Shown here: in pieces, positions 1 through 64,000 of the stretch
Layout of the letters: every line of letters starts with the position of its first letter
Numbering within the stretch: the stretch's first letter is position 1
NCBI RefSeq assembly: GCF_904846705.1
Contig: NZ_CAJHBS010000010.1
Span: 1-64,000, forward strand
Direction of reading: 5' to 3'
DNA from: Psychrobacter sp. Pi2-52
GTDB lineage: Bacteria; Pseudomonadota; Gammaproteobacteria; Pseudomonadales; Moraxellaceae
Length of the DNA stretch: 64,000 bases
The notes under the pieces: generated by a model
Database searches by the model: none
Told to the model about the DNA's origin: nothing
Seen by the model: the letters and a program-made list of their open reading frames with translations, nothing else
Translations under genes and position numbers: made by a program

Positions 1-2594
1 GTAAAGGTAGCGTTACTATAGAAGCTGGCGGTGAAGCTAGGATAGATGATGATATTTACGTTGGCTCTGCAGCTGGTAGCGAAGGTAATTTGACCGTAAC
101 TGGTGTGGGCTCAAAGCTGGTTAGTGGCGATGATTTATATATTGGAAGAAGCGGTAAAGGTAGCGTTACTATAGAAGCTGGCGGCATCATGAGAGTGAAT
201 GGTATTAGAATCAGTAACGAAAGCTCGACTATCGTTACAGGTACTGATTCAAAAATCGTAGCTCAAAATATTCTTGTTAACGACAACAGTAACTTGAAAG
301 CTACTAATGGTGGAGAGCTCAAGACTGATCGAAACATATCTGTCTTCAATAGTAATTTGACAGCTACTAATGGTAGCAGGGTCAATACTGGTCAAGACAT
401 GTCTGTCTTCAATAGTAATTTGACAGCTACTAATGGTGGAGAGCTCAAGACTGATCGAAACATGTCTGTCTTCAATAGCGATTTGACAGTTACTAATGGT
501 AGCAGGGTCAATACTGGTCAAGACATGTCTGTCTTCAATAGCGATTTGACAGTTACTAATGGTAGCAGGGTCAATACTGGTCAAGACATGCTTCTATTCA
601 ATAGCGATTTGACAGTTACTAATGGTAGCAGGGTCAATACTGGTCAAGACATGCTTCTATTCAATAGCGATTTGACAGTTACTAATGGTAGCAGGGTCAA
701 TACTGGTCAAGACATGCTTCTATTCAATAGTGATTTGACAGTTGATAATGGTGGGGTGGTCAAGACTGATCGAAACATGTCTCTCTTCAATAGTGAGTTG
801 ACAGTCGCTAATGGTAGCAGGGTCAACACCGACCAGAATATATTTGTTTCCAGTAGTACATTAACAGTCAGTAGTGGTGCGCAAATCAATACCAACAATA
901 TTGCAAAGATAGGCTCTGCTCGGTCAGCTCCAGTAATAGTAAACTTTGACAATGGTACCTTAAGATTAACAGGAAATTCACCATCTCTTTTTAACAACTT
1001 CACAGCTCGTGATTCAGTTAATTTAAGTGATAACGGTGGGACCATCGATACCAATGGTAATGATGCTATTTTATTCAATAATGCAGTGATTAATGGGGCT
1101 GGTAGCTTCACCAAAGCGGGTGCAGGTACCCTGACTATGAATACGGGTATCAACAAAGCGTGGACTGGCACGACCAATATCAACCAAGGTGTCCTACAAT
1201 TAAATGGTGACTACACTATGGCAGAAGGTGAAGTCCTTGGCATTGGACTTAACAGCCTTGATAACTATGGTCAGCTTGTCGTGAATGGTAGTGCTGATAT
1301 CACAGAGGGTCAACTCAATGTCAATGCCTCAGAGGCTGTACAGAGACTAAACGGTGCGACTGTTTGGAATGATATCGTAAGAACAAGCAATCTTATTGGT
1401 AATTTCGAAAGCGTTACTGATAACAGTCAGTTAGTTGGTTTTGTAGCAGACTATAGCACTCCTAATGCTGTCAACCTAGTAATGGTGCGCCAAAATAAAT
1501 TCGTTGATACTATTCAGAGTCAAGCCAATCGTACAGGACTCAGTCTTGCTGGTGTTCTAGATCGGAGCATTGACAATAGACTGGCCAACAACAATGATGA
1601 GTTTGCTGATACGCTTATCAGTAGTACTATAGGTTTCAACCAACCTCAGATTGCTGCTGCTGTCAATGAGCTACAACCCTTACTGATGGGTGCTAGCAAT
1701 CGTATAGTTACGGATGCCAATATCGTTATCAGTAATGCTATTACTGAGCATAGCTTGAGCTCTTCTAAGCGTGGACTTTGGGCACAGGCGCTTGGTAGCA
1801 ATATTGATCAAGATGAAGAAGATGGTGTTACAGGTTATGATGCTGATAGCTATGGTGGCATCGTTGGTATTGACGCTCCGATTAACAGTAATTTAAGTCT
1901 TGGTATGGCTGTTTCTTATAACGACAGTGATGTTCATAGCGATAGCCAAAACCTGAACCATAAAATGAGCGCAAAAAGTTGGCAAGTCCTAGGTTATGGG
2001 AATTATGACGTGAGTGATGCTACTCAGGTCAACTTCCATGCTGGGGCGGGTAGAAGCAATATCGAAGGTGAGCGTCAATTGAGCATTCTAACAGATGCCG
2101 TTGCTCAGTCTGATTATGATATGGATACTCTCCAAGCAGGATTTGGCATTGGTCATCGAATTGGAACGCAAGATCGTAACATTACTCCATTTGCACAAGT
2201 TAATTATGCCCAAGCAAAAAGTGACAGCTATCGTGAAACAGGTGCTGGGGTCTACAACTTCGAAGTTGATGAAAACACCTATGAATCTATGCGTTGGACA
2301 GCAGGTATAAAACTGTCGCAAGCACTAACCCCGAAAGTCGCATTGACAGGTCAATTGGCTGCCGCTATTGAGAATGGTGATCAGCGCTCCGATATTACCG
2401 CAAGCTTTATTGGTATGCCAGACGATAAGTTTACTACTGTTGGACAAGAAGTCAGTCAAGAGATAGGCATTGCCGGTATTGGTATTAGCTATATGCCAAC
2501 CGCTAATATGACCCTCTCAGCAGGCTATCGTGGTGAGTGGCGAGATAACTACGATGATCAAGGTGGAAACGTTGCATTGCAGATAACATTTTAG
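1..2594 (+). CDS. Autotransporter (type Va) adhesin, 5' end outside the window
   Basis: The reading frame is open from base 3 with no stop, so the gene begins upstream of the window; 863 residues are visible. The passenger starts with a repeated GKGSVTIEAGG segment (bases 3-35 and 150-183), continues with ten 21-residue repeats of the type NSDLTVTNGSRVNTGQDML, and then carries a passenger-associated repeat (AGAGTLTMN to GVLQLNG, about bases 1118-1206). The last 275 residues or so (from about base 1765, GLWAQALGSN) form an autotransporter beta-barrel that ends in the usual terminal phenylalanine (LQITF). The family exports its own passenger to the cell surface. An adhesin or biofilm role is inferred from the repetitive beta-helix-like passenger; no protease motif was seen. 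A strong terminator follows 35 bp downstream. Confidence 0.9.
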   Translation, partial: KGSVTIEAGGEARIDDDIYVGSAAGSEGNLTVTGVGSKLVSGDDLYIGRSGKGSVTIEAGGIMRVNGIRISNESSTIVTGTDSKIVAQNILVNDNSNLKATNGGELKTDRNISVFNSNLTATNGSRVNTGQDMSVFNSNLTATNGGELKTDRNMSVFNSDLTVTNGSRVNTGQDMSVFNSDLTVTNGSRVNTGQDMLLFNSDLTVTNGSRVNTGQDMLLFNSDLTVTNGSRVNTGQDMLLFNSDLTVDNGGVVKTDRNMSLFNSELTVANGSRVNTDQNIFVSSSTLTVSSGAQINTNNIAKIGSARSAPVIVNFDNGTLRLTGNSPSLFNNFTARDSVNLSDNGGTIDTNGNDAILFNNAVINGAGSFTKAGAGTLTMNTGINKAWTGTTNINQGVLQLNGDYTMAEGEVLGIGLNSLDNYGQLVVNGSADITEGQLNVNASEAVQRLNGATVWNDIVRTSNLIGNFESVTDNSQLVGFVADYSTPNAVNLVMVRQNKFVDTIQSQANRTGLSLAGVLDRSIDNRLANNNDEFADTLISSTIGFNQPQIAAAVNELQPLLMGASNRIVTDANIVISNAITEHSLSSSKRGLWAQALGSNIDQDEEDGVTGYDADSYGGIVGIDAPINSNLSLGMAVSYNDSDVHSDSQNLNHKMSAKSWQVLGYGNYDVSDATQVNFHAGAGRSNIEGERQLSILTDAVAQSDYDMDTLQAGFGIGHRIGTQDRNITPFAQVNYAQAKSDSYRETGAGVYNFEVDENTYESMRWTAGIKLSQALTPKVALTGQLAAAIENGDQRSDITASFIGMPDDKFTTVGQEVSQEIGIAGIGISYMPTANMTLSAGYRGEWRDNYDDQGGNVALQITF
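285..914 (+). repeat. Ten tandem 63-bp coding repeats in the autotransporter passenger
   Basis: Units start at 285, 348, 411, 474, 537, 600, 663, 726, 789 and 852. Each encodes 21 residues. Two versions occur, one with GSRVNTGQDM and one with GGELKTDRNM or a close relative. The units at 537, 600 and 663 are almost identical in DNA, which suggests recent amplification. The unit length is a multiple of three, so copy-number change keeps the frame. Confidence 0.93.
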
Positions 2595-2628
2595 TTCTTG
2601 ATGTAACTATCTAAAGTCTGAATAAACA

Positions 2629-2672
2629 AGAAAGCCTGATCTCAAAGTAATTGGAATCAGGCTTTCTTTTTC
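2629..2672 (+). terminator. Intrinsic terminator after the autotransporter
   Basis: A perfect 12-bp stem (2629-2640 with 2656-2667) is followed by a T-rich run. The A-rich left side could also let it serve the convergent exporter gene. Confidence 0.85.
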
Positions 2673-2727
2673 TTGATTTCATTTTGGAATGAAGATATCG
2701 GTTCAAAGTGAGATACTACTTAAATTT

Positions 2728-3660
2728 CTATTTATAATCTCGCTTATAAAATCTTGAAAAAAACCGATAGCGGCGAAGGGCGCGTGGCTTTGGTTTTAAA
2801 GAGCCTAAGTAAATAGCAAACATCGTTAATAGTGCGCCACTCCACTGCAAAGTGTTAATCGGCTTGTCCAGCCAACTATAATCAATGACAAGGGCTGCAA
2901 TAGGTTCAGTCAACAATAGCAGCCCAGTCAGTGCCAGAGATAGCTTAGGAATAGAGTAGGCAATCAATCCCCATGCCAGACACTGCATCACCGTACCATA
3001 GATAAGTACCCAGCCAATCTCAGACCATGTATTGGGTAGGATATTACCTGTGTCAAATACAAACATCGGTATAATCATGGCTAAGACGCCGCCGATACTG
3101 ATCAGCTGCATTAGCATAAATATAGGCGTCGGTTCAGCGTCGTGCGTTTTGCGGATAAATGTCATTGATGCAGCTAACATGGCACCAGATACAATCCCAG
3201 TGACAAAGCCCCAAGTCGCAGCGGTATTGTGTGCGAATTCAGGGCTACCTATCATCGCCACGCCTATCATGGCTAAAAACAAACTAATAAGCTGCACGAT
3301 AGACTGACGCTCATTGAAATACATAAACCCAATCGCGGCCAAGAAAAATATTTGCAGACTATTAAGCAGCGTCGAAATACCAGGCCCAACCGCATAAATA
3401 CTCTCATGCCAAAGCGCCAAATCTAATCCCAAAAACGCCCCTGATAATAATGCATAAAAAATAGCGCGTCTTGATTTGGGCATACGTTGGCCCATTATCT
3501 TAGCCAATACCGCAAATACAATACCAGAAACAGCCAATCGCCAAAACGACATGGCCCAACCACCAATATCGACGTGAGCGACAATTAAGCTGCCCAATCC
3601 AAAAATGATACAACCAATGACTAAGCCAATAGGTGCAGATCGCGTTGAAGCAATAGCCAT
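2728..3660 (-). CDS. EamA/DMT-family permease
   Basis: This 310-residue protein is almost entirely hydrophobic, with about ten predicted membrane segments arranged as two EamA repeats (roughly residues 10-135 and 155-290) and a basic C-terminus ending in RFYKRDYK. The drug/metabolite transporter superfamily exports small metabolites or amino acids across the inner membrane; the substrate cannot be read from the sequence. The ATG is preceded by AAGGAC at good spacing. The gene is convergent with the autotransporter and has no co-directional partner, so it is probably a single-gene unit. Early glycines and the WAMSFWRLAVSG segment fit the family. Confidence 0.85.
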   Translation of the reverse strand: MAIASTRSAPIGLVIGCIIFGLGSLIVAHVDIGGWAMSFWRLAVSGIVFAVLAKIMGQRMPKSRRAIFYALLSGAFLGLDLALWHESIYAVGPGISTLLNSLQIFFLAAIGFMYFNERQSIVQLISLFLAMIGVAMIGSPEFAHNTAATWGFVTGIVSGAMLAASMTFIRKTHDAEPTPIFMLMQLISIGGVLAMIIPMFVFDTGNILPNTWSEIGWVLIYGTVMQCLAWGLIAYSIPKLSLALTGLLLLTEPIAALVIDYSWLDKPINTLQWSGALLTMFAIYLGSLKPKPRALRRYRFFSRFYKRDYK

Positions 3661-4199
3661 AATTTGTCCTTATAACAGTATTTGAATAACAGCATTCTTA
3701 TTATCATTGCATCGTGTCAGAACTTATGTTGACATAGAGCCATATTGTCGTGGTTTTAAGTGCAAAATGAAATGGCAAAACCATAATTTATTATGCTGAA
3801 TGCAGATGCTATCGCTGTAAGGAAAATTATTGGGCACGTTAGACGCAAATAAATGACCAAAGTATCTGATATAGTTACGTTTTTCACAATAGGCTTATGA
3901 TAATTGGGTAATAGTATTTATATCAAAATATTTGTATCAGGGCGACGATTCGTAGGAGTATGAAAGCGAATAATGTATGCAAGTGATATTTCTGTACGGA
4001 GAATATGTGTGTAGCACTTTAAGCGACATTAACGCTGCAACACATGTATAGTAGATTGACGATATAATGTACTTAACGTCTGATTTGTTATACCAAACAA
4101 TCTATATTATTTGTCTAGGTTTATTTATGCTTCAACGATTGCTATCAAAAAAACAGCCACATACACTGTCTGGTTTGCTACCAAAAATATCGCAATACA
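3661..4199. other. Intergenic region between divergent genes
   Basis: This 540-bp AT-rich stretch separates the EamA gene from the WG-repeat gene. A TATAAT at 4063-4068 could be a -10 box for the plus-strand gene, but no convincing -35 was found. An ATG at 4127, with AGG 7 nt upstream, opens the probable ancestral reading frame of the WG-repeat gene (see the duplication at 4167-4234). No other gene was recognised. Confidence 0.5.
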
Positions 4200-4234
4200 G
4201 TGTCTGGTTTGCTACCAAAAATATCGCAATACAG
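4167..4234 (+). repeat. 34-bp perfect tandem duplication at the start of the WG-repeat gene
   Basis: Bases 4167-4200 and 4201-4234 are identical. Because 34 is not a multiple of three, the duplication puts the frame opened by ATG 4127 (MLQRLLSKKQ...) out of register with the rest of the protein and ends it at 4256-4258. The junction itself creates the GTG at 4200. Confidence 0.95.
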
Positions 4235-5183
4235 TGTCGTCGTGACGATGCTATCTAGCGCATTGTTTTTAATGCCTAGCGCACATGCGGCTAGTTGTAA
4301 AATCCCAAAAAGTTATTACAAAAACGTCTCCTGCACGGCCAGTAGTAATTATTTTTTGGCGATTAAAGACTTTGGTGCGCCGGTGGCGTTAATCGATAAA
4401 AAAGGCAATCGAGTCGTGGATTTGTCACGTTATCAAAAAGTCGATGCCGATAAGCTATCGGGCGGTCTGTTGCCTGTACTGCGCAACAGTCGCGTTGGTT
4501 ATCTTAATATGCAGGGCCGCGAAGTCGTGCCTGCCATGTACGATATATTGACAGAGAGTCAAGGTTGGGCGCGCCCTGTATCGGATGGGCGCATCGTGGT
4601 AAAAAAAGAGGGTAACTATGGTGTGATTAACACAGCTAATAGTACTGTTGTCTCGTTTTCTGCAGTGATTGATGATATCGACAATTATCGTAATGGGGTG
4701 GCGCGTGTACGCAAAGGCCATGCAACCAGTTGGGTGGATAAAAACGGTAATGCAGCGAATGATCCGAATGCCCAGAATGACACTCAGGCAGTGAATAAAT
4801 CCACTTCCTCTAACGAAAAATCTAGCGCAGCATCACAGTCTGTACCAGCGCGTTTTACGACGCTTCAATCGCGTCAGCAAGATGGTAAATGGGGTTTCGT
4901 CGATGACAATAATGTCACCATGATTACGTACTCATTTGATGAAGTGCGTCCGTTTTCTGAGGAATATGCTGGCGTGCGTATTGGTGAAGAGTGGGGCTTT
5001 GTCAATTTAGGCGGTGAGCTGGTGATTCCTTTTCGCTTTGCTAATAATGGTGTGAACGCTAACGATAGCTATCAGGGTAAACCATCCTTTGTATTTACAG
5101 GTGGTAAGGCGTGGATTGGTAACCTAAAGAACGGAAATAAAATGTGTATAGATAAGGAAGGTGCTGGTGTTGCTTGTGATTGA
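4200..5183 (+). CDS. Exported WG-repeat protein with a disturbed start
   Basis: The 327-residue product has a signal peptide (hydrophobic VVVTMLSSALFLM, then cleavage near SAHA-A) and WG-type repeats, clearest around KWGFVDDNN and EWGFVNLGGE in the C-terminal half, so it should be exported and could bind other proteins or the envelope. The function is not known. GTG 4200 has no Shine-Dalgarno sequence and exists only because of a 34-bp duplication. ATG 4248 is a second option but would leave a signal peptide without basic residues. Without the duplication the protein would begin at ATG 4127 with a basic N-terminus (MLQRLLSKK) and run straight into the same signal peptide. The gene may therefore be weakly expressed or effectively broken in this strain. 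Confidence 0.75.
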   Translation: MSGLLPKISQYSVVVTMLSSALFLMPSAHAASCKIPKSYYKNVSCTASSNYFLAIKDFGAPVALIDKKGNRVVDLSRYQKVDADKLSGGLLPVLRNSRVGYLNMQGREVVPAMYDILTESQGWARPVSDGRIVVKKEGNYGVINTANSTVVSFSAVIDDIDNYRNGVARVRKGHATSWVDKNGNAANDPNAQNDTQAVNKSTSSNEKSSAASQSVPARFTTLQSRQQDGKWGFVDDNNVTMITYSFDEVRPFSEEYAGVRIGEEWGFVNLGGELVIPFRFANNGVNANDSYQGKPSFVFTGGKAWIGNLKNGNKMCIDKEGAGVACD

Positions 5184-5191
5184 TGCAATTA

Positions 5192-5366
5192 CTAGGGCGT
5201 GTCTTCATTTTAAAAATGATGATAAAAATGAGATAAATCGCAGTCAAACAAGGAAAATAGCGCAGATAATATCGAGATATTAGTCAGCTATTTGACAACA
5301 TTTGGCAAGATTTAGCCATTTTTACCCCATTTAGATAACTATCGATTGAATTGAGGACACGCCCTA
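5192..5366. mobile_element. MITE-like element, 175 bp
   Basis: The ends are inverted repeats: CTAGGGCGTGTCTTCA at 5192 and its near-exact complement ending at 5366 (15 of 17 positions match). CTAG at each end fits a YTAR-type target duplication of IS5-like elements, although CTAG is its own complement and could equally be part of the repeat. The interior is too short for a transposase and has no reading frame of note. Single ends of the same type recur at 43730 and 44857, which supports a family that is mobile in this genome. Confidence 0.65.
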
Positions 5367-5382
5367 GGATTAAATAGGCAAT

Positions 5383-5434
5383 AAAAAAGAGTGTAAAACC
5401 TATGATTTTTCGATAGGTTTTACACTCTTTTTTT
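5383..5434. terminator. Bidirectional intrinsic terminator
   Basis: A perfect 21-bp stem (5383-5403 with 5413-5433) is flanked by A-run and T-run. It sits between the MITE-like element and the convergent hydrolase gene and can end transcripts from both sides. Confidence 0.92.
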
Positions 5435-5454
5435 TGAAATTGATGTTTTTAAAG

Positions 5455-6504
5455 CTATTTGCTCGATAAATGATTGCTGATTAAGTCAACCATATAAGGC
5501 TGATAATACTCTGGTATATCGTGTGCCATGCCCTCGATGAGATGGAACGTAGCATTAGGGATAGTCTTGGCAACGACTCGGCCCTGTGAGGCAGGCAGGA
5601 GTCCATCAGCGCTACCATGTAATACAATCGTTGGTGCTTTAACTTGCTTACTAAATCGGCTGATAGAGCCTGATGCCAAGATAGCATTGAGCTGCTGTAC
5701 TGTACCAAGCGGGTGAAAATTGCGCTGATAGCGAATCTTAGCGATTTCACGGACCATACGCACATTCACATGACCTGGTGTACCAACGGTCTTCATAAAC
5801 CAAACACTATGACGCACGATATCACGCTCAGAGTGGCTCTCTGGACGATTGATAAGGGTGTATAGCTGTTTGGGCTTTGGCGGCTTCAAAAACGCACGAT
5901 TGGTCGTGGTGAACATAAGCGCCATTCGCTGTACTAAGCTTGGATAACGTGCCGCCACGATTTGTGCAATCATACCGCCCATTGAAGCCCCAAGCAGATG
6001 TGTCTTACCAAGCTTGAGTGCTTTAATCAAACGCGCGGTGTCTTCAGCCATGTCCGTCAAGTTATAAGCAACCTGCGTGCTTTTATTAGACAGGCCTGTC
6101 TGTAGACGTACCATCATTTTAAGCTGGCTAATACGCGGCAAGCCTTCTATCTGCACTTTAGAAGACAAGCCGATATCACGATTATCAAAACGAATCACAA
6201 AAAAACCAGCATCGATAAAGCGCTTAATAAAATTGTCTGGCCAAAATATCATTTGTGATCCTAGCCCCATGATCATCAGCAGCGGCGGATTATTGGGATT
6301 ACCGCCAGCTTCGACACACAACTCAATACCATCACCGATGTCAATCATTGCTTGACGAAGGTGCTTACTCAAGTCAGAGTCGCGCCATTGATGCTCCCCA
6401 AACTTGCGCCACTCAGGAGTAGGGTAGTTATTCAGATGATCTTCTAGATTGTTATCTAGCGTTTCAGGCAATTTGGCACTATTGATGTCATTTGATTTTG
6501 TCAT
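5455..6504 (-). CDS. Alpha/beta-hydrolase
   Basis: The 349-residue protein has the alpha/beta-hydrolase layout: oxyanion region LLMIMGLGSQ, nucleophile elbow GASMGG with the catalytic serine, acid in HGSADGLLP and histidine in GMAHDIP near the C-terminus. There is no signal peptide, so it is probably cytoplasmic. The family covers esterases, lipases and haloperoxidase-like enzymes; the substrate is unknown. The start has AGGAC 6 nt upstream. A rubredoxin gene lies 27 bp upstream on the same strand, so the two are probably co-transcribed. An extended N-terminus of about 60 residues precedes the hydrolase core. Confidence 0.85.
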   Translation of the reverse strand: MTKSNDINSAKLPETLDNNLEDHLNNYPTPEWRKFGEHQWRDSDLSKHLRQAMIDIGDGIELCVEAGGNPNNPPLLMIMGLGSQMIFWPDNFIKRFIDAGFFVIRFDNRDIGLSSKVQIEGLPRISQLKMMVRLQTGLSNKSTQVAYNLTDMAEDTARLIKALKLGKTHLLGASMGGMIAQIVAARYPSLVQRMALMFTTTNRAFLKPPKPKQLYTLINRPESHSERDIVRHSVWFMKTVGTPGHVNVRMVREIAKIRYQRNFHPLGTVQQLNAILASGSISRFSKQVKAPTIVLHGSADGLLPASQGRVVAKTIPNATFHLIEGMAHDIPEYYQPYMVDLISNHLSSK

Positions 6505-6531
6505 GAAGTGTCCTAATTAGAGGGTCATCTA

Positions 6532-6696
6532 CTACAGCTCAAGCATCTCAAAATCAAGCTTGCCGACACCGCACTCAGGGCAAGTCCAGTCATCAGGGAT
6601 GTCTTCCCACTTAGTACCAGGTGCGATACCTTCTTCTGGGCAGCCAAGCGCCTCATCATATATCCAGCCGCAGACAATACATTCATAACGTTTCAT
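6532..6696 (-). CDS. rubA: Rubredoxin
   Basis: This 54-residue gene reads [18 protein letters not shown] at its start and ends in DFEMLEL. It has both CxxCG knuckles (YECIVCGW and WTCPECGVG) that hold the single iron, plus the conserved aromatic residues of rubredoxins. Rubredoxin carries one electron in the cytoplasm, for example from rubredoxin reductase to alkane hydroxylase or to oxygen-detoxifying enzymes. No such partner lies in the window. AGGAC stands 7 nt before the ATG. The hydrolase gene follows 27 bp downstream, so the two probably form an operon. Confidence 0.95.
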
Positions 6697-7061
6697 AAAT
6701 AGTCCTATCGATCATTACCAGTATTACAGTTACAGCGTGCTATAAACGCTCATTTTTAATCTTACAGCTATTATATTAGACTGCAAAAACGCACGTAGTT
6801 TAGCATATAACCGCAATTTTCATAGTTAAGTTTACACTTGTATATTGAGATGACTTTTCTTTTATCAAGTTAATTACATACGTTACCTTATTAGCGCTTA
6901 ATAACGAGACTGGACGCCCGCCCGCCATACAAAAACCAATTATGCTATAATAATCGCCGCTAAATTCACAGTAATGCTTAGCATTTATCGCTGATATATT
7001 ATCCAGTTGTTGTCTTATCTAAACTAACTAAACCATCTAAATACATAAGCTAAGGGTCATC
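6697..7061. other. Divergent promoter region rubA / apt
   Basis: This 365-bp region separates the minus-strand rubredoxin from apt. It holds an extended -10 for apt (see 6943-6951). No small gene or other signal was recognised. Confidence 0.5.
6943..6951 (+). promoter_or_regulatory. Extended -10 promoter element upstream of apt
   Basis: TGCTATAAT gives a perfect TATAAT with the TGn extension, about 110 bp before the apt start. The -35 region is poor, as is usual for extended -10 promoters. Confidence 0.5.
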
Positions 7062-7628
7062 ATGAGTACCAATGCCGCCGCCACATCCGCCACCAATAAT
7101 GAGACGTCTCATGTGCTCAATACTGACCATCCGTTCTGGCAAATTATTCGCACAGTACCAGACTTTCCAAAAGCTGGCATTGATTTTTATGACATTACCC
7201 CGTTACTGCGCAGTCATATTGACGCTGTTATCGATGCGCTGCTTGCCGCTTTGCCAGAAGGGCTTATGGACGAGGTAGATTGTCTGGGTGCAGTAGAAGC
7301 GCGTGGCTTTGTATTTGCCAGTATGCTAGCAGGCCGTCTGGGCAAAGGCATGATCTTGCTACGTAAACCAGGTAAGCTGCCGCCACCAGTTGCCAACAAA
7401 GCCTATGCACTGGAATATGGTAAAGACACGCTTGAGATGCAAAACAATCTACCGCCTGAGCGCGTACTATTGGTCGATGACATCTTGGCGACTGGTGGTA
7501 CGTTGACCACCGCTTACGAGCTGTGCCAATCGGCTGACCATACTGTGGTCGGTGCGTTAGTGTTACTGGACTTGGTCGACTTGCATGGCGAGTTCCCAGT
7601 ACCTGTTTATACGGTACTAAAAGCTTAA
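7062..7628 (+). CDS. apt: Adenine phosphoribosyltransferase
   Basis: The enzyme joins adenine to PRPP to make AMP (purine salvage, cytoplasm). The 188-residue protein carries VPDFPKAGIDFYDITPLL near the N-terminus, as in Apt proteins, and the PRPP-binding loop VLLVDDILATGGT at about residues 136-148. The base-binding segment GAVEARGFVF is also present. The first 20 or so residues are a low-complexity Ala/Thr/Asn tail that is longer than in E. coli Apt. AAGGG lies 6 nt before ATG 7062. The gene stands alone between its own promoter and a strong terminator. Confidence 0.96.
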   Translation: MSTNAAATSATNNETSHVLNTDHPFWQIIRTVPDFPKAGIDFYDITPLLRSHIDAVIDALLAALPEGLMDEVDCLGAVEARGFVFASMLAGRLGKGMILLRKPGKLPPPVANKAYALEYGKDTLEMQNNLPPERVLLVDDILATGGTLTTAYELCQSADHTVVGALVLLDLVDLHGEFPVPVYTVLKA

Positions 7629-7802
7629 AATGAATTGCTATGTTTTTGACTACTAGACACGTTGGATAGTCGATAGATAGTCGGTGAACTACTAAATCGC
7701 TACGGCGTTACCCTCCTTAGATATATTATTTGTACAATCTGCAGTCGGCTGCCTTGTACCCATTTTAGAGTTCTCTGACTATAGCTAAACGATTCTCCAA
7801 AT

Positions 7803-7837
7803 AAAAAGCGCCCTGATACTATGTCAGGGCGCTTTTT
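7803..7837. terminator. Intrinsic terminator, apt / adhesin-E-like gene
   Basis: A perfect stem of AAAAAGCGCCCTGA with its complement closes a 7-nt loop and ends in TTTTT. It lies between convergent genes and can work in both directions. Confidence 0.9.
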
Positions 7838-7883
7838 CGATACTGTATTGATGTTTTTTAGTATTGTGTTAAGTAGGCTGTAT

Positions 7884-8351
7884 TTATTGCTCTTCGTCTT
7901 GTTCGTAGTCCTTACAAGACTGCTCTATCACCGTACGACCAACTGTCTTTGGTGTGGTGACTTTAAAGTCTTTTGTAGTCAATATTGGTTTTTCTGACTG
8001 CCATGACTTGGTTACTTTGCCTTCAGCATCGTAGTTAACAAAGGCTCGTCTATAGTAACTGGCATCTTTGCATGAAATGAGTAGTTGCTGCTCACTATGG
8101 TCAATATTGCTTTTTTCTTCCTTTGAATCATCTTTATCGGCATCTTTGTCTTTAGGATAAGTTCTAAGGATAGATACTGTGATATTTTCGACGTCTTTTT
8201 CATCTATGATACTGATGTCAGAGCTTTCAATAGAATCCAAATCTATACTAAAAATTGATCCAGAGCCGCTCTCGGACACCTCTACCCAGTTGACTGCCTG
8301 GGCGCTGATCGCTAAAGCACTGCCTGCCAATAATATTGATAGCCGTTTCAT
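7884..8351 (-). CDS. Adhesin-E-like periplasmic protein
   Basis: The likely start is ATG 8351, which has AAGG 7 nt upstream and opens directly into a signal peptide (MKRLSILLAGSALAISAQA); an in-frame ATG at 8372 lacks this fit. The mature part begins VNWVEVSES and contains SIDLDSIES, a central cysteine (LLISCKDASYYRRAF), NYDAEGKV and a C-terminal SCKDY. This order of a WV start, D-SI segment, tyrosine-rich strand and two cysteines resembles the surface-adhesin protein E family. A charged Lys/Asp segment (about residues 70-85 of the mature protein) is an insertion. The function is unknown; the family name rests on similarity of pattern only. Confidence 0.65.
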   Translation of the reverse strand: MKRLSILLAGSALAISAQAVNWVEVSESGSGSIFSIDLDSIESSDISIIDEKDVENITVSILRTYPKDKDADKDDSKEEKSNIDHSEQQLLISCKDASYYRRAFVNYDAEGKVTKSWQSEKPILTTKDFKVTTPKTVGRTVIEQSCKDYEQDEEQ

Positions 8352-8461
8352 ATAAGCCTTGCTTCTTGTCATTTGAAGTAGGTAATGATAGCCAACTTAC
8401 TATTAGTAGGCAAATATCTTTTGTGCCAGCTCAGTATCCGTCGTGCTCTGTCGTGTGGCTA

Positions 8462-9406
8462 TTATTGTCCGCGAATGTCTGCTAATGTCTTGGCCAGCTC
8501 GTCACGCGCCCCGATAAAGCCATCAATACCCTTAGGTAACAAGTCCTGTGTAACCTTGTCTTGCTGATACGCAGCACTAAACTCTTCATGCGTTAAGCTT
8601 ACCTGAGTCATCGCCTTCATATCCATCGACATACTCGGAGACAGTTGGCGAGTTACCTCGGTATCCATGGCTGCCAACTCATCAATGAGGTTGGGAGCTA
8701 TAGTCAGTAAGTCACAACCTGCCAATGCCAAAATTTGCTCGGTAGAGCGGAAACTAGCGCCCATTACTTGTGTCTGGTAACCGTGCTGTTTGTAATACTG
8801 ATAAATGAGTTTGACTGACTGTACGCCCATGTCATCAGAAGCCGGTACGTTTTGACGGCTTTGTTGGCGTTTTTGCCAATCTAGAATGCGGCCAACGAAA
8901 GGTGATATCAGGGTCACGCCAGCATCTGCACAGGCAATCGCTTGGTGTTGTCCAAACAGTAGGGTCAGGTTGCAGTGGATATTTTGAGTCTCAAGATAGC
9001 GCGCCGCCTCGATGCCTTGCCAAGTTGCCGCCATTTTGATCAATACTCGCTCTGAATCGACGCCCGCTTTTTGGTAAGCATCCATAAAGGCCAGTGCCTT
9101 ATCTATCGTCGCTTGAGTATCATAAGATAAGCGAGCGTCCACTTCGGTAGAGACTCGGCCTTCGATCAGCTCTAAAATATCGCAGCCAACCTGAATGGTC
9201 AGCGCATCGATCACGGCATCCACGTCACCATTATGACGACTCATGGTCTCTGACAGCATACCTTGGTTATCAGGATGAATCAGAGCCTTGGTAATAAGGC
9301 TTGGGTTGGTGGTTGCATCGATAGGTTTTAAACGGGCAATAGCGGCAAGGTCACCAGTATCAGCAACAATCGTGGTCATAGTACGTAGCTGTTGTAATGC
9401 GCTCAT
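8462..9406 (-). CDS. tal: Transaldolase
   Basis: Transaldolase moves a dihydroxyacetone unit between sugar phosphates in the non-oxidative pentose phosphate pathway. The 314-residue protein has the class I features: TTNPSLI near residue 35, the Schiff-base lysine in VLIKMAATWQG at about residue 124, CNLTLLF and SPFVGRILDW. The length matches TalB of E. coli (317). It is a monocistronic minus-strand gene. The start has a modest AGGAT-type ribosome site. Confidence 0.95.
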   Translation of the reverse strand: MSALQQLRTMTTIVADTGDLAAIARLKPIDATTNPSLITKALIHPDNQGMLSETMSRHNGDVDAVIDALTIQVGCDILELIEGRVSTEVDARLSYDTQATIDKALAFMDAYQKAGVDSERVLIKMAATWQGIEAARYLETQNIHCNLTLLFGQHQAIACADAGVTLISPFVGRILDWQKRQQSRQNVPASDDMGVQSVKLIYQYYKQHGYQTQVMGASFRSTEQILALAGCDLLTIAPNLIDELAAMDTEVTRQLSPSMSMDMKAMTQVSLTHEEFSAAYQQDKVTQDLLPKGIDGFIGARDELAKTLADIRGQ

Positions 9407-9881
9407 CAGGTATCCTTTTTCTTATTAATCACATGATGCTCCTCTTATATATAACAGGGTAGGGAGCTGAACTGGAACTGTAACACAGTTTTGGGCAAGT
9501 GTTGCCTCATAGTTATGCTATGCGTCGCTGTTATCTGGCTCAGCTGTGCTAATATTAATCACATTTGGTATATTTATACGCATTTACGCATGGGCACTGA
9601 CCTTAGTTTTTGCTATAGTAGAGCCGGCTATGTATCAAGCTGCTGTATTTGGCAGTAAATATAGCATTAACGCCAAATGGCACTAGTAATATAGGGTGTT
9701 TTTGATAGACTGTTTTGAGGTTGATTTTGAATATAGTTTTTATCATTAGTTTTAGCCTTTAACTAAAAACAGAAAACAGTCAGATTTGGCAATAGAGCTA
9801 CCTAAGTTATAGCAATGTAATAGCAGAATTTAAATAATAGTAATATCTAACAGCGATAAAATCTAAAAAGGATGGGCGGTA
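9407..9881. other. Divergent intergenic region tal / pheA
   Basis: This 475-bp stretch serves both divergent genes. A TGCTATAGT extended -10-like element lies at 9611-9619 on the plus strand. No phenylalanine-rich leader peptide or terminator-antiterminator pair of the enterobacterial pheA type was found. Confidence 0.4.
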
Positions 9882-11054
9882 ATGAGCGAGCAGTCACCAG
9901 AGCAAACAATGGATAATCTAAATCAAACCACTACAGGCGCTAGCGATACCGCAACTGAAAAAGAGTTTTTAGACAATATTCGCCAAAATATTGACGCAGT
10001 AGACTGTGAGATCCAAACGTTAATCAACAACCGTGCAAAGTTGGCTCAGCAAGTAGCCATGGTAAAGAAAAATCATACTGCTGCTGATGACAATAGCAAT
10101 CCTATCTTTTACCGCCCTGAGCGTGAAGCACAGGTGCTAAAAGCTGTCATGGAGCGTAATGCAGGTCCCATCGCTGATGAGAAAATGGCGCGTTTGTTCC
10201 GTGAAATCATGTCAGTATGCTTGGATTTAGAAGCGCCGCAGCGTATTGCCTTCTTGGGACCTGTCGGTACCTTCACGCATGCCGCTGCGCTCAAGCACTT
10301 TGGTAAAGCCGCTGATACCGTACCGATGACAACCATTACTGATGTGTTCCGCGAAGTCGAAGCGGGTACAGCGATGTATGGCGTGGTTCCTGTCGAGAAC
10401 TCTTCAGAAGGCGTAGTCAACCATACTCTAGATGGCTTCTTATCTTCTACTTTGAAAATCATTGGTGAAGTTGAACTACCAATTCACCAAAACTTCTTGG
10501 TTGCTGAGCATACTAAAATTGATGGCTTGAGCCGTATTTATTCGCATCAGCAGTCGCTTGCTCAATGCCGTCATTGGCTAGATGTAAACTTTCCTAATGT
10601 CGAACGCGTTGCTGTATCAAGCAACGGTGAAGCTGCTCGTCGTCTTAAAAACGAATGGCATTCAGCTGCGATTGCAGGTGACGTTGCTGTTGCAGAGTAT
10701 GGCTTGCATAAGCTCTACTCAAATATCGAAGACAATCCAAGCAACACCACACGCTTCCTTATTATTGGTCATGAGGCGATTGCGCCATCTGGTCAAGACA
10801 AAACTTCTATCGTCGTCTCCGCTCACGACAAAGCAGGCGCACTGATCGAAATCTTGAAACCTTTGTCATATCATGGCGTATCGATGACTAGCATTGAGAC
10901 ACGTCCTGAGCGTCCTAACAAGTGGGCATACGTATTCTTTATCGATATGAATGGTCATGTTAATGATCCAAACGTTAGCGCTGCCATCAATGATATTCGT
11001 CCATTAGTCAAAGATTTGCGCATATTGGGCTCATATCCAAAAGCTGTCCTATAG
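9882..11054 (+). CDS. pheA: Bifunctional chorismate mutase / prephenate dehydratase
   Basis: This P-protein converts chorismate to prephenate and then to phenylpyruvate, the precursor of phenylalanine. The 390 residues contain an AroQ chorismate mutase (about 28-115), a dehydratase domain starting at RIAFLGPVGTFTHAAA (about 127) with the TRF catalytic motif near residue 288, and a C-terminal ACT domain with ETRPERPNKW near 337, the site of feedback control by phenylalanine in this family. An N-terminal tail of about 25 polar residues is extra. The gene leads a plus-strand group with hisC and tyrA-aroA. AAGGA is 11 nt upstream of the ATG. Confidence 0.96.
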   Translation: MSEQSPEQTMDNLNQTTTGASDTATEKEFLDNIRQNIDAVDCEIQTLINNRAKLAQQVAMVKKNHTAADDNSNPIFYRPEREAQVLKAVMERNAGPIADEKMARLFREIMSVCLDLEAPQRIAFLGPVGTFTHAAALKHFGKAADTVPMTTITDVFREVEAGTAMYGVVPVENSSEGVVNHTLDGFLSSTLKIIGEVELPIHQNFLVAEHTKIDGLSRIYSHQQSLAQCRHWLDVNFPNVERVAVSSNGEAARRLKNEWHSAAIAGDVAVAEYGLHKLYSNIEDNPSNTTRFLIIGHEAIAPSGQDKTSIVVSAHDKAGALIEILKPLSYHGVSMTSIETRPERPNKWAYVFFIDMNGHVNDPNVSAAINDIRPLVKDLRILGSYPKAVL

Positions 11055-11172
11055 ACGATCACCTATAGATAATTACAGGCTTACTCACTGGTATTCATAC
11101 ATAATAGATGGGTCTTAGCTTTTGCAGATAGCATTAAAAAAAGCATTTACAGACACCATCTAAGGATAAATC

Positions 11173-12315
11173 ATGCAGACTACTCAATTGACCGCGTCAG
11201 ATCTATCGCCGTTAACGCCAGCTTACGACAGTATTTTGGCATTGGCACCTTATCAAACTGGTAAGCCAATTGAGGAGCTGACACGTGAGTATGGTGTTTC
11301 AGACGTGGTCAAGCTGGCTAGCAATGAGAATCCAATGGGATGCTCACCACGAGTGACGCTAGCAGTAACTGAGCAGCTAGGGCAGTTGTCACGTTATCCT
11401 GATGGCAATGGTTACTATCTAAAGCAAGCGTTGGCTGACTTTAACGATGTCAATGCCAATCAAATTACTTTAGGTAATGGCTCTGATGATTTGCTCGATA
11501 TTTTAGCACGTAGCTTTGTGGGTGCTGATGATACCATCGTCTATAGCCAGTATGCTTTTGTGGTATATCCTATGCTAGCGAAGATGCAAGGTGCCACAGG
11601 CATTGAAGTGCCTGCTCAGCGCTTCGGCCATAATCTAAAAGCCATGAGCCAAGCGGTTCAAGACAATCCGAATACCAAAATCGTCTTTATTGCCAATCCG
11701 AACAATCCAACGGGTACGCAGCTAGAGCAAAAAGAGCTGTATCAGTTCGTTGCCAGTGTGCCAAGCTCAGTCTTGGTGGTACTAGATGAAGCTTATATCG
11801 AGTATAGTCCTGAGAGTAACAACCGCACACTATTGGATGAGTTCGATAATGTCATTATTGTACGCACTTTTTCTAAAGCTTACGGGCTGGCAGGTTTACG
11901 CGTCGGTTATGCTCTAAGCTCGGTGGCAGTGGCAGATTTACTAAACCGAATTCGTCAGCCATTTAACGTCAGCCGTGTCGGTTTAGCTGCCGCTGCTGCT
12001 GCACTTGCCGATCAAGACTTTATCGAAAAAACTCGTCTGATAAATGATGAGCAAATGCGCTGGTTAGAAAAGCAATTTGATGCGCTAGGGTTGGGTTTTG
12101 TGAAGTCGCATGCCAATTTTATTATGGTTGAAGTGCAGGTTGAGATGGAAGATATAACCGCTGCTTCGATTCATCAGGCGCTACTTGAACAAGGCGTTAT
12201 CGTCCGTCCTCTGGATGCTTATGGACTACCTAACTGGCTACGTATCACGGTAGGTGTGGCTGAAGATAATCTGCGTTTGATTGATACTCTGCGTTCTATT
12301 TTGACTGAAGACTAA
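11173..12315 (+). CDS. hisC: Histidinol-phosphate / aromatic aminotransferase
   Basis: This 380-residue class I/II PLP enzyme has SNENPMGCSP near the N-terminus, DEAYIEY, and the PLP lysine in TFSKAYGLAGLRVGY near residue 234. HisC-type enzymes use histidinol phosphate, but copies placed with pheA and tyrA often act on phenylpyruvate or hydroxyphenylpyruvate. Context therefore suggests that this copy finishes phenylalanine and tyrosine synthesis; that is an inference. The gene starts 118 bp after pheA with a good site (TAAGGA) and is followed 89 bp later by tyrA-aroA. Confidence 0.92.
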   Translation: MQTTQLTASDLSPLTPAYDSILALAPYQTGKPIEELTREYGVSDVVKLASNENPMGCSPRVTLAVTEQLGQLSRYPDGNGYYLKQALADFNDVNANQITLGNGSDDLLDILARSFVGADDTIVYSQYAFVVYPMLAKMQGATGIEVPAQRFGHNLKAMSQAVQDNPNTKIVFIANPNNPTGTQLEQKELYQFVASVPSSVLVVLDEAYIEYSPESNNRTLLDEFDNVIIVRTFSKAYGLAGLRVGYALSSVAVADLLNRIRQPFNVSRVGLAAAAAALADQDFIEKTRLINDEQMRWLEKQFDALGLGFVKSHANFIMVEVQVEMEDITAASIHQALLEQGVIVRPLDAYGLPNWLRITVGVAEDNLRLIDTLRSILTED

Positions 12316-12404
12316 GCGCATCCATAAGTGCTTTGTAATTTAAAAATTGTTCTTAATTAGCCATTAAAATTTATAACACTAAGACTGGCCCTATTTATGT
12401 CTTA

Positions 12405-14759
12405 GTGTGTCCAACGAGAAAAGCCGTGAGTAGTCAGAAAAATAATAAACTTCAATCGTCTCTAAATACTACGCTACCTATATTTAAACAAGTTTGTGTG
12501 ATTGGACTTGGGCTGATTGGTGCCAGTTTTGCGCAAGCTATTAAAGATAATGGCTTAAGCGAGCGTCTGGTAGCAGTCGATAGACATGCACCAAGTATTA
12601 CAGAAGCTATTGAGCATGGTCTGCTAGATGCAGGTAGTGCAAACTTACAGGATATCATCGCTGGTAGTGATTTAATTATTATTGCAGTGCCAGTACAGGC
12701 AGTTCAAGCAGTGTTTGTTGATATCAAACAGGCAATGGATAATGGACAGCTTGCCAGTGATTGCATCATGACGGATGTCTGTAGTACTAAAGTCAATATC
12801 ATTGATGCGGCTAAAGCAGTGTTCGGTTCGCTGCCGATAGGATTAGTGCCAGCGCACCCAATTGCTGGGGCTGAAAATTCAGGGTATCATGCGCGCCGCG
12901 CCAGTTTATTCGTCAATCATAACGTCATTATTTGCGAGCTGCCGACAACCAGTGTAACCGCTATTGCAAAGTTGCGACTATTATGGGAATCAGTAGGCGC
13001 AAATGTTATGTCAATGGATGCTGAGCACCATGATCGCATATTAGCGCACACCAGCCACTTGCCCCATTTGCTTGCCTTTAATTTGGTTGAGCAATTGGCA
13101 AGCCATGATGATAATTTAGATATGTTTCGTTATGCCGCTGGTGGGTTCCGCGATTTTACCCGTATCGCTGCCAGTGATCCTAAAATGTGGCATGATATAT
13201 TTTCTGCCAACCAAAGCGCGATTGTTAGCGCCCTTGATGAGTATGGTGTCTATTTACAGACGATGCGCCAGCTTATCATTGACCAAGATTCAACCGCCCT
13301 GATGGGACTTTTGGGCCGCGCGCAAGCCGCACGGCGACATTTCGGCCATATGTTAGCCAGCACCCCTTATACGGATACTTCTGCTATGTCAGCTTCTTAT
13401 AATATTACCCCTAGCAATACTGTTTCTGGCACCATCGCGATTCCTGGTGACAAATCTATCTCGCATCGCAGCATTATGCTCGGCAGTCTTGCCACAGGCG
13501 TGACAAATGTTACTGGGTTTTTGGAAGGGGAAGATGCGCTAGCGACGCTGCAAGCATTCCGTGATATGGGTGTGACTATCGAAGGCCCTGATAATGGCAA
13601 TTTGACCATTCATGGTGTCGGTATGAATGGTTTAAAACCTAGCAAAACCCCACTGTATATGGGTAACTCTGGCACCAGTATGCGTCTGCTATCTGGTATC
13701 TTGGCGGCGCAATCGTTTGATAGCGTGTTGACAGGTGATACTAGCTTGAATAAACGCCCAATGGAGCGCGTGGCGGCACCGCTACGGTCTATGGGAGCTG
13801 TGATTCAGAGTACTGGTCATAGTGGTACGGCACCGCTGAGTATCACTGGTCGTGATACGGTTGGCAAGCCATTACAGGGCACTGAATATGATATGCCAGT
13901 TGCTTCAGCTCAGGTAAAGTCTTGCTTGTTACTAGCAGGTCTATGGGCCGAGGGTACGACAACGGTCACACAGCCTGAGATCAGCCGTGACCATACGGAG
14001 CGTATGCTATCGGCCTTTGGTTATCCGGTGACCGTAGAAGGCAATCGCATTAGTGTCACTGGCGGCGGCACACTAACAGGCGGCGATATCGCGGTTCCTG
14101 CCGATATTTCATCTGCAGCGTTTTTTATGGTGGCAGCGGCCATTAGTCAAAACAGTGAGCTGACCTTGACCCAAGTAGGTATCAACCCTACGCGTACTGG
14201 CATTATTGATATTCTAAAATTAATGAATGTAGATATTAGCCTAGGCAATGAGACACATGTGGGCGGCGAGCCAGTTGCTGATATTACAATTCGCAGCTCA
14301 AACCTAGTCGGTATTGAGATACCAGAACATCTCGTACCACTGGCGATTGATGAATTTCCTGTGCTATTTATTGCGGCTAGCTGTGCACAAGGTCGTACAG
14401 TATTGACTGGTGCTAAAGAGCTGCGTGTCAAAGAATCAGATCGTATCGCTGTGATGGCAGAAGGGCTACATACACTTGGTATTGATTGTACTGTGACCGA
14501 TGATGGTCTGATTATTGAAGGTAAAGGCGTGGCTACTGACAACGGCGACATAAATAATAGCCAACCTGTCTTTGGTGGCGGTAATATTGTCTCGCATCAT
14601 GATCACCGTATTGCAATGAGCTTCTCTGTTGCCAGTCTGCGTGCATCCCAGCAAATTACCATTGAAGGGGTTGAAACGGTTAATACCAGCTTCCCTGGAT
14701 TTGCTGAACTTGCCAACCAAATCGGTATGTCTATCCAAGTGGATACTGGGGCTGAGTAA
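12405..14759 (+). CDS. tyrA-aroA: Fused prephenate dehydrogenase / EPSP synthase
   Basis: One 784-residue chain joins two enzymes of the aromatic pathway. Residues 30-310 are prephenate dehydrogenase, with a Rossmann motif (VIGLGLIGASFAQAI), LVPAHPIAGAE and the AHTSHLPHLLAF segment. From about residue 332 it is 5-enolpyruvylshikimate-3-phosphate synthase with GDKSISHRSIMLG, GNSGTSMRLLSG, the DEFPVLF segment and KESDRI. The GNSGT form differs from the GNAGT form of the E. coli class. The start is uncertain: GTG 12405 is the longest option, and GTG 12426 has a better GAGA site. The fusion is known from Moraxellaceae. A 15-bp terminator follows. Confidence 0.95.
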   Translation: MCPTRKAVSSQKNNKLQSSLNTTLPIFKQVCVIGLGLIGASFAQAIKDNGLSERLVAVDRHAPSITEAIEHGLLDAGSANLQDIIAGSDLIIIAVPVQAVQAVFVDIKQAMDNGQLASDCIMTDVCSTKVNIIDAAKAVFGSLPIGLVPAHPIAGAENSGYHARRASLFVNHNVIICELPTTSVTAIAKLRLLWESVGANVMSMDAEHHDRILAHTSHLPHLLAFNLVEQLASHDDNLDMFRYAAGGFRDFTRIAASDPKMWHDIFSANQSAIVSALDEYGVYLQTMRQLIIDQDSTALMGLLGRAQAARRHFGHMLASTPYTDTSAMSASYNITPSNTVSGTIAIPGDKSISHRSIMLGSLATGVTNVTGFLEGEDALATLQAFRDMGVTIEGPDNGNLTIHGVGMNGLKPSKTPLYMGNSGTSMRLLSGILAAQSFDSVLTGDTSLNKRPMERVAAPLRSMGAVIQSTGHSGTAPLSITGRDTVGKPLQGTEYDMPVASAQVKSCLLLAGLWAEGTTTVTQPEISRDHTERMLSAFGYPVTVEGNRISVTGGGTLTGGDIAVPADISSAAFFMVAAAISQNSELTLTQVGINPTRTGIIDILKLMNVDISLGNETHVGGEPVADITIRSSNLVGIEIPEHLVPLAIDEFPVLFIAASCAQGRTVLTGAKELRVKESDRIAVMAEGLHTLGIDCTVTDDGLIIEGKGVATDNGDINNSQPVFGGGNIVSHHDHRIAMSFSVASLRASQQITIEGVETVNTSFPGFAELANQIGMSIQVDTGAE

Positions 14760-14805
14760 GTCGCTAAGCTACTATTAACTCTTGAAAATTTAATCTAACA
14801 TCGTT

Positions 14806-14850
14806 AGCAATGTACTCATGTCACTATTGGCATGAGTACATTGCTTTTTA
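14806..14850 (+). terminator. Intrinsic terminator after tyrA-aroA
   Basis: A perfect 15-bp stem (14806-14820 with 14831-14845) with a 10-nt loop is followed by TTTTT. It ends the aromatic amino acid group. Confidence 0.9.
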
Positions 14851-14954
14851 CCTTATAATCTCACTGTAGTAACCCTGCGCTTTCACTATTCAATTGACAA
14901 TAATAATTAGAATTAGGTGAGAGCGCGCTTTGCTCTAAAAAGTTGTCCTATATT

Positions 14955-15917
14955 ATGACTACCCAAAATGTCATCAAAAAACCCGTTGCCCCAATCACCA
15001 CAACCAGACGCGGCATTATTACTGCGCTTATCGCGTTCTTTATTTGGGGTGGATTTCCGTTATACTTCAAACAGCTATCTGATTATGATGCAACGGAGAT
15101 CATTGGTCACCGTATCGTTTGGACGTTTTGTTGCCTATTGATTGTATTAGTGGCTACCAAACGCTGGGGGTGGATAGAAACACTCAAGCAAAACCCAAGA
15201 TGGATTGCACTATCTCTATTGTCCAGTGTGATTATCGCAACCAACTGGCTGACTTATGTATGGGCGGTCAATCAAGACCGTATCCTTGAGGCCAGTTTGG
15301 GCTATTTTATTGGGCCATTGGTTGGCGTTGCACTATCCATGATTTTATTCAAAGAGCGTTTGCGTCCTTTGCAATGGGTAGCCATTGGCTTTGCATTACT
15401 GTCTGTGGTCATTCAAGTGGTGATGCTTGGTAGTCTGCCGTGGATATCGTTGATTTTGGCATTTAGCTTTAGTACTTACGGGACTATTCAACGACAAACG
15501 CCATTGACTGCTGTCGATGCTATGTTTGTCGAGACCGCAATGCTAGTACCGTTATGTCTGTGGTGGTTTTGGCAATCTGATGTAGCAAGTCATCAACTGA
15601 GCTTTTGGTTTAGCTCAAACATTTGGCTACTTATGATCGCAGGTCCAATTACGCTAATACCACTTTTATTATTCAACAAATCTACCAAGCTCGTGGCATA
15701 CAGTATTCTGAGCTTTATGAACTATCTGACGCCGACATTCATTTTCTTTTTGGCGGTGTTCTATTATAAAGAACCGTTCGATTTACATCGTTTAGCAGTA
15801 TTTGGTTTGATTTGGTTAGGTCTGCTATTATTCAGCATTGACCTGTGGCGCCATCGTCCAAGTAAAGTGTTAAAAGCGGCGCGCCTACGTGAAGAAGCGT
15901 TAAAATCAGTTAAGTAA
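14955..15917 (+). CDS. rarD: RarD-type permease (EamA family)
   Basis: This inner-membrane protein of about 320 residues has ten hydrophobic segments and the RarD hallmark sequence near the N-terminus: FFIWGGFPLYFKQL followed by EIIGHRIVWTF. NWLTYVWAVNQDRILEASLGY is also typical of the family. RarD proteins are annotated as chloramphenicol-sensitivity permeases; the natural substrate is not settled. ATG 14955 is preferred over an upstream TTG (14943). The ribosome site is weak. folB begins 42 bp downstream, so co-transcription with the folate genes is possible. Confidence 0.88.
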   Translation: MTTQNVIKKPVAPITTTRRGIITALIAFFIWGGFPLYFKQLSDYDATEIIGHRIVWTFCCLLIVLVATKRWGWIETLKQNPRWIALSLLSSVIIATNWLTYVWAVNQDRILEASLGYFIGPLVGVALSMILFKERLRPLQWVAIGFALLSVVIQVVMLGSLPWISLILAFSFSTYGTIQRQTPLTAVDAMFVETAMLVPLCLWWFWQSDVASHQLSFWFSSNIWLLMIAGPITLIPLLLFNKSTKLVAYSILSFMNYLTPTFIFFLAVFYYKEPFDLHRLAVFGLIWLGLLLFSIDLWRHRPSKVLKAARLREEALKSVK

Positions 15918-15959
15918 ATATTAAAAACACGAAAAAAATTAGCAAACAAGGATGACAGG

Positions 15960-16397
15960 ATGTTTCATACTCAGTCTGACGTGGTATTTATAAAAGGTCT
16001 AAAAGTCGATGCAGTAATCGGTGTTTATGACTGGGAGCGTGCTATCACTCAGCCGTTGCTCATTGATATCGCACTTGAGACTGATATTAGCGCTGCTGCT
16101 GTGTCAGATGATGTCAGCGATGCCCTGAGTTATAAAGAAGTCTGCGATGATGTGAGCGAATGGTGCAAAGAGATTCAAGCAAAGCTGCTTGAGCATTTGG
16201 CTGGTCAAATCTCTGATAAGATATTTGCAAAATATGACTGTCAAAAAATAACGTTGAGCATTGCTAAGCCTACCGCTATTGCCCAAGCGGATACGGTAGG
16301 GGTGCAAATAACGCGCTATGCGCCAGCATCAACCAACGAGCCAGCTACTAAAGAAGCTGCCAAAGAAGTTAACGTCAGCCAAGCTGATGATGCATAA
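15960..16397 (+). CDS. folB: Dihydroneopterin aldolase
   Basis: FolB cleaves 7,8-dihydroneopterin to 6-hydroxymethyl-dihydropterin and glycolaldehyde in folate synthesis. The 145-residue protein starts with VVFIKGLKVDAVIGVYDWER, as in the family, and has ALSYKEVCDDV and ITLSIAKPTAI. The length of the core (about 118 residues) is normal; the C-terminus has an added Ala/Glu/Lys tail of about 25 residues. AAGG lies 10 nt before the ATG. The stop codon overlaps the start of the next gene, which encodes the next enzyme of the same pathway. Confidence 0.93.
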   Translation: MFHTQSDVVFIKGLKVDAVIGVYDWERAITQPLLIDIALETDISAAAVSDDVSDALSYKEVCDDVSEWCKEIQAKLLEHLAGQISDKIFAKYDCQKITLSIAKPTAIAQADTVGVQITRYAPASTNEPATKEAAKEVNVSQADDA

Positions 16398-16920
16398 AAC
16401 GTCAGTGGATTTGAATGTGGGAACGTTCACACAATGCGCACCTGAAACTGTGCAAGTGCAGCCCGTGGTAGAGGTAATGTTAGCGCTAGGTAGTAACTAT
16501 CAAGCCGACAAATATCTACCGCTTGCTCGGCAGCGCTTGGCAGCGCTAGGTGAGGTGCGATTGTCTACGGCTTTTCAAAATCCTGATTTTACTGCAACCT
16601 TGGAACAGCCAAAGCCTGACTATACCAATCAATGTGTCCATCTAGCACTGACCACGCCTGTGAGCCTACAACAACTACAGAAAACCTTCAAAACGCTAGA
16701 AGGGGACTGTAATAGATGTCGACAGACTAAGCCGAATCAAGTGCGACGAGTGACGATGGATATTGATATTTTGATGATTAAATTGGCTATTATAGAAAAT
16801 AGCCTAAGCAAATATTCGACATTTAAATCGATATCTGATTGGATTGTCATGGCCGATCGTTATCCGTTTAAAGCCCATGAAGAAGCGGGGGTCAGGGAAT
16901 TAATTTTAACCAAGCTCTAA
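16387..16920 (+). CDS. folK: HPPK (2-amino-4-hydroxy-6-hydroxymethyldihydropteridine pyrophosphokinase)
   Basis: FolK transfers pyrophosphate from ATP to the FolB product. The core begins VEVMLALGSNYQADKYL, equivalent to the ALGSN start of FolK proteins, and ends in the pterin/ATP-site signature around RRVTMDIDILMI. The usual arginine-rich loop is represented by CNRCRQTKPNQVRR and the signature is less canonical than in E. coli. ATG 16387 or ATG 16390 is the likely start, overlapping folB by 8-11 bp, which suggests translational coupling. An upstream in-frame ATG (16318) would lie deep inside folB and is unlikely. Confidence 0.82.
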   Translation: MMHKTSVDLNVGTFTQCAPETVQVQPVVEVMLALGSNYQADKYLPLARQRLAALGEVRLSTAFQNPDFTATLEQPKPDYTNQCVHLALTTPVSLQQLQKTFKTLEGDCNRCRQTKPNQVRRVTMDIDILMIKLAIIENSLSKYSTFKSISDWIVMADRYPFKAHEEAGVRELILTKL

Positions 16921-17290
16921 TTTGGCTAGTAAGTGGCCGTATCTTAATCACAATTATATCTTTTCATCTAAAACTATCGCTATTCAGCATTCACTCTGCC
17001 TCATCCCATTATTTTCCTAGACAAAAATCTAATAAAAACTATGCGATTATATAGGCAATTGTTAGTATAAATGATGATGTAATCCTCAAGAAACTACTAC
17101 CTATGCAAAAACCAATGAACTTTTCGAAGAAAAAGATATTTACGAGTTTATTAGTAATAATAAACTCTACTTTATCTGCCTGTGATAAGTCGTTCTCTGA
17201 ATATACAAAAACATTCATTTAAGACAACAACAAAGAGCATTGGTCTACTATGTTTAGTTATAGCTAATTTCAAACCAATTTTGGTTATTG
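16921..17290. other. Mostly non-coding stretch after folK
   Basis: This 370-bp AT-rich region holds only a 39-codon reading frame (17103-17222, listed separately). No terminator or promoter stood out. Confidence 0.4.
17103..17222 (+). CDS. Tiny lipoprotein-like reading frame
   Basis: This is a 39-codon frame. It encodes a basic N-terminus (NFSKKK), a hydrophobic stretch and a lipobox-like LSAC, then only 15 more residues. It may be a remnant of a longer lipoprotein gene or a chance frame. There is no clear ribosome site. Confidence 0.3.
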   Translation: MQKPMNFSKKKIFTSLLVIINSTLSACDKSFSEYTKTFI

Positions 17291-17764
17291 ATGAAACCTA
17301 AAAATTATAAGAAGAGAAGGATGAAAAGTTATAGCAAAAAAATCCGCGGCATCTATCTCGGACATCAAAAACTTATCATCATAACTTTATTATTCGGATA
17401 CTTTATTTTTGAGGTCTGGGGTGTGCGTTATATTGCTGAAAGAAAAGCAGAAAAACCAAGTAATATCAAGGAAGGGTGTTTGTATCTACGAAGCAGTTAT
17501 ACCGACACAAGTAAAATGAAGATATTAAGATTGACCATAGATGGTCATAAAGTTAAGAGTCATAGAATGCTTTCAGGAAATATGCCTTATGGATATAAGT
17601 GGAATGGTCAACAGAGGGACGAGTTTTATCAATATCTTGAATACAATAAAGGGAAGTGCCACCCCATTCAGTATGTCGATATAAATTTATTAATTACTAG
17701 AAAGATTTTTATTTACGATTATTTGGGCGATTTTAAGCCTACTACTAATACTAAAAAGGACTAA
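17291..17764 (+). CDS. Hypothetical single-span membrane protein
   Basis: This 157-residue protein is not recognised. It has a very basic N-terminus (KNYKKRRMKSYSKKIRG), one hydrophobic segment (about residues 27-45, KLIIITLLFGYFIFEVWG) and an outward domain of about 110 residues with two cysteines (EGCLYLRS and GKCHPIQY) that could pair. ATG 17291 is favoured. ATG 17321 has a purine-rich AGAGAAGG directly in front of it but with no spacing. The gene is AT-rich and lies just before an IS630-type element, in a region of small orphan genes. Confidence 0.55.
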   Translation: MKPKNYKKRRMKSYSKKIRGIYLGHQKLIIITLLFGYFIFEVWGVRYIAERKAEKPSNIKEGCLYLRSSYTDTSKMKILRLTIDGHKVKSHRMLSGNMPYGYKWNGQQRDEFYQYLEYNKGKCHPIQYVDINLLITRKIFIYDYLGDFKPTTNTKKD

Positions 17765-17956
17765 ATACATGTCGTAGACGGTTAAAAATGAAATAATTGA
17801 TAGCTTTAGTAAAGTAGGCAGTGCGGAAAGGTTGCTAAATAATTTGTTCTAATTTTAACAATATGACAAATTAAAGCTCATAAGAAGCGGTGAGGTCAGG
17901 GTATATTTATTTAGTAAAAATTGTTAAATATCTGGTATAGAGCAGGCACAGAGATA

Positions 17957-18868
17957 TATAGTCTAATCCAGATAAAACCGATACAACCCTATTAACAATT
18001 GCATTTAATGAAATAAACGATGACTTATTCAATAGACTATCGCAAACAGGTACTTTCTAGCATCACTGATGGTATGACCATACGAGAAGCTGCGCTATTT
18101 TATGGACTTAGCACCAGCACCATTCACAGCTGGCAGAAGAAATTAGCGCCTAAAACAACCAGAAATAAAGCACCGACTAAAATACCTGATGACGCATTGA
18201 TTGAAGACGTAAAAAGATACCCAGATGATTATAACTATGAAAGAGCTCGTCGCTTGAACTGTAGTAAAACGGGCATCTTTAATGCTTTAAAGCGTCTTGG
18301 TATCAGTCAAAAAAAAGACCTTGGAACATCCAAAAGCGTGTCCGATAAAAAGAGCGGTATTCCAGAGTAGGCTTGATCGCTTTACTCAGCAAGGCTATCC
18401 CATTGTCTATATCGATGAAAGCGGCTTTGAGGCTGAAACCATTCGTTCTCATGGCTATGCACCGATTGGTAAACCCTGTATCGATAGCTACAACTGGCAA
18501 GCTTCGAGACGTACGAATGTCATCGGAGCTCTCTATGAAAAAATGCTATTTGCGCTTGATTACTTTGAACACAATATTAACAGCAGCATATTCTACCACT
18601 GGTGCAAATACACGCTAATCCCAAGTCTTAAAACTAAATGCGTGATTGTCATGGATAATGCTCGATTTCATAAGAGTAAGCGTATTCAAAAGCTACTTAA
18701 TAGACATGGTCATCGTATTTTATGGCTGCCGCCGTACAGCCCTGATCTAGACCCTATCGAGAAAAAATGGGCACAGGCTAAGTTTCTACGCCAAGGATGG
18801 ATGGAGAATAATCTACCTAAACTGTTTCATGATATGGGCTGTATCGATTTTATAAAGACTTAACTATA
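17957..18868 (+). mobile_element. IS630-family insertion sequence, complete
   Basis: Both ends can be placed: TATAGT at 17957 and its complement ending at 18868. Inside, the inverted repeats match best at the inner part (AGATAAAACCGATACAACCC against the complement of the right end, 16 of 20). The terminal TA at each side fits the TA target duplication of IS630 elements, so the element proper is about 17959-18866 (908 bp). The transposase stop codon lies within the right inverted repeat. Confidence 0.88.
18020..18863 (+). CDS. IS630-type transposase in two frames
   Basis: The N-terminal frame (18020-18370) encodes a helix-turn-helix region with TIREAALFYGLSTSTIHSW. The C-terminal frame (18297-18863) encodes the DDE domain: YIDESGFE, VMDNARFH and DLDPIEKKW. 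The frames meet at A8 (18309-18316). With one A less they read as a single protein through GISQKKTLEHPKACP, a typical IS630 junction. Either one A has been gained, which would inactivate the gene, or transcript slippage on A8 makes the full protein; slippage and frameshifting are known in this IS family. A simple -1 ribosomal shift does not work because that frame stops soon. Coordinates cover both frames. Confidence 0.88.
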
Positions 18869-19179
18869 GTACAATCTAATTTTGATTACATCGTTGTTGT
18901 ATACATTGAGTAATATTGGATATACAGGACGGACAAAGGTCTTCTAAGTTATCAATTCATCAGAGAAATTCTTAGCTTGTGCAGCTTACTCTAAGATGAA
19001 AGTCAACGATTCGAAAGATTGGAATTTGCTAGGAAGTCAAGCAGGTCAATCTACCATGTATGCGGATATGGTAGATTTTATCTAAGACCGCCTTGAATTT
19101 ATTGTGTCTTTTCTACAATTCGTATAAGCATTGTTATCAGTTTATACGGTAATAGTAATGCCTACCTTTAATGACTGCC
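18869..19179. other. Intergenic region after the IS, with possible gene remnant
   Basis: This 310-bp region contains no complete gene. From about 18945 to 19083 a frame without a start codon reads KFLACAAYSKMKVNDSKDW and ends MYADMVDFI before TAA, which could be the 3' end of a gene cut off near the insertion. A 9-bp inverted repeat (19049-19057 with 19068-19076) followed by TTTAT lies at its end. Confidence 0.3.
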
Positions 19180-20091
19180 TTAGCGATTTTTCTCATCATT
19201 GATATCATCTACATCAGCACGACCAATCACATCTAAATCTTCTAGACACAGTTTGTCATACTCTTTTTTGCAAAAATTAGGATCAATATCGCACATCGCT
19301 GACTGTAGTTGATCGAGGCGATTCTCTGACTGTTGGATGTGTTCAAGCATTTTAGCAAAAGCTTCTGCAACAGGGTCTTGTGAATAAGGGTCGATACCAT
19401 AAGCACGGAAGGTATTGGTGCGTTTGGCAGTAGGGGTAGTATCTTTAGTTTGATCGTTGCTCTCACCAGCTTGCGCAACTTTTTCTTGTTGCTTGGCATC
19501 TTGTACTTTTGTCGCGATTGGATTACCTTTTTCATCGTGATGATCTGAGATCATACGCGCGGCACTGCCGACCATCGTAGCACCTGCTGGTACAGGTTTG
19601 ACTACCACTGCATTTGAGCCAATTTTGGCATTTTTACCGACCGTAAATGGTCCCAAAACTTTTGCACCAGCACCAACGGTCACACCATCTTCTAATGTTG
19701 GGTGACGCTTGCCATTATTCCAAGACACACCGCCTAGAGTAACACCATGGTATAGCGTCACATCGTTGCCGATCTCAGCAGTCTCACCGATGACGACGCC
19801 GACACCATGATCGATAAAAAAGCGTCTACCAATCTTAGCAGCAGGGTGAATTTCGATACCTGTCATGATGCGCGAGCCGTAAGAGATCACGCGAGCGGCT
19901 AGTTTCTGTTCATTGTTCCAAAGACAGTGTGCACCGCGATGCAAAACAAGCGCATGTATGCCCGGATAAGTTAGGATCACTTCCAGACTATTACGCGCCG
20001 CAGGATCTCGGGTGAATACTGCATCAATATCTTCTTTCAAATCGTTTTTGATAGTAACAAGTGATTTGAATAATTTGGATGGCAATGACAT
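19180..20091 (-). CDS. cysE: Serine O-acetyltransferase
   Basis: CysE acetylates serine with acetyl-CoA, the first step of cysteine synthesis. The 303-residue protein has the N-terminal helical part ([20 protein letters not shown]) and the left-handed beta-helix of hexapeptide repeats from about residue 80 ([39 protein letters not shown]). The C-terminus is longer than in E. coli: a polar linker of about 50 residues, then [16 protein letters not shown] and a helical, cysteine-containing tail. Such tails occur in other proteobacterial CysE proteins of the EpsC type. The gene lies 189 bp downstream of trmJ on the same strand. Confidence 0.93.
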
Positions 20092-20280
20092 AAAGCGTCC
20101 TATCTATTCGTCGGTAGAGTATCGTCGCGAAAACAGCGATGCCTCTAATCTGTGGTCATAAAGTTCGGATAATCAGGAATATATATTTTCGCTAAGCTTC
20201 TGCAAGTTATAACAGCTTTATACCGCAAAATATAGTAAAAAGCTGTCAAATAAAAGCGAGCTGATAAGCAATGGCTTGTT

Positions 20281-21162
20281 TTAGTCTTTCGATAGTTTTG
20301 CAATCAAAGCGCTTAATAACTGATATTCCTTTTGATCAAGCTGTAGGCGTGACCCAAGTCTAGACAAGCGTGATGGCAATGACTTCAGATGTTCGCTATT
20401 TGCTAGGCCACGCTGTACCATAAGGTCAGTGGTGCGCTGAGTGAGCTGTTGCAGCTGCTGCTGATTAATAGCAGGCTCATCCCATTGCTGACGCAAATTC
20501 ACATTGATTGTCGATTGGGCGTCTGTGCCTGTATCCGAATCTAGACTATCAGCTGTCTGAGTGTGCGTTTGAGCATAAGCAAAAATAAAGCTGGCGATCA
20601 CTTGCACCGCTGATGCAACATTTAATACAGGGTAAGCAGGATTGGCGTCGATTTGAATGTGATAATCAGCATAAGCCAATTCTTCATTGGTCAATCCACG
20701 GTCTTCACGTCCAAATAGTATAGCAATATTTGGTTTGTTAGCAGTAGCAGCAGATGAGATAACAGCATTACTATCGTCTGCATTTAAAGCTGCCTGTGCA
20801 TCGATAAAGTCAAGCATAATCTTAGCAGCTTGCGTAGGTGTCACGACAGGGCGCGGCATATGACGGCTACGACTGCTAGCGGCAAATACCAATTGACAGC
20901 CAGAGATAGCAGATTCTAAAGTGGGTGCAATCAAAGCTGACGATAATAATTCACTGCCACCCGCTGCATGAGACACACTGGTTTCGTCAATCGGTAATTT
21001 AGGATCGACCACCGTTAAGCGAGACAAGCCCATGGTATGCATCGCACGAGCAGCCGAACCAATATTGGCAGGCAAAGTTGTATTGACCATGACTACTTGT
21101 AGGCAATCAAGGTAGTCGCTTACTGTATGTGATGATACGGCTAATGAAGCGTCGTTACTCAT
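20281..21162 (-). CDS. trmJ: tRNA (cytidine/uridine-2'-O-)-methyltransferase
   Basis: TrmJ methylates the ribose of position 32 in tRNAs. The 293-residue SPOUT-family protein begins with VMVNTTLPANIGSAARAM, and carries LFGREDRGLTNEEL (about residue 150) and YPVLNVASAVQVI, the knot region that binds S-adenosylmethionine. A polar insertion (SLDSDTGTDAQST) separates the catalytic domain from a C-terminal helical tail. Its start codon shares one base with the stop codon of the HPt gene upstream (TAATG), so translation is probably coupled. Confidence 0.92.
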   Translation of the reverse strand: MSNDASLAVSSHTVSDYLDCLQVVMVNTTLPANIGSAARAMHTMGLSRLTVVDPKLPIDETSVSHAAGGSELLSSALIAPTLESAISGCQLVFAASSRSRHMPRPVVTPTQAAKIMLDFIDAQAALNADDSNAVISSAATANKPNIAILFGREDRGLTNEELAYADYHIQIDANPAYPVLNVASAVQVIASFIFAYAQTHTQTADSLDSDTGTDAQSTINVNLRQQWDEPAINQQQLQQLTQRTTDLMVQRGLANSEHLKSLPSRLSRLGSRLQLDQKEYQLLSALIAKLSKD

Positions 21163-21542
21163 TATTGTCCCAGTCTCTGATTGATTTTTTGTTCAGCACG
21201 GTGTAATGCAATGGCAATCTCTTCGATAAGGACGGCTTGCTCATTGATACGGCGTTCACGGCAGTATTCTTGTAACTGGCTGCTAAGACGGACTAATTGA
21301 GTCGTACCTAAGTTGGCGCTGGCACCTTTTAGAGCATGAGCAGTTTCAAAGCCATTGGCGTTATCGTCTTTTTGATGGGCAATTCGCAGCGCTGCAACTC
21401 TTTGCTTACTATCAGCAAAATATACTTGTATCAAATCAACAAAGTCTTCTTCGAGCAGGTCACGCATGTCCTCGAACTGTTCATGATTGATAATCTCTTC
21501 ATCAGTTTGTCCGAGCATATTATTATTTGTAGTGTCATCCAT
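21162..21542 (-). CDS. Orphan histidine phosphotransfer (HPt) protein
   Basis: This 126-residue, all-helical acidic protein contains the HPt motif AHALKGASANLGTTQL near residue 70, where the histidine accepts phosphate from a response-regulator receiver domain. The spacing and the LSSQLQEYC helix fit the family. There is no hybrid kinase nearby; the gene lies between dnaE (72 bp upstream) and trmJ (one-base overlap). It presumably serves a hybrid sensor encoded elsewhere. Function beyond phosphotransfer is unknown. Confidence 0.85.
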   Translation of the reverse strand: MDDTTNNNMLGQTDEEIINHEQFEDMRDLLEEDFVDLIQVYFADSKQRVAALRIAHQKDDNANGFETAHALKGASANLGTTQLVRLSSQLQEYCRERRINEQAVLIEEIAIALHRAEQKINQRLGQ

Positions 21543-21614
21543 GGTGGTTGTCCAATTTATAAAAGTTAAAGCAATAAGATTACTATAATGAATTTTTAAA
21601 ACGTAATGTACGTC

Positions 21615-24600
21615 TTAGCTGTAATGAAAATGTAAGTTCTCTTCACTGACCAAAGTCTTTAATGTCTGCAAGTTATCGTCATTTGGGTAAACGCGCCAGT
21701 GTTCAGACAGTCCAACATTTGCGATGCCATAGACCTCATAAATGCTTAGTCCAAGTGGCAGACAGTTATCATTGATAGAAGCGTCAGTATTACTCAGGGC
21801 ATTATTGGCATAACTGGCTGACATACCGTTTTGATTGGCCGCGTCATGATTCATGTCGCTCTCTAATGCCAATAAGTCATTACCGTTCTCATCATACAAG
21901 CTACCACCCATTGCAGGGTCGTAGACGTTACTACCGCTGCTACTTTGCTCGTCTTGCTCTTGGTTATATGCCAGACGCGGCTCAGGAATAATGTCAGCTT
22001 GGGCTGATTTGAGTAGTGGTTGTAGACGTGTGAGCAGATTAATATCACTACCATGAACTTTGATACTGATTTTTTTGAGCCAACGTAGTCTGGCATCTAC
22101 CATACTCATGGCACTATCAAGACGTGCAAACAAACGTCCATCACGCTCACGGATGCTGCCTTTGATGATGACGACTTCATCGATTTTCAACTGTTCTTTG
22201 ACACGATTAAAACGCTCAGCGTAGCAGCTGACCTCGAGTCTCGATGTACCATCATCTAAAGTAATCACGTTGCGATTACCAAAGTTGGCAATATCTATAA
22301 TAAGCCCCGAGAAATAACAGCTACCGTTATAGCCAGTATCGGTTAACTTGTCGAGACGCGCACCAGAGGTATAGCGTTTCAACTCATCCAAATACTCATT
22401 GATTGGATGTCCCGTTAAGTACAGTCCCAAGGTGTTCTTTTCAGCTTTTAGACGGTGTTTATCACCCCAGATCAGCTCTGGCGTCATGACTAACGGCGGC
22501 GCTGCGACCACACCGTCCATTTCACCAAACAAATCCATCATACCGATTTCGCGGTTTTGACGGTCTTGCTCAGCGGCTTGTACGGCGCTTGGCAATTGAC
22601 TCATTAAGGCACCGCGAATCTCGTAAGCTTCGTCGGCTGGCAAGTCAGGTCGTAGCGTGGCGGCAAAGTCATCAAAACAGCCAGCGCTGACCAACGCTTC
22701 AAGTGTGCGTTTATTGACTTTTTTGATATCCACACGGCGGCAGAAGTCGTATAAGTCTTTAAAAGGACCATCCGTGCGACGTGCATCTACGATAGACTCT
22801 ACCGCGCCTTCACCCACGCCTTTAATTGCGCCAAGACCATAGATGATATTGGTCGGAGTATCGGCGACGAAATGCCATTCACTACGATTGACCGAAGGAT
22901 TGACTACGGTTAACCCAAAGTTTTCACGGCAGTCATTGATAAAGAACACGACGTTGTCGGTGTTGTTCATATCTGAAGTTAAGACCGCTGCCATAAATTC
23001 GGCAGGGTAGTATTGCTTTAGATAAGCCGTTTGATAAGCCAATACCCCGTAAGCCGCAGAATGCGAGCGGTTAAAACCGTAACCTGCGAACTTTTCCATC
23101 AAGTCAAACACACCGCCTGACGTGACTTCATCGATACCTTGTGAGGTGGCACCCGTGACAAAAATATCGCGCTGCTTTGCCATCTCTTCAGGTTTCTTTT
23201 TACCCATAGCACGGCGTAGCATATCTGCACCGCCCAAACTATAGCCTGCCATCACCTGTGAGATTTGCATCACCTGTTCTTGATAGACAATAACGCCATT
23301 GGTGTTCTCTAAAATCGGCTCAAGATTGGGATGGTCATAAATGACTTCCTCGCGACCATGCTTACGGTCGATATACATCTCTACCATGCCTGCATCGAGT
23401 GGGCCGGGACGATACAGCGCACACATGGCGATGACATCTTCGATATTGGTCGGTTGCAGTTTAGCAAGATATTTCTTCATACCCATACTTTCTAGCTGAA
23501 AGACCGCCGTGGTTTTGGCATCTTGCAGCAGCTTATAGGCTTTGCTGTCATCTAGCGGCAAATCTTCTAAAACTAAGGCAGGTACGTTTTCTTTTGCACG
23601 GCGCAAATTGATATTTTCAACCGCAGCGTTGATAACGGTTAAGTTGCGTAGACCCAAAAAGTCAAACTTCACCAAACCGACGGCTTCTACATCGTCTTTA
23701 TCAAACTGGCTGACGCGGTGACCTTCGTCATCACAGTAAATGGCACTAAAGTCAGTGATCTTGTGCGGAGCAATCAATACGCCACCGGCATGTTTACCGA
23801 CGTTTCGGCAGACGCCTTCAAGCTTAATCGCCATCTCCCAAATCTCGATGGCATCTTCATAATCCATATTATCGGGATTAGAGATCAAGTCTTTGAGCTG
23901 TGGCTCTTGCTCAAGCGCTTGGCTCAGTGTGATGCCAGGCGTTTTTGGAATCAGTTTGGATATCTTGTTGGCCAAAAAGTACGATTTGCTTTGTACACGT
24001 GCCACATCTCGCACAACCGCTTTTGCGGCCATCGTACCAAAGGTAATAATCTGTGAGACGGCATCACGGCCATAGGTTTGCGCGACATAATCAATAACGC
24101 GGTCACGACCTTCGATACAAAAGTCGATATCGAAATCGGGCATCGATACACGCTCAGGGTTCAAGAAGCGCTCGAATAGTAGGTCGTAATGAATCGGGTC
24201 AAGGTCGGTAATGTTTAATGCGTATGCGACTAATGAACCTGCACCAGAACCACGTCCAGGGCCTACTGGCACGCCATTGGCTTTTGCCCAGCGGATAAAG
24301 TCCATGACGATAAGGAAGTAACCAGGGAAGCCCATAGATAGAATAATATCTAACTCATATGCGAGGCGCTCATCGTATCTCTGACGAAAATCGCTCCAAT
24401 TGTCCGTACGTGCTTCGACAGGAAACAGCTTATCTAAGCGCTGCTCAAGACCGCGTTGTGACTCTGCACGGAAAAAAGATTCAATCGTCTCGCCTTCAGG
24501 CACAGGAAAATCAGGTAGGACGTTAATACCAAGCGTTAAGGTGACATTGCAGCGTGTAGCGAGGCGCAAGGTATTATCAATTACTTGCGGAATATCAGCA

Positions 24601-25334
24601 AATAATTGCTCCATCTGAGCTTGGGTTTTTAGATACTGTTCATCTGAGTAAGTCTGCGGACGGTTTGGGTCAGCAAGAACATAAGAGCCTGCAATACACA
24701 CGCGAGCTTCATGAGCATCAAAATCATCTTGCTCTAAGAAACGCACGTCATTATGCGCAATGATAGGGATGTTGTGTTTGGCACCTGAATGGATGGCTGC
24801 TCTAATAAAAGCATCTTCGCCTGAACGATTAGTACGCTTGATCGCAAAGTACAAACGATCGTCAAATTTTGCCTGCCACTCAGTAAGTAGTTCATCAGCC
24901 TTTTCTGGCATCGAGCCGACCAATGCTTGTCCCACGTCAGACTTTTCGGTGAGCAGTACAATCACACCTGCTGCATGCTCTAAGATATGACTGCGCTTGA
25001 TAACTGGCGTACCATGATTGACAGGATCAGCACGACCTTCGGTAAATCCAAGCGATACAATACGGGTAATGTTTTGATACCCTTCGTTATTCATCGCAAG
25101 TAGGGTGAGGCGTGTGTCTTCATTATCCATGATGACTTCACTGCCAATGATAGGCTTGATACCCGCACCTAAGCAGGCACGATAAAACTTTACCGTGGCA
25201 TATAAATTGGACAAATCGGTCAATGCCAACGCGCGCTGATTGTCAGCCGCAGCAGCTTTTACCAGCGGTTTAATACGCACGATAGAATCGGTGATGGAAT
25301 ATTCGCTGTGAATGCCAAGATGTACAAATGCCAT
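21615..25334 (-). CDS. dnaE: DNA polymerase III alpha subunit
   Basis: DnaE is the replicative DNA polymerase subunit. The 1239-residue protein has the PHP domain (LGIHSEYSITDS at the start), palm with the catalytic pair in PDFDIDFC near residue 399 and the third aspartate in LVKFDFLGL near 556, the finger and beta-binding region, helix-hairpin-helix part (IKGVGEGAVESI), and an OB fold (NVITLDDGTSRLEV). The C-terminal tail has a low-complexity Ser/Asn/Asp linker (about residues 1125-1190) that makes it longer than E. coli DnaE (1160). Start ATG 25334. The HPt and trmJ genes follow on the same strand. Confidence 0.97.
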   Translation of the reverse strand: MAFVHLGIHSEYSITDSIVRIKPLVKAAAADNQRALALTDLSNLYATVKFYRACLGAGIKPIIGSEVIMDNEDTRLTLLAMNNEGYQNITRIVSLGFTEGRADPVNHGTPVIKRSHILEHAAGVIVLLTEKSDVGQALVGSMPEKADELLTEWQAKFDDRLYFAIKRTNRSGEDAFIRAAIHSGAKHNIPIIAHNDVRFLEQDDFDAHEARVCIAGSYVLADPNRPQTYSDEQYLKTQAQMEQLFADIPQVIDNTLRLATRCNVTLTLGINVLPDFPVPEGETIESFFRAESQRGLEQRLDKLFPVEARTDNWSDFRQRYDERLAYELDIILSMGFPGYFLIVMDFIRWAKANGVPVGPGRGSGAGSLVAYALNITDLDPIHYDLLFERFLNPERVSMPDFDIDFCIEGRDRVIDYVAQTYGRDAVSQIITFGTMAAKAVVRDVARVQSKSYFLANKISKLIPKTPGITLSQALEQEPQLKDLISNPDNMDYEDAIEIWEMAIKLEGVCRNVGKHAGGVLIAPHKITDFSAIYCDDEGHRVSQFDKDDVEAVGLVKFDFLGLRNLTVINAAVENINLRRAKENVPALVLEDLPLDDSKAYKLLQDAKTTAVFQLESMGMKKYLAKLQPTNIEDVIAMCALYRPGPLDAGMVEMYIDRKHGREEVIYDHPNLEPILENTNGVIVYQEQVMQISQVMAGYSLGGADMLRRAMGKKKPEEMAKQRDIFVTGATSQGIDEVTSGGVFDLMEKFAGYGFNRSHSAAYGVLAYQTAYLKQYYPAEFMAAVLTSDMNNTDNVVFFINDCRENFGLTVVNPSVNRSEWHFVADTPTNIIYGLGAIKGVGEGAVESIVDARRTDGPFKDLYDFCRRVDIKKVNKRTLEALVSAGCFDDFAATLRPDLPADEAYEIRGALMSQLPSAVQAAEQDRQNREIGMMDLFGEMDGVVAAPPLVMTPELIWGDKHRLKAEKNTLGLYLTGHPINEYLDELKRYTSGARLDKLTDTGYNGSCYFSGLIIDIANFGNRNVITLDDGTSRLEVSCYAERFNRVKEQLKIDEVVIIKGSIRERDGRLFARLDSAMSMVDARLRWLKKISIKVHGSDINLLTRLQPLLKSAQADIIPEPRLAYNQEQDEQSSSGSNVYDPAMGGSLYDENGNDLLALESDMNHDAANQNGMSASYANNALSNTDASINDNCLPLGLSIYEVYGIANVGLSEHWRVYPNDDNLQTLKTLVSEENLHFHYS

Positions 25335-25671
25335 AGAAGACTCTTACTGGTACGATCAAAGAAATAAGCTACCGATAAAATAACTGATGATTATCAATCA
25401 ATTATACTGATATCTAGAGGCCGATAAGACCTCGATAGCCATATTGATACGTTTTAAATGGGGTCGTCAATAATAGCATTATTTGCCGCAGACAGCCACA
25501 GGTTCAAAGGGTTTAATCTGCGTGAGAGGATTTGTTTTTCTTATTTATTAACATGAAATTTTGCTGCGTTTTCTCTCAATAGTTGTTAGCATAAACATTT
25601 GTTTTTAAATAATTGTAATGCTATGCCGATTTCACTATATTATTCACGCAATCAAAAAAGACGATAATACT
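25335..25671. other. Divergent region dnaE / Mrr-like gene
   Basis: This 337-bp AT-rich stretch contains a possible minus-strand promoter for dnaE and the start region of the plus-strand endonuclease gene. Nothing else was recognised. Confidence 0.4.
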
Positions 25672-26802
25672 ATGAGTAATATTACTAAGCTGCCTGCATT
25701 TGGCGACATGTTAAATGCTGGAATACAAACTATAAAGAATTTAAGTACGCGAAATACTATTGGGCGCACTGTATTTTACAGAGAGTTTGAGAAATTAGCG
25801 CAAATCGTAAATGATCATAAAGACATCAACTATATGAGTAACTACGATATACGCCATGAATGTCATGATGGTTCGCCTTGCTACGACGAAATTATTGATT
25901 TGATCTTAGTATGCTTATCTGCAATGGGCTTGGTTAAGGAAGATAAATTTAGTTTGATTCCTAATCTAAATCAGAACTTTGCCAATTTTATTACTTTCGA
26001 TGAGAAAGTAACGCCTAAAAATATCATACGTTTAGACCCTTTCGGTAAAGTTTATTTTTGGCTAGCGGGTAATAATTTTAATCAATATATTGGTGAAGGA
26101 ATACCAAATGGTGATTATATTGCCAACTTTAAACGCTTCGATAGCAAATCTTTTGCTGATTTGCAAAAAGTTAATATTGCTGCTTATGGCAAAAATGGTG
26201 ACGCACTTATTAGTCATTTGATTGACGAAACTAAACGTCGAACCTCTATATTTATGAATAATTATGCAGATGCTGCTGTTGGTAATGATTTTGTCAAAGT
26301 GACGCCTGATATGATCATGGCTCAACTTGAAAGCTTATCACCTTTACAGTTTGAATGGTTTTGTTTGAAATTGATTGAGAGATCCTTGGAGATAGAAAGT
26401 CCTGAAAGTAATCTAACATCTCGTCATACAGGGCGGTCTAACGATAATGGTATTGATGGACTAATTATTCAGGACTTTCCGGATGGTGAGGTGCACAATT
26501 ATTATATACAGGCCAAGCTCTATAGTAATGGCAATAATATATCTAATGGCGACTTGAGAAATTTCATAGGTGCATACCCTCCACAAAAAACCAATCATCA
26601 TGGCATCTTTATTACTACCACAAGCTTTACTAAGCCTGCTCAAGACTATGCTAATTCGACTGATTCGCACAGTCTTATTCTCATTGATCAAATGAACTTG
26701 ATCGAGTTAATGATGCAACATAAAGTCGGTTTAAAAGAGGTGAATGCCAGACCAAAATTATTATTGGACAATGACTTTTTTGAAAGAATTAAGCTATATT
26801 AA
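25672..26802 (+). CDS. Mrr-like restriction endonuclease (type IV-like), orphan
   Basis: The C-terminal third (residues about 205-360) is an Mrr-type nuclease domain of the PD-(D/E)XK fold: LSPLQFEWFCLKLIERSLE, then the acidic site in DNGIDGLI, the QAK motif in YYIQAKLY, and a hydrophobic strand HGIFITTTSFTKPAQDYA. Such domains cut modified DNA in type IV systems. The N-terminal 200 residues are not recognised; they include a winged-helix-like region (GRTVFYREFEKLAQIV) that may read DNA modification. ATG 25672 is chosen over an upstream ATG (25618) because it starts MSNITKLP after a purine-rich site. There is no methyltransferase in the window. The gene is AT-rich relative to neighbours, which suggests transfer. 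Confidence 0.8.
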   Translation: MSNITKLPAFGDMLNAGIQTIKNLSTRNTIGRTVFYREFEKLAQIVNDHKDINYMSNYDIRHECHDGSPCYDEIIDLILVCLSAMGLVKEDKFSLIPNLNQNFANFITFDEKVTPKNIIRLDPFGKVYFWLAGNNFNQYIGEGIPNGDYIANFKRFDSKSFADLQKVNIAAYGKNGDALISHLIDETKRRTSIFMNNYADAAVGNDFVKVTPDMIMAQLESLSPLQFEWFCLKLIERSLEIESPESNLTSRHTGRSNDNGIDGLIIQDFPDGEVHNYYIQAKLYSNGNNISNGDLRNFIGAYPPQKTNHHGIFITTTSFTKPAQDYANSTDSHSLILIDQMNLIELMMQHKVGLKEVNARPKLLLDNDFFERIKLY

Positions 26803-26834
26803 AGCAGGTCAGTATTTACTTATTTATACAAGAA

Positions 26835-26872
26835 AAGCTCTATGAGTTATAGCAACACGTAGAGCTTCTTTA
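26835..26872. terminator. Possible terminator between the Mrr-like gene and ggt
   Basis: An 8-bp stem (AAGCTCTA with its complement at 26860-26867) is followed by a short T-rich tail. It lies between convergent genes. Confidence 0.5.
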
Positions 26873-26899
26873 TAATGACTAGAGACAGGTATTCATAAC

Positions 26900-28858
26900 T
26901 TAGTAACCAACCACCGCTGCATCGACAATACGTGGATCAGACGATCCATAAACACCGTTTGGTGTGAGCATGATCGATTGCGTAGATCCCATCGCGGATT
27001 TTGGACTGACCGTATGACCCATCGATTCGAGCTTTTTCACTGTATCGATATTCAGTGCTTTTTCGACTCGAATCTCGTCAGGTAGCCATTGATCGTGGAT
27101 ACGCGGCGCATGTGTTGCCTCAGCGATATTCATATCATGGTCGATGACGTTGGAGATAATCTGAGTGACAGTCGTGATGATACGGCTACCACCTGGGCTA
27201 CCAGTAACGATGTAAGGTTTGCTGTCTTTGAATACGAGCGTTGGACTCATAGAAGATAGTGGACGCTTATTGGCTTCCACAGCATTGGCATCGCCGCCAA
27301 GTAGACCGTAGCCATTTGGTACGCCCGGTTTGGCAGAGAAATCATCCATTTCATTATTGAGTAGAATACCTGTGCCATCCGCAACGAGACCAGTACCATA
27401 AGAGAAGTTTAATGTATAGGTGTTGGCTATCGCATTGCCATCTTTATCAACGATAGAGAAATGCGTGGTTTGATCGCTTTCATAAGGTAGCGGATTGTTC
27501 GCTTTGATGGTAGATGCTGGCGTGGCTTTATTGGGATCAATCAACGTACGCAGTTTATCTGCATAGGCTTGTGAGGTTAAGCCGCTGGCAGGTACATCGA
27601 TAAAGTCAGCATCTCCCAGATACTCAGCTCGATCTGCATACGCTAACTGCATCGCTTCCGCCATTAAGTGAATAGTTTGTGCGCTGTTTTGTCCGTAGTC
27701 TTTGAGCGGATAGCCTTCTAAGATATTCAAAATCTGCACGATGTGAATACCACCAGAGGAAGGCGGCGGCATAGAGACAATCTCATAACCACGATATTCG
27801 CCTTTGACAGGTTCGCGAGCGATGGCTTGATAATTGGCCAAATCTTGCAGGCTCATGCTGCCGCCTGCTTCATTGACTGCTTTGACCAGTTTTTGAGCGG
27901 TCTCACCCTTATAAAACCCATCGGTACCCTGTACTGCAATCCGCTTTAACGAACGCGCAAGCTCAGGCTGCTTTAAACGCTCACCCGGCTGATAAGCGCT
28001 GCCATCAGGCTTAAAAAACACTTTTTTGGTACTTGGCCATTTCTGCAAGCGATCACTCAACGCCGTGAGTGACTCGGACAAGCCAGCGGTGACTTCTATG
28101 CCGTCTTCAGCCAGTGCTATCGCTGGTGCCATGACTTGCTCACGGCTCATCGTCCCATGCTCTTCTAATGCTTTTAGTAGTCCTGCTACTGTCCCTGGCA
28201 CGCCAATGGCCAAGCCATGATAGCGAGATAAGTCGCTGACAGCATTGCCTTCTTTATCAAGGTACATATCGCGTGAGGCGCTACTCGGTGCTTTTTCACG
28301 GTAATCGAGCGCCACTGTTTTGCCTTGCTTGGCATCATAAATCATCATAAAACCGCCACCACCGATATTACCTGCGCGCGGCAAGGTCACTGCTAGGGCA
28401 AAACCCACTGCAACCCCAGCATCTACTGCATTACCGCCATCCTTTAAAATCTGCAAGCCGATATCAGAGGCAAGCGCTTCTTGGGTAGCGACCATGCCGT
28501 TTTTTGCCCAAACTGGATGATGAATGGCGTCTTCAGAATAGATGGCTTGGTCACTATTAGTGTTGTTAGCATTGTTCGATGTGGTGTTAAGGGTATTGGT
28601 CTTCGCTCGCGTGATGCGCTTGGTTTCAGAGAGTACCGTTGGACTATCAGCCATGATAGCCAAGTTTATGGCACTGGTATTGATTGATGTATTGTTGACT
28701 GTCGCATTACTTACTGAGGTCGTTGACTCTACAGCCTGTGCGGATATAGATAGCAGTAGCGTACTGGTAATGAGCACGGCGCTAGATTTGAGTAAGGTAT
28801 TAGTTTTCGGTTTACGCTGCTGAGCGGTTCGATGGTGGCGAGATAATAACTGTGACAT
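26900..28858 (-). CDS. ggt: Gamma-glutamyltransferase
   Basis: Ggt hydrolyses glutathione and transfers the gamma-glutamyl group, acting in the periplasm. The 652-residue precursor has a basic start and hydrophobic signal segment (about residues 26-43, ending ISAQA), a poorly conserved Ser/Thr/Asn linker, and then the Ggt fold from about residue 115 (WAKNGMVATQEALAS). The autocleavage site and catalytic threonine are in QTTHFSIVD near residue 466, and substrate-site residues are in the LSSMSPT and GSPGGSRIITT segments. The N-terminal linker is longer than in E. coli Ggt (580). AAGGAC precedes the ATG. Confidence 0.95.
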   Translation of the reverse strand: MSQLLSRHHRTAQQRKPKTNTLLKSSAVLITSTLLLSISAQAVESTTSVSNATVNNTSINTSAINLAIMADSPTVLSETKRITRAKTNTLNTTSNNANNTNSDQAIYSEDAIHHPVWAKNGMVATQEALASDIGLQILKDGGNAVDAGVAVGFALAVTLPRAGNIGGGGFMMIYDAKQGKTVALDYREKAPSSASRDMYLDKEGNAVSDLSRYHGLAIGVPGTVAGLLKALEEHGTMSREQVMAPAIALAEDGIEVTAGLSESLTALSDRLQKWPSTKKVFFKPDGSAYQPGERLKQPELARSLKRIAVQGTDGFYKGETAQKLVKAVNEAGGSMSLQDLANYQAIAREPVKGEYRGYEIVSMPPPSSGGIHIVQILNILEGYPLKDYGQNSAQTIHLMAEAMQLAYADRAEYLGDADFIDVPASGLTSQAYADKLRTLIDPNKATPASTIKANNPLPYESDQTTHFSIVDKDGNAIANTYTLNFSYGTGLVADGTGILLNNEMDDFSAKPGVPNGYGLLGGDANAVEANKRPLSSMSPTLVFKDSKPYIVTGSPGGSRIITTVTQIISNVIDHDMNIAEATHAPRIHDQWLPDEIRVEKALNIDTVKKLESMGHTVSPKSAMGSTQSIMLTPNGVYGSSDPRIVDAAVVGY

Positions 28859-29197
28859 CGCAAAGTCCTTTTTACGCGAGTGGAAAGAATAGAGCTAGGA
28901 AATAGATAAGCCTAAATAGTAACGAAAATATGAAATAGTAGAAAGTTGTTTATTATCTTTTGTGGTGTACGCTTTTATAGCGTTTAGCTGTATCAGCTCT
29001 ATTTCAAATAAATGAAGCTAATTCTCAAGTAAATGAAGCTAATGATAAGACAGCTGTTATGCAGAGAAAATTATTTATGAATGAAGAAATTCTTTAAAAA
29101 TATTCGCTAACATTACTAAATTGTAACGTCTTGTGATATAAATAACGGTACCACTGTACATTCATTATCGACTGTCTATTCATACAAAGAGATTACT
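28859..29197. other. Divergent region ggt / lipoprotein 1
   Basis: This 339-bp AT-rich region has two direct repeats 21 bp apart (29009-29043, listed separately) and no gene. Confidence 0.45.
29009..29043 (+). repeat. Two 14-bp direct repeats with 21-bp spacing
   Basis: TAAATGAAGCTAAT occurs at 29009-29022 and 29030-29043. The spacing equals two helical turns, so a protein could bind both on one face. They lie between ggt and the first lipoprotein gene. Confidence 0.6.
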
Positions 29198-31384
29198 ATG
29201 TCATCACACCATACTAATAACCGCAATCGACAGCGCTACTCTGAGACTGCGCCTGCTTGTTTATCGAACACTGATCATAAAAACTATAATGGTAAAAATA
29301 GTAACAGTCATCTATATCCAACCAGTAAATTGACTTCTATCGCCTTGATGGTTGGTAGTGCTTCACTTGTACTCGCAGGTTGCCAATCAACTGCAGCCAG
29401 CTCATCTTCCAATCTGTCGTCGAATAGCAGCGCTTCTAGTACCATGATGGACTTTAGTGTTGCAGATACCGCGCAGAGCCAACGTCAGGGTCAAGCCTTT
29501 ATTGTCAGTCAAAACGCTCAAGCCGCGCGTTATGAGCAGCTGTTTAATCAAGAGAAGTATCCAAGCACCGAAAACCAAGCCAAATCACACTTGCTAGCAG
29601 CCATTCGTCAACACTTGGCGACCGAGCATGTCGCAGTCGCCACAGCCAACTATCGCTCAGCACCATTCATTGACCCAGATAGTATTGACGCAGGATCGAG
29701 TAGTTTGCTCAGAACGATTATAGAAACCTATGCGTATCAGCCTGAGGGTATGTATGATAGTAGCGATGATGAGGCGCAAGCTGAGGCTAGAGCAGAATTA
29801 GCAGCGGTAGGTGTAGAGTCGAATAAATGCAATGAAAACGAAGATGATGACGCTTATGAAGTCTGTGTGGTAGAGGGTATTAACTACGATTATGATGACG
29901 CGAAAGGTTCGATAGAGTCCGACTATCCTAGTGATTATGATCAATCTAGAGCAGAAGCTGAAGCAGAGAGAAGAGCCATTGCTGCTATATTGGCTGAAGC
30001 AGGGGAGAATGAGCCTACGAGCAGTGATGCTAGCAGCGATAACGAGTATGCTTACGATACAGCAGATGACTATAGTAGCGATGATTACAGTAGTAAGGAC
30101 TATGATAATTATGATGAATACAGTAGCGGTGCTGAAGGTATGCTCTCAGGGATGTCAGGGTTAAGTCCCAAATCAATGGCTGCAAAGTATGAAGCCATGC
30201 AAATGGCAAAACAGCAAGCTAAGACAGAGACGGTAAATCGTGGCAGCCTACCAATGTCATCTACAGGCATGATTGGCAATATACTTGATATGTTCCACCG
30301 AACTCCTGAGCAAATAGCTGCATCCAATGCTTATCAGTATGAGCATTTAACATTCAATAGTGTCAGTCAATACCGTCCCAAGCAGCGCCAACTACAAAGC
30401 GTCTATAGCTACGATTACGCCACACCAACGATTAGCTCGTCGATACAAATACCGTTAGCATTTGATTTTAATAATAGCAGTGTCGTAGTAGATCCATCGG
30501 CCATCATGCCGATTGTTGCACTTGTTAACCCTGAGAATACGCCACTACCAGCACAGATGACCTCGCACACGGTGAGCTTTGGTTTGCCTGAAAGTGTCAC
30601 GGCACAGTCGCCACCAGCGGTGCTCTACGATGCGGTGCTCAATGCGATACAGAGCAGCATGGCTGAGCTGGCGCCTGAGCATTTTAGCGCAGTAGATATC
30701 AGTGGTGACGCGTTTGCCAAAGAAGTCGGTGCGACTCGTGCAGTCAAAGTCTATTTTGGTAGTCAGCAAAGCGGTGAAATAATTGGCAAGACGCTCAAAT
30801 ATGTGACGAAATCACTGCAAGAATATGTAGATGCCAATCCAGATAAATATCCTGATGGTGCCGCACTAAAGACAGCACTTGCTAAAGCGCAATTATACAA
30901 TAAAGGCTATCAAAGCGCGGATGTCGGTTCGCTATTGCAGCTGATCGAAGCTATCGGTCCTATCTCTTTTAATCAAATCAACTACTATTACTTAGACAGC
31001 TCAGATCGACTGCTGGCCAAGCAGCAACGTGTCAATATCGGTGGTGATTTGATGGGGTCGACCACAACCATGCTAAATCAAGTGCGTTACGATAAAGCCA
31101 GCTTTAACCGTCATGCCTTGACACCACTGCTTACTGAGTCTTTTGGTCCAGACGCGATGCCTCCTATCGATGGCAATGCATGGATAGCTACGCAGCGCGA
31201 GAAAAAAGACAGATTACAAACGGCTCGCTATGCACGCTACGACTATCAAGATAGCGGTGTCGAAGGTGCTTATAGCAGTAATGAATATGGCACTGATGAG
31301 TATGGTAACGATAATGACAATGGCGCAGACGCTGTTGATGAGAGCCGAGTTGACGATGCTCAAGATGATATGAATGAAAAATAG
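29198..31384 (+). CDS. Large lipoprotein with Asp/Tyr/Ser-rich segments, unrecognised
   Basis: This 728-residue protein has an unusually long polar N-terminus (about 45 residues) before a hydrophobic stretch and a lipobox (LVLAGC, cysteine near residue 61), so it is probably an outer- or inner-membrane lipoprotein. Residues about 185-315 are strongly acidic and rich in Asp, Tyr and Ser, with runs such as DDYSSDDYSSKDYDNYDEY; a similar tail (YSSNEYGTDEYGNDNDNG) ends the protein. The middle part (about 370-670) is more globular. No known domain was recognised. The ATG has AAAGAG upstream. The next gene, 55 bp downstream, is another large lipoprotein, and the two probably share an operon. Confidence 0.75.
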   Translation: MSSHHTNNRNRQRYSETAPACLSNTDHKNYNGKNSNSHLYPTSKLTSIALMVGSASLVLAGCQSTAASSSSNLSSNSSASSTMMDFSVADTAQSQRQGQAFIVSQNAQAARYEQLFNQEKYPSTENQAKSHLLAAIRQHLATEHVAVATANYRSAPFIDPDSIDAGSSSLLRTIIETYAYQPEGMYDSSDDEAQAEARAELAAVGVESNKCNENEDDDAYEVCVVEGINYDYDDAKGSIESDYPSDYDQSRAEAEAERRAIAAILAEAGENEPTSSDASSDNEYAYDTADDYSSDDYSSKDYDNYDEYSSGAEGMLSGMSGLSPKSMAAKYEAMQMAKQQAKTETVNRGSLPMSSTGMIGNILDMFHRTPEQIAASNAYQYEHLTFNSVSQYRPKQRQLQSVYSYDYATPTISSSIQIPLAFDFNNSSVVVDPSAIMPIVALVNPENTPLPAQMTSHTVSFGLPESVTAQSPPAVLYDAVLNAIQSSMAELAPEHFSAVDISGDAFAKEVGATRAVKVYFGSQQSGEIIGKTLKYVTKSLQEYVDANPDKYPDGAALKTALAKAQLYNKGYQSADVGSLLQLIEAIGPISFNQINYYYLDSSDRLLAKQQRVNIGGDLMGSTTTMLNQVRYDKASFNRHALTPLLTESFGPDAMPPIDGNAWIATQREKKDRLQTARYARYDYQDSGVEGAYSSNEYGTDEYGNDNDNGADAVDESRVDDAQDDMNEK

Positions 31385-31439
31385 AAGTCAAATGACATTA
31401 TCTCATTGCATTTACGCTCATATCTATTAAGGATAAAAA

Positions 31440-33044
31440 ATGAAAACAGTACATCACACCATCGCACAACGTCTGCCATTTAAGACTAAAAACAATCTGT
31501 TAGTCACCAGCGCATTTTTGACAGGGGCACTGTTGTTAACAGGTTGCCAGTCTACCAGTTTGAGCCAGTCCAGCACGGCGGCTGTAAAACAAACGCCTAG
31601 CGTTGCCAAAAATACATTAGAAACAGCACTACAAAAACAGCGTCGTCAGTCATTTAGCTACCATAGCAATCTTGAAATTGGTAATAACCAACAATTTACA
31701 GATGCTGATGCTGATACTAATACTAATACTAGTACGGAGAAAATGGCGGTATCAAACTATGTGGATGAACACTGCGAAGAGGCACATGATCAAGCGTACG
31801 CTGCTCTAATCCTGCAAGCAGAACAGCAAAACAAAGATATCTTGGCGGTGGATTACGATACTAAGCGTGACAGCATAAGGCAGTCGTATTTTGAGTGCGT
31901 AGATGCCTATCAGGCATGGGATGACCATCAATACGATAGCGATGTAAAAGTAGCACCAGATTATCAAGCGCTATTTGATAATTATGAGGATAAACAAAGA
32001 CCGTTAGATAGGAAGAAAGCACAGTTATTAGATGAGTATCTACTAAAGCCGCTTTCTATCGACTCTCAAGGGATATACCAACCGATGGCAGGCAAGGCTA
32101 CGATGCTCGCCAGCGCGCAATATCAAGCACGCAATCATCACAGCAGTATCAACCAGCCTATTTATATGGATTTTAAAAACGGTGATATTTACCTATGGGC
32201 AGATAATTTTGCAATTCTAAACTCAGAATTGTTGGACGATAAACTCGGTACAAAATGGCAAAACAAGTGGTTAAAAATAGCCATTGATGATGGTACGTTA
32301 CCTAAAGGGTTTGGTGGTGAAGTGATAAAAAGCCACTTTGCAGCGTTAGATGCGACTTATGATGCGGCTCCTGTTAGCCAGTTTAATTATATTGCTCCTA
32401 ACTCACTTGCTTCACTGTCTCCAAAACTACCTGCGCACCAGTTATCGGCTATGCTACCAAGCGATCGAATCATTCGCCGAGTACAAAGCTTTGAGGATTA
32501 TCAAACGTCGCAACAGAAATATATGCAGATTTTCTACGATCGAATCAGTGAGAAATACCCAGAGCTGGTACAAGAACCCGAACCGATGACAGCGTTTGAG
32601 TCGATTCAAAATCCAAAGGCATTTACCAGTAAGTCTGTTGTACAAAAAATACTGGCTATGATAAAAAATCAAATGAATGAGGAAGCCACGACAGGTGAGG
32701 CCATTGTCAACACAGAAGTACAGGAACTGTACGGGTTTGATAAACGCGGTCAACTCAAGTGGGAGCACTTACGTCGTCAGTTAGATAACACTAGCGAAGC
32801 GAATAACAACAAAGGCATGAGAATAGATGTGTTGCAACAGTATTCTGCTATCAGCACCAAGGACTTGGCGTTTCCTAACCTACCAAGTAATGTGCAGTCG
32901 CCGAACGATAGCAATAGCATTGATTTACGAAAGTATACTCCAGAGCTGCTGCAATATTACCAAGATGGTAATGGCACGGCAGTAGGTAAAATGGTATTTA
33001 ACATGTTGCCGATGGTCAAAGAGCGTTTTGGTTCGGTTGAGTAA
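31440..33044 (+). CDS. Second large lipoprotein, unrecognised
   Basis: The 534-residue product has a clean lipoprotein signal (hydrophobic SAFLTGALLLTG then lipobox LTGC, cysteine near residue 36), followed by CQSTS as in the preceding gene, which has CQSTA. A Thr/Asn/Asp-rich linker follows, then a region with two cysteines and several YDxxRxS segments (about residues 110-160), and a globular C-terminal part (IYMDFKNGDIYLWADNF at about 240). Both lipoproteins share the order lipobox, disordered linker and a PxxxDFxN strand, so they may be distant paralogues; this is by eye only. TAAGGA precedes the ATG. A terminator follows. Confidence 0.75.
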   Translation: MKTVHHTIAQRLPFKTKNNLLVTSAFLTGALLLTGCQSTSLSQSSTAAVKQTPSVAKNTLETALQKQRRQSFSYHSNLEIGNNQQFTDADADTNTNTSTEKMAVSNYVDEHCEEAHDQAYAALILQAEQQNKDILAVDYDTKRDSIRQSYFECVDAYQAWDDHQYDSDVKVAPDYQALFDNYEDKQRPLDRKKAQLLDEYLLKPLSIDSQGIYQPMAGKATMLASAQYQARNHHSSINQPIYMDFKNGDIYLWADNFAILNSELLDDKLGTKWQNKWLKIAIDDGTLPKGFGGEVIKSHFAALDATYDAAPVSQFNYIAPNSLASLSPKLPAHQLSAMLPSDRIIRRVQSFEDYQTSQQKYMQIFYDRISEKYPELVQEPEPMTAFESIQNPKAFTSKSVVQKILAMIKNQMNEEATTGEAIVNTEVQELYGFDKRGQLKWEHLRRQLDNTSEANNNKGMRIDVLQQYSAISTKDLAFPNLPSNVQSPNDSNSIDLRKYTPELLQYYQDGNGTAVGKMVFNMLPMVKERFGSVE

Positions 33045-33095
33045 CAGACCAATTTCTTAAGTCACATATTTATTAAATCACATAAGTTTAAGTCA

Positions 33096-33126
33096 AAAAA
33101 GCGCACCTATTAACGGCGCGCTTTTT
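33096..33126. terminator. Intrinsic terminator, lipoprotein 2 / spy-like gene
   Basis: AAAAAGCGC pairs with GCGCTTTTT (33118-33126) around a 13-nt loop. It lies between convergent genes. Confidence 0.75.
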
Positions 33127-33177
33127 CATTTTATACGTATACATCTGGGTACAATAACACTTTTCCGGAGTGGCTTA

Positions 33178-33690
33178 TTACATACCTTGATGCTGTTTGT
33201 CATGGCTTTTACGGTCTTTTGAATGCTTGCGACCTTTTTCTTGTCTTTCTGACTTCATCTGTTCCATCTTTGCACGTTGCTCAGCAGTCAACACTTGAGC
33301 GATGGCATGTTGTGTTTGTACACGTTCGATAAAGCGTTGCTTTTGCTTTGCGGCTTGTTGATCAGCCAAACGGTTCAAAGCAGCAGTATTCAAAGTGCTG
33401 GCATGGGTCAGTGCTTGTATTTGCTGATCCATTTGCGCGCGTTCTGCTTGATGTGCTGCACGGTCAGTAGTGCGATCGCCACGTTTGTTTTGCATGATGG
33501 CTTTGATTTGCGCTTGCTGTGTCGCTGTTAGATCCAGCTTTGACATTGGGCCTTTCATCGCGCCATCTTTGTGGTTCTTCTGCATTTGTGCAGTTGGCGT
33601 TGTATCAGTAGTCGCGTTAACGCTGGTGCAAGCCGTTACTGTAAATATGCTAGAAGCTGCTAATACTGAGCCTAATAGTAATTTTTTCAT
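33178..33690 (-). CDS. Spy/CpxP-like envelope-stress protein
   Basis: The 170-residue protein has a signal sequence with a possible lipobox (FTVTAC, cysteine 21), and two LTxxQ motifs (LDLTATQQAQI and VLTAEQRAKM), the mark of the CpxP/Spy family. The middle is helical and basic, and the C-terminus is rich in Lys, Arg and His (KGRKHSKDRKSHDKQHQ). Spy and CpxP act as periplasmic chaperones or as restrainers of the CpxA sensor. It is divergent from a CpxRA-like pair 211 bp away, which fits such a role. The possible lipid anchor is unusual for the family, where the proteins are usually soluble. Confidence 0.85.
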   Translation of the reverse strand: MKKLLLGSVLAASSIFTVTACTSVNATTDTTPTAQMQKNHKDGAMKGPMSKLDLTATQQAQIKAIMQNKRGDRTTDRAAHQAERAQMDQQIQALTHASTLNTAALNRLADQQAAKQKQRFIERVQTQHAIAQVLTAEQRAKMEQMKSERQEKGRKHSKDRKSHDKQHQGM

Positions 33691-33901
33691 AACGATATCC
33701 TTTGTTGTATGGAATGTAACTATATTTAATGTGGTGATAGTGGGTTGATAGGAGCTATATTACGACAGTTAAAGGTTACGAACATTTATGAAGTATTAAG
33801 AAAGGTAACGTTTTTAGCGAATTGCTACGCGCTTGCCTGATAATATGGGTAACTAAACGAATTAAACCAATTAATACTATCGAAAGTGAAAGGAGATAAG
33901 T

Positions 33902-34588
33902 GTGCCAAATATATTGATAGGCGATGACGACGAAGAGTTGACTCAGTTATTGCAAGAGTACTTGGACAATCATGGCATTCGCTGTGACTGCGTGCATGAT
34001 GGTGCAGCAGTCATACAACGACTCAAGGCAGTAGCACACGAAGATACGGTTTATGATTTACTCGTACTCGATATTATGATGCCAAAATTAGATGGATTAA
34101 GTGTCTTGCGCCAATTACCAAATATTATTGATATTCCTGTCATTATGTTAACGGCGAAAGGGGAGGAGATTGATCGTATTATTGGTCTAGAGCTTGGTGC
34201 CGATGACTATATCACCAAACCTTGTAACCCTCGAGAGCTGCTGGCTCGTATCAATGCAGTGATTAAACGTACCAATACGACCGCATCAGAGCATACTCCG
34301 TTGCCAGAGAGTCGTTTGCATCTCGATCAAAACCAACGCGCCTGTCAGATAGATGGGGTGACGCTACAAGTCACGGGTACAGAGTTTGATCTGCTCGTGG
34401 CCTTGCTCAAACAAAAAGGGGAGGTGGTCAGTAAAGCATGGCTGTCAGAAAATGTCTTGCAGCGTGAGTTGCAGCCCTTCGACCGTAGCCTCGATGTACA
34501 TGTATCTCGCTTACGCAAAAAACTTCAACCTTTCCACGATGAACCAATAAAAGCGGTGCGTGGAAAAGGTTATCAACTGGTGCTGTAA
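33902..34588 (+). CDS. OmpR-family response regulator, CpxR-like
   Basis: The 228-residue regulator has a receiver domain with DDDEEL near the start, the phospho-acceptor Asp57 in LVLDIMMPKLDG, and the lysine in YITKPCNPREL; a winged-helix domain follows (DRSLDVHVSRLRKKL, VRGKGYQLVL). It binds DNA when phosphorylated by the sensor kinase encoded next. The start is GTG 33902 with a strong AAGGAG 6-7 nt upstream. Its stop overlaps the kinase start (TAATG). The spy-like gene next door is the likely target. CpxR-like is inferred from context and sequence; RstA-type cannot be excluded. Confidence 0.93.
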   Translation: MPNILIGDDDEELTQLLQEYLDNHGIRCDCVHDGAAVIQRLKAVAHEDTVYDLLVLDIMMPKLDGLSVLRQLPNIIDIPVIMLTAKGEEIDRIIGLELGADDYITKPCNPRELLARINAVIKRTNTTASEHTPLPESRLHLDQNQRACQIDGVTLQVTGTEFDLLVALLKQKGEVVSKAWLSENVLQRELQPFDRSLDVHVSRLRKKLQPFHDEPIKAVRGKGYQLVL

Positions 34589-36240
34589 TGACGGACATAT
34601 CGATGAAAGCTTCTGAGGAGACCCTCAAAAAATCACCTAAGTTTAAGGTGCGCATTACCTTGTTTTGGCGTCTGTTTCTGAGCTTATTACTAACGATTCT
34701 AATCACCTCTGTATTGTCTATCGTGGTAGAGCGCTGGCTGGCTGAAAAAGAGCTGACCTCTCGTATGGACGTGCAAATCGATAGTCTATTGATCAAGCGT
34801 GAAGAGATGGTCGCGTCACTACGGACTGGTAATGTAGAGTCTGTCAGGCAGATGTATCGCCAAGACCGACAGCTGATGAATCAAATCAGAGTTTACGATG
34901 AGCAGGGCGCTATTATATTCCCGCGTTACCGTGACAAAGATGAGCGCGCGCAAGGACAACTGCAAAGTGGTCGGCAGCTAATGGATCGTGCGATACAACC
35001 GGTGCGACCAGTGTCGCCTAGACCGCCTAGAGTAGAGAATAATACGTATGGTGTAGAAGGCCGCAATGCTGACGACAGACTGCGTGAACACGACAATGAG
35101 ATACCAAAAGATGAACCATCTTTTTGGCAAGAATTCCTAAAGCCAAGAACGGCAAGTAGTGCCGCAGTAGCTGATATCGATACTCGTCCTGAATTGGCCG
35201 ATATGTCTGTTGAATTACCTGATGGTCAGTCAATCATCATACAGTTGCGTCCGCACCTACGTTTTTCAGACGTGGTAGAGATACAGCACGGTAATTTTCC
35301 AATACGTTTGCTATTGATCGTTATCTTCAGTGTGCTGGTCTGCATATGGCTCAGTCGCACGCTAACCCAGCGGATTGGCCGTGTACAAAATACCGTACAC
35401 CGTATGATCGATGGTAATTATCAAGCCAATCCAGAACTGTCCAAGATGGGCGATGATGAGTTGGGGCTACTTGCCAAAGACGTTGCCCATCTATCAACGA
35501 GGCTCGTCGATAGTGAGCTGGCACGTAAGCAAATGCTTAGTGATATCTCACATGAGCTGCGTTCGCCACTTGCTCGTCTGGATGTAGCGACTGAGCTGAC
35601 TCGAGACTTTGCGCCCAATGCCAATCGTTATCTAGACCGTATCGATAAAGAATCTACACGAATGAATGAGCTAATTGAGCAAATCATTCATATTCAATCC
35701 CTGCAAATGCAACAATATACCGTCGATAATTTGGAAAGTGAGGCAGTCGACATATCTGACATCATTAGTAATATCGGAGAGGATGTCTGCTTTGAGTTTC
35801 AACATAAAGACGTACATTGGCAATGGCAACCGCCTGTATTCTCAGCGTTAGATGATGTAGAAGGCTTTTGGACAGTCCAAGGTAATGCAGAGCAGTTGTA
35901 TAGTGCACTTGAAAATGTCATTCGTAATGCTTTTATGCACACGGCAGCGGGTTCGACAGTGATTGCTGAAATAAAGGCAATACAAATGGACAATAAGGCA
36001 CCAGCTGTTCAAATTAATATAACAGACGAAGGCGGCGGTGTCGCAGACAAGGACTTAGAACGTATTTTTCATCCTTTTGTGCGGCTCGATACTGCTCGGC
36101 ATCGTGATACTGGCGGCTATGGTCTTGGATTGGCTATTGTTCATGCTGTAGTCATGGCGCATAAAGGATATATCAATGCTCATAATCGCCAAGATGGTAT
36201 TCAAGGGTTGGTGGTTCAAATAGTGCTACCTAGCAGATAA
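34588..36240 (+). CDS. Sensor histidine kinase, CpxA-like
   Basis: The 550-residue inner-membrane kinase has a first membrane segment at about residues 28-50, a periplasmic domain to about 235, a second membrane segment (LLLIVIFSVLVCIWLS, about 238-255), a HAMP domain, the phospho-accepting histidine in SDISHELRSPLARLD near residue 322, and ATPase boxes NVIRNAFMH, DEGGGVAD and GGYGLGLAI. The periplasmic domain contains a Pro/Arg-rich section (RPVRPVSPRPPRV) and a charged linker that look inserted relative to E. coli CpxA (457 residues). It overlaps the regulator gene by one base, so the two are coupled. Confidence 0.93.
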   Translation: MTDISMKASEETLKKSPKFKVRITLFWRLFLSLLLTILITSVLSIVVERWLAEKELTSRMDVQIDSLLIKREEMVASLRTGNVESVRQMYRQDRQLMNQIRVYDEQGAIIFPRYRDKDERAQGQLQSGRQLMDRAIQPVRPVSPRPPRVENNTYGVEGRNADDRLREHDNEIPKDEPSFWQEFLKPRTASSAAVADIDTRPELADMSVELPDGQSIIIQLRPHLRFSDVVEIQHGNFPIRLLLIVIFSVLVCIWLSRTLTQRIGRVQNTVHRMIDGNYQANPELSKMGDDELGLLAKDVAHLSTRLVDSELARKQMLSDISHELRSPLARLDVATELTRDFAPNANRYLDRIDKESTRMNELIEQIIHIQSLQMQQYTVDNLESEAVDISDIISNIGEDVCFEFQHKDVHWQWQPPVFSALDDVEGFWTVQGNAEQLYSALENVIRNAFMHTAAGSTVIAEIKAIQMDNKAPAVQINITDEGGGVADKDLERIFHPFVRLDTARHRDTGGYGLGLAIVHAVVMAHKGYINAHNRQDGIQGLVVQIVLPSR

Positions 36241-36669
36241 AGAGATAAATAATGTAGAAACAATTTATGTAACCAACATGCGCTTATCATGTATTTTTAA
36301 TGTGTATAAGCGCATATTTAGTAGTAGATAAAAGCTGGCTCTTTTTAAAACTGACGTAATTTATTATAAACAGACAAAAATTAAAAGTATTTATATTCGT
36401 TTATATGAATATAACCGATGAACGGTATTAAAACACGGATGAACGACATTGTCTCTCTGTATATATTCGGTAATACTAATATATACAGAGAGTGATAAAG
36501 ATTATACAAAACAGAACGTCTTATTCCTTAAAGACTACTGCAACTATTATTTGAACAAGGTCTCGTTATTATAAGCTTATAACCCGTTTTATTTTGTCAC
36601 ATCGTCTCTCTGACATGGATCTTATCTCTGATTTTTTAAATCTGACAAGTCTGTAAGGGAGTACGCATC
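36241..36669. other. Long leader region of the trimeric autotransporter
   Basis: This 429-bp AT-rich region has two inverted repeats: TTATATTC at 36391 with its complement at 36407-36414, and a perfect 15-bp one at 36453-36492. GTCTCTCTG occurs at 36451 and again near 36603. No T-run follows the larger hairpin, so it is not an ordinary terminator. No gene was seen. Confidence 0.5.
36453..36492 (+). promoter_or_regulatory. 15-bp perfect inverted repeat in the adhesin leader
   Basis: CTCTCTGTATATATT (36453-36467) pairs with its exact complement (36478-36492) across a 10-nt loop. It could be an operator or an RNA hairpin in the 5' leader about 180 nt before the start codon. Confidence 0.55.
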
Positions 36670-39600
36670 ATGAACCGTATCTATAAAGTCATCTGGAATG
36701 AAGCCCTAAGTTGTTTTACCGCCGTTGGTGAATACGCGAAGGGACGTGGCAAATCTTCCAAATCTAGCGTTAGCTCTAACGCTACCATCAACACAACGTC
36801 TAACCTATCCGTTATCCATACGTTACGTCTGAGCACTATAGCGCTTGGGCTACTAACTGCTGGCTTTGGTATGCAGGCAAATGCAGATCTTAACTACTCT
36901 AACAACACTTATTATACCAACCATCAGACCATGGGTAATGGTCATAGTAACCATGGGAATGGCAACGGAGTTGGACACGATACCCATGGAAACGGCAATG
37001 GTTATGGTCACAACGGGAACAACGGGAACAACGGGAACAACGGGAACAACGGAAATAACGGAAATAACGGAAATAACGGAAATAACGGAAATAACGGAAA
37101 TAACGGAAATAATCATTTGTCTGGTTTAAAATTCGCTGGCGATACAGGTGGTGTTATTACACGTAATCATGGTGAGAAACTCACCGTCAAAGGCGGTGCA
37201 ACCACAGCATTATCGAACAACAACATCGGTGTCGTTGCAGATAACATGAGTAACACCTTAACCATCAAACTGGCGAAAAACCTAACCGGTCTTGATAGTG
37301 CCGACATTGGTGGTATCAATGTTTCATCAACAGGCATTGATGCCAACAGCACCCAAATCACAAATGTGGCCAGTGGTGTTGGTGATGATTACAATGCAGC
37401 CAATATTGGTGATCTAAACAAAGCAGTCGCTGACAATAAAACCAAGTACTACAGTGTAAAAAGTGGTGCCACAGGGTTGTTAAGTAACGAAAACAATGAT
37501 GGTGCACAGGGATCAAACTCTATGGCCATGGGTGGCAACGCCAGTGCTATAGGTGGTCAAGCCATTGCTATCGGTAGTGGCGAGAGTGGTCAGAACACTG
37601 TAGCTAGTGGACAACAGTCTATCGCTATTGGTGCAAACACGGTATCAAAAGGACATTCATCTATCGCCATTGGTGGCGATGATTTAGATGACGCCTCAAA
37701 GGTAAATGGAGTTAATGCATTATTCAACACTTATACAGGTACTACAGGCGGTCTTGTTACGATAGGTGATTATAGTAATCATACTGAATCTGGTGGTGCG
37801 GCCTCTGTTGCCATTGGTGTCAAAGCGCATTCTAAAGGCAATCTCTCTACGGCTGTAGGTGTCCGTTCAAGCTCATTAGGTGATGCATCATCTGCCTTTG
37901 GTATGGGTTCTTCAGCAACCAAGAAAGGTTCAGTGGCACTTGGTGCGGGTTCAACCACACTCACCGATGCGACTTACCAAGATAAGCTTACTATTGGCAG
38001 TAAGGATTATTTATACGCTGGTGCGACAAATGATAAAGGGGCACAGATCTCTGTTGGCTCAGAAGGACGTGAGCGTCAAATCAAGCATGTTGCTAGTGGT
38101 GAGGTGAGTGCAGCCAGTACCGATGCTATTAATGGTAGTCAGCTACACGCTACTAATCAATCTATTGAAAATTTATCAGAAAGCAAGATTACCTTTGCAA
38201 GTGATAGAGGAGCTCCTGTAGAGCGTAAGCTTGGTGAGACACTTAATATTAAAGGTGGTGCAATGGCCACTGCTGCTTTAACTACAGGCAACATTGGAGT
38301 AGAGTCTGATGCTAGTACTAACACACTAACTGTAAAGTTAGCTGAGAACGTAGACCTTGGCACTAATGGAAGTGTCAAAATGGGAAGTAGTAGCAGTATT
38401 CCTTATAGTTTAGGTGCTGTAACAACTGTTAATAGCCTAGGTGTCTTGACAGGTAATTGGCTAGGCAGTACAGCAGTTACTGGTGCAGGTATTATAGTAA
38501 ATGGTCCACTAGGTATTCCTAGTACTGCTCTAACCATGGATGGTTTAACAATTATCGGTGGTCCAAGTATTACGAGAAGTCATGGTATCGATGCTGGTAG
38601 TAAGAAAATTACTAATGTTAAAGCAGGGTCAACCGAATTTGACGCGGTCAACTATGGTCAGCTGGAAGAAACCAATACTGCAGTGAGCCGAGGTTTAGAT
38701 TTCATCGGCGACAATACTGATACCACCTCTGTGATTACTCGTAAATCTGGTGAAGTCTTGAAAATCTCCGGTGGTAATACTATTCTCACTGATTTATCTG
38801 ATGATAACATTGCTGTTATTGCTGATAATAACACTAATGCTCTAACTGTTAAATTGGCTAAAAATTTAACGGGTCTTAATAGTGCAAGCTTTGGTAATGA
38901 CGTTATTATTTCATCCACTGGCTTAAGAGCAGGAGCTACCGTAATCAATACTAGTGGCGTCAGTTTTAGTAACAGCACTGTAGGCTTAAGTAGCGGTGGT
39001 CTTAACAATGGTGGCAAGGTAATTACAGGTGTTGCAGATGGTACATTGGATGATGAAGCTGTAAACTATGGCCAATTAAAAGCAGTTAAAGAAAGTGCTG
39101 AAAATGCTAATAGAGGTTGGGATATCAGTGCGCAAGGTGACAGTGAAACCGAAAGCACTGTCGAGCCTGGTGGCAAGGTTGACTTCAATAGTAAAAACGG
39201 CAACATCACTGTTTCTAAGGCAGCAACTAGCAATGATATCTCATTTGAGCTTAATAACAACCTAGATCTTGGCGTTAGTGGAAGTGTTAAAATTGGTGAT
39301 ACCACAGTTAGTGACAATGGACTGACCATTGCAGATGGCCCAAGCATCACGAAAAGTGGTATTGATGCCGCTAATACTAAAATTACCAACGTTCAAAATG
39401 GGGAAGTTTCGGCGACAAGTCAGGACGCCATAAATGGTAGTCAGCTTTACGCACAAGGCACTGGTATCAGTAGCATCATCGGTGGTGACACTGTTTACAA
39501 TGCTGAGAGTGGTACTTTCACCAATAGTGATATTGGTGGAACAGGTCAAGGTAATATTGATGGTGCGATTGCTTCTATCAGACAAGGCACGATCGAAATC

Positions 39601-40332
39601 AACGAAAACGTACAAATCAATACTACAGCTATCGCAACCAATGTGACTAATATTGCTAATAACAATAGCAATATTATGACTAATACCACTAACATCAAGA
39701 CCAACACGGATAGGCTCGATGCAGGACTTAACTTCGGTGCAGATAGTGGAACCAATATCAACAAACCAATTGGCGATGATAGTGTCCTAAGCTTCACTGG
39801 TGGTAATAACATCACCACTACTGCAGAGGGTAGTAGTATCAAGTTTGAGCTGAATGATGAAATCAGTGTCAATAGTGTCAAGGTTGGAACTACGGTTATC
39901 AGTAGTAGCGGCATTAGTATGCAAGATGGGCCGAGTATGACTTCCCAAGGTCTATTCGCTGGTAACCAACGTATGGTCGGTGTCGCCGATGGTGTCGAAG
40001 CGACAGACGCCGTCAATTATAGTCAGCTTAGTGCACTTGATAGTCGACTCAATAATAATATGAGTGATCTTGGCTACAAAATCGACGAAGTAGAAGATGA
40101 TGCAAATGCAGGTATCTCAGCTGCAATGGCAATGTCGGCAATGCCTCAGGCTTATATCGCAGGTAAGTCACTGATTGGTGGCGGTGTTGGTACCTATAAT
40201 GGAGAGAGTGCTGTAGCGATTGGTTTCTCTAAATTATCTAACGACGGTCGCTGGGTCATTAAGGTAAATGGTTCGGCAGATACTCAAGGCAACGTAGGCG
40301 GTGCAGTTGGTGCAGGTTTCCATTTTGACTAA
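36670..40332 (+). CDS. Trimeric autotransporter adhesin (YadA-like, type Vc)
   Basis: The 1220-residue surface protein begins with an extended signal peptide region (MNRIYKVIWNEALSCFTAVG) typical of large autotransporters. After signal cleavage near MQANA come a Gly/Asn/His-rich part with eleven NGN repeats, YadA-type head repeats (SMAMGGNAS, QAIAIGSG, QSIAIGANT, SSIAIGGDD), several neck and stalk modules (INGSQLHATNQ, INGSQLYAQG, DAVNYGQL), coiled-coil stretches (TNVTNIANNNSNIMTNTTNI), and the four-strand YadA anchor at the C-terminus (GISAAMAMSAMPQ to GAGFHFD). It forms a trimer in the outer membrane and binds surfaces or host matrix. AAGGGAG precedes the ATG by 8 nt, and a strong terminator follows. 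Confidence 0.95.
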   Translation: MNRIYKVIWNEALSCFTAVGEYAKGRGKSSKSSVSSNATINTTSNLSVIHTLRLSTIALGLLTAGFGMQANADLNYSNNTYYTNHQTMGNGHSNHGNGNGVGHDTHGNGNGYGHNGNNGNNGNNGNNGNNGNNGNNGNNGNNGNNGNNHLSGLKFAGDTGGVITRNHGEKLTVKGGATTALSNNNIGVVADNMSNTLTIKLAKNLTGLDSADIGGINVSSTGIDANSTQITNVASGVGDDYNAANIGDLNKAVADNKTKYYSVKSGATGLLSNENNDGAQGSNSMAMGGNASAIGGQAIAIGSGESGQNTVASGQQSIAIGANTVSKGHSSIAIGGDDLDDASKVNGVNALFNTYTGTTGGLVTIGDYSNHTESGGAASVAIGVKAHSKGNLSTAVGVRSSSLGDASSAFGMGSSATKKGSVALGAGSTTLTDATYQDKLTIGSKDYLYAGATNDKGAQISVGSEGRERQIKHVASGEVSAASTDAINGSQLHATNQSIENLSESKITFASDRGAPVERKLGETLNIKGGAMATAALTTGNIGVESDASTNTLTVKLAENVDLGTNGSVKMGSSSSIPYSLGAVTTVNSLGVLTGNWLGSTAVTGAGIIVNGPLGIPSTALTMDGLTIIGGPSITRSHGIDAGSKKITNVKAGSTEFDAVNYGQLEETNTAVSRGLDFIGDNTDTTSVITRKSGEVLKISGGNTILTDLSDDNIAVIADNNTNALTVKLAKNLTGLNSASFGNDVIISSTGLRAGATVINTSGVSFSNSTVGLSSGGLNNGGKVITGVADGTLDDEAVNYGQLKAVKESAENANRGWDISAQGDSETESTVEPGGKVDFNSKNGNITVSKAATSNDISFELNNNLDLGVSGSVKIGDTTVSDNGLTIADGPSITKSGIDAANTKITNVQNGEVSATSQDAINGSQLYAQGTGISSIIGGDTVYNAESGTFTNSDIGGTGQGNIDGAIASIRQGTIEINENVQINTTAIATNVTNIANNNSNIMTNTTNIKTNTDRLDAGLNFGADSGTNINKPIGDDSVLSFTGGNNITTTAEGSSIKFELNDEISVNSVKVGTTVISSSGISMQDGPSMTSQGLFAGNQRMVGVADGVEATDAVNYSQLSALDSRLNNNMSDLGYKIDEVEDDANAGISAAMAMSAMPQAYIAGKSLIGGGVGTYNGESAVAIGFSKLSNDGRWVIKVNGSADTQGNVGGAVGAGFHFD
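37012..37110 (+). repeat. Eleven 9-bp tandem repeats encoding Asn-Gly-Asn
   Basis: Four units of AACGGGAAC (from 37012) are followed by seven of AACGGAAAT (from 37048). The 9-bp unit keeps the frame when copy number changes, so the length of the flexible segment near the N-terminus of the adhesin can vary without switching it off. Confidence 0.95.
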
Positions 40333-40366
40333 CAGAGCCTTTCAACTGTAGTTATCGATAGACTAT

Positions 40367-40399
40367 AAAAAAGCAAGACATCCAATGTCTTGCTTTTTT
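40367..40399 (+). terminator. Intrinsic terminator after the trimeric adhesin
   Basis: AAAAAAGCAAGACAT pairs perfectly with its complement (40385-40399) across a 3-nt loop and ends in six T. Confidence 0.93.
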
Positions 40400-40504
40400 A
40401 CGGTTTGAGCTTAAGTATTTAATGTAGTAGCGCTATTGCTGAGTAATAACAAGCGTCTGTAAGATACGACTTACAAGCGATTATTTTTTATAATCAAGAC
40501 GCTG

Positions 40505-41683
40505 TTATATTCTGAACATTGCGCCATTCGGTGTCAGTCCAACATAGGCCATACCTGCTTGATTCATCCAGTGAGGTTGAATGATGCCATGCTGCAAAAT
40601 CGCATGAATGTCTCTATGCGCTCGTTCTATCTTATGCTTCTTATATAGGGAGGCTGTGCCTGCTACTGCGTAAATTTCAGATACTATGTTACGAGCTTCT
40701 CTTGCGCCTTCACAAGAAGCTGCCCATACATCTGCAAGCTGTATATCAGTAAAGGTGTTCTGCTGCTGTGCCTCTTTCCACAGTACCTCGACACTATAAT
40801 GCAGTTGGGCGCGTTTCGATGCTAGTATTGTTTTGCTCTTAGCAATAGTAGCCTGTACCGTTGCACGGTCGCGTAGATCTGGACTCTTACCAGGTGTTAC
40901 TCTCTCAAGGCACATATCAACCAAGTCATCCATAGCGGCTTTCAATACGCCTAGCGCCATCGCCGCACAGCCAGCAGCATTGATACAACCGATAGGCAGA
41001 CGACTGTAGGCAGTATCGACAGTCACAGGACTATCAAAGTCAACTGCATAAGCCTCTTTGACAAAAGCGCCTTTGACAACGATATCATGGCTACCTGTGC
41101 CATTTAGGCCGCCCACATCCCACGTGTCAATGATTTTTAAGTCTTTCTTGGGAATAAAAAATAGCTTTAAGTTTGCACCTGGGCCAAGGGTCGTAGGAGA
41201 GCCTTCGGAGATAACGAGACAACGGAGCACAAACCAGTCAGCCAATTGGCTTCCAGAGACGAGTGTCCATTGTCCTGATACCATGTAGCCATTATCTACT
41301 GTTTGGGCCACGCCTTCAGGACGTGCGGAATTGGCATAAATATGAGAGGGGTCGCTATATACTTCTTTCATACTGGACTCGTCCAAAAATCGACCGAATG
41401 TACAGGCCAAATGGTTGTTCCAAACGATCCAAGCAACGGAGGCCTCAGCACTGGCCAACGTCTCATAAGTTTTTAGCGTTTCTACTGGATTGCCTGCCCA
41501 TCCTCCTAACGATTTAGGCAGCCCCATTCTAAATAATGCAAATTCTGAAAGTTTATTGGCCACCACGGGTGCAATTTTTCTAGCGCTTTCTGTTTCATCT
41601 CTGAACATGATTGCTGATGCATAAATCTTGTTTGCTGCATCCGATGGTAGGGTGGTTATCTTTGCTGAGGATATATCATTCAT
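40505..41683 (-). CDS. Flavin-dependent monooxygenase of the acyl-CoA dehydrogenase fold
   Basis: The protein of about 392 residues has the acyl-CoA dehydrogenase type fold with the C-terminal domain seen in group D flavin monooxygenases: FRMGLPKSLGGW (about residue 55), SVAWIVWNNHLACTFGRF, NGYMVSGQWTLVSGSQLADW and a C-terminal AGTASLYKKHKIERAHRDIH. The catalytic glutamate of true acyl-CoA dehydrogenases is not evident. Such enzymes, with a separate flavin reductase, hydroxylate aromatic or sulphur compounds. The substrate is unknown; proximity to tyrosine degradation genes may be relevant. ATG 41683 is preferred over TTG 41692; AAGG is 9 nt upstream. Confidence 0.8.
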   Translation of the reverse strand: MNDISSAKITTLPSDAANKIYASAIMFRDETESARKIAPVVANKLSEFALFRMGLPKSLGGWAGNPVETLKTYETLASAEASVAWIVWNNHLACTFGRFLDESSMKEVYSDPSHIYANSARPEGVAQTVDNGYMVSGQWTLVSGSQLADWFVLRCLVISEGSPTTLGPGANLKLFFIPKKDLKIIDTWDVGGLNGTGSHDIVVKGAFVKEAYAVDFDSPVTVDTAYSRLPIGCINAAGCAAMALGVLKAAMDDLVDMCLERVTPGKSPDLRDRATVQATIAKSKTILASKRAQLHYSVEVLWKEAQQQNTFTDIQLADVWAASCEGAREARNIVSEIYAVAGTASLYKKHKIERAHRDIHAILQHGIIQPHWMNQAGMAYVGLTPNGAMFRI

Positions 41684-42032
41684 ATTGTTCAACCTTATTG
41701 TGATGAATAAGACAGTACTTTTTTCTATAGCTGATAAAGTACAAATTTGAGAGATGACAAATGCTTATATAAAGAATAACCAACAGCTGCCCACCATACA
41801 ACCGTTAATATGAATATATTAAAAATTATATTGTAAAAATTGAATAAATAGTAATCAATGAGGCAAAATTCAGCAATTAAGCTAGGAATTAAGCTGTAAA
41901 GATAGGTAGGGGTAAAGAATATTGAAGAACGAAGCCAGACCAAATACTAAGTGTTAATTCTAAGCCACTTAATATTTTGCCGAGAAGATAAATATTCTAT
42001 AAAGATAGGTATCCTATAAAAACTGTCTTAAA
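41684..42032. other. AT-rich stretch between monooxygenase and maiA
   Basis: This 350-bp region is very AT-rich. It holds one possible small membrane-protein frame (41725-41943, listed separately) and no clear promoter or terminator. Confidence 0.4.
41725..41943 (-). CDS. Possible small membrane protein
   Basis: A 72-codon frame encodes two hydrophobic segments (YSLIPSLIAEFCLIDYYLF and NIFILTVVWWAAVGYSLY) followed by KHLSS, a pattern that looks protein-like. The only start is TTG, without a good ribosome site, and there is no ATG in frame. It could be a real orphan or a chance frame in AT-rich DNA. Confidence 0.3.
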   Translation of the reverse strand: MVWLRSSIFFTPTYLYSLIPSLIAEFCLIDYYLFNFYNIIFNIFILTVVWWAAVGYSLYKHLSSLKFVLYQL

Positions 42033-42686
42033 TTAGGCATCACGTTTCGGCGCATCAGGTTGCATCATAGGATCCGCATCTGCAAATGCCTTTAGTGTAC
42101 GGCAATGAGTATCAATGGCTACGATACTGGGATAAGCGCTTAAATCTACTTTGAAGCGGCGAGCAGAAGAGACTTGTGGAATCAAATAGCAATCTGCGAG
42201 AGTAGGATTGTCACCATAACAGAACTGTCCGCGATTGTTATCCGCAGCTAAGCGTGTCTCTAAAGCGGCAAAACCTTCACTGATCCAGCGATTGCACCAT
42301 GCAATCACATCTTCCTCGTTTACTGACAGCTCATTGCGCAGGTACTGTAAGATGCGGCGATTATTAAGGGGGTGGATGTCGCAACCAACCATGGCGCTTA
42401 ACGCGCGTACCTGCATACGCCCAGCAGCATTGTGAGGCAATAATGGCTGCTCGGGGTAGACCTCTTCTAACCACTCCAAGATAGCTGGACTTTGATATAA
42501 TAGTAAATCGTCAGTCTGTAGGACAGGCACCAGTCCTTGCGGATTAATCGCTTTGAAAGCAGATTCTAACTGTTCATCCTGTGCCAGATTGATCGTGATA
42601 TCATCGTAATCTAAGCCTTTTAGGTTCATAGCGATACGAGTACGGTAAGACGTGCTACTACGAAAGTAGCCATAAAGTGTCATCAT
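42033..42686 (-). CDS. maiA: Maleylacetoacetate isomerase
   Basis: This zeta-class glutathione transferase isomerises maleylacetoacetate to fumarylacetoacetate, the second-last step of tyrosine degradation. The 217-residue protein has the zeta signature SSTSYRTRIAMNLKG at residues 10-24, then NPQGLVPVLQTDD and YQSPAILEWLEE, and the C-terminal helical domain. AAGGA lies 8 nt before the first of two adjacent ATG codons. The gene is divergent from an IclR regulator 166 bp away, which may control it. Confidence 0.95.
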   Translation of the reverse strand: MMTLYGYFRSSTSYRTRIAMNLKGLDYDDITINLAQDEQLESAFKAINPQGLVPVLQTDDLLLYQSPAILEWLEEVYPEQPLLPHNAAGRMQVRALSAMVGCDIHPLNNRRILQYLRNELSVNEEDVIAWCNRWISEGFAALETRLAADNNRGQFCYGDNPTLADCYLIPQVSSARRFKVDLSAYPSIVAIDTHCRTLKAFADADPMMQPDAPKRDA

Positions 42687-42852
42687 GATTCATGTCCTTA
42701 TGTAGATGTGTTTTTATAAAGATAAATATTATGAAGTAAGGTCTGTATCTCACTGATATTTGATCGGGCAAACCCTTATTGAACAAACCATTATCAAGCA
42801 AGCCAGAATAGTAGTTCACCTATCGACCAAGCACACCAGAATCGAGTAAATC

Positions 42853-43710
42853 ATGCCAGCAGACAAAACCCTTGTAGACAGTTCTATCAGCAGTAAAAAC
42901 CAAAGTGGGGTTCAGTCGCTTGAGATTGGGCTGTCGATACTCGATGTGCTGATCGACCGCAATGAGCCTATGATGCTAAAGGATATCGCTGAAGCCATGC
43001 AAATGCATCCAGCAAAATCCCATCGTTACTTGGTTAGTCTCATCCGCAAAAACTATGCGCGTAAGCTCGATGATGGTCGCTATGGGCTTGGTGATAGAGT
43101 CAATGCACTGGCATCACTAGGACATACTGGACTCAACCAAAACAATCTTTTGGCACGTCTCACGCAAGTGGCTAATGAAATCAAAGACACGTTAAACTGC
43201 GGTGTGCAAATTGCCAAATGGTTTAGCGAAGGCCCTATTATTATTCAGTCCGTTGAGCCAGACAGTCCGATTAGTATCATTACTCGCATTGGCTCACGTA
43301 TGCCTCTGACGACATCGGCCACAGGGCAGTTATTTGCCAGTTATCAACCTGATGCCGTCATTCAGCCATTGGTCACAGCTGAGTGGCATACGAGTAATAC
43401 CACCGTAGATATGACCGAGAAATGGCAGCACTTTACCCAGCTACAGGCCAAAATTCGTACTCAAGGCTATGCGACAGTGACGGGCGATATGCTTATGGGG
43501 ATTAACGCCATTACGATTCCTGTTATATTGCCACAGCTTGCCAATAGTGCTACTGAACCATCGATGAGTAGTGACAAAACTGATAGTGAAGATTTACCGC
43601 TAGAATATGCTATCACTATTATTGGAACAACAGAGCAATTGCCGATGAGCGAGCAACATAACGTGGTTAAGCAAATACTGGCGATAGCACAGCGTTATCA
43701 AATTGCCTAG
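42853..43710 (+). CDS. IclR-family transcriptional regulator
   Basis: The 285-residue protein has an N-terminal winged helix-turn-helix (about residues 22-75: GLSILDVLIDRNEPMMLKDI, AEAMQMHPAKSHRYLVSL) and an IclR effector domain (RIGSRMPLTTSATGQLFASY at about 140). IclR proteins often control aromatic compound degradation and bind a pathway intermediate. The divergent maiA and the surrounding tyrosine genes are likely targets. A polar loop (TEPSMSSDKTDSEDL, about 236-250) lies near the C-terminus. The ribosome site is weak. Confidence 0.9.
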   Translation: MPADKTLVDSSISSKNQSGVQSLEIGLSILDVLIDRNEPMMLKDIAEAMQMHPAKSHRYLVSLIRKNYARKLDDGRYGLGDRVNALASLGHTGLNQNNLLARLTQVANEIKDTLNCGVQIAKWFSEGPIIIQSVEPDSPISIITRIGSRMPLTTSATGQLFASYQPDAVIQPLVTAEWHTSNTTVDMTEKWQHFTQLQAKIRTQGYATVTGDMLMGINAITIPVILPQLANSATEPSMSSDKTDSEDLPLEYAITIIGTTEQLPMSEQHNVVKQILAIAQRYQIA

Positions 43711-43729
43711 CCAATAATGGTGCTATAAG

Positions 43730-43750
43730 CTAGGGCGTGTCTTCAATTCA
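43730..43750 (+). mobile_element. Solitary MITE/IS end
   Basis: CTAGGGCGTGTCTTCAATTCA matches the complement of the right end of the 5192-5366 element at all positions but one. No partner end facing it was found nearby; another single end in the same direction is at 44857. Confidence 0.5.
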
Positions 43751-43754
43751 TCCT

Positions 43755-44807
43755 CTAAACCATACAGGCGCTACTGGCCGCTTTTGCTTTTTCGTATACG
43801 TTGTCAGCATCTAGGCCAGTCGCATTCACTTCATCAAGGTAATGTTGAGAGCCTTCCATCAATGGGCCTCTCCAATCTGGATCATTAAGTGGATCAGGGA
43901 TATCAATCATAATATCGCCTTTTGCTTTGGCGGCGGCCATCGCTTTGGCATTGCTGATGTCAAATACTTTAGAGATATGTGCTGCCAGCTCTGCGCCAGA
44001 ATTGTCATCAATCACTTTTTTGAGGTCATCAGGCAAGCTGTTATATTTCTCTTTGTTCATGCTAATCACAAAGGTGGAGTTATAAAAAGGAATATTGGTG
44101 TGCGTATTGATCAGCTCATCAAGGCGAAACGCTTGAATGGGTTGCCAAGTAAAGCTGAGCCCATCAATGACACCGCGCTGCAGAGAGGTATAAGTATCAC
44201 TGGCAGGCATGCCGACAGGTGCAGCACCAGTGGCTTCGATAATGTGGCTAGCAACCGCAGAAGGTTGGCGAATACGCAGACCTTTCATATCAGCTGGCGT
44301 GCGAATCGGTTTATCAACCGTATGAAGTGCACCTTGTCCAGTGCCTATCAGCGCTAGCAAGTGAGTGTCTTCGTACTCGTCTTTAATGACACCCTCGTCA
44401 TATAGTTTATGAAGTATACAGCTCTGCTGCTGTGCAGTATTTGTGATGCCTGGCAACTCTACGATTTGAGTCAAAGGAAAACGTCCTGCTGTATATCCTT
44501 GCGCTTGCATACCAATATCTACGCTACCTTTAGCTGTAGCGTCATAGGTAGCACCTGGTTTGCTGAGCGTCGCAGAAGGGTATATCTCAACCTTTAAGCG
44601 ACCTTTTGAATCTGCTTCAATTTTCTTTGCCCATGGCTCTAACGCTTCGGTGTTTATATTGTCAGTGGCAGTCATGAAATGCGAGAACCGCAATGTTGTC
44701 ACTTCACCTGCATCTGTAGACGCGCCTCCTGCTTGGTCGTTATTGGAGCAACCAGTCATCGCAATCGAGGCGGCTAAGAATATTCCTAGAGGGGTTCTTA
44801 TTTTCAT
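43755..44807 (-). CDS. TRAP transporter solute-binding lipoprotein (DctP family), orphan
   Basis: The protein of 350 residues has a lipoprotein signal with lipobox MTGC, then the DctP fold: TTLRFSHFMTATDNINTEAL, KKIEADSKGRLKVEIYPSATL, the conserved IRTPADMKGLRIRQPSA (about 175) with the arginine that binds a carboxylate, and FTWQPIQAFRL. DctP proteins bind organic acids for the DctQM permease, but no DctQM genes are in the window. Position among tyrosine degradation genes suggests an aromatic or keto acid ligand; this is inference. Start ATG 44807 or ATG 44810. Solitary mobile-element ends flank it on both sides. Confidence 0.9.
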   Translation of the reverse strand: MKIRTPLGIFLAASIAMTGCSNNDQAGGASTDAGEVTTLRFSHFMTATDNINTEALEPWAKKIEADSKGRLKVEIYPSATLSKPGATYDATAKGSVDIGMQAQGYTAGRFPLTQIVELPGITNTAQQQSCILHKLYDEGVIKDEYEDTHLLALIGTGQGALHTVDKPIRTPADMKGLRIRQPSAVASHIIEATGAAPVGMPASDTYTSLQRGVIDGLSFTWQPIQAFRLDELINTHTNIPFYNSTFVISMNKEKYNSLPDDLKKVIDDNSGAELAAHISKVFDISNAKAMAAAKAKGDIMIDIPDPLNDPDWRGPLMEGSQHYLDEVNATGLDADNVYEKAKAASSACMV

Positions 44808-44856
44808 CATAGAGTCCTTTCATGATGGTTAGATATGGTTCGCTATTCATTAATAC

Positions 44857-44876
44857 CTAGGGTATGTCGTCAATTA
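44857..44876 (+). mobile_element. Second solitary, diverged MITE/IS end
   Basis: CTAGGGTATGTCGTCAATTA resembles the other two ends (CTAGGG, TGTC, TCAATT in place). It lies just upstream of the dctP-like gene and has the same orientation as the end at 43730. Confidence 0.4.
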
Positions 44877-44944
44877 GCACTTTTATAATTAAAGCGATGA
44901 TTAACTGATCATTTAAAAAGGCAGTAAACAGAATGACAGGAGAG

Positions 44945-45520
44945 TTACTCGCCGACAGGAGCAACTTCGCGTGCTTCAGCCAGCTCATCACTATGCAGAA
45001 ACTGTGTATGTGCAGGAGCACGCTTGGTACGAGACCACTCATCTAGCATGTCTTGCTTGATGGCATCTGTAATCATCGATACTTTGTCTTCTGAGGTTGG
45101 ATCATCATAGGTCAGCTCGAGACGATGACCGTTGGGATCAAAAAAGTAAATCGAGTGAAAGATGCCGTGATTGGTCACGCCAATGACATCGATGCCTGCA
45201 TTTTCTAAATGCTCTTTGGCAACTATTAATTCGTCACGGTCCTTAACCTTTAGCGCCAAATGCTGCACCCAGCTTGGGGTATTAGGATCAAAGCCCATCT
45301 CAGGTTGATTGGGTACTTCAAAAAACGCTAAGACATTTCCATTACCAGCGTCCAAAAAGACGTGCATATAAGGGTCAAAGGCTTTGGTCGAAGGCACATG
45401 ATCTTCTGCGAATGCCAGAATAAAATCCATATTTAGATTCTTTTTATACCATTCGACGGTTTCTTTGGCATCTTTGCAGCGATAAGCCACATGATGGATT
45501 TTCTCAATTTGAAAGCTCAT
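44945..45520 (-). CDS. VOC-family metalloenzyme in the tyrosine degradation cluster
   Basis: This 191-residue protein has the vicinal-oxygen-chelate fold with two beta-alpha-beta halves. Likely metal ligands are a histidine in KIHHVAYRC (residues 9-10), a histidine in SWVQHLALKV (about 87) and a glutamate in HRLELTYDD (about 133), the pattern of type I extradiol dioxygenases and glyoxalases. The C-terminal tail (DEWSRTKRAPAHTQFLH) goes beyond a minimal VOC domain. ATG 45520 has a strong AAGGAG 8 nt upstream; an earlier in-frame ATG (45625) has none. It follows fahA by 174 bp on the same strand. As no HmgA gene is in the cluster, it may open the homogentisate ring (inference). Confidence 0.85.
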   Translation of the reverse strand: MSFQIEKIHHVAYRCKDAKETVEWYKKNLNMDFILAFAEDHVPSTKAFDPYMHVFLDAGNGNVLAFFEVPNQPEMGFDPNTPSWVQHLALKVKDRDELIVAKEHLENAGIDVIGVTNHGIFHSIYFFDPNGHRLELTYDDPTSEDKVSMITDAIKQDMLDEWSRTKRAPAHTQFLHSDELAEAREVAPVGE

Positions 45521-45694
45521 ATCAAACTCCTTTTGATAAGGCGCGTCACTCATTTGGCTGTATTCACATAACGATGAGTAGGTGAATGCATTTGTCTTCC
45601 TATCAGCCTGCATGAGAGTTTTCACGCCTATTTTGCTATTTCTCTGTATGTGTTATTTCTTAAATACTATTTATCAGTCGCTACTTTCCAAATG

Positions 45695-46996
45695 CTACTT
45701 ATCAAAATCAAAGCTCAGTGCTGGTAATACCTTGCCGCGTACTTCACCAAAGCCAACACGAATGCCGTCTTTTTCGCTATAGCCTTTCATAATGACCGTG
45801 TCACCATCTTCGATAAAGCTGCGCGTCTCACCGCCTTCAAGCGTGACTGGTTTGGTAGCGTTCCAAGCAATCTCTAGCATTGAGCCATAAGAGTCAGATG
45901 TTGGCCCTGAAATCGTACCTGAACCCATCATGTCGCCGACTTCAACTTTGCAGCCAGTGATGGTGTGGTGGGTGAGCTGCTGTGCCATTGACCAGTACAT
46001 GTATTTGAAGTTGGTCTCACAAATGATGGTCGCTGTTTCCGCATTTTCAGGCAGTAACTCAACCGATAGATTGATGTCAAAGCTGTTGTCGCTCGCTTTT
46101 TCATTTAAATATGCAAGTGGCTTGGGTTCTTGTGTCGGACAAGCTGTTTTAAACGGAGCCAACGCATCCATGGTGACAATCCAAGGAGAAACCTCGGAGG
46201 CAAAGGTCTTAGCATTAAATGGACCTAAAGGCACGTATTCCCATTTTTGGATATCTCGTGCTGACCAGTCATTGAGCAACACCATGCCAAAGATATGATC
46301 AGCGGCATCATCTACGGCGATTGGCTGACCGATATGATTACCTTTACCAACAACAAAGGCGGTCTCTAGCTCAAAATCCAAGCGCTTGCAGGCAGAGAAA
46401 ATAGGACGCTCATCAGGGCTAGGCTTTAGCTGACCTGATGGACGTACGATATCAGTTCCACTAACGATGACGGTGCTGGCACGTCCGTTATAACCCACAG
46501 GCATTTCGGTCCAGTTAGGCAATAGGGCGTTGTTTGGATCGCGGAACATGGTGCCGACGTTGGTCGCGTGCTCTTTCGATGAGTAAAAATCGGTAAAGCC
46601 TGGTACTTGCACTGGCAAATGCATGGTGACGTCTGCTTGCTTAAATAGCGCCTTTTTTTGCAAGTCTGCATTGTCACGTAAGGTGTCAGTGTCGCTAGAC
46701 AGCAGTGTTTGAATGGTAGTGCGCGCCTGCGTCCAATTGTCTCGACCAGAATCAATAAAAGCATTTAGCGTAGATTGGTCAAAATACGGACCACCGTCTA
46801 AACTTAATAATCCTTCGGCTTCGAGTACAGATAGATCCAGTACATGCTCACCAATGGCAATGCCTGCACGGCGATTTTTATCACCAGTAGCGTCTTTGGT
46901 CTCGCTAAAGATGCCATAAGGGAGATTGTGAATAGAAAAGTCAGAGTCAGCAGCGATATCGATAAAAGACGTGAGTGTGCTGTCAGTCGTTGACAT
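45695..46996 (-). CDS. fahA: Fumarylacetoacetase
   Basis: FahA splits fumarylacetoacetate into fumarate and acetoacetate, the last step of tyrosine degradation. The 433-residue protein has the FAH layout: small N-terminal domain, then the catalytic domain with FYSSKEHATNVGTMFRD (catalytic His), RLDFELETAFVVGKGNHIG (metal-binding glutamates) and LLNDWSARDIQKWEYVPLG, and near the end GDMMGSGTISGP. ATG 46996 has AAGGAG 6 nt upstream; the ATG 24 bp earlier has no such site. It has its own promoter region with inverted repeats at 47016-47060, and a terminator separates it from tyrB. Confidence 0.96.
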   Translation of the reverse strand: MSTTDSTLTSFIDIAADSDFSIHNLPYGIFSETKDATGDKNRRAGIAIGEHVLDLSVLEAEGLLSLDGGPYFDQSTLNAFIDSGRDNWTQARTTIQTLLSSDTDTLRDNADLQKKALFKQADVTMHLPVQVPGFTDFYSSKEHATNVGTMFRDPNNALLPNWTEMPVGYNGRASTVIVSGTDIVRPSGQLKPSPDERPIFSACKRLDFELETAFVVGKGNHIGQPIAVDDAADHIFGMVLLNDWSARDIQKWEYVPLGPFNAKTFASEVSPWIVTMDALAPFKTACPTQEPKPLAYLNEKASDNSFDINLSVELLPENAETATIICETNFKYMYWSMAQQLTHHTITGCKVEVGDMMGSGTISGPTSDSYGSMLEIAWNATKPVTLEGGETRSFIEDGDTVIMKGYSEKDGIRVGFGEVRGKVLPALSFDFDK

Positions 46997-47015
46997 GATT
47001 TGCTCCTTGCTAATA

Positions 47016-47060
47016 TACATTATGAATTACGTTATAATTAATTACTTATGTATAATGTAA
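47016..47060 (-). promoter_or_regulatory. fahA promoter with overlapping inverted repeats
   Basis: On the minus strand TTACAT (47055-47060) and TTATAA (47032-47037) are 17 bp apart, acceptable -35 and -10 boxes. TACATTAT at 47016-47023 and its exact complement at 47052-47059 flank the -10, and a related ATTACGTTATAA lies between. The layout suggests a repressor or activator site, perhaps for the IclR or LysR regulator nearby. Confidence 0.5.
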
Positions 47061-47212
47061 TTTATTGATATATGGATTGCAAGTTTTTTATGCAATGTCT
47101 TTTGTGAAAAGGCTGCTTTGAAAAGTGGTTGTCGTTGTTTTGACTAAAGGGTTTTAGCTAAACGGTTCTGACTAGATGGTTATGACGAAATAATTTTGGT
47201 TAAATGCTAGGC

Positions 47213-47245
47213 ACAAAAAAAAGGCCAAGCAATCGCTCAGCCTTT
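47213..47245 (-). terminator. Intrinsic terminator of tyrB
   Basis: Read on the minus strand, AAAGGCTGAGC pairs imperfectly with GCTTGGCCTTT and is followed by a run of eight T. It separates tyrB from fahA. Confidence 0.8.
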
Positions 47246-47308
47246 CTTATCCGCGTTTATTTTTTATCAAGTTACATATTGAGTAATATGTTAAGTAACT
47301 TGGCTTAA

Positions 47309-48505
47309 TCAGTCTTTTAAAACGTCTGCCATGGCATTGGCCACATAGTCGATGTTACTGGTATTTAGGCCAGCCACGCACATACGTGAGTTAGAGACCA
47401 TATAGATACCAAACTCAGTCTGTAAACGCTCGACTTGCTCAGGCGTGAGACCAGTAAAGCTAAACATACCATTTTGACGAGTGATGTAATCAAAGTTACG
47501 GTGAGGGATTTTAGCCTCTAACACTGACTTTAGCTTTAGGCGCATCGCTTTGATACGGTCGCGCATCGCATAAACTTCGCCAACCCACTGCTCATGTAGT
47601 GCTTCATCATTCATGACGATATCGACCACGCGTCCACCATGTGATGGGGGGCTTGAGTAAATACGGCGTACGGTTGCGTTAAGTTGACCGAATACGCGCT
47701 CGGTTTCGTCTACGGTTGGGCAGACGACTGATAGGCCGCCGACGCGCTCGCCGTATAGCGACAAGTTTTTAGAGAATGAGTTGCTAACAAACAATGGGAG
47801 GCCCATCTCAACGGCTTTACGAATAGCGTAAGCGTCGCTGTCCATGTCTTCGCCAAACCCTTGATAAGCGATGTCCATGAATGGAATCAGCTCACGTGCC
47901 TTCACGACGTTGAGTACAGTATCCCATTGCGCTTGGGTCAAATCCATACCGGTTGGGTTATGACAGCATGGGTGTAGCAAGATGACGTCGTTTTCGTTCA
48001 ATGTCTCAAAAAACGCAATCATTTCCTCAAATTTGATACTGCTGTTGGCTTTGTCGTAGTACGGGTATTTACCCACTTCTACATCAGAGCCTTCAAAGAT
48101 AGCAATATGGTTGCCCCATGTTGGATCGCTCACATAGCACTTAGCTTGTGGGAACCAGTCATGGATAAACTCAGCACCAACTTTCAATGCGCCAGAACCA
48201 CCGATTGTAGCGATAGTAGCGACCAAGCCGTCTTTTAAAATCTGGGCGTCTTTACCAAATAGTAATTCCTGACAGCCTTTACGGTGGCCTGGCAGGCCTG
48301 CCATTGGCAGGTATGGACGCGGTGCGATAGGATCAGCAATACGCTCTTCGGCTGTTTTTACACAGTCGAGTACAGGCAATACGCCATTCTCATCATAATA
48401 AATACCAATGCCTAAATTGACCTTGTTAGGATTGCTATCTACTGAGTATTTTTCCATAAGACCTAAGATTGGATCACCAGCGTAATAATCGATACGTTCA
48501 AACAT
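47309..48505 (-). CDS. tyrB: Aromatic amino acid aminotransferase
   Basis: The 398-residue class I aminotransferase starts MFERIDYYAGDPILGLMEKY and has LHPCCHNPTGMDLTQAQW, the PLP lysine in NSFSKNLSLYGERVGGLSVV near residue 248, and RMCVAGLN at the C-terminus. TyrB and AspC are close relatives; the neighbouring hpd, phhA and fahA genes favour a role in converting tyrosine to 4-hydroxyphenylpyruvate. AAGGAA lies 7 nt before the ATG. The gene has its own terminator, so it is probably a separate transcript. Confidence 0.9.
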   Translation of the reverse strand: MFERIDYYAGDPILGLMEKYSVDSNPNKVNLGIGIYYDENGVLPVLDCVKTAEERIADPIAPRPYLPMAGLPGHRKGCQELLFGKDAQILKDGLVATIATIGGSGALKVGAEFIHDWFPQAKCYVSDPTWGNHIAIFEGSDVEVGKYPYYDKANSSIKFEEMIAFFETLNENDVILLHPCCHNPTGMDLTQAQWDTVLNVVKARELIPFMDIAYQGFGEDMDSDAYAIRKAVEMGLPLFVSNSFSKNLSLYGERVGGLSVVCPTVDETERVFGQLNATVRRIYSSPPSHGGRVVDIVMNDEALHEQWVGEVYAMRDRIKAMRLKLKSVLEAKIPHRNFDYITRQNGMFSFTGLTPEQVERLQTEFGIYMVSNSRMCVAGLNTSNIDYVANAMADVLKD

Positions 48506-48662
48506 GCCATTTCCTTATAAAAATATAAATCGAGCAGCCGAAAATCATAGAGCAAATTGCGGCTGAACTCAACACGAGAGTGGGTTATATGAGGCAATTA
48601 ATAAAATAAATAGCCAAATAGATTGTTTATCCGTCTATCAAGCGCATTTGACATGCTATACG

Positions 48663-49610
48663 TCATTCGCTAGACGATGAGTCAGAGTGATGTAGGTCGT
48701 TATAATGAGTCGCAAAATACGTTTGCAAAAACTGCTTAAAAGCAATTGTCGCCGGAGAGAGCGCCCGTGAGGCACGCTGATAGATAAAAAATTGCCGCAT
48801 TTTGACTGGTTGAGTGAGTGGTCGCATCAGCAGACCATTGGCGCTGACCCAATCAATAACTTCAGGCATATAAGGCAGACACAGCGTGATTCCAAAGCCT
48901 TGGCGTGTCATCTCAAGCGCGGTGGACATAAAGTTCACCTTGTATCGAGCTTGTTGAACGTGAACGGAGATAGAGTCGTCGAGCTCTGCGGTTACTTGAT
49001 CTAGGAACGGACCTTGTAAGGTAATCAGCGGCGTTTCTAATAAATCTTGCCAAGTAATTTCGTCTCTTTGTGCCAGTGCATGATTGTCTGGCATAACCAC
49101 ACAAAAAGGTAGCTGATACAACAGGTCAGCCCCGATATCATCTTCAGTTTCTATAAAACCAAGCTCGGTACCAACCCCTAAATCGACTTCGATATCTTGG
49201 ATATGCTTAAGCAAGTTTTCTGCTGAACAGTCTAATAGTGAGACGCCAATATTTGGATATTCTTTGGCAAATTGAGCGATGACGGCAGGTAGGGAAGACG
49301 CTGCAAACTGTGATACCGCCAAGCGCACCTGACCTTGGGCCAAGCTGGTCAAGCTACTTGCTTCATTTTCAAACAGCTGCATTTCATTCAAGATGCGCCG
49401 TGCTTGCGGTAGTAGGTGCCGTCCTACTGCTGACAGAGACAACTGGCGAGTGGTGCGATCAAACAGCACGATACCGAGGCCAGTCTCTAATTCCTTAATC
49501 AATCCACTAACAGCAGATTGGGTTAGATACATCTGTTCGCTGGCACGAGTAAAGCTGCCGTTGTCAGCGACTTTGATAAACGCGGTCAATTGGCGAATGC
49601 TAATATTCAT
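48663..49610 (-). CDS. LysR-family transcriptional regulator
   Basis: The 315-residue regulator has the N-terminal LysR helix-turn-helix (ISIRQLTAFIKVADNGSFTRA and QSAVSGLIKELETGLGI) and a C-terminal substrate-binding-like domain (FAKEYPNIGVSLLDCSAENL, IGADLLYQLPFCVVMPD). ATG 49610 has AGG 8 nt upstream; an earlier in-frame start at 49643 would cover the operator-like sequence. It is divergent from hpd, so hpd-phhA-phhB-nhaC is the likely regulon. The effector is unknown, with an aromatic pathway intermediate likely. Confidence 0.92.
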   Translation of the reverse strand: MNISIRQLTAFIKVADNGSFTRASEQMYLTQSAVSGLIKELETGLGIVLFDRTTRQLSLSAVGRHLLPQARRILNEMQLFENEASSLTSLAQGQVRLAVSQFAASSLPAVIAQFAKEYPNIGVSLLDCSAENLLKHIQDIEVDLGVGTELGFIETEDDIGADLLYQLPFCVVMPDNHALAQRDEITWQDLLETPLITLQGPFLDQVTAELDDSISVHVQQARYKVNFMSTALEMTRQGFGITLCLPYMPEVIDWVSANGLLMRPLTQPVKMRQFFIYQRASRALSPATIAFKQFLQTYFATHYNDLHHSDSSSSE

Positions 49611-49642
49611 AAGTAAACCTGATAAATAAATCATAAAAAACA

Positions 49643-49666
49643 ATTAGTCTTATAAATAAAGCTAAT
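49643..49666. promoter_or_regulatory. Palindromic LysR-type operator between lysR and hpd
   Basis: The 24-bp sequence runs from ATTAG to CTAAT and 9 of 12 positions in one half match the other half. Its place in the divergent promoter and size fit a LysR binding site. Confidence 0.5.
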
Positions 49667-49788
49667 CTAATATAAATACAACGTCAACAAAAAAGATTGA
49701 TTATTAATCGTTTTATAGACTTTTACTATTAATCGACTTTTACTACTCATCGATTTTCTATTACCAATTGAAATTAAGGATAATTACA

Positions 49789-50889
49789 ATGGCAGATTTA
49801 TTTGACAACCCAATGGGACTAAATGGATTTGATTTTGTAGAGTTTGCTTCTCCGCAGCCTGATGCAGTCGACGCATTGTTTAAGCAGCTTGGTTTTGCTC
49901 ATGTCGCCAATCATCGTTCAAAAGACGTTGCGCTATATCGCCAAGGCGATATCAACCTTATCCTAAACCGCGAGCCAAAAAGCCAAGCCAGTTATTTCGT
50001 TGAAGAGCATGGCCCTGGTGCTTGTAGCATGGGCTTTCGGGTAAAAGATGCCAGAAAAGCGTATGAGCGTGCGGTTGAAATGGGTGCACAGCCAGTAGAC
50101 GTACCAACTGGAGTAATGGAGCTTAGATTGCCAGCTATCAAAGGCATCGGCGGCTCATTAATCTATTTGATTGACCGTTATAAAGACGGCGAATCTATCT
50201 ATGATGTCGACTTTGAGTTCTTTGCAGATATCGACAGAAACCCTGTCGGCTATGGTTTCAAAGTTATCGACCATTTAACGCATAACGTCTATCGTGGACG
50301 CATGGCGTACTGGGCAAAATTCTATGAGCGTATCTTTAATTTCCGCGAGATTCGTTACTTTGATATCAAAGGTGAGTACACGGGACTAACCAGTAAAGCC
50401 ATGACCGCACCCGATGGAAAAATCCGTATTCCGCTGAATGAAGAAGCCAAACAGGGCGGTGGTCAAATAGAAGAATATCTAATGCATTTCAATGGCGAAG
50501 GTATTCAGCATATTGCGCTAGCCAGTGATGACTTGTTTGCCAGCATCGATAAGCTAAAAGCGGCTGGTATTCCGCTTATGACCGCACCAAATGCTGCTTA
50601 CTATGAAATGCTGAGTGAGCGTTTGCCAAATCATGGTGAAAATGTCGCTGACTTACAAACGCGCGGTATCTTATTAGACGGCACCACAGAAGGCGGTGCA
50701 CCGCGTCTGCTGCTACAGATTTTCTCTGAGACCATCTTGGGTAGCCCAGTGTTCTTTGAGTTTATTCAGCGTAAAGGCGATTATGCAGATGGCTTTGGTG
50801 AAGGTAACTTTAAAGCGTTGTTTGAGTCGATAGAGCGCGACCAAGTACGTCGCGGCACAGTCGGTCAGCCAGAGACTGAAACCCTATAA
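49789..50889 (+). CDS. hpd: 4-Hydroxyphenylpyruvate dioxygenase
   Basis: Hpd turns 4-hydroxyphenylpyruvate into homogentisate with O2. The 366-residue protein has two VOC halves; the iron ligands lie in the C-terminal one: histidine in [10 protein letters not shown], histidine in [11 protein letters not shown] and glutamate in [13 protein letters not shown]. The N-terminus [20 protein letters not shown] is typical of bacterial Hpd. ATG 49789 has AAGGA 8 nt upstream, and an earlier in-frame start at 49768 lacks such a site. It leads a plus-strand group with phhA, phhB and the NhaC-type gene. Confidence 0.96.
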
Positions 50890-50942
50890 TATTATCTAAC
50901 GCTTAGACCACGTTTAATCAATGGACAAGACAAAAGGAGTTT

Positions 50943-51008
50943 GTGTTGTCCTTAATAGGAGTATTACCTACAAGCACGACAGCAAAGGTAATGCTCTCAT
51001 TGCGATAA
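50943..51008 (+). CDS. Possible 21-residue leader peptide before phhA
   Basis: GTG 50943 (or TTG 50946) follows AAGGAG closely and opens a 21-residue frame rich in leucine (MLSLIGVLPTS...). Its stop codon abuts the AAGGA site of phhA, so its translation could couple to phhA. The ribosome site lies in the loop of a hairpin (50923-50931 with 50943-50951, 8 of 9 pairs). It has no phenylalanine or tyrosine codons, so classical attenuation by these amino acids is unlikely. Confidence 0.3.
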   Translation: MLSLIGVLPTSTTAKVMLSLR

Positions 51009-51021
51009 AAGGAATACAGGC

Positions 51022-51969
51022 ATGGAACGCCTATCACAGATAGATTCTCTTAATACGGCCATCGGTACCAATAGCGTTGCGACTAATAAGCAAAGCAACG
51101 ATGCGTCCAGTCATTCTAATGCGACAAATAAAAAACAACCGTATATCTCACACCAACCCGATAGTCATGGTCATATTCACTATAGTGATGATGAGCATGC
51201 GATGTGGCAAGCGCTGCTGGCACGTCAAGCGGAACAAACGCCCAATCGTGCGTGTACTGCATATTTAGAGGGTTTAACTAAGTTAAACCTACCGACCACA
51301 CGTATTCCTCAGCTACGAGATATTGACGAGGTATTACAAGCGACCACAGGTTGGCAGACCGCCGCTGTGCCTGCATTAATCAGCTTTGGTAAATTTTTCA
51401 AACTACTGGCCAATAAGTCCTTTCCTGTGGCGACGTTTATTCGTCGATTTGATGATATGGACTATATTGAAGAGCCTGATATCTTTCATGAAATCGTTGG
51501 GCATTGCCCGCTATTGACCCATCCTGCGTTTGCGGCTTTTAATGAGACGTATGGTAAGCTTGGTCTTAGCGCAACAAAAGAGGAGCGCTGGTTTTTAGCA
51601 AGGCTGTATTGGTTTACTATTGAGTTTGGATTGGTCGGCAGTCGAATAGAAAATCGTAGAATCTATGGCGGCGGTATATTAAGCTCACCTTCTGAAACGA
51701 TCTACGCACTTGATCGGACGCCGCAAGAACTTTCAATCGCTCAAAATAAGCCGCAATCTCAACCTCAGTCTCAACCTGAGCACCGAGCGTTTGATTTGCT
51801 CGATGTGTTGCGGACGCCTTATCGTATTGATCAAATACAGCCGATCTACTATGTCATCGATGAATTGGATACCTTATTTGATATCGTCAATAGTGACATT
51901 ATGGGTGCGGTCAAAAAAGCTATGTCGCTTGGACTATTTGAGCCGACCTATCCAGAAAAAACTCGTTAA
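51022..51969 (+). CDS. phhA: Phenylalanine 4-monooxygenase
   Basis: PhhA hydroxylates phenylalanine to tyrosine with tetrahydropterin and O2. The 315-residue monomer has an unstructured Ser/Asn-rich N-terminus of about 45 residues, then the catalytic domain: HAMWQALLARQAEQ, the iron ligands in DIFHEIVGHCPLLTH (two histidines, about residue 156-161) and the glutamate in WFTIEFGLV (about 201). A short Gln/Pro/Ser linker (PQSQPQSQPE) near residue 248 is an insertion. AAGGA precedes the ATG. phhB, which regenerates the cofactor, follows. Confidence 0.95.
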   Translation: MERLSQIDSLNTAIGTNSVATNKQSNDASSHSNATNKKQPYISHQPDSHGHIHYSDDEHAMWQALLARQAEQTPNRACTAYLEGLTKLNLPTTRIPQLRDIDEVLQATTGWQTAAVPALISFGKFFKLLANKSFPVATFIRRFDDMDYIEEPDIFHEIVGHCPLLTHPAFAAFNETYGKLGLSATKEERWFLARLYWFTIEFGLVGSRIENRRIYGGGILSSPSETIYALDRTPQELSIAQNKPQSQPQSQPEHRAFDLLDVLRTPYRIDQIQPIYYVIDELDTLFDIVNSDIMGAVKKAMSLGLFEPTYPEKTR

Positions 51970-52131
51970 AAACGTCAATTCAAAATTAAACATGAAAACC
52001 AACACTTCAGTGCGGAATATTGAGATAGCAGCAAAGCTATATCAACATGAACGTACGAGTATTAGAAAGTAGCTATCAAAACAACCATTAAAAACTGACA
52101 TCAAAAACAGCCACTATAAAAGGATTTTATT

Positions 52132-52473
52132 ATGACAGCACTATCACAAAACAGCTGCGAAGCTTGCCGCATTGACGCACCGAAAGTTGATGAAGCCGAA
52201 GCACGAGAACTATTACCGCAAATTCCTGATTGGTCATTGATCGAAGTAGATGGTGTTCAGCAATTGCAGCGTCAGTATAAATTTAAAAACTTCGTCTCAG
52301 CAATGGCATTTGCCAATCAACTGGCAGACATCGCTGAAGCAGAAGGACATCATCCGGGTATATTGGTAGAGTGGGGTAAGGCTACGGTCACTTGGTGGTC
52401 ACATAGTATCAAGGGCTTGCATCGCAATGATTTTGTCATGGCAGCTAAGACCGATGACTTACTAGGCAAGTAA
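52132..52473 (+). CDS. phhB: Pterin-4a-carbinolamine dehydratase
   Basis: PhhB dehydrates the hydroxypterin formed by PhhA and so recycles the cofactor. The 113-residue protein has the family fold with [20 protein letters not shown], the active-site [21 protein letters not shown] (about 80-100) and [23 protein letters not shown] lies before the ATG. It follows phhA by 162 bp, in a region without other signals, and precedes a hairpin in front of the NhaC-type gene. Confidence 0.95.
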
Positions 52474-52543
52474 TAAGTTGCTTCACTAGCAAGTCACTTT
52501 AATCGTACTTCTACCATTAAAATTAAAATCAAACCCAATTTAG

Positions 52544-52565
52544 TGCCAGTATTTACTGGCATTTT
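52544..52565 (+). terminator. Hairpin with T-run right before the nhaC ribosome site
   Basis: TGCCAGT pairs perfectly with ACTGGCA (52555-52561) across a 4-nt loop, followed by TTTT. It ends one base before AAGGA (52566), the ribosome site of the next gene. It may be a partial terminator that lowers expression of the transporter relative to phhAB. Confidence 0.6.
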
Positions 52566-52576
52566 AAGGATGTGTC

Positions 52577-53980
52577 ATGCCACCAAAACCCCTTACATTA
52601 ATCAGTGCCAAGCTCGCCTTTATCATCTCCGCCATCGTCATCGGTATCATGGGCGTTACCATGATCGGCTTTGGCTGGGTACCGCACTTGTCTCTTATCT
52701 TGGCTATCTGTGTGCTACTGGCTATTGGTATGTATAAAGGACTCAGCTTTGATGACATGCAAGCGCAAATGGCATCAGGTGTCATGCGCGGTATTGGTGC
52801 CATCTATTTGTTCTTCTTTATCGGATTGATGGTTGCGGCTCTGATGATGTCAGGAGCGATTCCTACACTGATGTATGTAGGCTTTCAGCTCATATCACCT
52901 GAGTATTATTATATCTCTGCCTTTATCTTGACCTCTATTATTGGTATTGCATTGGGTAGTAGTTTGACGACTGCTGCCACATTGGGTGTTGCCTTTATTG
53001 GTATGAGTAATGCCTTTGATGCCAATGTGGCGATAGCGGCAGGGGCAGTAGTATCAGGTGCGTTCTTCGGTGATAAGATGTCGCCATTGTCTGATACTTG
53101 TACCATTGCGTCCTCTGTAGTGGGTATTGATCTGTTTGAGCACATTCGTAATATGATGTATACGACAGTCCCTGCGTGGATATTGACGGTGATCTTGTTT
53201 TGGATGTTCTCAGGACAGACGACCAGCGCTGATCTGAGTCAAGTGACCATATTGCAAGGTCAGTTGATAGACAGCGGTCTGGTACATGGGTATTCGGTAT
53301 TACCCTTTGTGGTATTAGTCGGATTGGCACTGTTTCGGGTTAATGCGATTTATACGATTATCTGTACTATCGCAGCGGCATTGATCATTACTTATGTACA
53401 CAGTTCACCAAGCGCTGGACAATTGGGTGGTTATCTGTTTGCAGGGTATGCTCCTGCTGAGTCATTAGAGCTAGGGGAAGTAGGTGGTATGCTGTCGCGC
53501 GGCGGTGTACAGAGTATGTTCTTTACCCAGGCGATTGTGATACTGGCATTAAGCTTAGGTGGTCTATTAACGGCACTAGGGATTTTGCCAGCACTGCTCT
53601 CTGGTATTAAGGATACATTGACGATATCAGGACGAGCGATCTTTGCGGCAGCGATGTCGGCACTGAGCATTAACGTGCTAATCGGTGAGCAGTATTTGAG
53701 TATTCTATTATCAGGTACGGCATTCCGTTCAACGTTTGAGCGCTTGAATTTACATCCGAAGAATTTGTCTCGGACGATTGAGGATGCAGGAACGGTAATC
53801 AATCCATTGGTACCTTGGAGCGTGTGCGGGGTGTTTATCAGTCAGGCGCTAGGGGTGCCGGTATTAGATTATCTACCTTATGCATTCTTCTGTTATTTGT
53901 CATTGCTGCTGACACTGCTATTCGGGTTTACGGGGCTGACGATTAGTCGGGTTAAAGAAGGGAAGGTGGTCGAAGCATGA
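52577..53980 (+). CDS. NhaC-family Na+/H+ antiporter-like permease
   Basis: The 467-residue membrane protein has about 11-12 hydrophobic segments and NhaC-type motifs: GIALGSSLTTAATLGVAFIG, SGAFFGDKMSPLSDTCTIA (about 170) and DAGTVINPLVPWSVCGVF (about 395). The family exchanges Na+ for protons, or other organic ions in some branches such as malate-lactate. Placement in line with hpd-phhA-phhB suggests uptake or export of an aromatic acid or amino acid; this is inference. ATG 52577 has AAGGA 6 nt upstream. A long palindromic terminator follows. Confidence 0.88.
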   Translation: MPPKPLTLISAKLAFIISAIVIGIMGVTMIGFGWVPHLSLILAICVLLAIGMYKGLSFDDMQAQMASGVMRGIGAIYLFFFIGLMVAALMMSGAIPTLMYVGFQLISPEYYYISAFILTSIIGIALGSSLTTAATLGVAFIGMSNAFDANVAIAAGAVVSGAFFGDKMSPLSDTCTIASSVVGIDLFEHIRNMMYTTVPAWILTVILFWMFSGQTTSADLSQVTILQGQLIDSGLVHGYSVLPFVVLVGLALFRVNAIYTIICTIAAALIITYVHSSPSAGQLGGYLFAGYAPAESLELGEVGGMLSRGGVQSMFFTQAIVILALSLGGLLTALGILPALLSGIKDTLTISGRAIFAAAMSALSINVLIGEQYLSILLSGTAFRSTFERLNLHPKNLSRTIEDAGTVINPLVPWSVCGVFISQALGVPVLDYLPYAFFCYLSLLLTLLFGFTGLTISRVKEGKVVEA

Positions 53981-53996
53981 TAAGTGATGATTGATA

Positions 53997-54032
53997 AAAA
54001 AAGGTGGGGCTAATATTAGCCCCACCTTTTTT
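53997..54032. terminator. Long palindromic terminator
   Basis: The 36-bp sequence is an almost perfect palindrome (AAAAAAGGTGGGGCTAA and complement). It separates the convergent NhaC-type and SIP genes and can work in both directions. Confidence 0.93.
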
Positions 54033-54048
54033 GTTTCGAAATACGTAA

Positions 54049-54795
54049 CTACTGATCTTCCGTTTGCGCATCCTGACTTTTGACGATTTTATGCTGATCC
54101 TCTGTGCTATCGACTTTCCAGTAGCTAGAAATATATAAATGCGTCTTTGGTACCGCGCGCTCAACTTTGAAGTACTGGCGCAGTGCACGCATACTATGAA
54201 ATTCACACGCAGCCCAAACAGCAGGTTGACCATCAAGCCAGTTCAATGATTTAACACAGTCCAGTAAAGGGCTATCGTCTGCATTTGGATGCGCATTAAT
54301 CACCCAATGTATCTCGACGTTCTCTGGTTTTTTGAGCGTCTGACGATCTGCCTCAGTCGTCACTTCAAGTACTGCGTAACCACGAGCATCAGTAGGTAAC
54401 TGTGCTAAGTTGACCGTAATCGCTGGTAGCGCGGTCATATCACCGACTAATAAAAACCAATCTGCTTCATTGTTAATGAGCTTTTTTGGCCCTGGACCAC
54501 CTACTAGAATCTGATCACCGAATTGCGCATTTCGTGCCCATGCTGATGCAGGTCCTTCCGTCTCATGTAAAGCAAAATCAACATCTATTGCGTCATCACG
54601 TTGCACGCTCACCGTATAAGTGCGCATCAGTGGGCGGCTACCTGCATCTTGAGGGAATATCAGTTTGATATAAGCACTTTCTTGATCGATAGGAAAATCA
54701 ACCATGCCAGTACCGCCAAGCGTGACACGGCACATATTTGGCGTAATGTATCTAGTGCCAATAACTTCTAGTACTCTTGGAGTAGGTTTTGCCAT
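54049..54795 (-). CDS. Siderophore-interacting FAD protein (SIP, ViuB-like)
   Basis: SIP proteins reduce ferric siderophores in the cytoplasm to free iron. The 248-residue protein has the FAD-binding half with the RPLMRTYTVSV motif (about residue 55) and an NAD(P)H-binding half (DWFLLVGDMTALPAI at about 115, VWAACEFHSMRALRQYF at about 200). ATG 54795 has AAGGAA 8 nt upstream; an earlier TTG in frame has none. It lies 74 bp downstream of the TonB receptor on the same strand, so the two are likely co-transcribed from the Fur-controlled promoter. Confidence 0.92.
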   Translation of the reverse strand: MAKPTPRVLEVIGTRYITPNMCRVTLGGTGMVDFPIDQESAYIKLIFPQDAGSRPLMRTYTVSVQRDDAIDVDFALHETEGPASAWARNAQFGDQILVGGPGPKKLINNEADWFLLVGDMTALPAITVNLAQLPTDARGYAVLEVTTEADRQTLKKPENVEIHWVINAHPNADDSPLLDCVKSLNWLDGQPAVWAACEFHSMRALRQYFKVERAVPKTHLYISSYWKVDSTEDQHKIVKSQDAQTEDQ

Positions 54796-54868
54796 ATTGT
54801 GCTTTCCTTCTAACAACTAACAACGGATTGGCTTACTAATAGAACCAACCCGCTGCTTGTAGTATTTA

Positions 54869-57049
54869 TTAAAAATTGGCTTTTAGACTGACTGTCATTT
54901 GACGCTCAGGTCCCATCCAGCAGTTATTGATGTCGTAACAAGCACCAACATAGGTTTTATCAAACAGGTTATTGATGCTCGCACCCACAGTCAGCATAGG
55001 GTTGATCTGATAATTGCCACCAATATCAACCAAGGTCACACTCGGTAGCTTATCTGTGTTTTGCTTGTCAATTTGCATACCGTCTTCATAACGAACACCA
55101 GCATTGAGCGTGAGCTTGTCTGTCGCATAGTAGTCTGCCCATAGCGTGGCTTTATGCTTGGCGGTTTGAGCAGGTGTATTGCCGACCACTTCAGGGTTAA
55201 TCTCTTCTTTTGTAATTTCAGCATCGGTGTAGCTATAGCTTGCGGCCACGTCTACCCAGTCATTTAACATATGACTGCCTGATATCTCAAAGCCTTTAGA
55301 TGCAATTTCACCAGTTTGGGTTTGATTTCTATAGTTAACGTAATCTGACACCACGACATTTTTTTGTGTGATGTCAAATACAGCAAGTGTTCCTTGAGTG
55401 GCACGATCTTTTGACAAGTACTTCACCCCGGCCTCTAGCTGATCAGCAGTGGTTGGCTCAAACGGCTCATCAGTAATAAAGTTACTACCGACTACTGGCT
55501 GGAATGACTGCGAGTAGCTCACAAACGGTGATAGACCATTATTAAAGTTATAAATAGCAGCAAGACGTCCACTGGTTTCTGACGCGTCATTGTCGATCAT
55601 TTCTTCGCTAGGGATTACACCTTTCGATGTATCGGTTCGATCAAGGATACTTTTGAATTTATCATGTCGTAAGCCTGCCACCACTGTCCAGTCTTGCCAC
55701 GTCATTTCATCTTGTACATAGAGTCCAAGCTGGCTTTGTTCGATATCATCGTATCGATTAAAATTATCTAATGGTAAAGTGTCAGTATTGATTTGTGAGA
55801 AATCTGGATTCGATAAATCAAGGTTTGGCGTACCATCTGCCCCAGCGTTATAGTAATCAGCAGTGCTATCTGTCTCCTGATACTCTATACCGAACAATAG
55901 ATTATGAGAAGTATTTGCCGTATCGAATTGATAAGCTAACTGGTTATCTGTGGTCCAGTTTTTCATGCTTTCATCTGTTGTGTAAGCTATACGGTCTAGA
56001 ATCGTGTCACTACCCTTTACAAATCCTTCGTTGTTATACACATTGCGCTGCTGCGCTTCGGCATCGGTATAGCGCGTGATATGTTTAAAAGTTAACTGGT
56101 CGTTGATATCCCAGTTTACGGTGACGCTTGGCATGAATACTTCTTTACTAAATTTATTCCATTTATCGCCTGCATAGGCATCACTACCCAATTTGCCATA
56201 GCTTGCATTGTAGACGGTGCCAACAGCAGGCAATGGGGTAGAAGGTACCATTTCTGGATCGTCTTGATAAAACAGATTAGCAAGTACAGAAACATCATCA
56301 GTCGCTTGCCATTCAAGCGACGGATTAATCAGCAATCGCTCTTCTTCTGTAGTTTGCATTTGTCCATCTTTTTGACGTTTTAGCGCGACTAAGCGATAGT
56401 TCAAGGTGTCTGTGATAGGCCCCGTGCTATCGACGGCCACTTCTTTTAGGTTTTGATTGCCGAATCGTAGCTGTACTTCGTTCTCTTGAGTGCTCTTAGG
56501 GGCTTTGGCTATTTGGTTCACCATACCGCCAGGTGCTGCATAACCATACAATGAAGATGCGGAGCCTTTCACCACCTCGACCGCTTCAGTTGCATAGATA
56601 TCTACTTGGGGCATCAGGTTATATGTACCATCATAAGGCAATCTTAGACCGTCATAAAAGTTTGAATAGGTCTTAAATCCGCGAATGTTGTATTCGTCAA
56701 AGATAGAGACTGTACCGCGGCTCTCAGCGCTTACACCTGGTTCATAACGTAATGCAGCATTGACACTATCTGCCTGACGCTTTTGCAACAGGTCTTGATC
56801 GATTCTGGTATAGCTCATTGGCGCATCGTTTGGGTCCAATGCAGTTTTGGTGCCAGTACTACGATAGCCATCTGAGTAGACGGTAATAGCACCTAAGGTG
56901 GCTGATGGTGTAGCAGCCTCATCGTTTTCAGTATTGTTTGTCGTCTCTACAGCGTATGCGGCGTGACTCATACCCATGATCAGGCCAATTTGTACTGCTG
57001 TGGTGAGATATTTTTTGCGAATGACGTTAGTGGTTAGATGAGACCGCAT
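54869..57049 (-). CDS. TonB-dependent siderophore receptor
   Basis: This 726-residue outer-membrane receptor takes up ferric siderophores. It has a signal peptide (to about residue 33, SHAAYA), plug domain (QADSVNAALRYEPGVSAES, EVVKGSASSLYGYAAPGGMV) and a 22-strand barrel with TonB-dependent receptor features (LEAGVKYLSKDRATQGTLAVF) ending in MTVSLKANF. The N-terminus and the plug resemble hydroxamate or FhuA/FoxA-type receptors, so the ligand may be a ferrichrome- or ferrioxamine-like siderophore; not certain. AGAGGAA precedes the ATG. A Fur box lies 80 bp upstream. Confidence 0.94.
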   Translation of the reverse strand: MRSHLTTNVIRKKYLTTAVQIGLIMGMSHAAYAVETTNNTENDEAATPSATLGAITVYSDGYRSTGTKTALDPNDAPMSYTRIDQDLLQKRQADSVNAALRYEPGVSAESRGTVSIFDEYNIRGFKTYSNFYDGLRLPYDGTYNLMPQVDIYATEAVEVVKGSASSLYGYAAPGGMVNQIAKAPKSTQENEVQLRFGNQNLKEVAVDSTGPITDTLNYRLVALKRQKDGQMQTTEEERLLINPSLEWQATDDVSVLANLFYQDDPEMVPSTPLPAVGTVYNASYGKLGSDAYAGDKWNKFSKEVFMPSVTVNWDINDQLTFKHITRYTDAEAQQRNVYNNEGFVKGSDTILDRIAYTTDESMKNWTTDNQLAYQFDTANTSHNLLFGIEYQETDSTADYYNAGADGTPNLDLSNPDFSQINTDTLPLDNFNRYDDIEQSQLGLYVQDEMTWQDWTVVAGLRHDKFKSILDRTDTSKGVIPSEEMIDNDASETSGRLAAIYNFNNGLSPFVSYSQSFQPVVGSNFITDEPFEPTTADQLEAGVKYLSKDRATQGTLAVFDITQKNVVVSDYVNYRNQTQTGEIASKGFEISGSHMLNDWVDVAASYSYTDAEITKEEINPEVVGNTPAQTAKHKATLWADYYATDKLTLNAGVRYEDGMQIDKQNTDKLPSVTLVDIGGNYQINPMLTVGASINNLFDKTYVGACYDINNCWMGPERQMTVSLKANF

Positions 57050-57104
57050 CAGATTTCCTCTTGGACTAAAATGATTGAATATTATTTGTAACAGTTAAAG
57101 CAAA

Positions 57105-57149
57105 ATTATAACGACGCTAATAATAACACTAATGATAACCATTATCATT
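57105..57149 (-). promoter_or_regulatory. Fur box and promoter of the siderophore receptor
   Basis: AATGATAACCATTATCATT (57131-57149) is a near-perfect Fur box. On the minus strand TATAAT (complement of 57105-57110) is a -10 box and the Fur site covers the -35 region. Iron repression of the receptor and perhaps also of the divergent PepSY gene is expected. Confidence 0.85.
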
Positions 57150-57491
57150 AAAAAATTACAACGAGACAGTTTTGGGAAGTATTTGCAGTATTTGCACTGC
57201 TAATAAGGGGCTAAAGACAGAGTATTGCGAATAGAGTCACGCAGACTTACTGTTTTGAACGATGTATTTTAAACGATGGTTTTTCTCAGATTTTTCTCGT
57301 ATTATGCAGCAGCATTCTGAATACAATTATTTACAGTAGAATTTTTACATCGCTGTATTGCAGTCATCATACGGCGTCATCCTAGTTCTTTGCGAGACCT
57401 TTTAAAATTGGTCTTGCAAGCAGATACATCACTATTATCGATAGGTTTACGTTGTTTATTGAGCAACCAAAGATCGTTTAAGGTCACATTT

Positions 57492-58997
57492 ATGGACACA
57501 CCCTCCAACCAATCCACCACCAACCAGCGCTATTTCACAGTGTGGCGTTGGCATTTTTATGCAGGCATTTTTGTTGCTCCCTTTTTAATTGTCTTGGCAA
57601 TAACGGCGCTCGGTATGCTGTTTATGTCTAACACAGTAGGACGTGACAACGACCGCTTAACGGTTGTCGTGCCAGAGTCTACGGTTCAATCACCTGTCTC
57701 TACTCAAGCAAAGAACGCGCTGAGCACCTTGTCTGATAGCACACTGGTTAAATATATCGCCCCTCGTGATACCGATACGGTGGCTTTATTTCAGATAAAA
57801 TCAGACGACCAAAACAATATGGTGGCAGTCAACCCCTATACAGCCGATATCGTCCAAAGTGTGCCTACCAGTAGTGGTCTTTATAGTACGTTCAATGATA
57901 TTCACAGTGATTTGCTGATTGGCAAAGTCGGTGATTATTTGTTAGAAACGGCGGCATCATTAACCATTTTAATGATTTTGTCTGGTTGGTATCTGTGGTG
58001 GCAAAAACGTAAATCAGTCAAAGCGATGTTGATACCTAGTGAAAGGGTAACCAATAAGAAAAAGCGCTCTTTTATCCGTACGATTCATGCGACATTGGGT
58101 AGTTGGATATCTGTGCTGCTACTGTTTTTCTGTATATCAGGTATGGCATGGGCAGGTGTATGGGGCGAAAGAGTGGTGCAAGCATGGAGCCAGTTTCCTG
58201 CGGGTAAGTGGGGCGTTGCACCTGTTCCTGTATCGATTGATCACAGTCAACACGCTGCTATGCAAGAGTCTACACCAGCGCCGCATGTACATGGTGCGGC
58301 AGCGTCTGAATCACATACTGAAGCACCCACGCATGGCAGTGCCCTAAACTCAAGCGACACCAAAGAAGTTCCCTGGGTACTTGAGCTGACGCCGATGCCT
58401 GTGTCAGGCACGACCAAGGGTAAAGATGGTATCGCTGCCAATATACCGATTATGATTGATACGGTGGATCGCTACGCTCGTGAAATCGGTTTTGAAGGGC
58501 GTTATCAATTGAACCTACCCCAAGGTAGTACAGGCGTCTGGACCATTAGTCAAGATTCAATGAGCTATGATATGAAAAGTCCGATAGCAGATCGTACGGT
58601 ACATATCGACCGTTATTCGGGTAACGTTTTGGCTGATATTCATTTTGATGATTATAATGCGTTTGGTAAGTTTATGGCGGCTGGTATCGCGCTGCATATG
58701 GGCACGCTCGGATGGTGGAGCGTACTGGTTAATGTGCTGTTTTGCCTAGCAGTAATCGCTATTTGTGTCAGTGGCTATATCATGTGGTGGCATCGTCGCC
58801 CTCGTCATGAGAGTGATAGCGCGGGATTAAACCCACCAGCTCGCGGCTCAGATGTTTCCGTCTGGTGGCCGCTTGCTATTCCATTATTAGTGGTGGCTAT
58901 CATATTTCCGACTGCTATTATTGCGATTATGGCTATCGCGCTATTAGATTTCTTTGTGATTTCTCGAGTTGAGTTTTTACAGAAATGGTTAAAATAA
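57492..58997 (+). CDS. PepSY-associated TM-domain protein (iron-regulated reductase-like)
   Basis: The 501-residue inner-membrane protein has a membrane helix after the N-terminus (WRWHFYAGIFVAPFLIVLAI), a PepSY region, two central helices (about 150-170 and 205-225, ILSGWYLWWQKR), a periplasmic His-rich insert (HVHGAAASESHTEAPTHGS), a second PepSY region and C-terminal helices. This family is linked to siderophore uptake loci and is thought to reduce ferric siderophores with haem or quinol; the mechanism is not settled. ATG 57492 is the likely start; longer frames exist without good sites. It is divergent from the receptor and shares the Fur-box region. Confidence 0.88.
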   Translation: MDTPSNQSTTNQRYFTVWRWHFYAGIFVAPFLIVLAITALGMLFMSNTVGRDNDRLTVVVPESTVQSPVSTQAKNALSTLSDSTLVKYIAPRDTDTVALFQIKSDDQNNMVAVNPYTADIVQSVPTSSGLYSTFNDIHSDLLIGKVGDYLLETAASLTILMILSGWYLWWQKRKSVKAMLIPSERVTNKKKRSFIRTIHATLGSWISVLLLFFCISGMAWAGVWGERVVQAWSQFPAGKWGVAPVPVSIDHSQHAAMQESTPAPHVHGAAASESHTEAPTHGSALNSSDTKEVPWVLELTPMPVSGTTKGKDGIAANIPIMIDTVDRYAREIGFEGRYQLNLPQGSTGVWTISQDSMSYDMKSPIADRTVHIDRYSGNVLADIHFDDYNAFGKFMAAGIALHMGTLGWWSVLVNVLFCLAVIAICVSGYIMWWHRRPRHESDSAGLNPPARGSDVSVWWPLAIPLLVVAIIFPTAIIAIMAIALLDFFVISRVEFLQKWLK

Positions 58998-59031
58998 GCG
59001 AACGGTAAGATATCGTTGTTCTCGATATAGC

Positions 59032-59067
59032 AAAGGAGCGCCTTGTAGTAAGGCGCTCCTTTTTTGC
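59032..59067. terminator. Intrinsic terminator between PepSY and ABC genes
   Basis: AAAGGAGCGCCTT (59032-59044) pairs perfectly with 59050-59062 across a 5-nt loop, followed by T-run. The genes are convergent. Confidence 0.93.
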
Positions 59068-59100
59068 TTAAAAATTGCTTAGATTAAATGTTACTGGTAT

Positions 59101-60864
59101 TTACTTGAGCATAGCAATGGCATCTTTGCTGGCGCGCTGTCGCTCTTCGGCATTTAGCTCAATGAGACGGCCTTCTTTCATCAGTAATAATCGATCAGCA
59201 TGCTCAAAATAACCGTCATCATGACTGATGATAAACAGTGTCTTACCCATGGCTTTTAGCTCAGGGATGAGCGTCTGATAGAACACGCGGCGAAAAGCAG
59301 GGTCTTGGTCGGCTGCCCACTCATCGAGCAGTAATATGTCCTTTTGTTCGGCGACGGCGATCAGCATAGCCAAGCGTTTTCTCTGACCTTGCGACAGCTT
59401 ATCTGTAGAGAGTTTATGGTCAGACACACTTACTTTTTCTTGTAGATTGAGCTTATGCAGCCAGTCAGACACTAGAGCCGCATCAGGCTCATTGCCTTGA
59501 ACTCCAATCAGCTGTTTAAATAAATGCTGGTCGCTAAAAATCGCAGAAAATAGCTGTTTAAAATCGGCATTGTTCTCTGAATTAACGCTCTGTCCATCGA
59601 CTTGTACCGTCCCTGTAGTGGGGGTAAAGATACCAGTAATGATTTTGGCAAGAGTCGATTTGCCGCTACCATTCGCACCGATTAAGAAAACCACGTCACC
59701 TCGTTGCAAGGTTAAATTGACGGACTTTAAGATGTTATTGGTAGGGTTTTGATTGTTATCACTGTTGTCGCTATTTTGAGCATTATCATTAACCCCTGTG
59801 TCTGGTGCATGACTACTACTACCTACATAGCGATAATCGATATTATTTAGAGTTATGGACTGCCAGTCTTGTGCAACAGTATCTGTCGCAAAGCTTGGCT
59901 GATGCTCGGCCAATTCTAAAGACTGTATCTTTTCTAGTGCAACTTGAGCAGTCTGCAATGTTGGGTACGCACCCACCGCATGTAGGAGCGGCGACTGCAT
60001 AAACAAAATCGTCAAAGAAAAAGTAGTAGCAACCCCCATCGGAATATCGAGATAATTGGCCACTGCAAACACGATACCAATCGATGCGAACATCATAATA
60101 TTGGACCAGTTCACCGCTGATAAATGAAAAGTATCAGACTTAGTCACGGTCTTCTCGTACGATTTGGCATGAGCCAAAAAATCATCTGTATATAGTTTTT
60201 CTGCTCGATGTTGATTAAGAGCAAGCTCTTTACGACCTTCTATTATCGATTGATAATCCTGATATAACGCATCATTAATCTCTCTCAATTCGGTCAAATG
60301 GGTATAGACATGCTTGACCAAAATGGTACTTATCCAAATCGTCATCACAATCCAAAACATGACAATAAACAATAATGGCAACGACAACCAGCCCAGATAT
60401 AGCCCAACGCCAACAGATAAAATAATGCCTTGTACCAGCTCTGGCATACGGACAAAAGCAACGGTAATCGATTGAATATCTGAGGATAAGCTGGCAAGTA
60501 AGCGTGCACTACCCAAATGGTCTATCTGAGGAACGGTAGTATCGATGATTTGTTTGACCAATTTGGTTCTAAGCTCATAGACAAATCGATGCCCCAATCG
60601 CGTTAAGGCATATTGCGATAAAAATGTCGTCACTAGCAGTAATAGTACCAGCAGGGAAAACTGCGCCAAGCTGAGCCAAGATAAGGTATCGAATACTGGC
60701 TGACTAATAAAGGTATGATTGATATAGGCAATAATACCCACACTGACAGCGGCATTGCTCAGATTTAGCAGAATGACTTTGAGAAAAGGCAGACGATAAT
60801 TCGCCCAAATCATATGATATAAAGAAGCGGTCGTATGAGAGGACGCTGTGGTATGAGAAGACAT
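59101..60864 (-). CDS. Cyclic-peptide/siderophore-type ABC exporter (fused TM and ATPase)
   Basis: The 587-residue half-transporter has six membrane segments (about residues 25-320) and a C-terminal ATPase: Walker A FLIGANGSGKSTLAK, signature LSQGQRKRLAML, Walker B DILLLDEWAADQDP and a switch His in IISHDDGY. The LDEWAADQDPAFRR sequence is characteristic of the SyrD/PvdE/YojI group, which exports siderophore-type or cyclic peptides. A Ser/Asn/Asp-rich linker (about 345-372) is an insertion. It lies in the iron region, so siderophore or haem-related export is plausible. Start ATG 60864. Confidence 0.9.
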   Translation of the reverse strand: MSSHTTASSHTTASLYHMIWANYRLPFLKVILLNLSNAAVSVGIIAYINHTFISQPVFDTLSWLSLAQFSLLVLLLLVTTFLSQYALTRLGHRFVYELRTKLVKQIIDTTVPQIDHLGSARLLASLSSDIQSITVAFVRMPELVQGIILSVGVGLYLGWLSLPLLFIVMFWIVMTIWISTILVKHVYTHLTELREINDALYQDYQSIIEGRKELALNQHRAEKLYTDDFLAHAKSYEKTVTKSDTFHLSAVNWSNIMMFASIGIVFAVANYLDIPMGVATTFSLTILFMQSPLLHAVGAYPTLQTAQVALEKIQSLELAEHQPSFATDTVAQDWQSITLNNIDYRYVGSSSHAPDTGVNDNAQNSDNSDNNQNPTNNILKSVNLTLQRGDVVFLIGANGSGKSTLAKIITGIFTPTTGTVQVDGQSVNSENNADFKQLFSAIFSDQHLFKQLIGVQGNEPDAALVSDWLHKLNLQEKVSVSDHKLSTDKLSQGQRKRLAMLIAVAEQKDILLLDEWAADQDPAFRRVFYQTLIPELKAMGKTLFIISHDDGYFEHADRLLLMKEGRLIELNAEERQRASKDAIAMLK

Positions 60865-60899
60865 AGTAACTCAGTAATAAAATAAATTTTTGATAGCAG

Positions 60900-60930
60900 A
60901 AAAGGGAGTAGGCCGCGCCTAATCCCTTTT
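60900..60930 (-). terminator. Terminator of the deleted TonB receptor gene
   Basis: AAAAGGGAGTAGGC and its near-perfect complement (13 of 14) flank a 3-nt loop; the T-run is on the minus strand side. It lies just past the receptor remnant. Confidence 0.7.
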
Positions 60931-60947
60931 ATAAAACCTAATAAAGC

Positions 60948-61260
60948 TTAAAAGTCGAACGTTGCCGATACTTTTAAGGCCGTTGGTTCACCCGCATTTA
61001 GATAGCCATAGCCTGGTAATCCACCTACAGATTGCCAGTAGTCTTCACCTGTGATATTGGTCACCATACCTTTTAGAGTAACGTCTTGTCCTGCCAGTAT
61101 AGTACGATAGCGAGCACCTAAATCTAGGGTAGTATAACCATCAACTTTTAAGGTGTTGGCAGCATCAGCATAACGCGCACCTGTATGGATAATATCGCCC
61201 GTTAATGTTAATCCTTCGACGGCTGCTAGATCGTATTCTAGGTTAACGTTCTTGATACAC
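60948..61260 (-). pseudogene. 3' remnant of a second TonB-dependent receptor
   Basis: About 100 residues of a receptor C-terminus remain: a GLTLTGDIIHTGARYADAA segment, LDLGARYRT, the MVTNITGEDYWQSVGG loop and the terminal ALKVSATFDF with the final phenylalanine. Upstream of about residue 20 the frame no longer looks like a receptor (MLCDTAITAERVV). The rest of the gene, more than 600 residues, is missing, so it cannot work. The ending suggests a receptor of another subgroup than the one at 54869. The sequence to the right belongs to another gene fragment on the opposite strand. Confidence 0.85.
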
Positions 61261-61316
61261 CTATCGAGAACCACGCGCTCGGCTGTGATGGCAGTATCGC
61301 AAAGCATCCACGCTCA

Positions 61317-61496
61317 ATGATCGGTAATATGCGTAGTGCTGAGTGGATGGCCGAACAGATCGATCAAGGTTTGCAGCGGCGCAAACGTTGGATATTGCCG
61401 GACCCTATCTCACGCTTTGGCAGTTTACTGTGGCGTATTGCACCAGCTTTATACTTGCGTCAGGTGCGTAAACGTTTTGGAAATGAGTTGCGGTAG
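61317..61496 (+). pseudogene. 3' remnant of a probable short-chain dehydrogenase
   Basis: The 59-residue end reads MRSAEWMAEQIDQGL, RRKRWILPDPISRFG, WRIAPALYLRQVRKRF, which looks like the C-terminal tail of an SDR-family oxidoreductase. The frame is open back to 61242 but has no family-like sequence there and no good start. It points away from the TonB remnant, so the 5' parts of both genes face each other and are missing. Confidence 0.5.
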
Positions 61497-61536
61497 ACTA
61501 CGTTAAGTGAGAACCTAGAAGAGAGGCTAGCGGTTC

Positions 61537-61697
61537 ATGCAAATTACCGATAGTGCTATGCTAAAAATACTATGCTAAAGAGCGCTATATTTGAAGGTGC
61601 TTTATTAGAAAATTCACATTTAAAAGTCTCTATGTTGAAAGACTCTGTATTAGAAGGTGCTTTATTAGAAAATACTATGCTAGAAACAATAATCTAG
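61537..61697 (+). pseudogene. Small pentapeptide-repeat gene with a frame break
   Basis: From ATG 61572 the frame encodes 41 residues that are nearly all five-residue repeats: AIFEG ALLEN SHLKV SMLKD, then SVLEG ALLEN TMLET. Small residues at every fifth place and Leu/Phe two residues later fit pentapeptide-repeat (right-handed beta-helix) proteins. An upstream ATG (61537), with a GAGG site, starts MQITDSAMLK in another frame; adding one A to the A5 run at 61563-61567 would join the two into a 53-residue repeat protein. Such proteins are often DNA mimics, but this one is too short to assign. Translation from ATG 61572 alone is possible. Confidence 0.5.
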
Positions 61698-61708
61698 CAT
61701 AGTATTTT
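61669..61708 (+). terminator. Hairpin overlapping the end of the pentapeptide gene
   Basis: A perfect 16-bp stem (61669-61684 with 61693-61708) with an 8-nt loop ends in TTTT. The left arm is coding. Confidence 0.6.
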
Positions 61709-61790
61709 AACTCATAGCGTTTTAGCTTTACTAACTAGTTCAATATCACCTAGTTCAGTATTACCTTACTGAGCATTACCTTTCTCGGTA

Positions 61791-62807
61791 CTAATGATTT
61801 CTGATTGGTCTACCAAGCTCCATGGTCTCTTCAGTCTCGATGACGGTAGGATTTTTCGCTTCTTGACGCTTATCCCACCAAGCGAAGATATTGGCCAATA
61901 TAGAGCCAGAAACAGAGTGCCAAATACAAGCGACGGCGGCAGCGATGGCGGACTCTGCATTGCCAGGGAAAAACTTAGTGCTTAAACCCGTGGCTAGACC
62001 TGCATTTTGTACGCCAACCTCGATAGATATGGTGCGTTTTTTGGGTTTGCTCATACCAAATAAGGCCCCTGAGTAGTAGCCCAATATATAGCCGACGATA
62101 TTGTGTACCGCGATGGCCAAGATAACGACTAGCCCTGACTGCAAGAACTGATCGCCAAATACAGCGGCAACGCCACCGACGATAGCAGCAAAAGCTAATA
62201 CAGCCACGCCTGGCATCACCGCACGTACGTCATTAAACCAGTGTTTGTTTTGAAATAGTATGTTTAACATAGAGCCAATAGCGACTGGCAACAACGTCAC
62301 TAATAGCATAAAGCGGAACATACCCCAGCCATCCATTTCTACAGATTGACCAACCAAATAATTGAGCCAAAGTGGCGTCACTAACGGTGCAATGATGGTT
62401 GATACGGTGGTCATACCTACCGAAAACGCCACATCACCTTTGGCAAGGTAGCTCATAATGTTTGAAGACACACCACCAGGACAAGTACCAACCAATACTA
62501 GACCCAGTGTCAACCCAGGCGATAAGTCAAACAATCTGGCCACGCTAATCGCTAAAATCGGCATAATGGTATATTGGATAATTGAACCGATAAAAATATC
62601 AAGCGGGCGCTGGGCCAACATTTTATAGTCCTCTTTACCTAGTGTCATACCCATTGCGAGCATAATGACACCCAGAACGATGACTTGGGCATCACCTGTC
62701 ACCCAAGAAAAAGTCGCAGGCTCTATAAATGTCACTGCGGCCGCTAAAATAATAACCAATGCCGTAAATCGACTCAACTGCTGACTTATCACCCTCAAAA
62801 ACTGCAT
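61791..62807 (-). CDS. Bile acid:sodium symporter-family (BASS) transporter
   Basis: The 338-residue membrane protein has about nine or ten hydrophobic segments and the BASS motifs: LAMGMTLGKEDYKML (about residue 52), VGTCPGGVSSNIMSYLAKGDVAFS (about 105) and EVGVQNAGLATGLSTKFF (about 268). BASS proteins carry bile acids, keto acids or pantoate with sodium; the ligand here is not known. It is 80 bp upstream of nothing co-directional. AAGGA lies 10 nt before the ATG. The C-terminal tail beyond the last helix is about 25 residues. Confidence 0.92.
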   Translation of the reverse strand: MQFLRVISQQLSRFTALVIILAAAVTFIEPATFSWVTGDAQVIVLGVIMLAMGMTLGKEDYKMLAQRPLDIFIGSIIQYTIMPILAISVARLFDLSPGLTLGLVLVGTCPGGVSSNIMSYLAKGDVAFSVGMTTVSTIIAPLVTPLWLNYLVGQSVEMDGWGMFRFMLLVTLLPVAIGSMLNILFQNKHWFNDVRAVMPGVAVLAFAAIVGGVAAVFGDQFLQSGLVVILAIAVHNIVGYILGYYSGALFGMSKPKKRTISIEVGVQNAGLATGLSTKFFPGNAESAIAAAVACIWHSVSGSILANIFAWWDKRQEAKNPTVIETEETMELGRPIRNH

Positions 62808-62982
62808 TTCTCAAATCCTTCTAAGTCTGGAAAATAGTCAAGTATAAGTTCAAAACCACTGTATTTCCAATGGGTTTAGGCTGTTTTTAGCCAACAATAA
62901 GTTGCTATTATGACAACTTTAACTATGATTATATTGCCAAAGTTTTTTGAAATGTTTATTCAATAGTCAAATGAGGTACTAG

Positions 62983-64000
62983 GTGTTGCAAACTCCATCA
63001 AATTTAACTAGATTCAAACACCTAGGTCTTGCGTTAGCGATATTTTATCTGCTCTACAACTTAACGACTTTTTATAGTGTCTCCCTGTATAAACTTTATC
63101 CATCGAAAGTTCATAACCTAGCCACGCCATTTGATAGCATGATTCCTTTCATTCCAGCTATGATTGTTCCTTATAGCTGGTCATTGATTTTATTTGTGGC
63201 TAGTTTTTTCTTAGTGCGGACGTCTACACAATTATCTTTATTGAGCTATCGCTTGATTCTGACGACCATCTTTGCCTGTTTAATTTTCTATCTCTATCCC
63301 GCTCGTTTCTCATTCAATCGATCGATACCTGATGATTGGACGCAGTTTGGTTATCAGTTTTTGCAGTTGGTGGACAAGCCATTTAATCAGTTGCCATCAT
63401 TGCATGTCAGCTATGCCATGTTGCTTGGCGTATCATTATGGGATGTTGTAGCGTCTAAAAAGAGATTGATTTCAGCGGCTTATCGATTGTTGCTGACTGG
63501 CATATGTACATTGATTGCCCTGTCGACAGTGTTGACGTATCAACATCATTTGCTAGATATGTTCGGCGGGGTAGTATTGGCAGTGTTGGTGCTGATACTC
63601 TCAAATCGAATCCGAAATGCATTGGTAATCAAGCATCTGACACTGGGGGTAATAGGGTTTTTGTTGATAGCGATAGCAGGGTTTTACTTTGCTAATATGA
63701 GTATGATAGCGTCTGAAGTTGTAGAAGATTTAGCCATTATGATTGCTTCATATTGGTTAATCAGCTTTACGATGTTGGCTGGTGTCTATCAACAGGTCAA
63801 GCCAATACGAGATATACGCTGGTTTCAAAAATCCAGTAGCGGTCGACTGACCTTACATACTTGGATTAAGTTTGCACCAATCATTATTATTTACAATGGC
63901 ATGTCGTTGTTTGGACAGTGGTATTTCAAAATTTTCTCCAAAAGTCAAAAGTATTCACTCACGCCATATGCTATTAATGACAAGGTCAATGTTGTTGCTT
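62983..64000 (+). CDS. PAP2-family membrane phosphatase, 3' end outside the window
   Basis: The frame is open from GTG 62983 (GAGGT upstream) to the edge; 339 residues are visible. It has at least eight hydrophobic segments and the PAP2 motifs: FNQLPSLHVSYAMLLG, with serine and histidine of the second motif, and YQHHLLDMFGGVVLAVL with the catalytic histidine and aspartate. Such proteins dephosphorylate lipids or act as inositol-phosphoceramide-type transferases. The C-terminal part continues beyond the window; fusions with a dual-specificity phosphatase are known for this kind of protein (YnbD-like), so that domain may follow. Confidence 0.82.
   Translation, partial: MLQTPSNLTRFKHLGLALAIFYLLYNLTTFYSVSLYKLYPSKVHNLATPFDSMIPFIPAMIVPYSWSLILFVASFFLVRTSTQLSLLSYRLILTTIFACLIFYLYPARFSFNRSIPDDWTQFGYQFLQLVDKPFNQLPSLHVSYAMLLGVSLWDVVASKKRLISAAYRLLLTGICTLIALSTVLTYQHHLLDMFGGVVLAVLVLILSNRIRNALVIKHLTLGVIGFLLIAIAGFYFANMSMIASEVVEDLAIMIASYWLISFTMLAGVYQQVKPIRDIRWFQKSSSGRLTLHTWIKFAPIIIIYNGMSLFGQWYFKIFSKSQKYSLTPYAINDKVNVVA

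Follow-up and report, generated by a model that had tools for sequence, protein, structure and literature searches.

A predicted VOC-fold homogentisate 1,2-dioxygenase among the tyrosine degradation genes of Psychrobacter sp. Pi2-52, a genome with no detectable HmgA

HmgA, the homogentisate 1,2-dioxygenase described by the profiles TIGR01015 and PF04209, is a cupin-fold enzyme. VOC-type dioxygenases of the PcpA/LinE/MhqO type cleave para-dihydroxy rings; these proteins have two VOC halves and a length of about 320-338 residues. The closest described system to the protein reported here is PDB entry 9u42, released 2025-07-23 under the title 'Crystal Structure of Homogentisate 1,2-Dioxygenase from Acinetobacter in Complex with Zn ion'. 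It should be noted that its function rests on the depositors' title, and that the molecule name in the entry is 'Glyoxalase'. Our literature search found no paper behind 9u42, and a VOC-type homogentisate dioxygenase is not described in the titles, abstracts and passages that the search covered. Homogentisate is absent from the main text of the gap-filling paper PMC9007349. Passages of PMC6650585 state that the enzymes converting hydroxyphenylacetates to homogentisate and further to 4-maleylacetoacetate are undescribed in A. baumannii.

We analysed a window of 64,000 nucleotides, the whole stretch of DNA under study, from Psychrobacter sp. Pi2-52. At 44945-45520 on the negative strand it encodes a VOC protein of 190 aa, predicted from sequence and fold matches to belong to the type I extradiol family. 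The coding sequence covers 44948-45520, the stop codon is at 44945-44947 and the N-terminus reads MSFQIEKIHH. We suggest, with a probability of roughly 0.94, that this is a VOC-fold homogentisate 1,2-dioxygenase, doing the job of HmgA without being homologous to it. The assignment already exists for the orthologue 9u42, and because that orthologue was deposited under this name the Psychrobacter protein is a further member of a recently named kind.

The first-pass annotation had described the gene as following fahA on the same strand, with a strong ribosome binding site, among genes for PhhA, PhhB, TyrB, Hpd, MaiA and FahA, and all of this stands. In brief, fahA encodes fumarylacetoacetase (45695-47020, negative strand; TIGR01266, 591.8 bits, cut-off 375.3) and is separated from the VOC gene by 174 nt, and AAGGAG is found just 5' of the VOC start codon ATG. 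The maiA gene encodes maleylacetoacetate isomerase (42033-42686, negative strand; TIGR01262, 281.1 bits, cut-off 171.05). Divergent from it is a gene for an IclR-family regulator (42853-43710, positive strand), PcaR/PcaU/PobR-like with scores below cut-off, which is a candidate HmgR and has a relative in six of the seven Acinetobacter loci. The hpd gene encodes 4-hydroxyphenylpyruvate dioxygenase (49768-50889, positive strand; TIGR01263, 395.3 bits, cut-off 277), and a LysR-family regulator identified with Pfam is encoded divergently from it (48663-49643, negative strand). An aromatic-type, TyrB-like aminotransferase (47309-48505, negative strand; PF00155), phenylalanine 4-monooxygenase encoded by phhA (51022-51969, positive strand; TIGR01267, 314.4 bits, cut-off 264.75) and pterin-4a-carbinolamine dehydratase encoded by phhB (52132-52473, positive strand; PF01329) complete the set. 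MaiA, FahA, Hpd and PhhA are thus above their NCBIfam equivalog cut-offs, and the TyrB-like protein and PhhB are recognized by Pfam only. A gene for a TRAP-type substrate-binding protein (43755-44810, negative strand) is located between the VOC gene and iclR/maiA; no TRAP permease gene was recognized by eye among the open reading frames of the window. A scan for promoters and terminators found fewer sites than in shuffled sequence (12 vs 16.2 and 5 vs 7.3, respectively) and has no bearing on operon limits.

The genome otherwise encodes the pathway from phenylalanine to fumarate and acetoacetate, and it has no detectable HmgA. A gap at 40-54 kb had been noted at first, together with the suggestion to search the whole genome; the gap is confirmed and extends to the entire assembly, where no HmgA homologue was found with PF04209 (0 matches) or TIGR01015 (0 matches, even at E<=10). 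The positive control, Caulobacter vibrioides, was matched in both profile searches. PF04209 likewise gave no match in any of 249 Moraxellaceae genomes, the Caulobacter control again being matched. The assembly is in 69 contigs, which leaves some room for a true HmgA in a gap, or for one too diverged for detection, but the completeness of 99.99%, the empty TIGR01015 search and the absence of HmgA from all 249 genomes, including single-contig genomes that carry the VOC gene such as G083 and G142, make this extremely improbable. HmgA and the VOC protein would share the reaction and the place in the pathway, whereas neither TIGR01015 nor PF04209 matches the VOC protein, no homology between the two is detectable, and about 430 residues in HmgA (TIGR01015 has 429 positions) stand against 190.

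Pfam finds glyoxalase domains in the VOC protein and nothing else (PF00903, 54.7 bits, cut-off 20.6), and both Pfam and the AlphaFold model indicate one VOC unit in the 190 residues. The model has a pLDDT of 83.3, with residues 76-84 below 50. The NCBIfam matches, to YaeR (35.5 of 140 bits) and FosF (32 of 280 bits), are both under cut-off, and an identity as glyoxalase I or as a Fos enzyme was rejected on these low scores. The protein was also considered as a duplicated half of Hpd; this was rejected, the best match to the Hpd of the window covering 46 residues with an E-value of 0.022.

For the active site we aligned the window protein with relatives from 57 of the best 80 named loci, all of them at least 64% identical to it. 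The His-His-Glu metal site proposed in the first-pass annotation corresponds to H10, H87 and E135, which are invariant in 58/58 sequences, as are H9, H118 and Y125. Residues 116-135, TNHGIFHSIYFFDPNGHRLE, fit the extradiol signature (PROSITE PS00082) in all 58 sequences. The VOC protein of genome G436, from outside this alignment, keeps H10, H87, H118, Y125 and E135 by its translation, and the stops flagged in its match are the natural end of the frame. H87, Y125 and E135 align by profile with the conserved His, the Tyr of IYFFDP and the Glu of catechol 2,3-dioxygenase (1mpy). Type I extradiol dioxygenases such as 1mpy have two halves and about 300 residues, whereas the VOC protein is one unit, and the substrate proposed for it is a para-diol, unlike those of the 1mpy-type enzymes. 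The second PDB match, 1zsw (E 1.9e-12 by profile), is presumably of the PcpA/LinE/MhqO type; the two-module chain of about 320 residues of the PcpA/LinE type differs from the single unit of the 190-residue protein.

The entry 9u42 aligns with the VOC protein by sequence over 181 residues (E 9e-96). It is also the top fold match, with a Z-score of 19.0 and 74% identity over 167 aligned residues (76% in Foldseek). The two proteins are 74-76% identical over nearly their full length and share the VOC fold, and the Acinetobacter orthologues are encoded in a similar gene cluster. In Psychrobacter, unlike the genus of 9u42, maiA is parted from the VOC gene by the IclR gene and mostly also by the TRAP binding-protein gene, which is present at this place in 26 of the 30 loci L001-L030. 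L-DOPA dioxygenase (6on1), ranked second by Foldseek, ties in E-value with the glyoxalase GloA2, so the fold alone cannot single out a dioxygenase.

We propose that the cellular metal of the VOC enzyme would be Fe(II), whereas Zn is present in the 9u42 crystal. The substituted hydroquinone homogentisate would bind the metal beside O2, and the ring would be cleaved between C1 and C2 to give maleylacetoacetate, after which MaiA and then FahA would complete the pathway. The VOC fold and the cupin HmgA would have come to the same job through convergent evolution. For Psychrobacter, Acinetobacter and some of their relatives, the predicted enzyme would fill the sole gap in the breakdown of tyrosine. 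The gene has only generic VOC/glyoxalase matches in NCBIfam and Pfam, so metabolic reconstructions relying on these would show a missing step.

Co-occurrence across Moraxellaceae, put forward in the first-pass annotation as a check, was found: a VOC orthologue is present in 122 of the 249 genomes, in 116 of these together with Hpd, and HmgA is present in none. Above the family cut-offs, FahA is found in 113 genomes and Hpd in 119; VOC and FahA occur together in 112, and VOC, FahA and Hpd in 108. FahA is found without VOC in a single genome (G157), where the FahA match holds a stop codon. The three genomes with Hpd and no VOC (G099, G108 and G218) have no FahA over the cut-off. VOC without Hpd is found in G103 (88% complete), G112 (63% complete), G171, G182, G184 and G247; in G103 the Hpd is in two pieces on two contigs, and its apparent absence is thus an assembly effect. 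Excluded from these counts are 4 of the 126 genomes that had a VOC match (distant in G038, G068 and G093, a fragment in G165), and, as below the family cut-off, 22 of 135 FahA genomes and 3 of 122 Hpd genomes, G103 being one of the three. In G165 (L125, 6221-7287; a g15 genome) the VOC fragment is located beside a broken fahA; this is a decaying tyrosine cluster, with VOC and fahA in joint decay. The 10 VOC genomes lacking a TIGR01266 FahA belong to one genus (g10). In four of them (G036, G045, G071 and G078) an FAH-family protein of about 332 residues adjoins the VOC gene, and that of G045 is far under the TIGR01266 cut-off.

FahA is thus kept alongside VOC in 112/122 genomes, and MaiA is found as a rule in the Moraxellaceae clusters inspected. 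FahA and MaiA are useless without ring opening, which argues against a non-catalytic or accessory VOC protein, such as a glyoxalase-like isomerase or a detoxifier, in a pathway whose end product, homogentisate, is exported as pyomelanin. This is how passages of PMC7646211 read strain AB4353, and the generic glyoxalase/Fos matches in NCBIfam would agree with it. Those matches are far under cut-off, however, the active-site residues are invariant, and the complementation in passages of PMC9431530 removes the pigment, if the hmgA of that work is the VOC gene. We therefore regard an accessory role as very unlikely.

In a class sample of 274 genomes a VOC orthologue is present in 8 genomes from 7 families and HmgA in 31, and no genome has both. 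Orthologues were here defined by at least 57% identity, by which 8 of the 38 genomes with a VOC match were counted; 3 of the 31 HmgA matches are weak (E 1e-6 to 1e-4), yet above cut-off. Among the 41 genomes of this sample with Hpd, 24 have HmgA only, 7 have VOC only, none has both and 10 have neither. Two of these 10, G404 and G521, encode a VOC relative that is 39-42% identical. The relative in G404 (L140; that of G521 is L143) adjoins a gene for a flavoprotein hydroxylase (FMO). Fisher values calculated for the Moraxellaceae and class counts take no account of kinship and are given no weight here.

The first-pass annotation mentioned a VOC gene among the tyrosine genes of Acinetobacter, and we found it there: the order is fahA-maiA-VOC-iclR-hpd in L031, L032 and L033, and other orders occur in the Acinetobacter loci L034-L037. 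The Psychrobacter order is hpd, tyrB, fahA, VOC, (TRAP), iclR, maiA. Beyond Moraxellaceae, HmgA-free clusters with hpd, VOC and fah genes were found in Noviherbaspirillum galbum (L048), Crenobacter oryzisoli (L070), G314, G440, G464, G553 and G562. The cluster orders in G440, G553 and G464 are hpd-fahA-VOC-maiA or maiA-FAH-VOC-hpd. In Noviherbaspirillum L048, Crenobacter L070 and Rhodoferax ferrireducens L058, the hpd, VOC and fahA genes are tens of bases apart; the genome of the last also encodes HmgA. Hpd, FAH or MaiA is encoded within 5 kb of VOC in 65 of the 80 named loci, which are the best 80 VOC matches and not an unbiased sample.

HmgA is also encoded in 43 of the genomes of these best 80 loci (30/50 plus 13/30), and the VOC gene is therefore not a simple HmgA substitute everywhere. 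By record title, 38 of the 43 are alphaproteobacterial, and none of the genomes of the 14 named Moraxellaceae loci (L031-L043, L045) has HmgA. The first-pass proposal of an unrelated replacement for HmgA is supported by the absence of HmgA from the assembly, the near-perfect association of the VOC gene with Hpd and FahA, the extradiol motif and above all 9u42 (74-76%). As a label, 'replacement' does not cover every lineage, many VOC genomes beyond Moraxellaceae also having HmgA.

The presence of HmgA varies with the genes around VOC. In the best 80 loci, HmgA is found in 2/23 genomes where Hpd is encoded in the locus and an FMO is not adjacent, in 27/35 where an FMO is encoded within 0.4 kb of VOC (loci within L045-L110), and in 14/22 with the remaining contexts. 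The usual alphaproteobacterial gene order is hmgA-fahA-FMO-VOC-maiA. The two FMO proteins examined, those of L057 (8042-9730) and L127, are above the cut-off of NF006002, a subfamily labelled just FAD-dependent oxidoreductase. Three loci with the FMO context, L079 from Jhaorihella thermophila, L092 and L093, have no HmgA, yet do have FahA and MaiA. In G247 (L127, 7519-14379) and G171 (L131, 6829-12321) the VOC, MaiA and FahA genes are found near an FMO, and neither genome has an Hpd over the cut-off; G247 has a single weak, interrupted Hpd-like match.

These 35 FMO-adjacent loci, 27 of them with HmgA in the genome, are what one would expect if the VOC protein were an extradiol dioxygenase for another dihydroxylated substrate, such as a product of the alphaproteobacterial FMO, with Moraxellaceae opening homogentisate by an unrecognised enzyme. 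G446, which has an FMO-VOC pair and neither Hpd nor HmgA in its genome, fits as well. Against this are the title of 9u42 and the context of most Moraxellaceae loci and many beta- and gammaproteobacterial clusters, where VOC occurs with hpd, fahA or maiA and an FMO is not adjacent. In our VOC tree (90 rows, with short matches and matches crossing a stop, about nine loci, excluded) the FMO-adjacent label switches at least four times, going by the starred branches, and such swapping between FMO and Hpd contexts suggests the same ring substrate. We therefore consider another substrate unlikely. The closest named relative of the window protein in this tree is that of Psychrobacter sp. FME6 (91% identity). 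Four g10 rows, from HmgA-free genomes, cluster with alphaproteobacterial VOC proteins with 99/65 support on a long branch of 0.71, and their placement is unsure.

Returning to homogentisate as the substrate, we infer that one VOC activity may be fed by two upstream routes, Hpd and FMO, and the FMO beside VOC is predicted to produce either homogentisate or a closely related hydroquinone. As a tentative proposal, to which we give slightly less than an even chance, the VOC homogentisate dioxygenases may be a second widespread class in Pseudomonadota, serving lineages without HmgA and running beside HmgA in many alphaproteobacteria; the NF006002-type FMO may supply homogentisate, or a very closely related hydroquinone, without having been recognised as doing so; and in the Acinetobacter-like genomes G171 and G247 it may replace Hpd as the entry to VOC, MaiA and FahA.

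Work by Coelho-Souza from 2014 reportedly describes loss of hmgA caused by ISAba1. The VOC assignment helps to clarify further papers on pyomelanin in Acinetobacter, as far as their available passages go. In those of PMC7646211, A. baumannii AB4353 is without hmgA, and a gene located between hmgC and hmgR, whose product carries a ring-cleaving dioxygenase domain of type I, is judged probably inactive; by its place, this is the VOC gene. In passages of PMC9431530, Tn2006 within 'hmgA' of A. baumannii DETAB-R21 leads to pyomelanin, and a plasmid copy abolishes the pigment; these passages hold no statement equating this hmgA with a VOC gene. The target duplication is printed there as nine letters and stated as 11 bp. 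Reverse-complemented, the nine letters match the VOC gene at nt 76-84 (codons 26-28) in three of the seven Acinetobacter loci (L031, L032 and L033), and they are also found in the VOC gene of L044, a Neisseriaceae-labelled MAG. By chance, about 0.05 such matches are expected per VOC-length gene. The letters are absent from fahA and maiA of L031-L033 and from the VOC gene of the other four Acinetobacter loci (L034-L037); in L037 they are found in fahA. This sequence match is good evidence, though not proof, that the DETAB-R21 'hmgA' is the VOC gene. The passages of PMC12057158 simply cite PMC9431530.

In the passages of PMC11945678, 'hmgA' is a 633-bp stretch with a 14-bp overlap with hmgB. In L031, 6749 is the start of the maiA match and 6762 the end of the fahA open reading frame. 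By size and position this 'hmgA' looks like maiA, and published 'hmgA' names in Acinetobacter are therefore unreliable; the search for hmgA mutations in that work may not concern the dioxygenase.

Adjoining maiA in the window is a gene for an HsaA-like relative of flavin-dependent monooxygenases and acyl-CoA dehydrogenases (40505-41692, negative strand; 130.7 bits, HsaA cut-off 450). It was considered as a required hydroxylase of the pathway and rejected, the Acinetobacter loci L031-L037 having no match to it. At 36670-40332 on the positive strand the window encodes a repeat-rich large surface protein of 1220 aa, which by eye is trimeric autotransporter adhesin-like.
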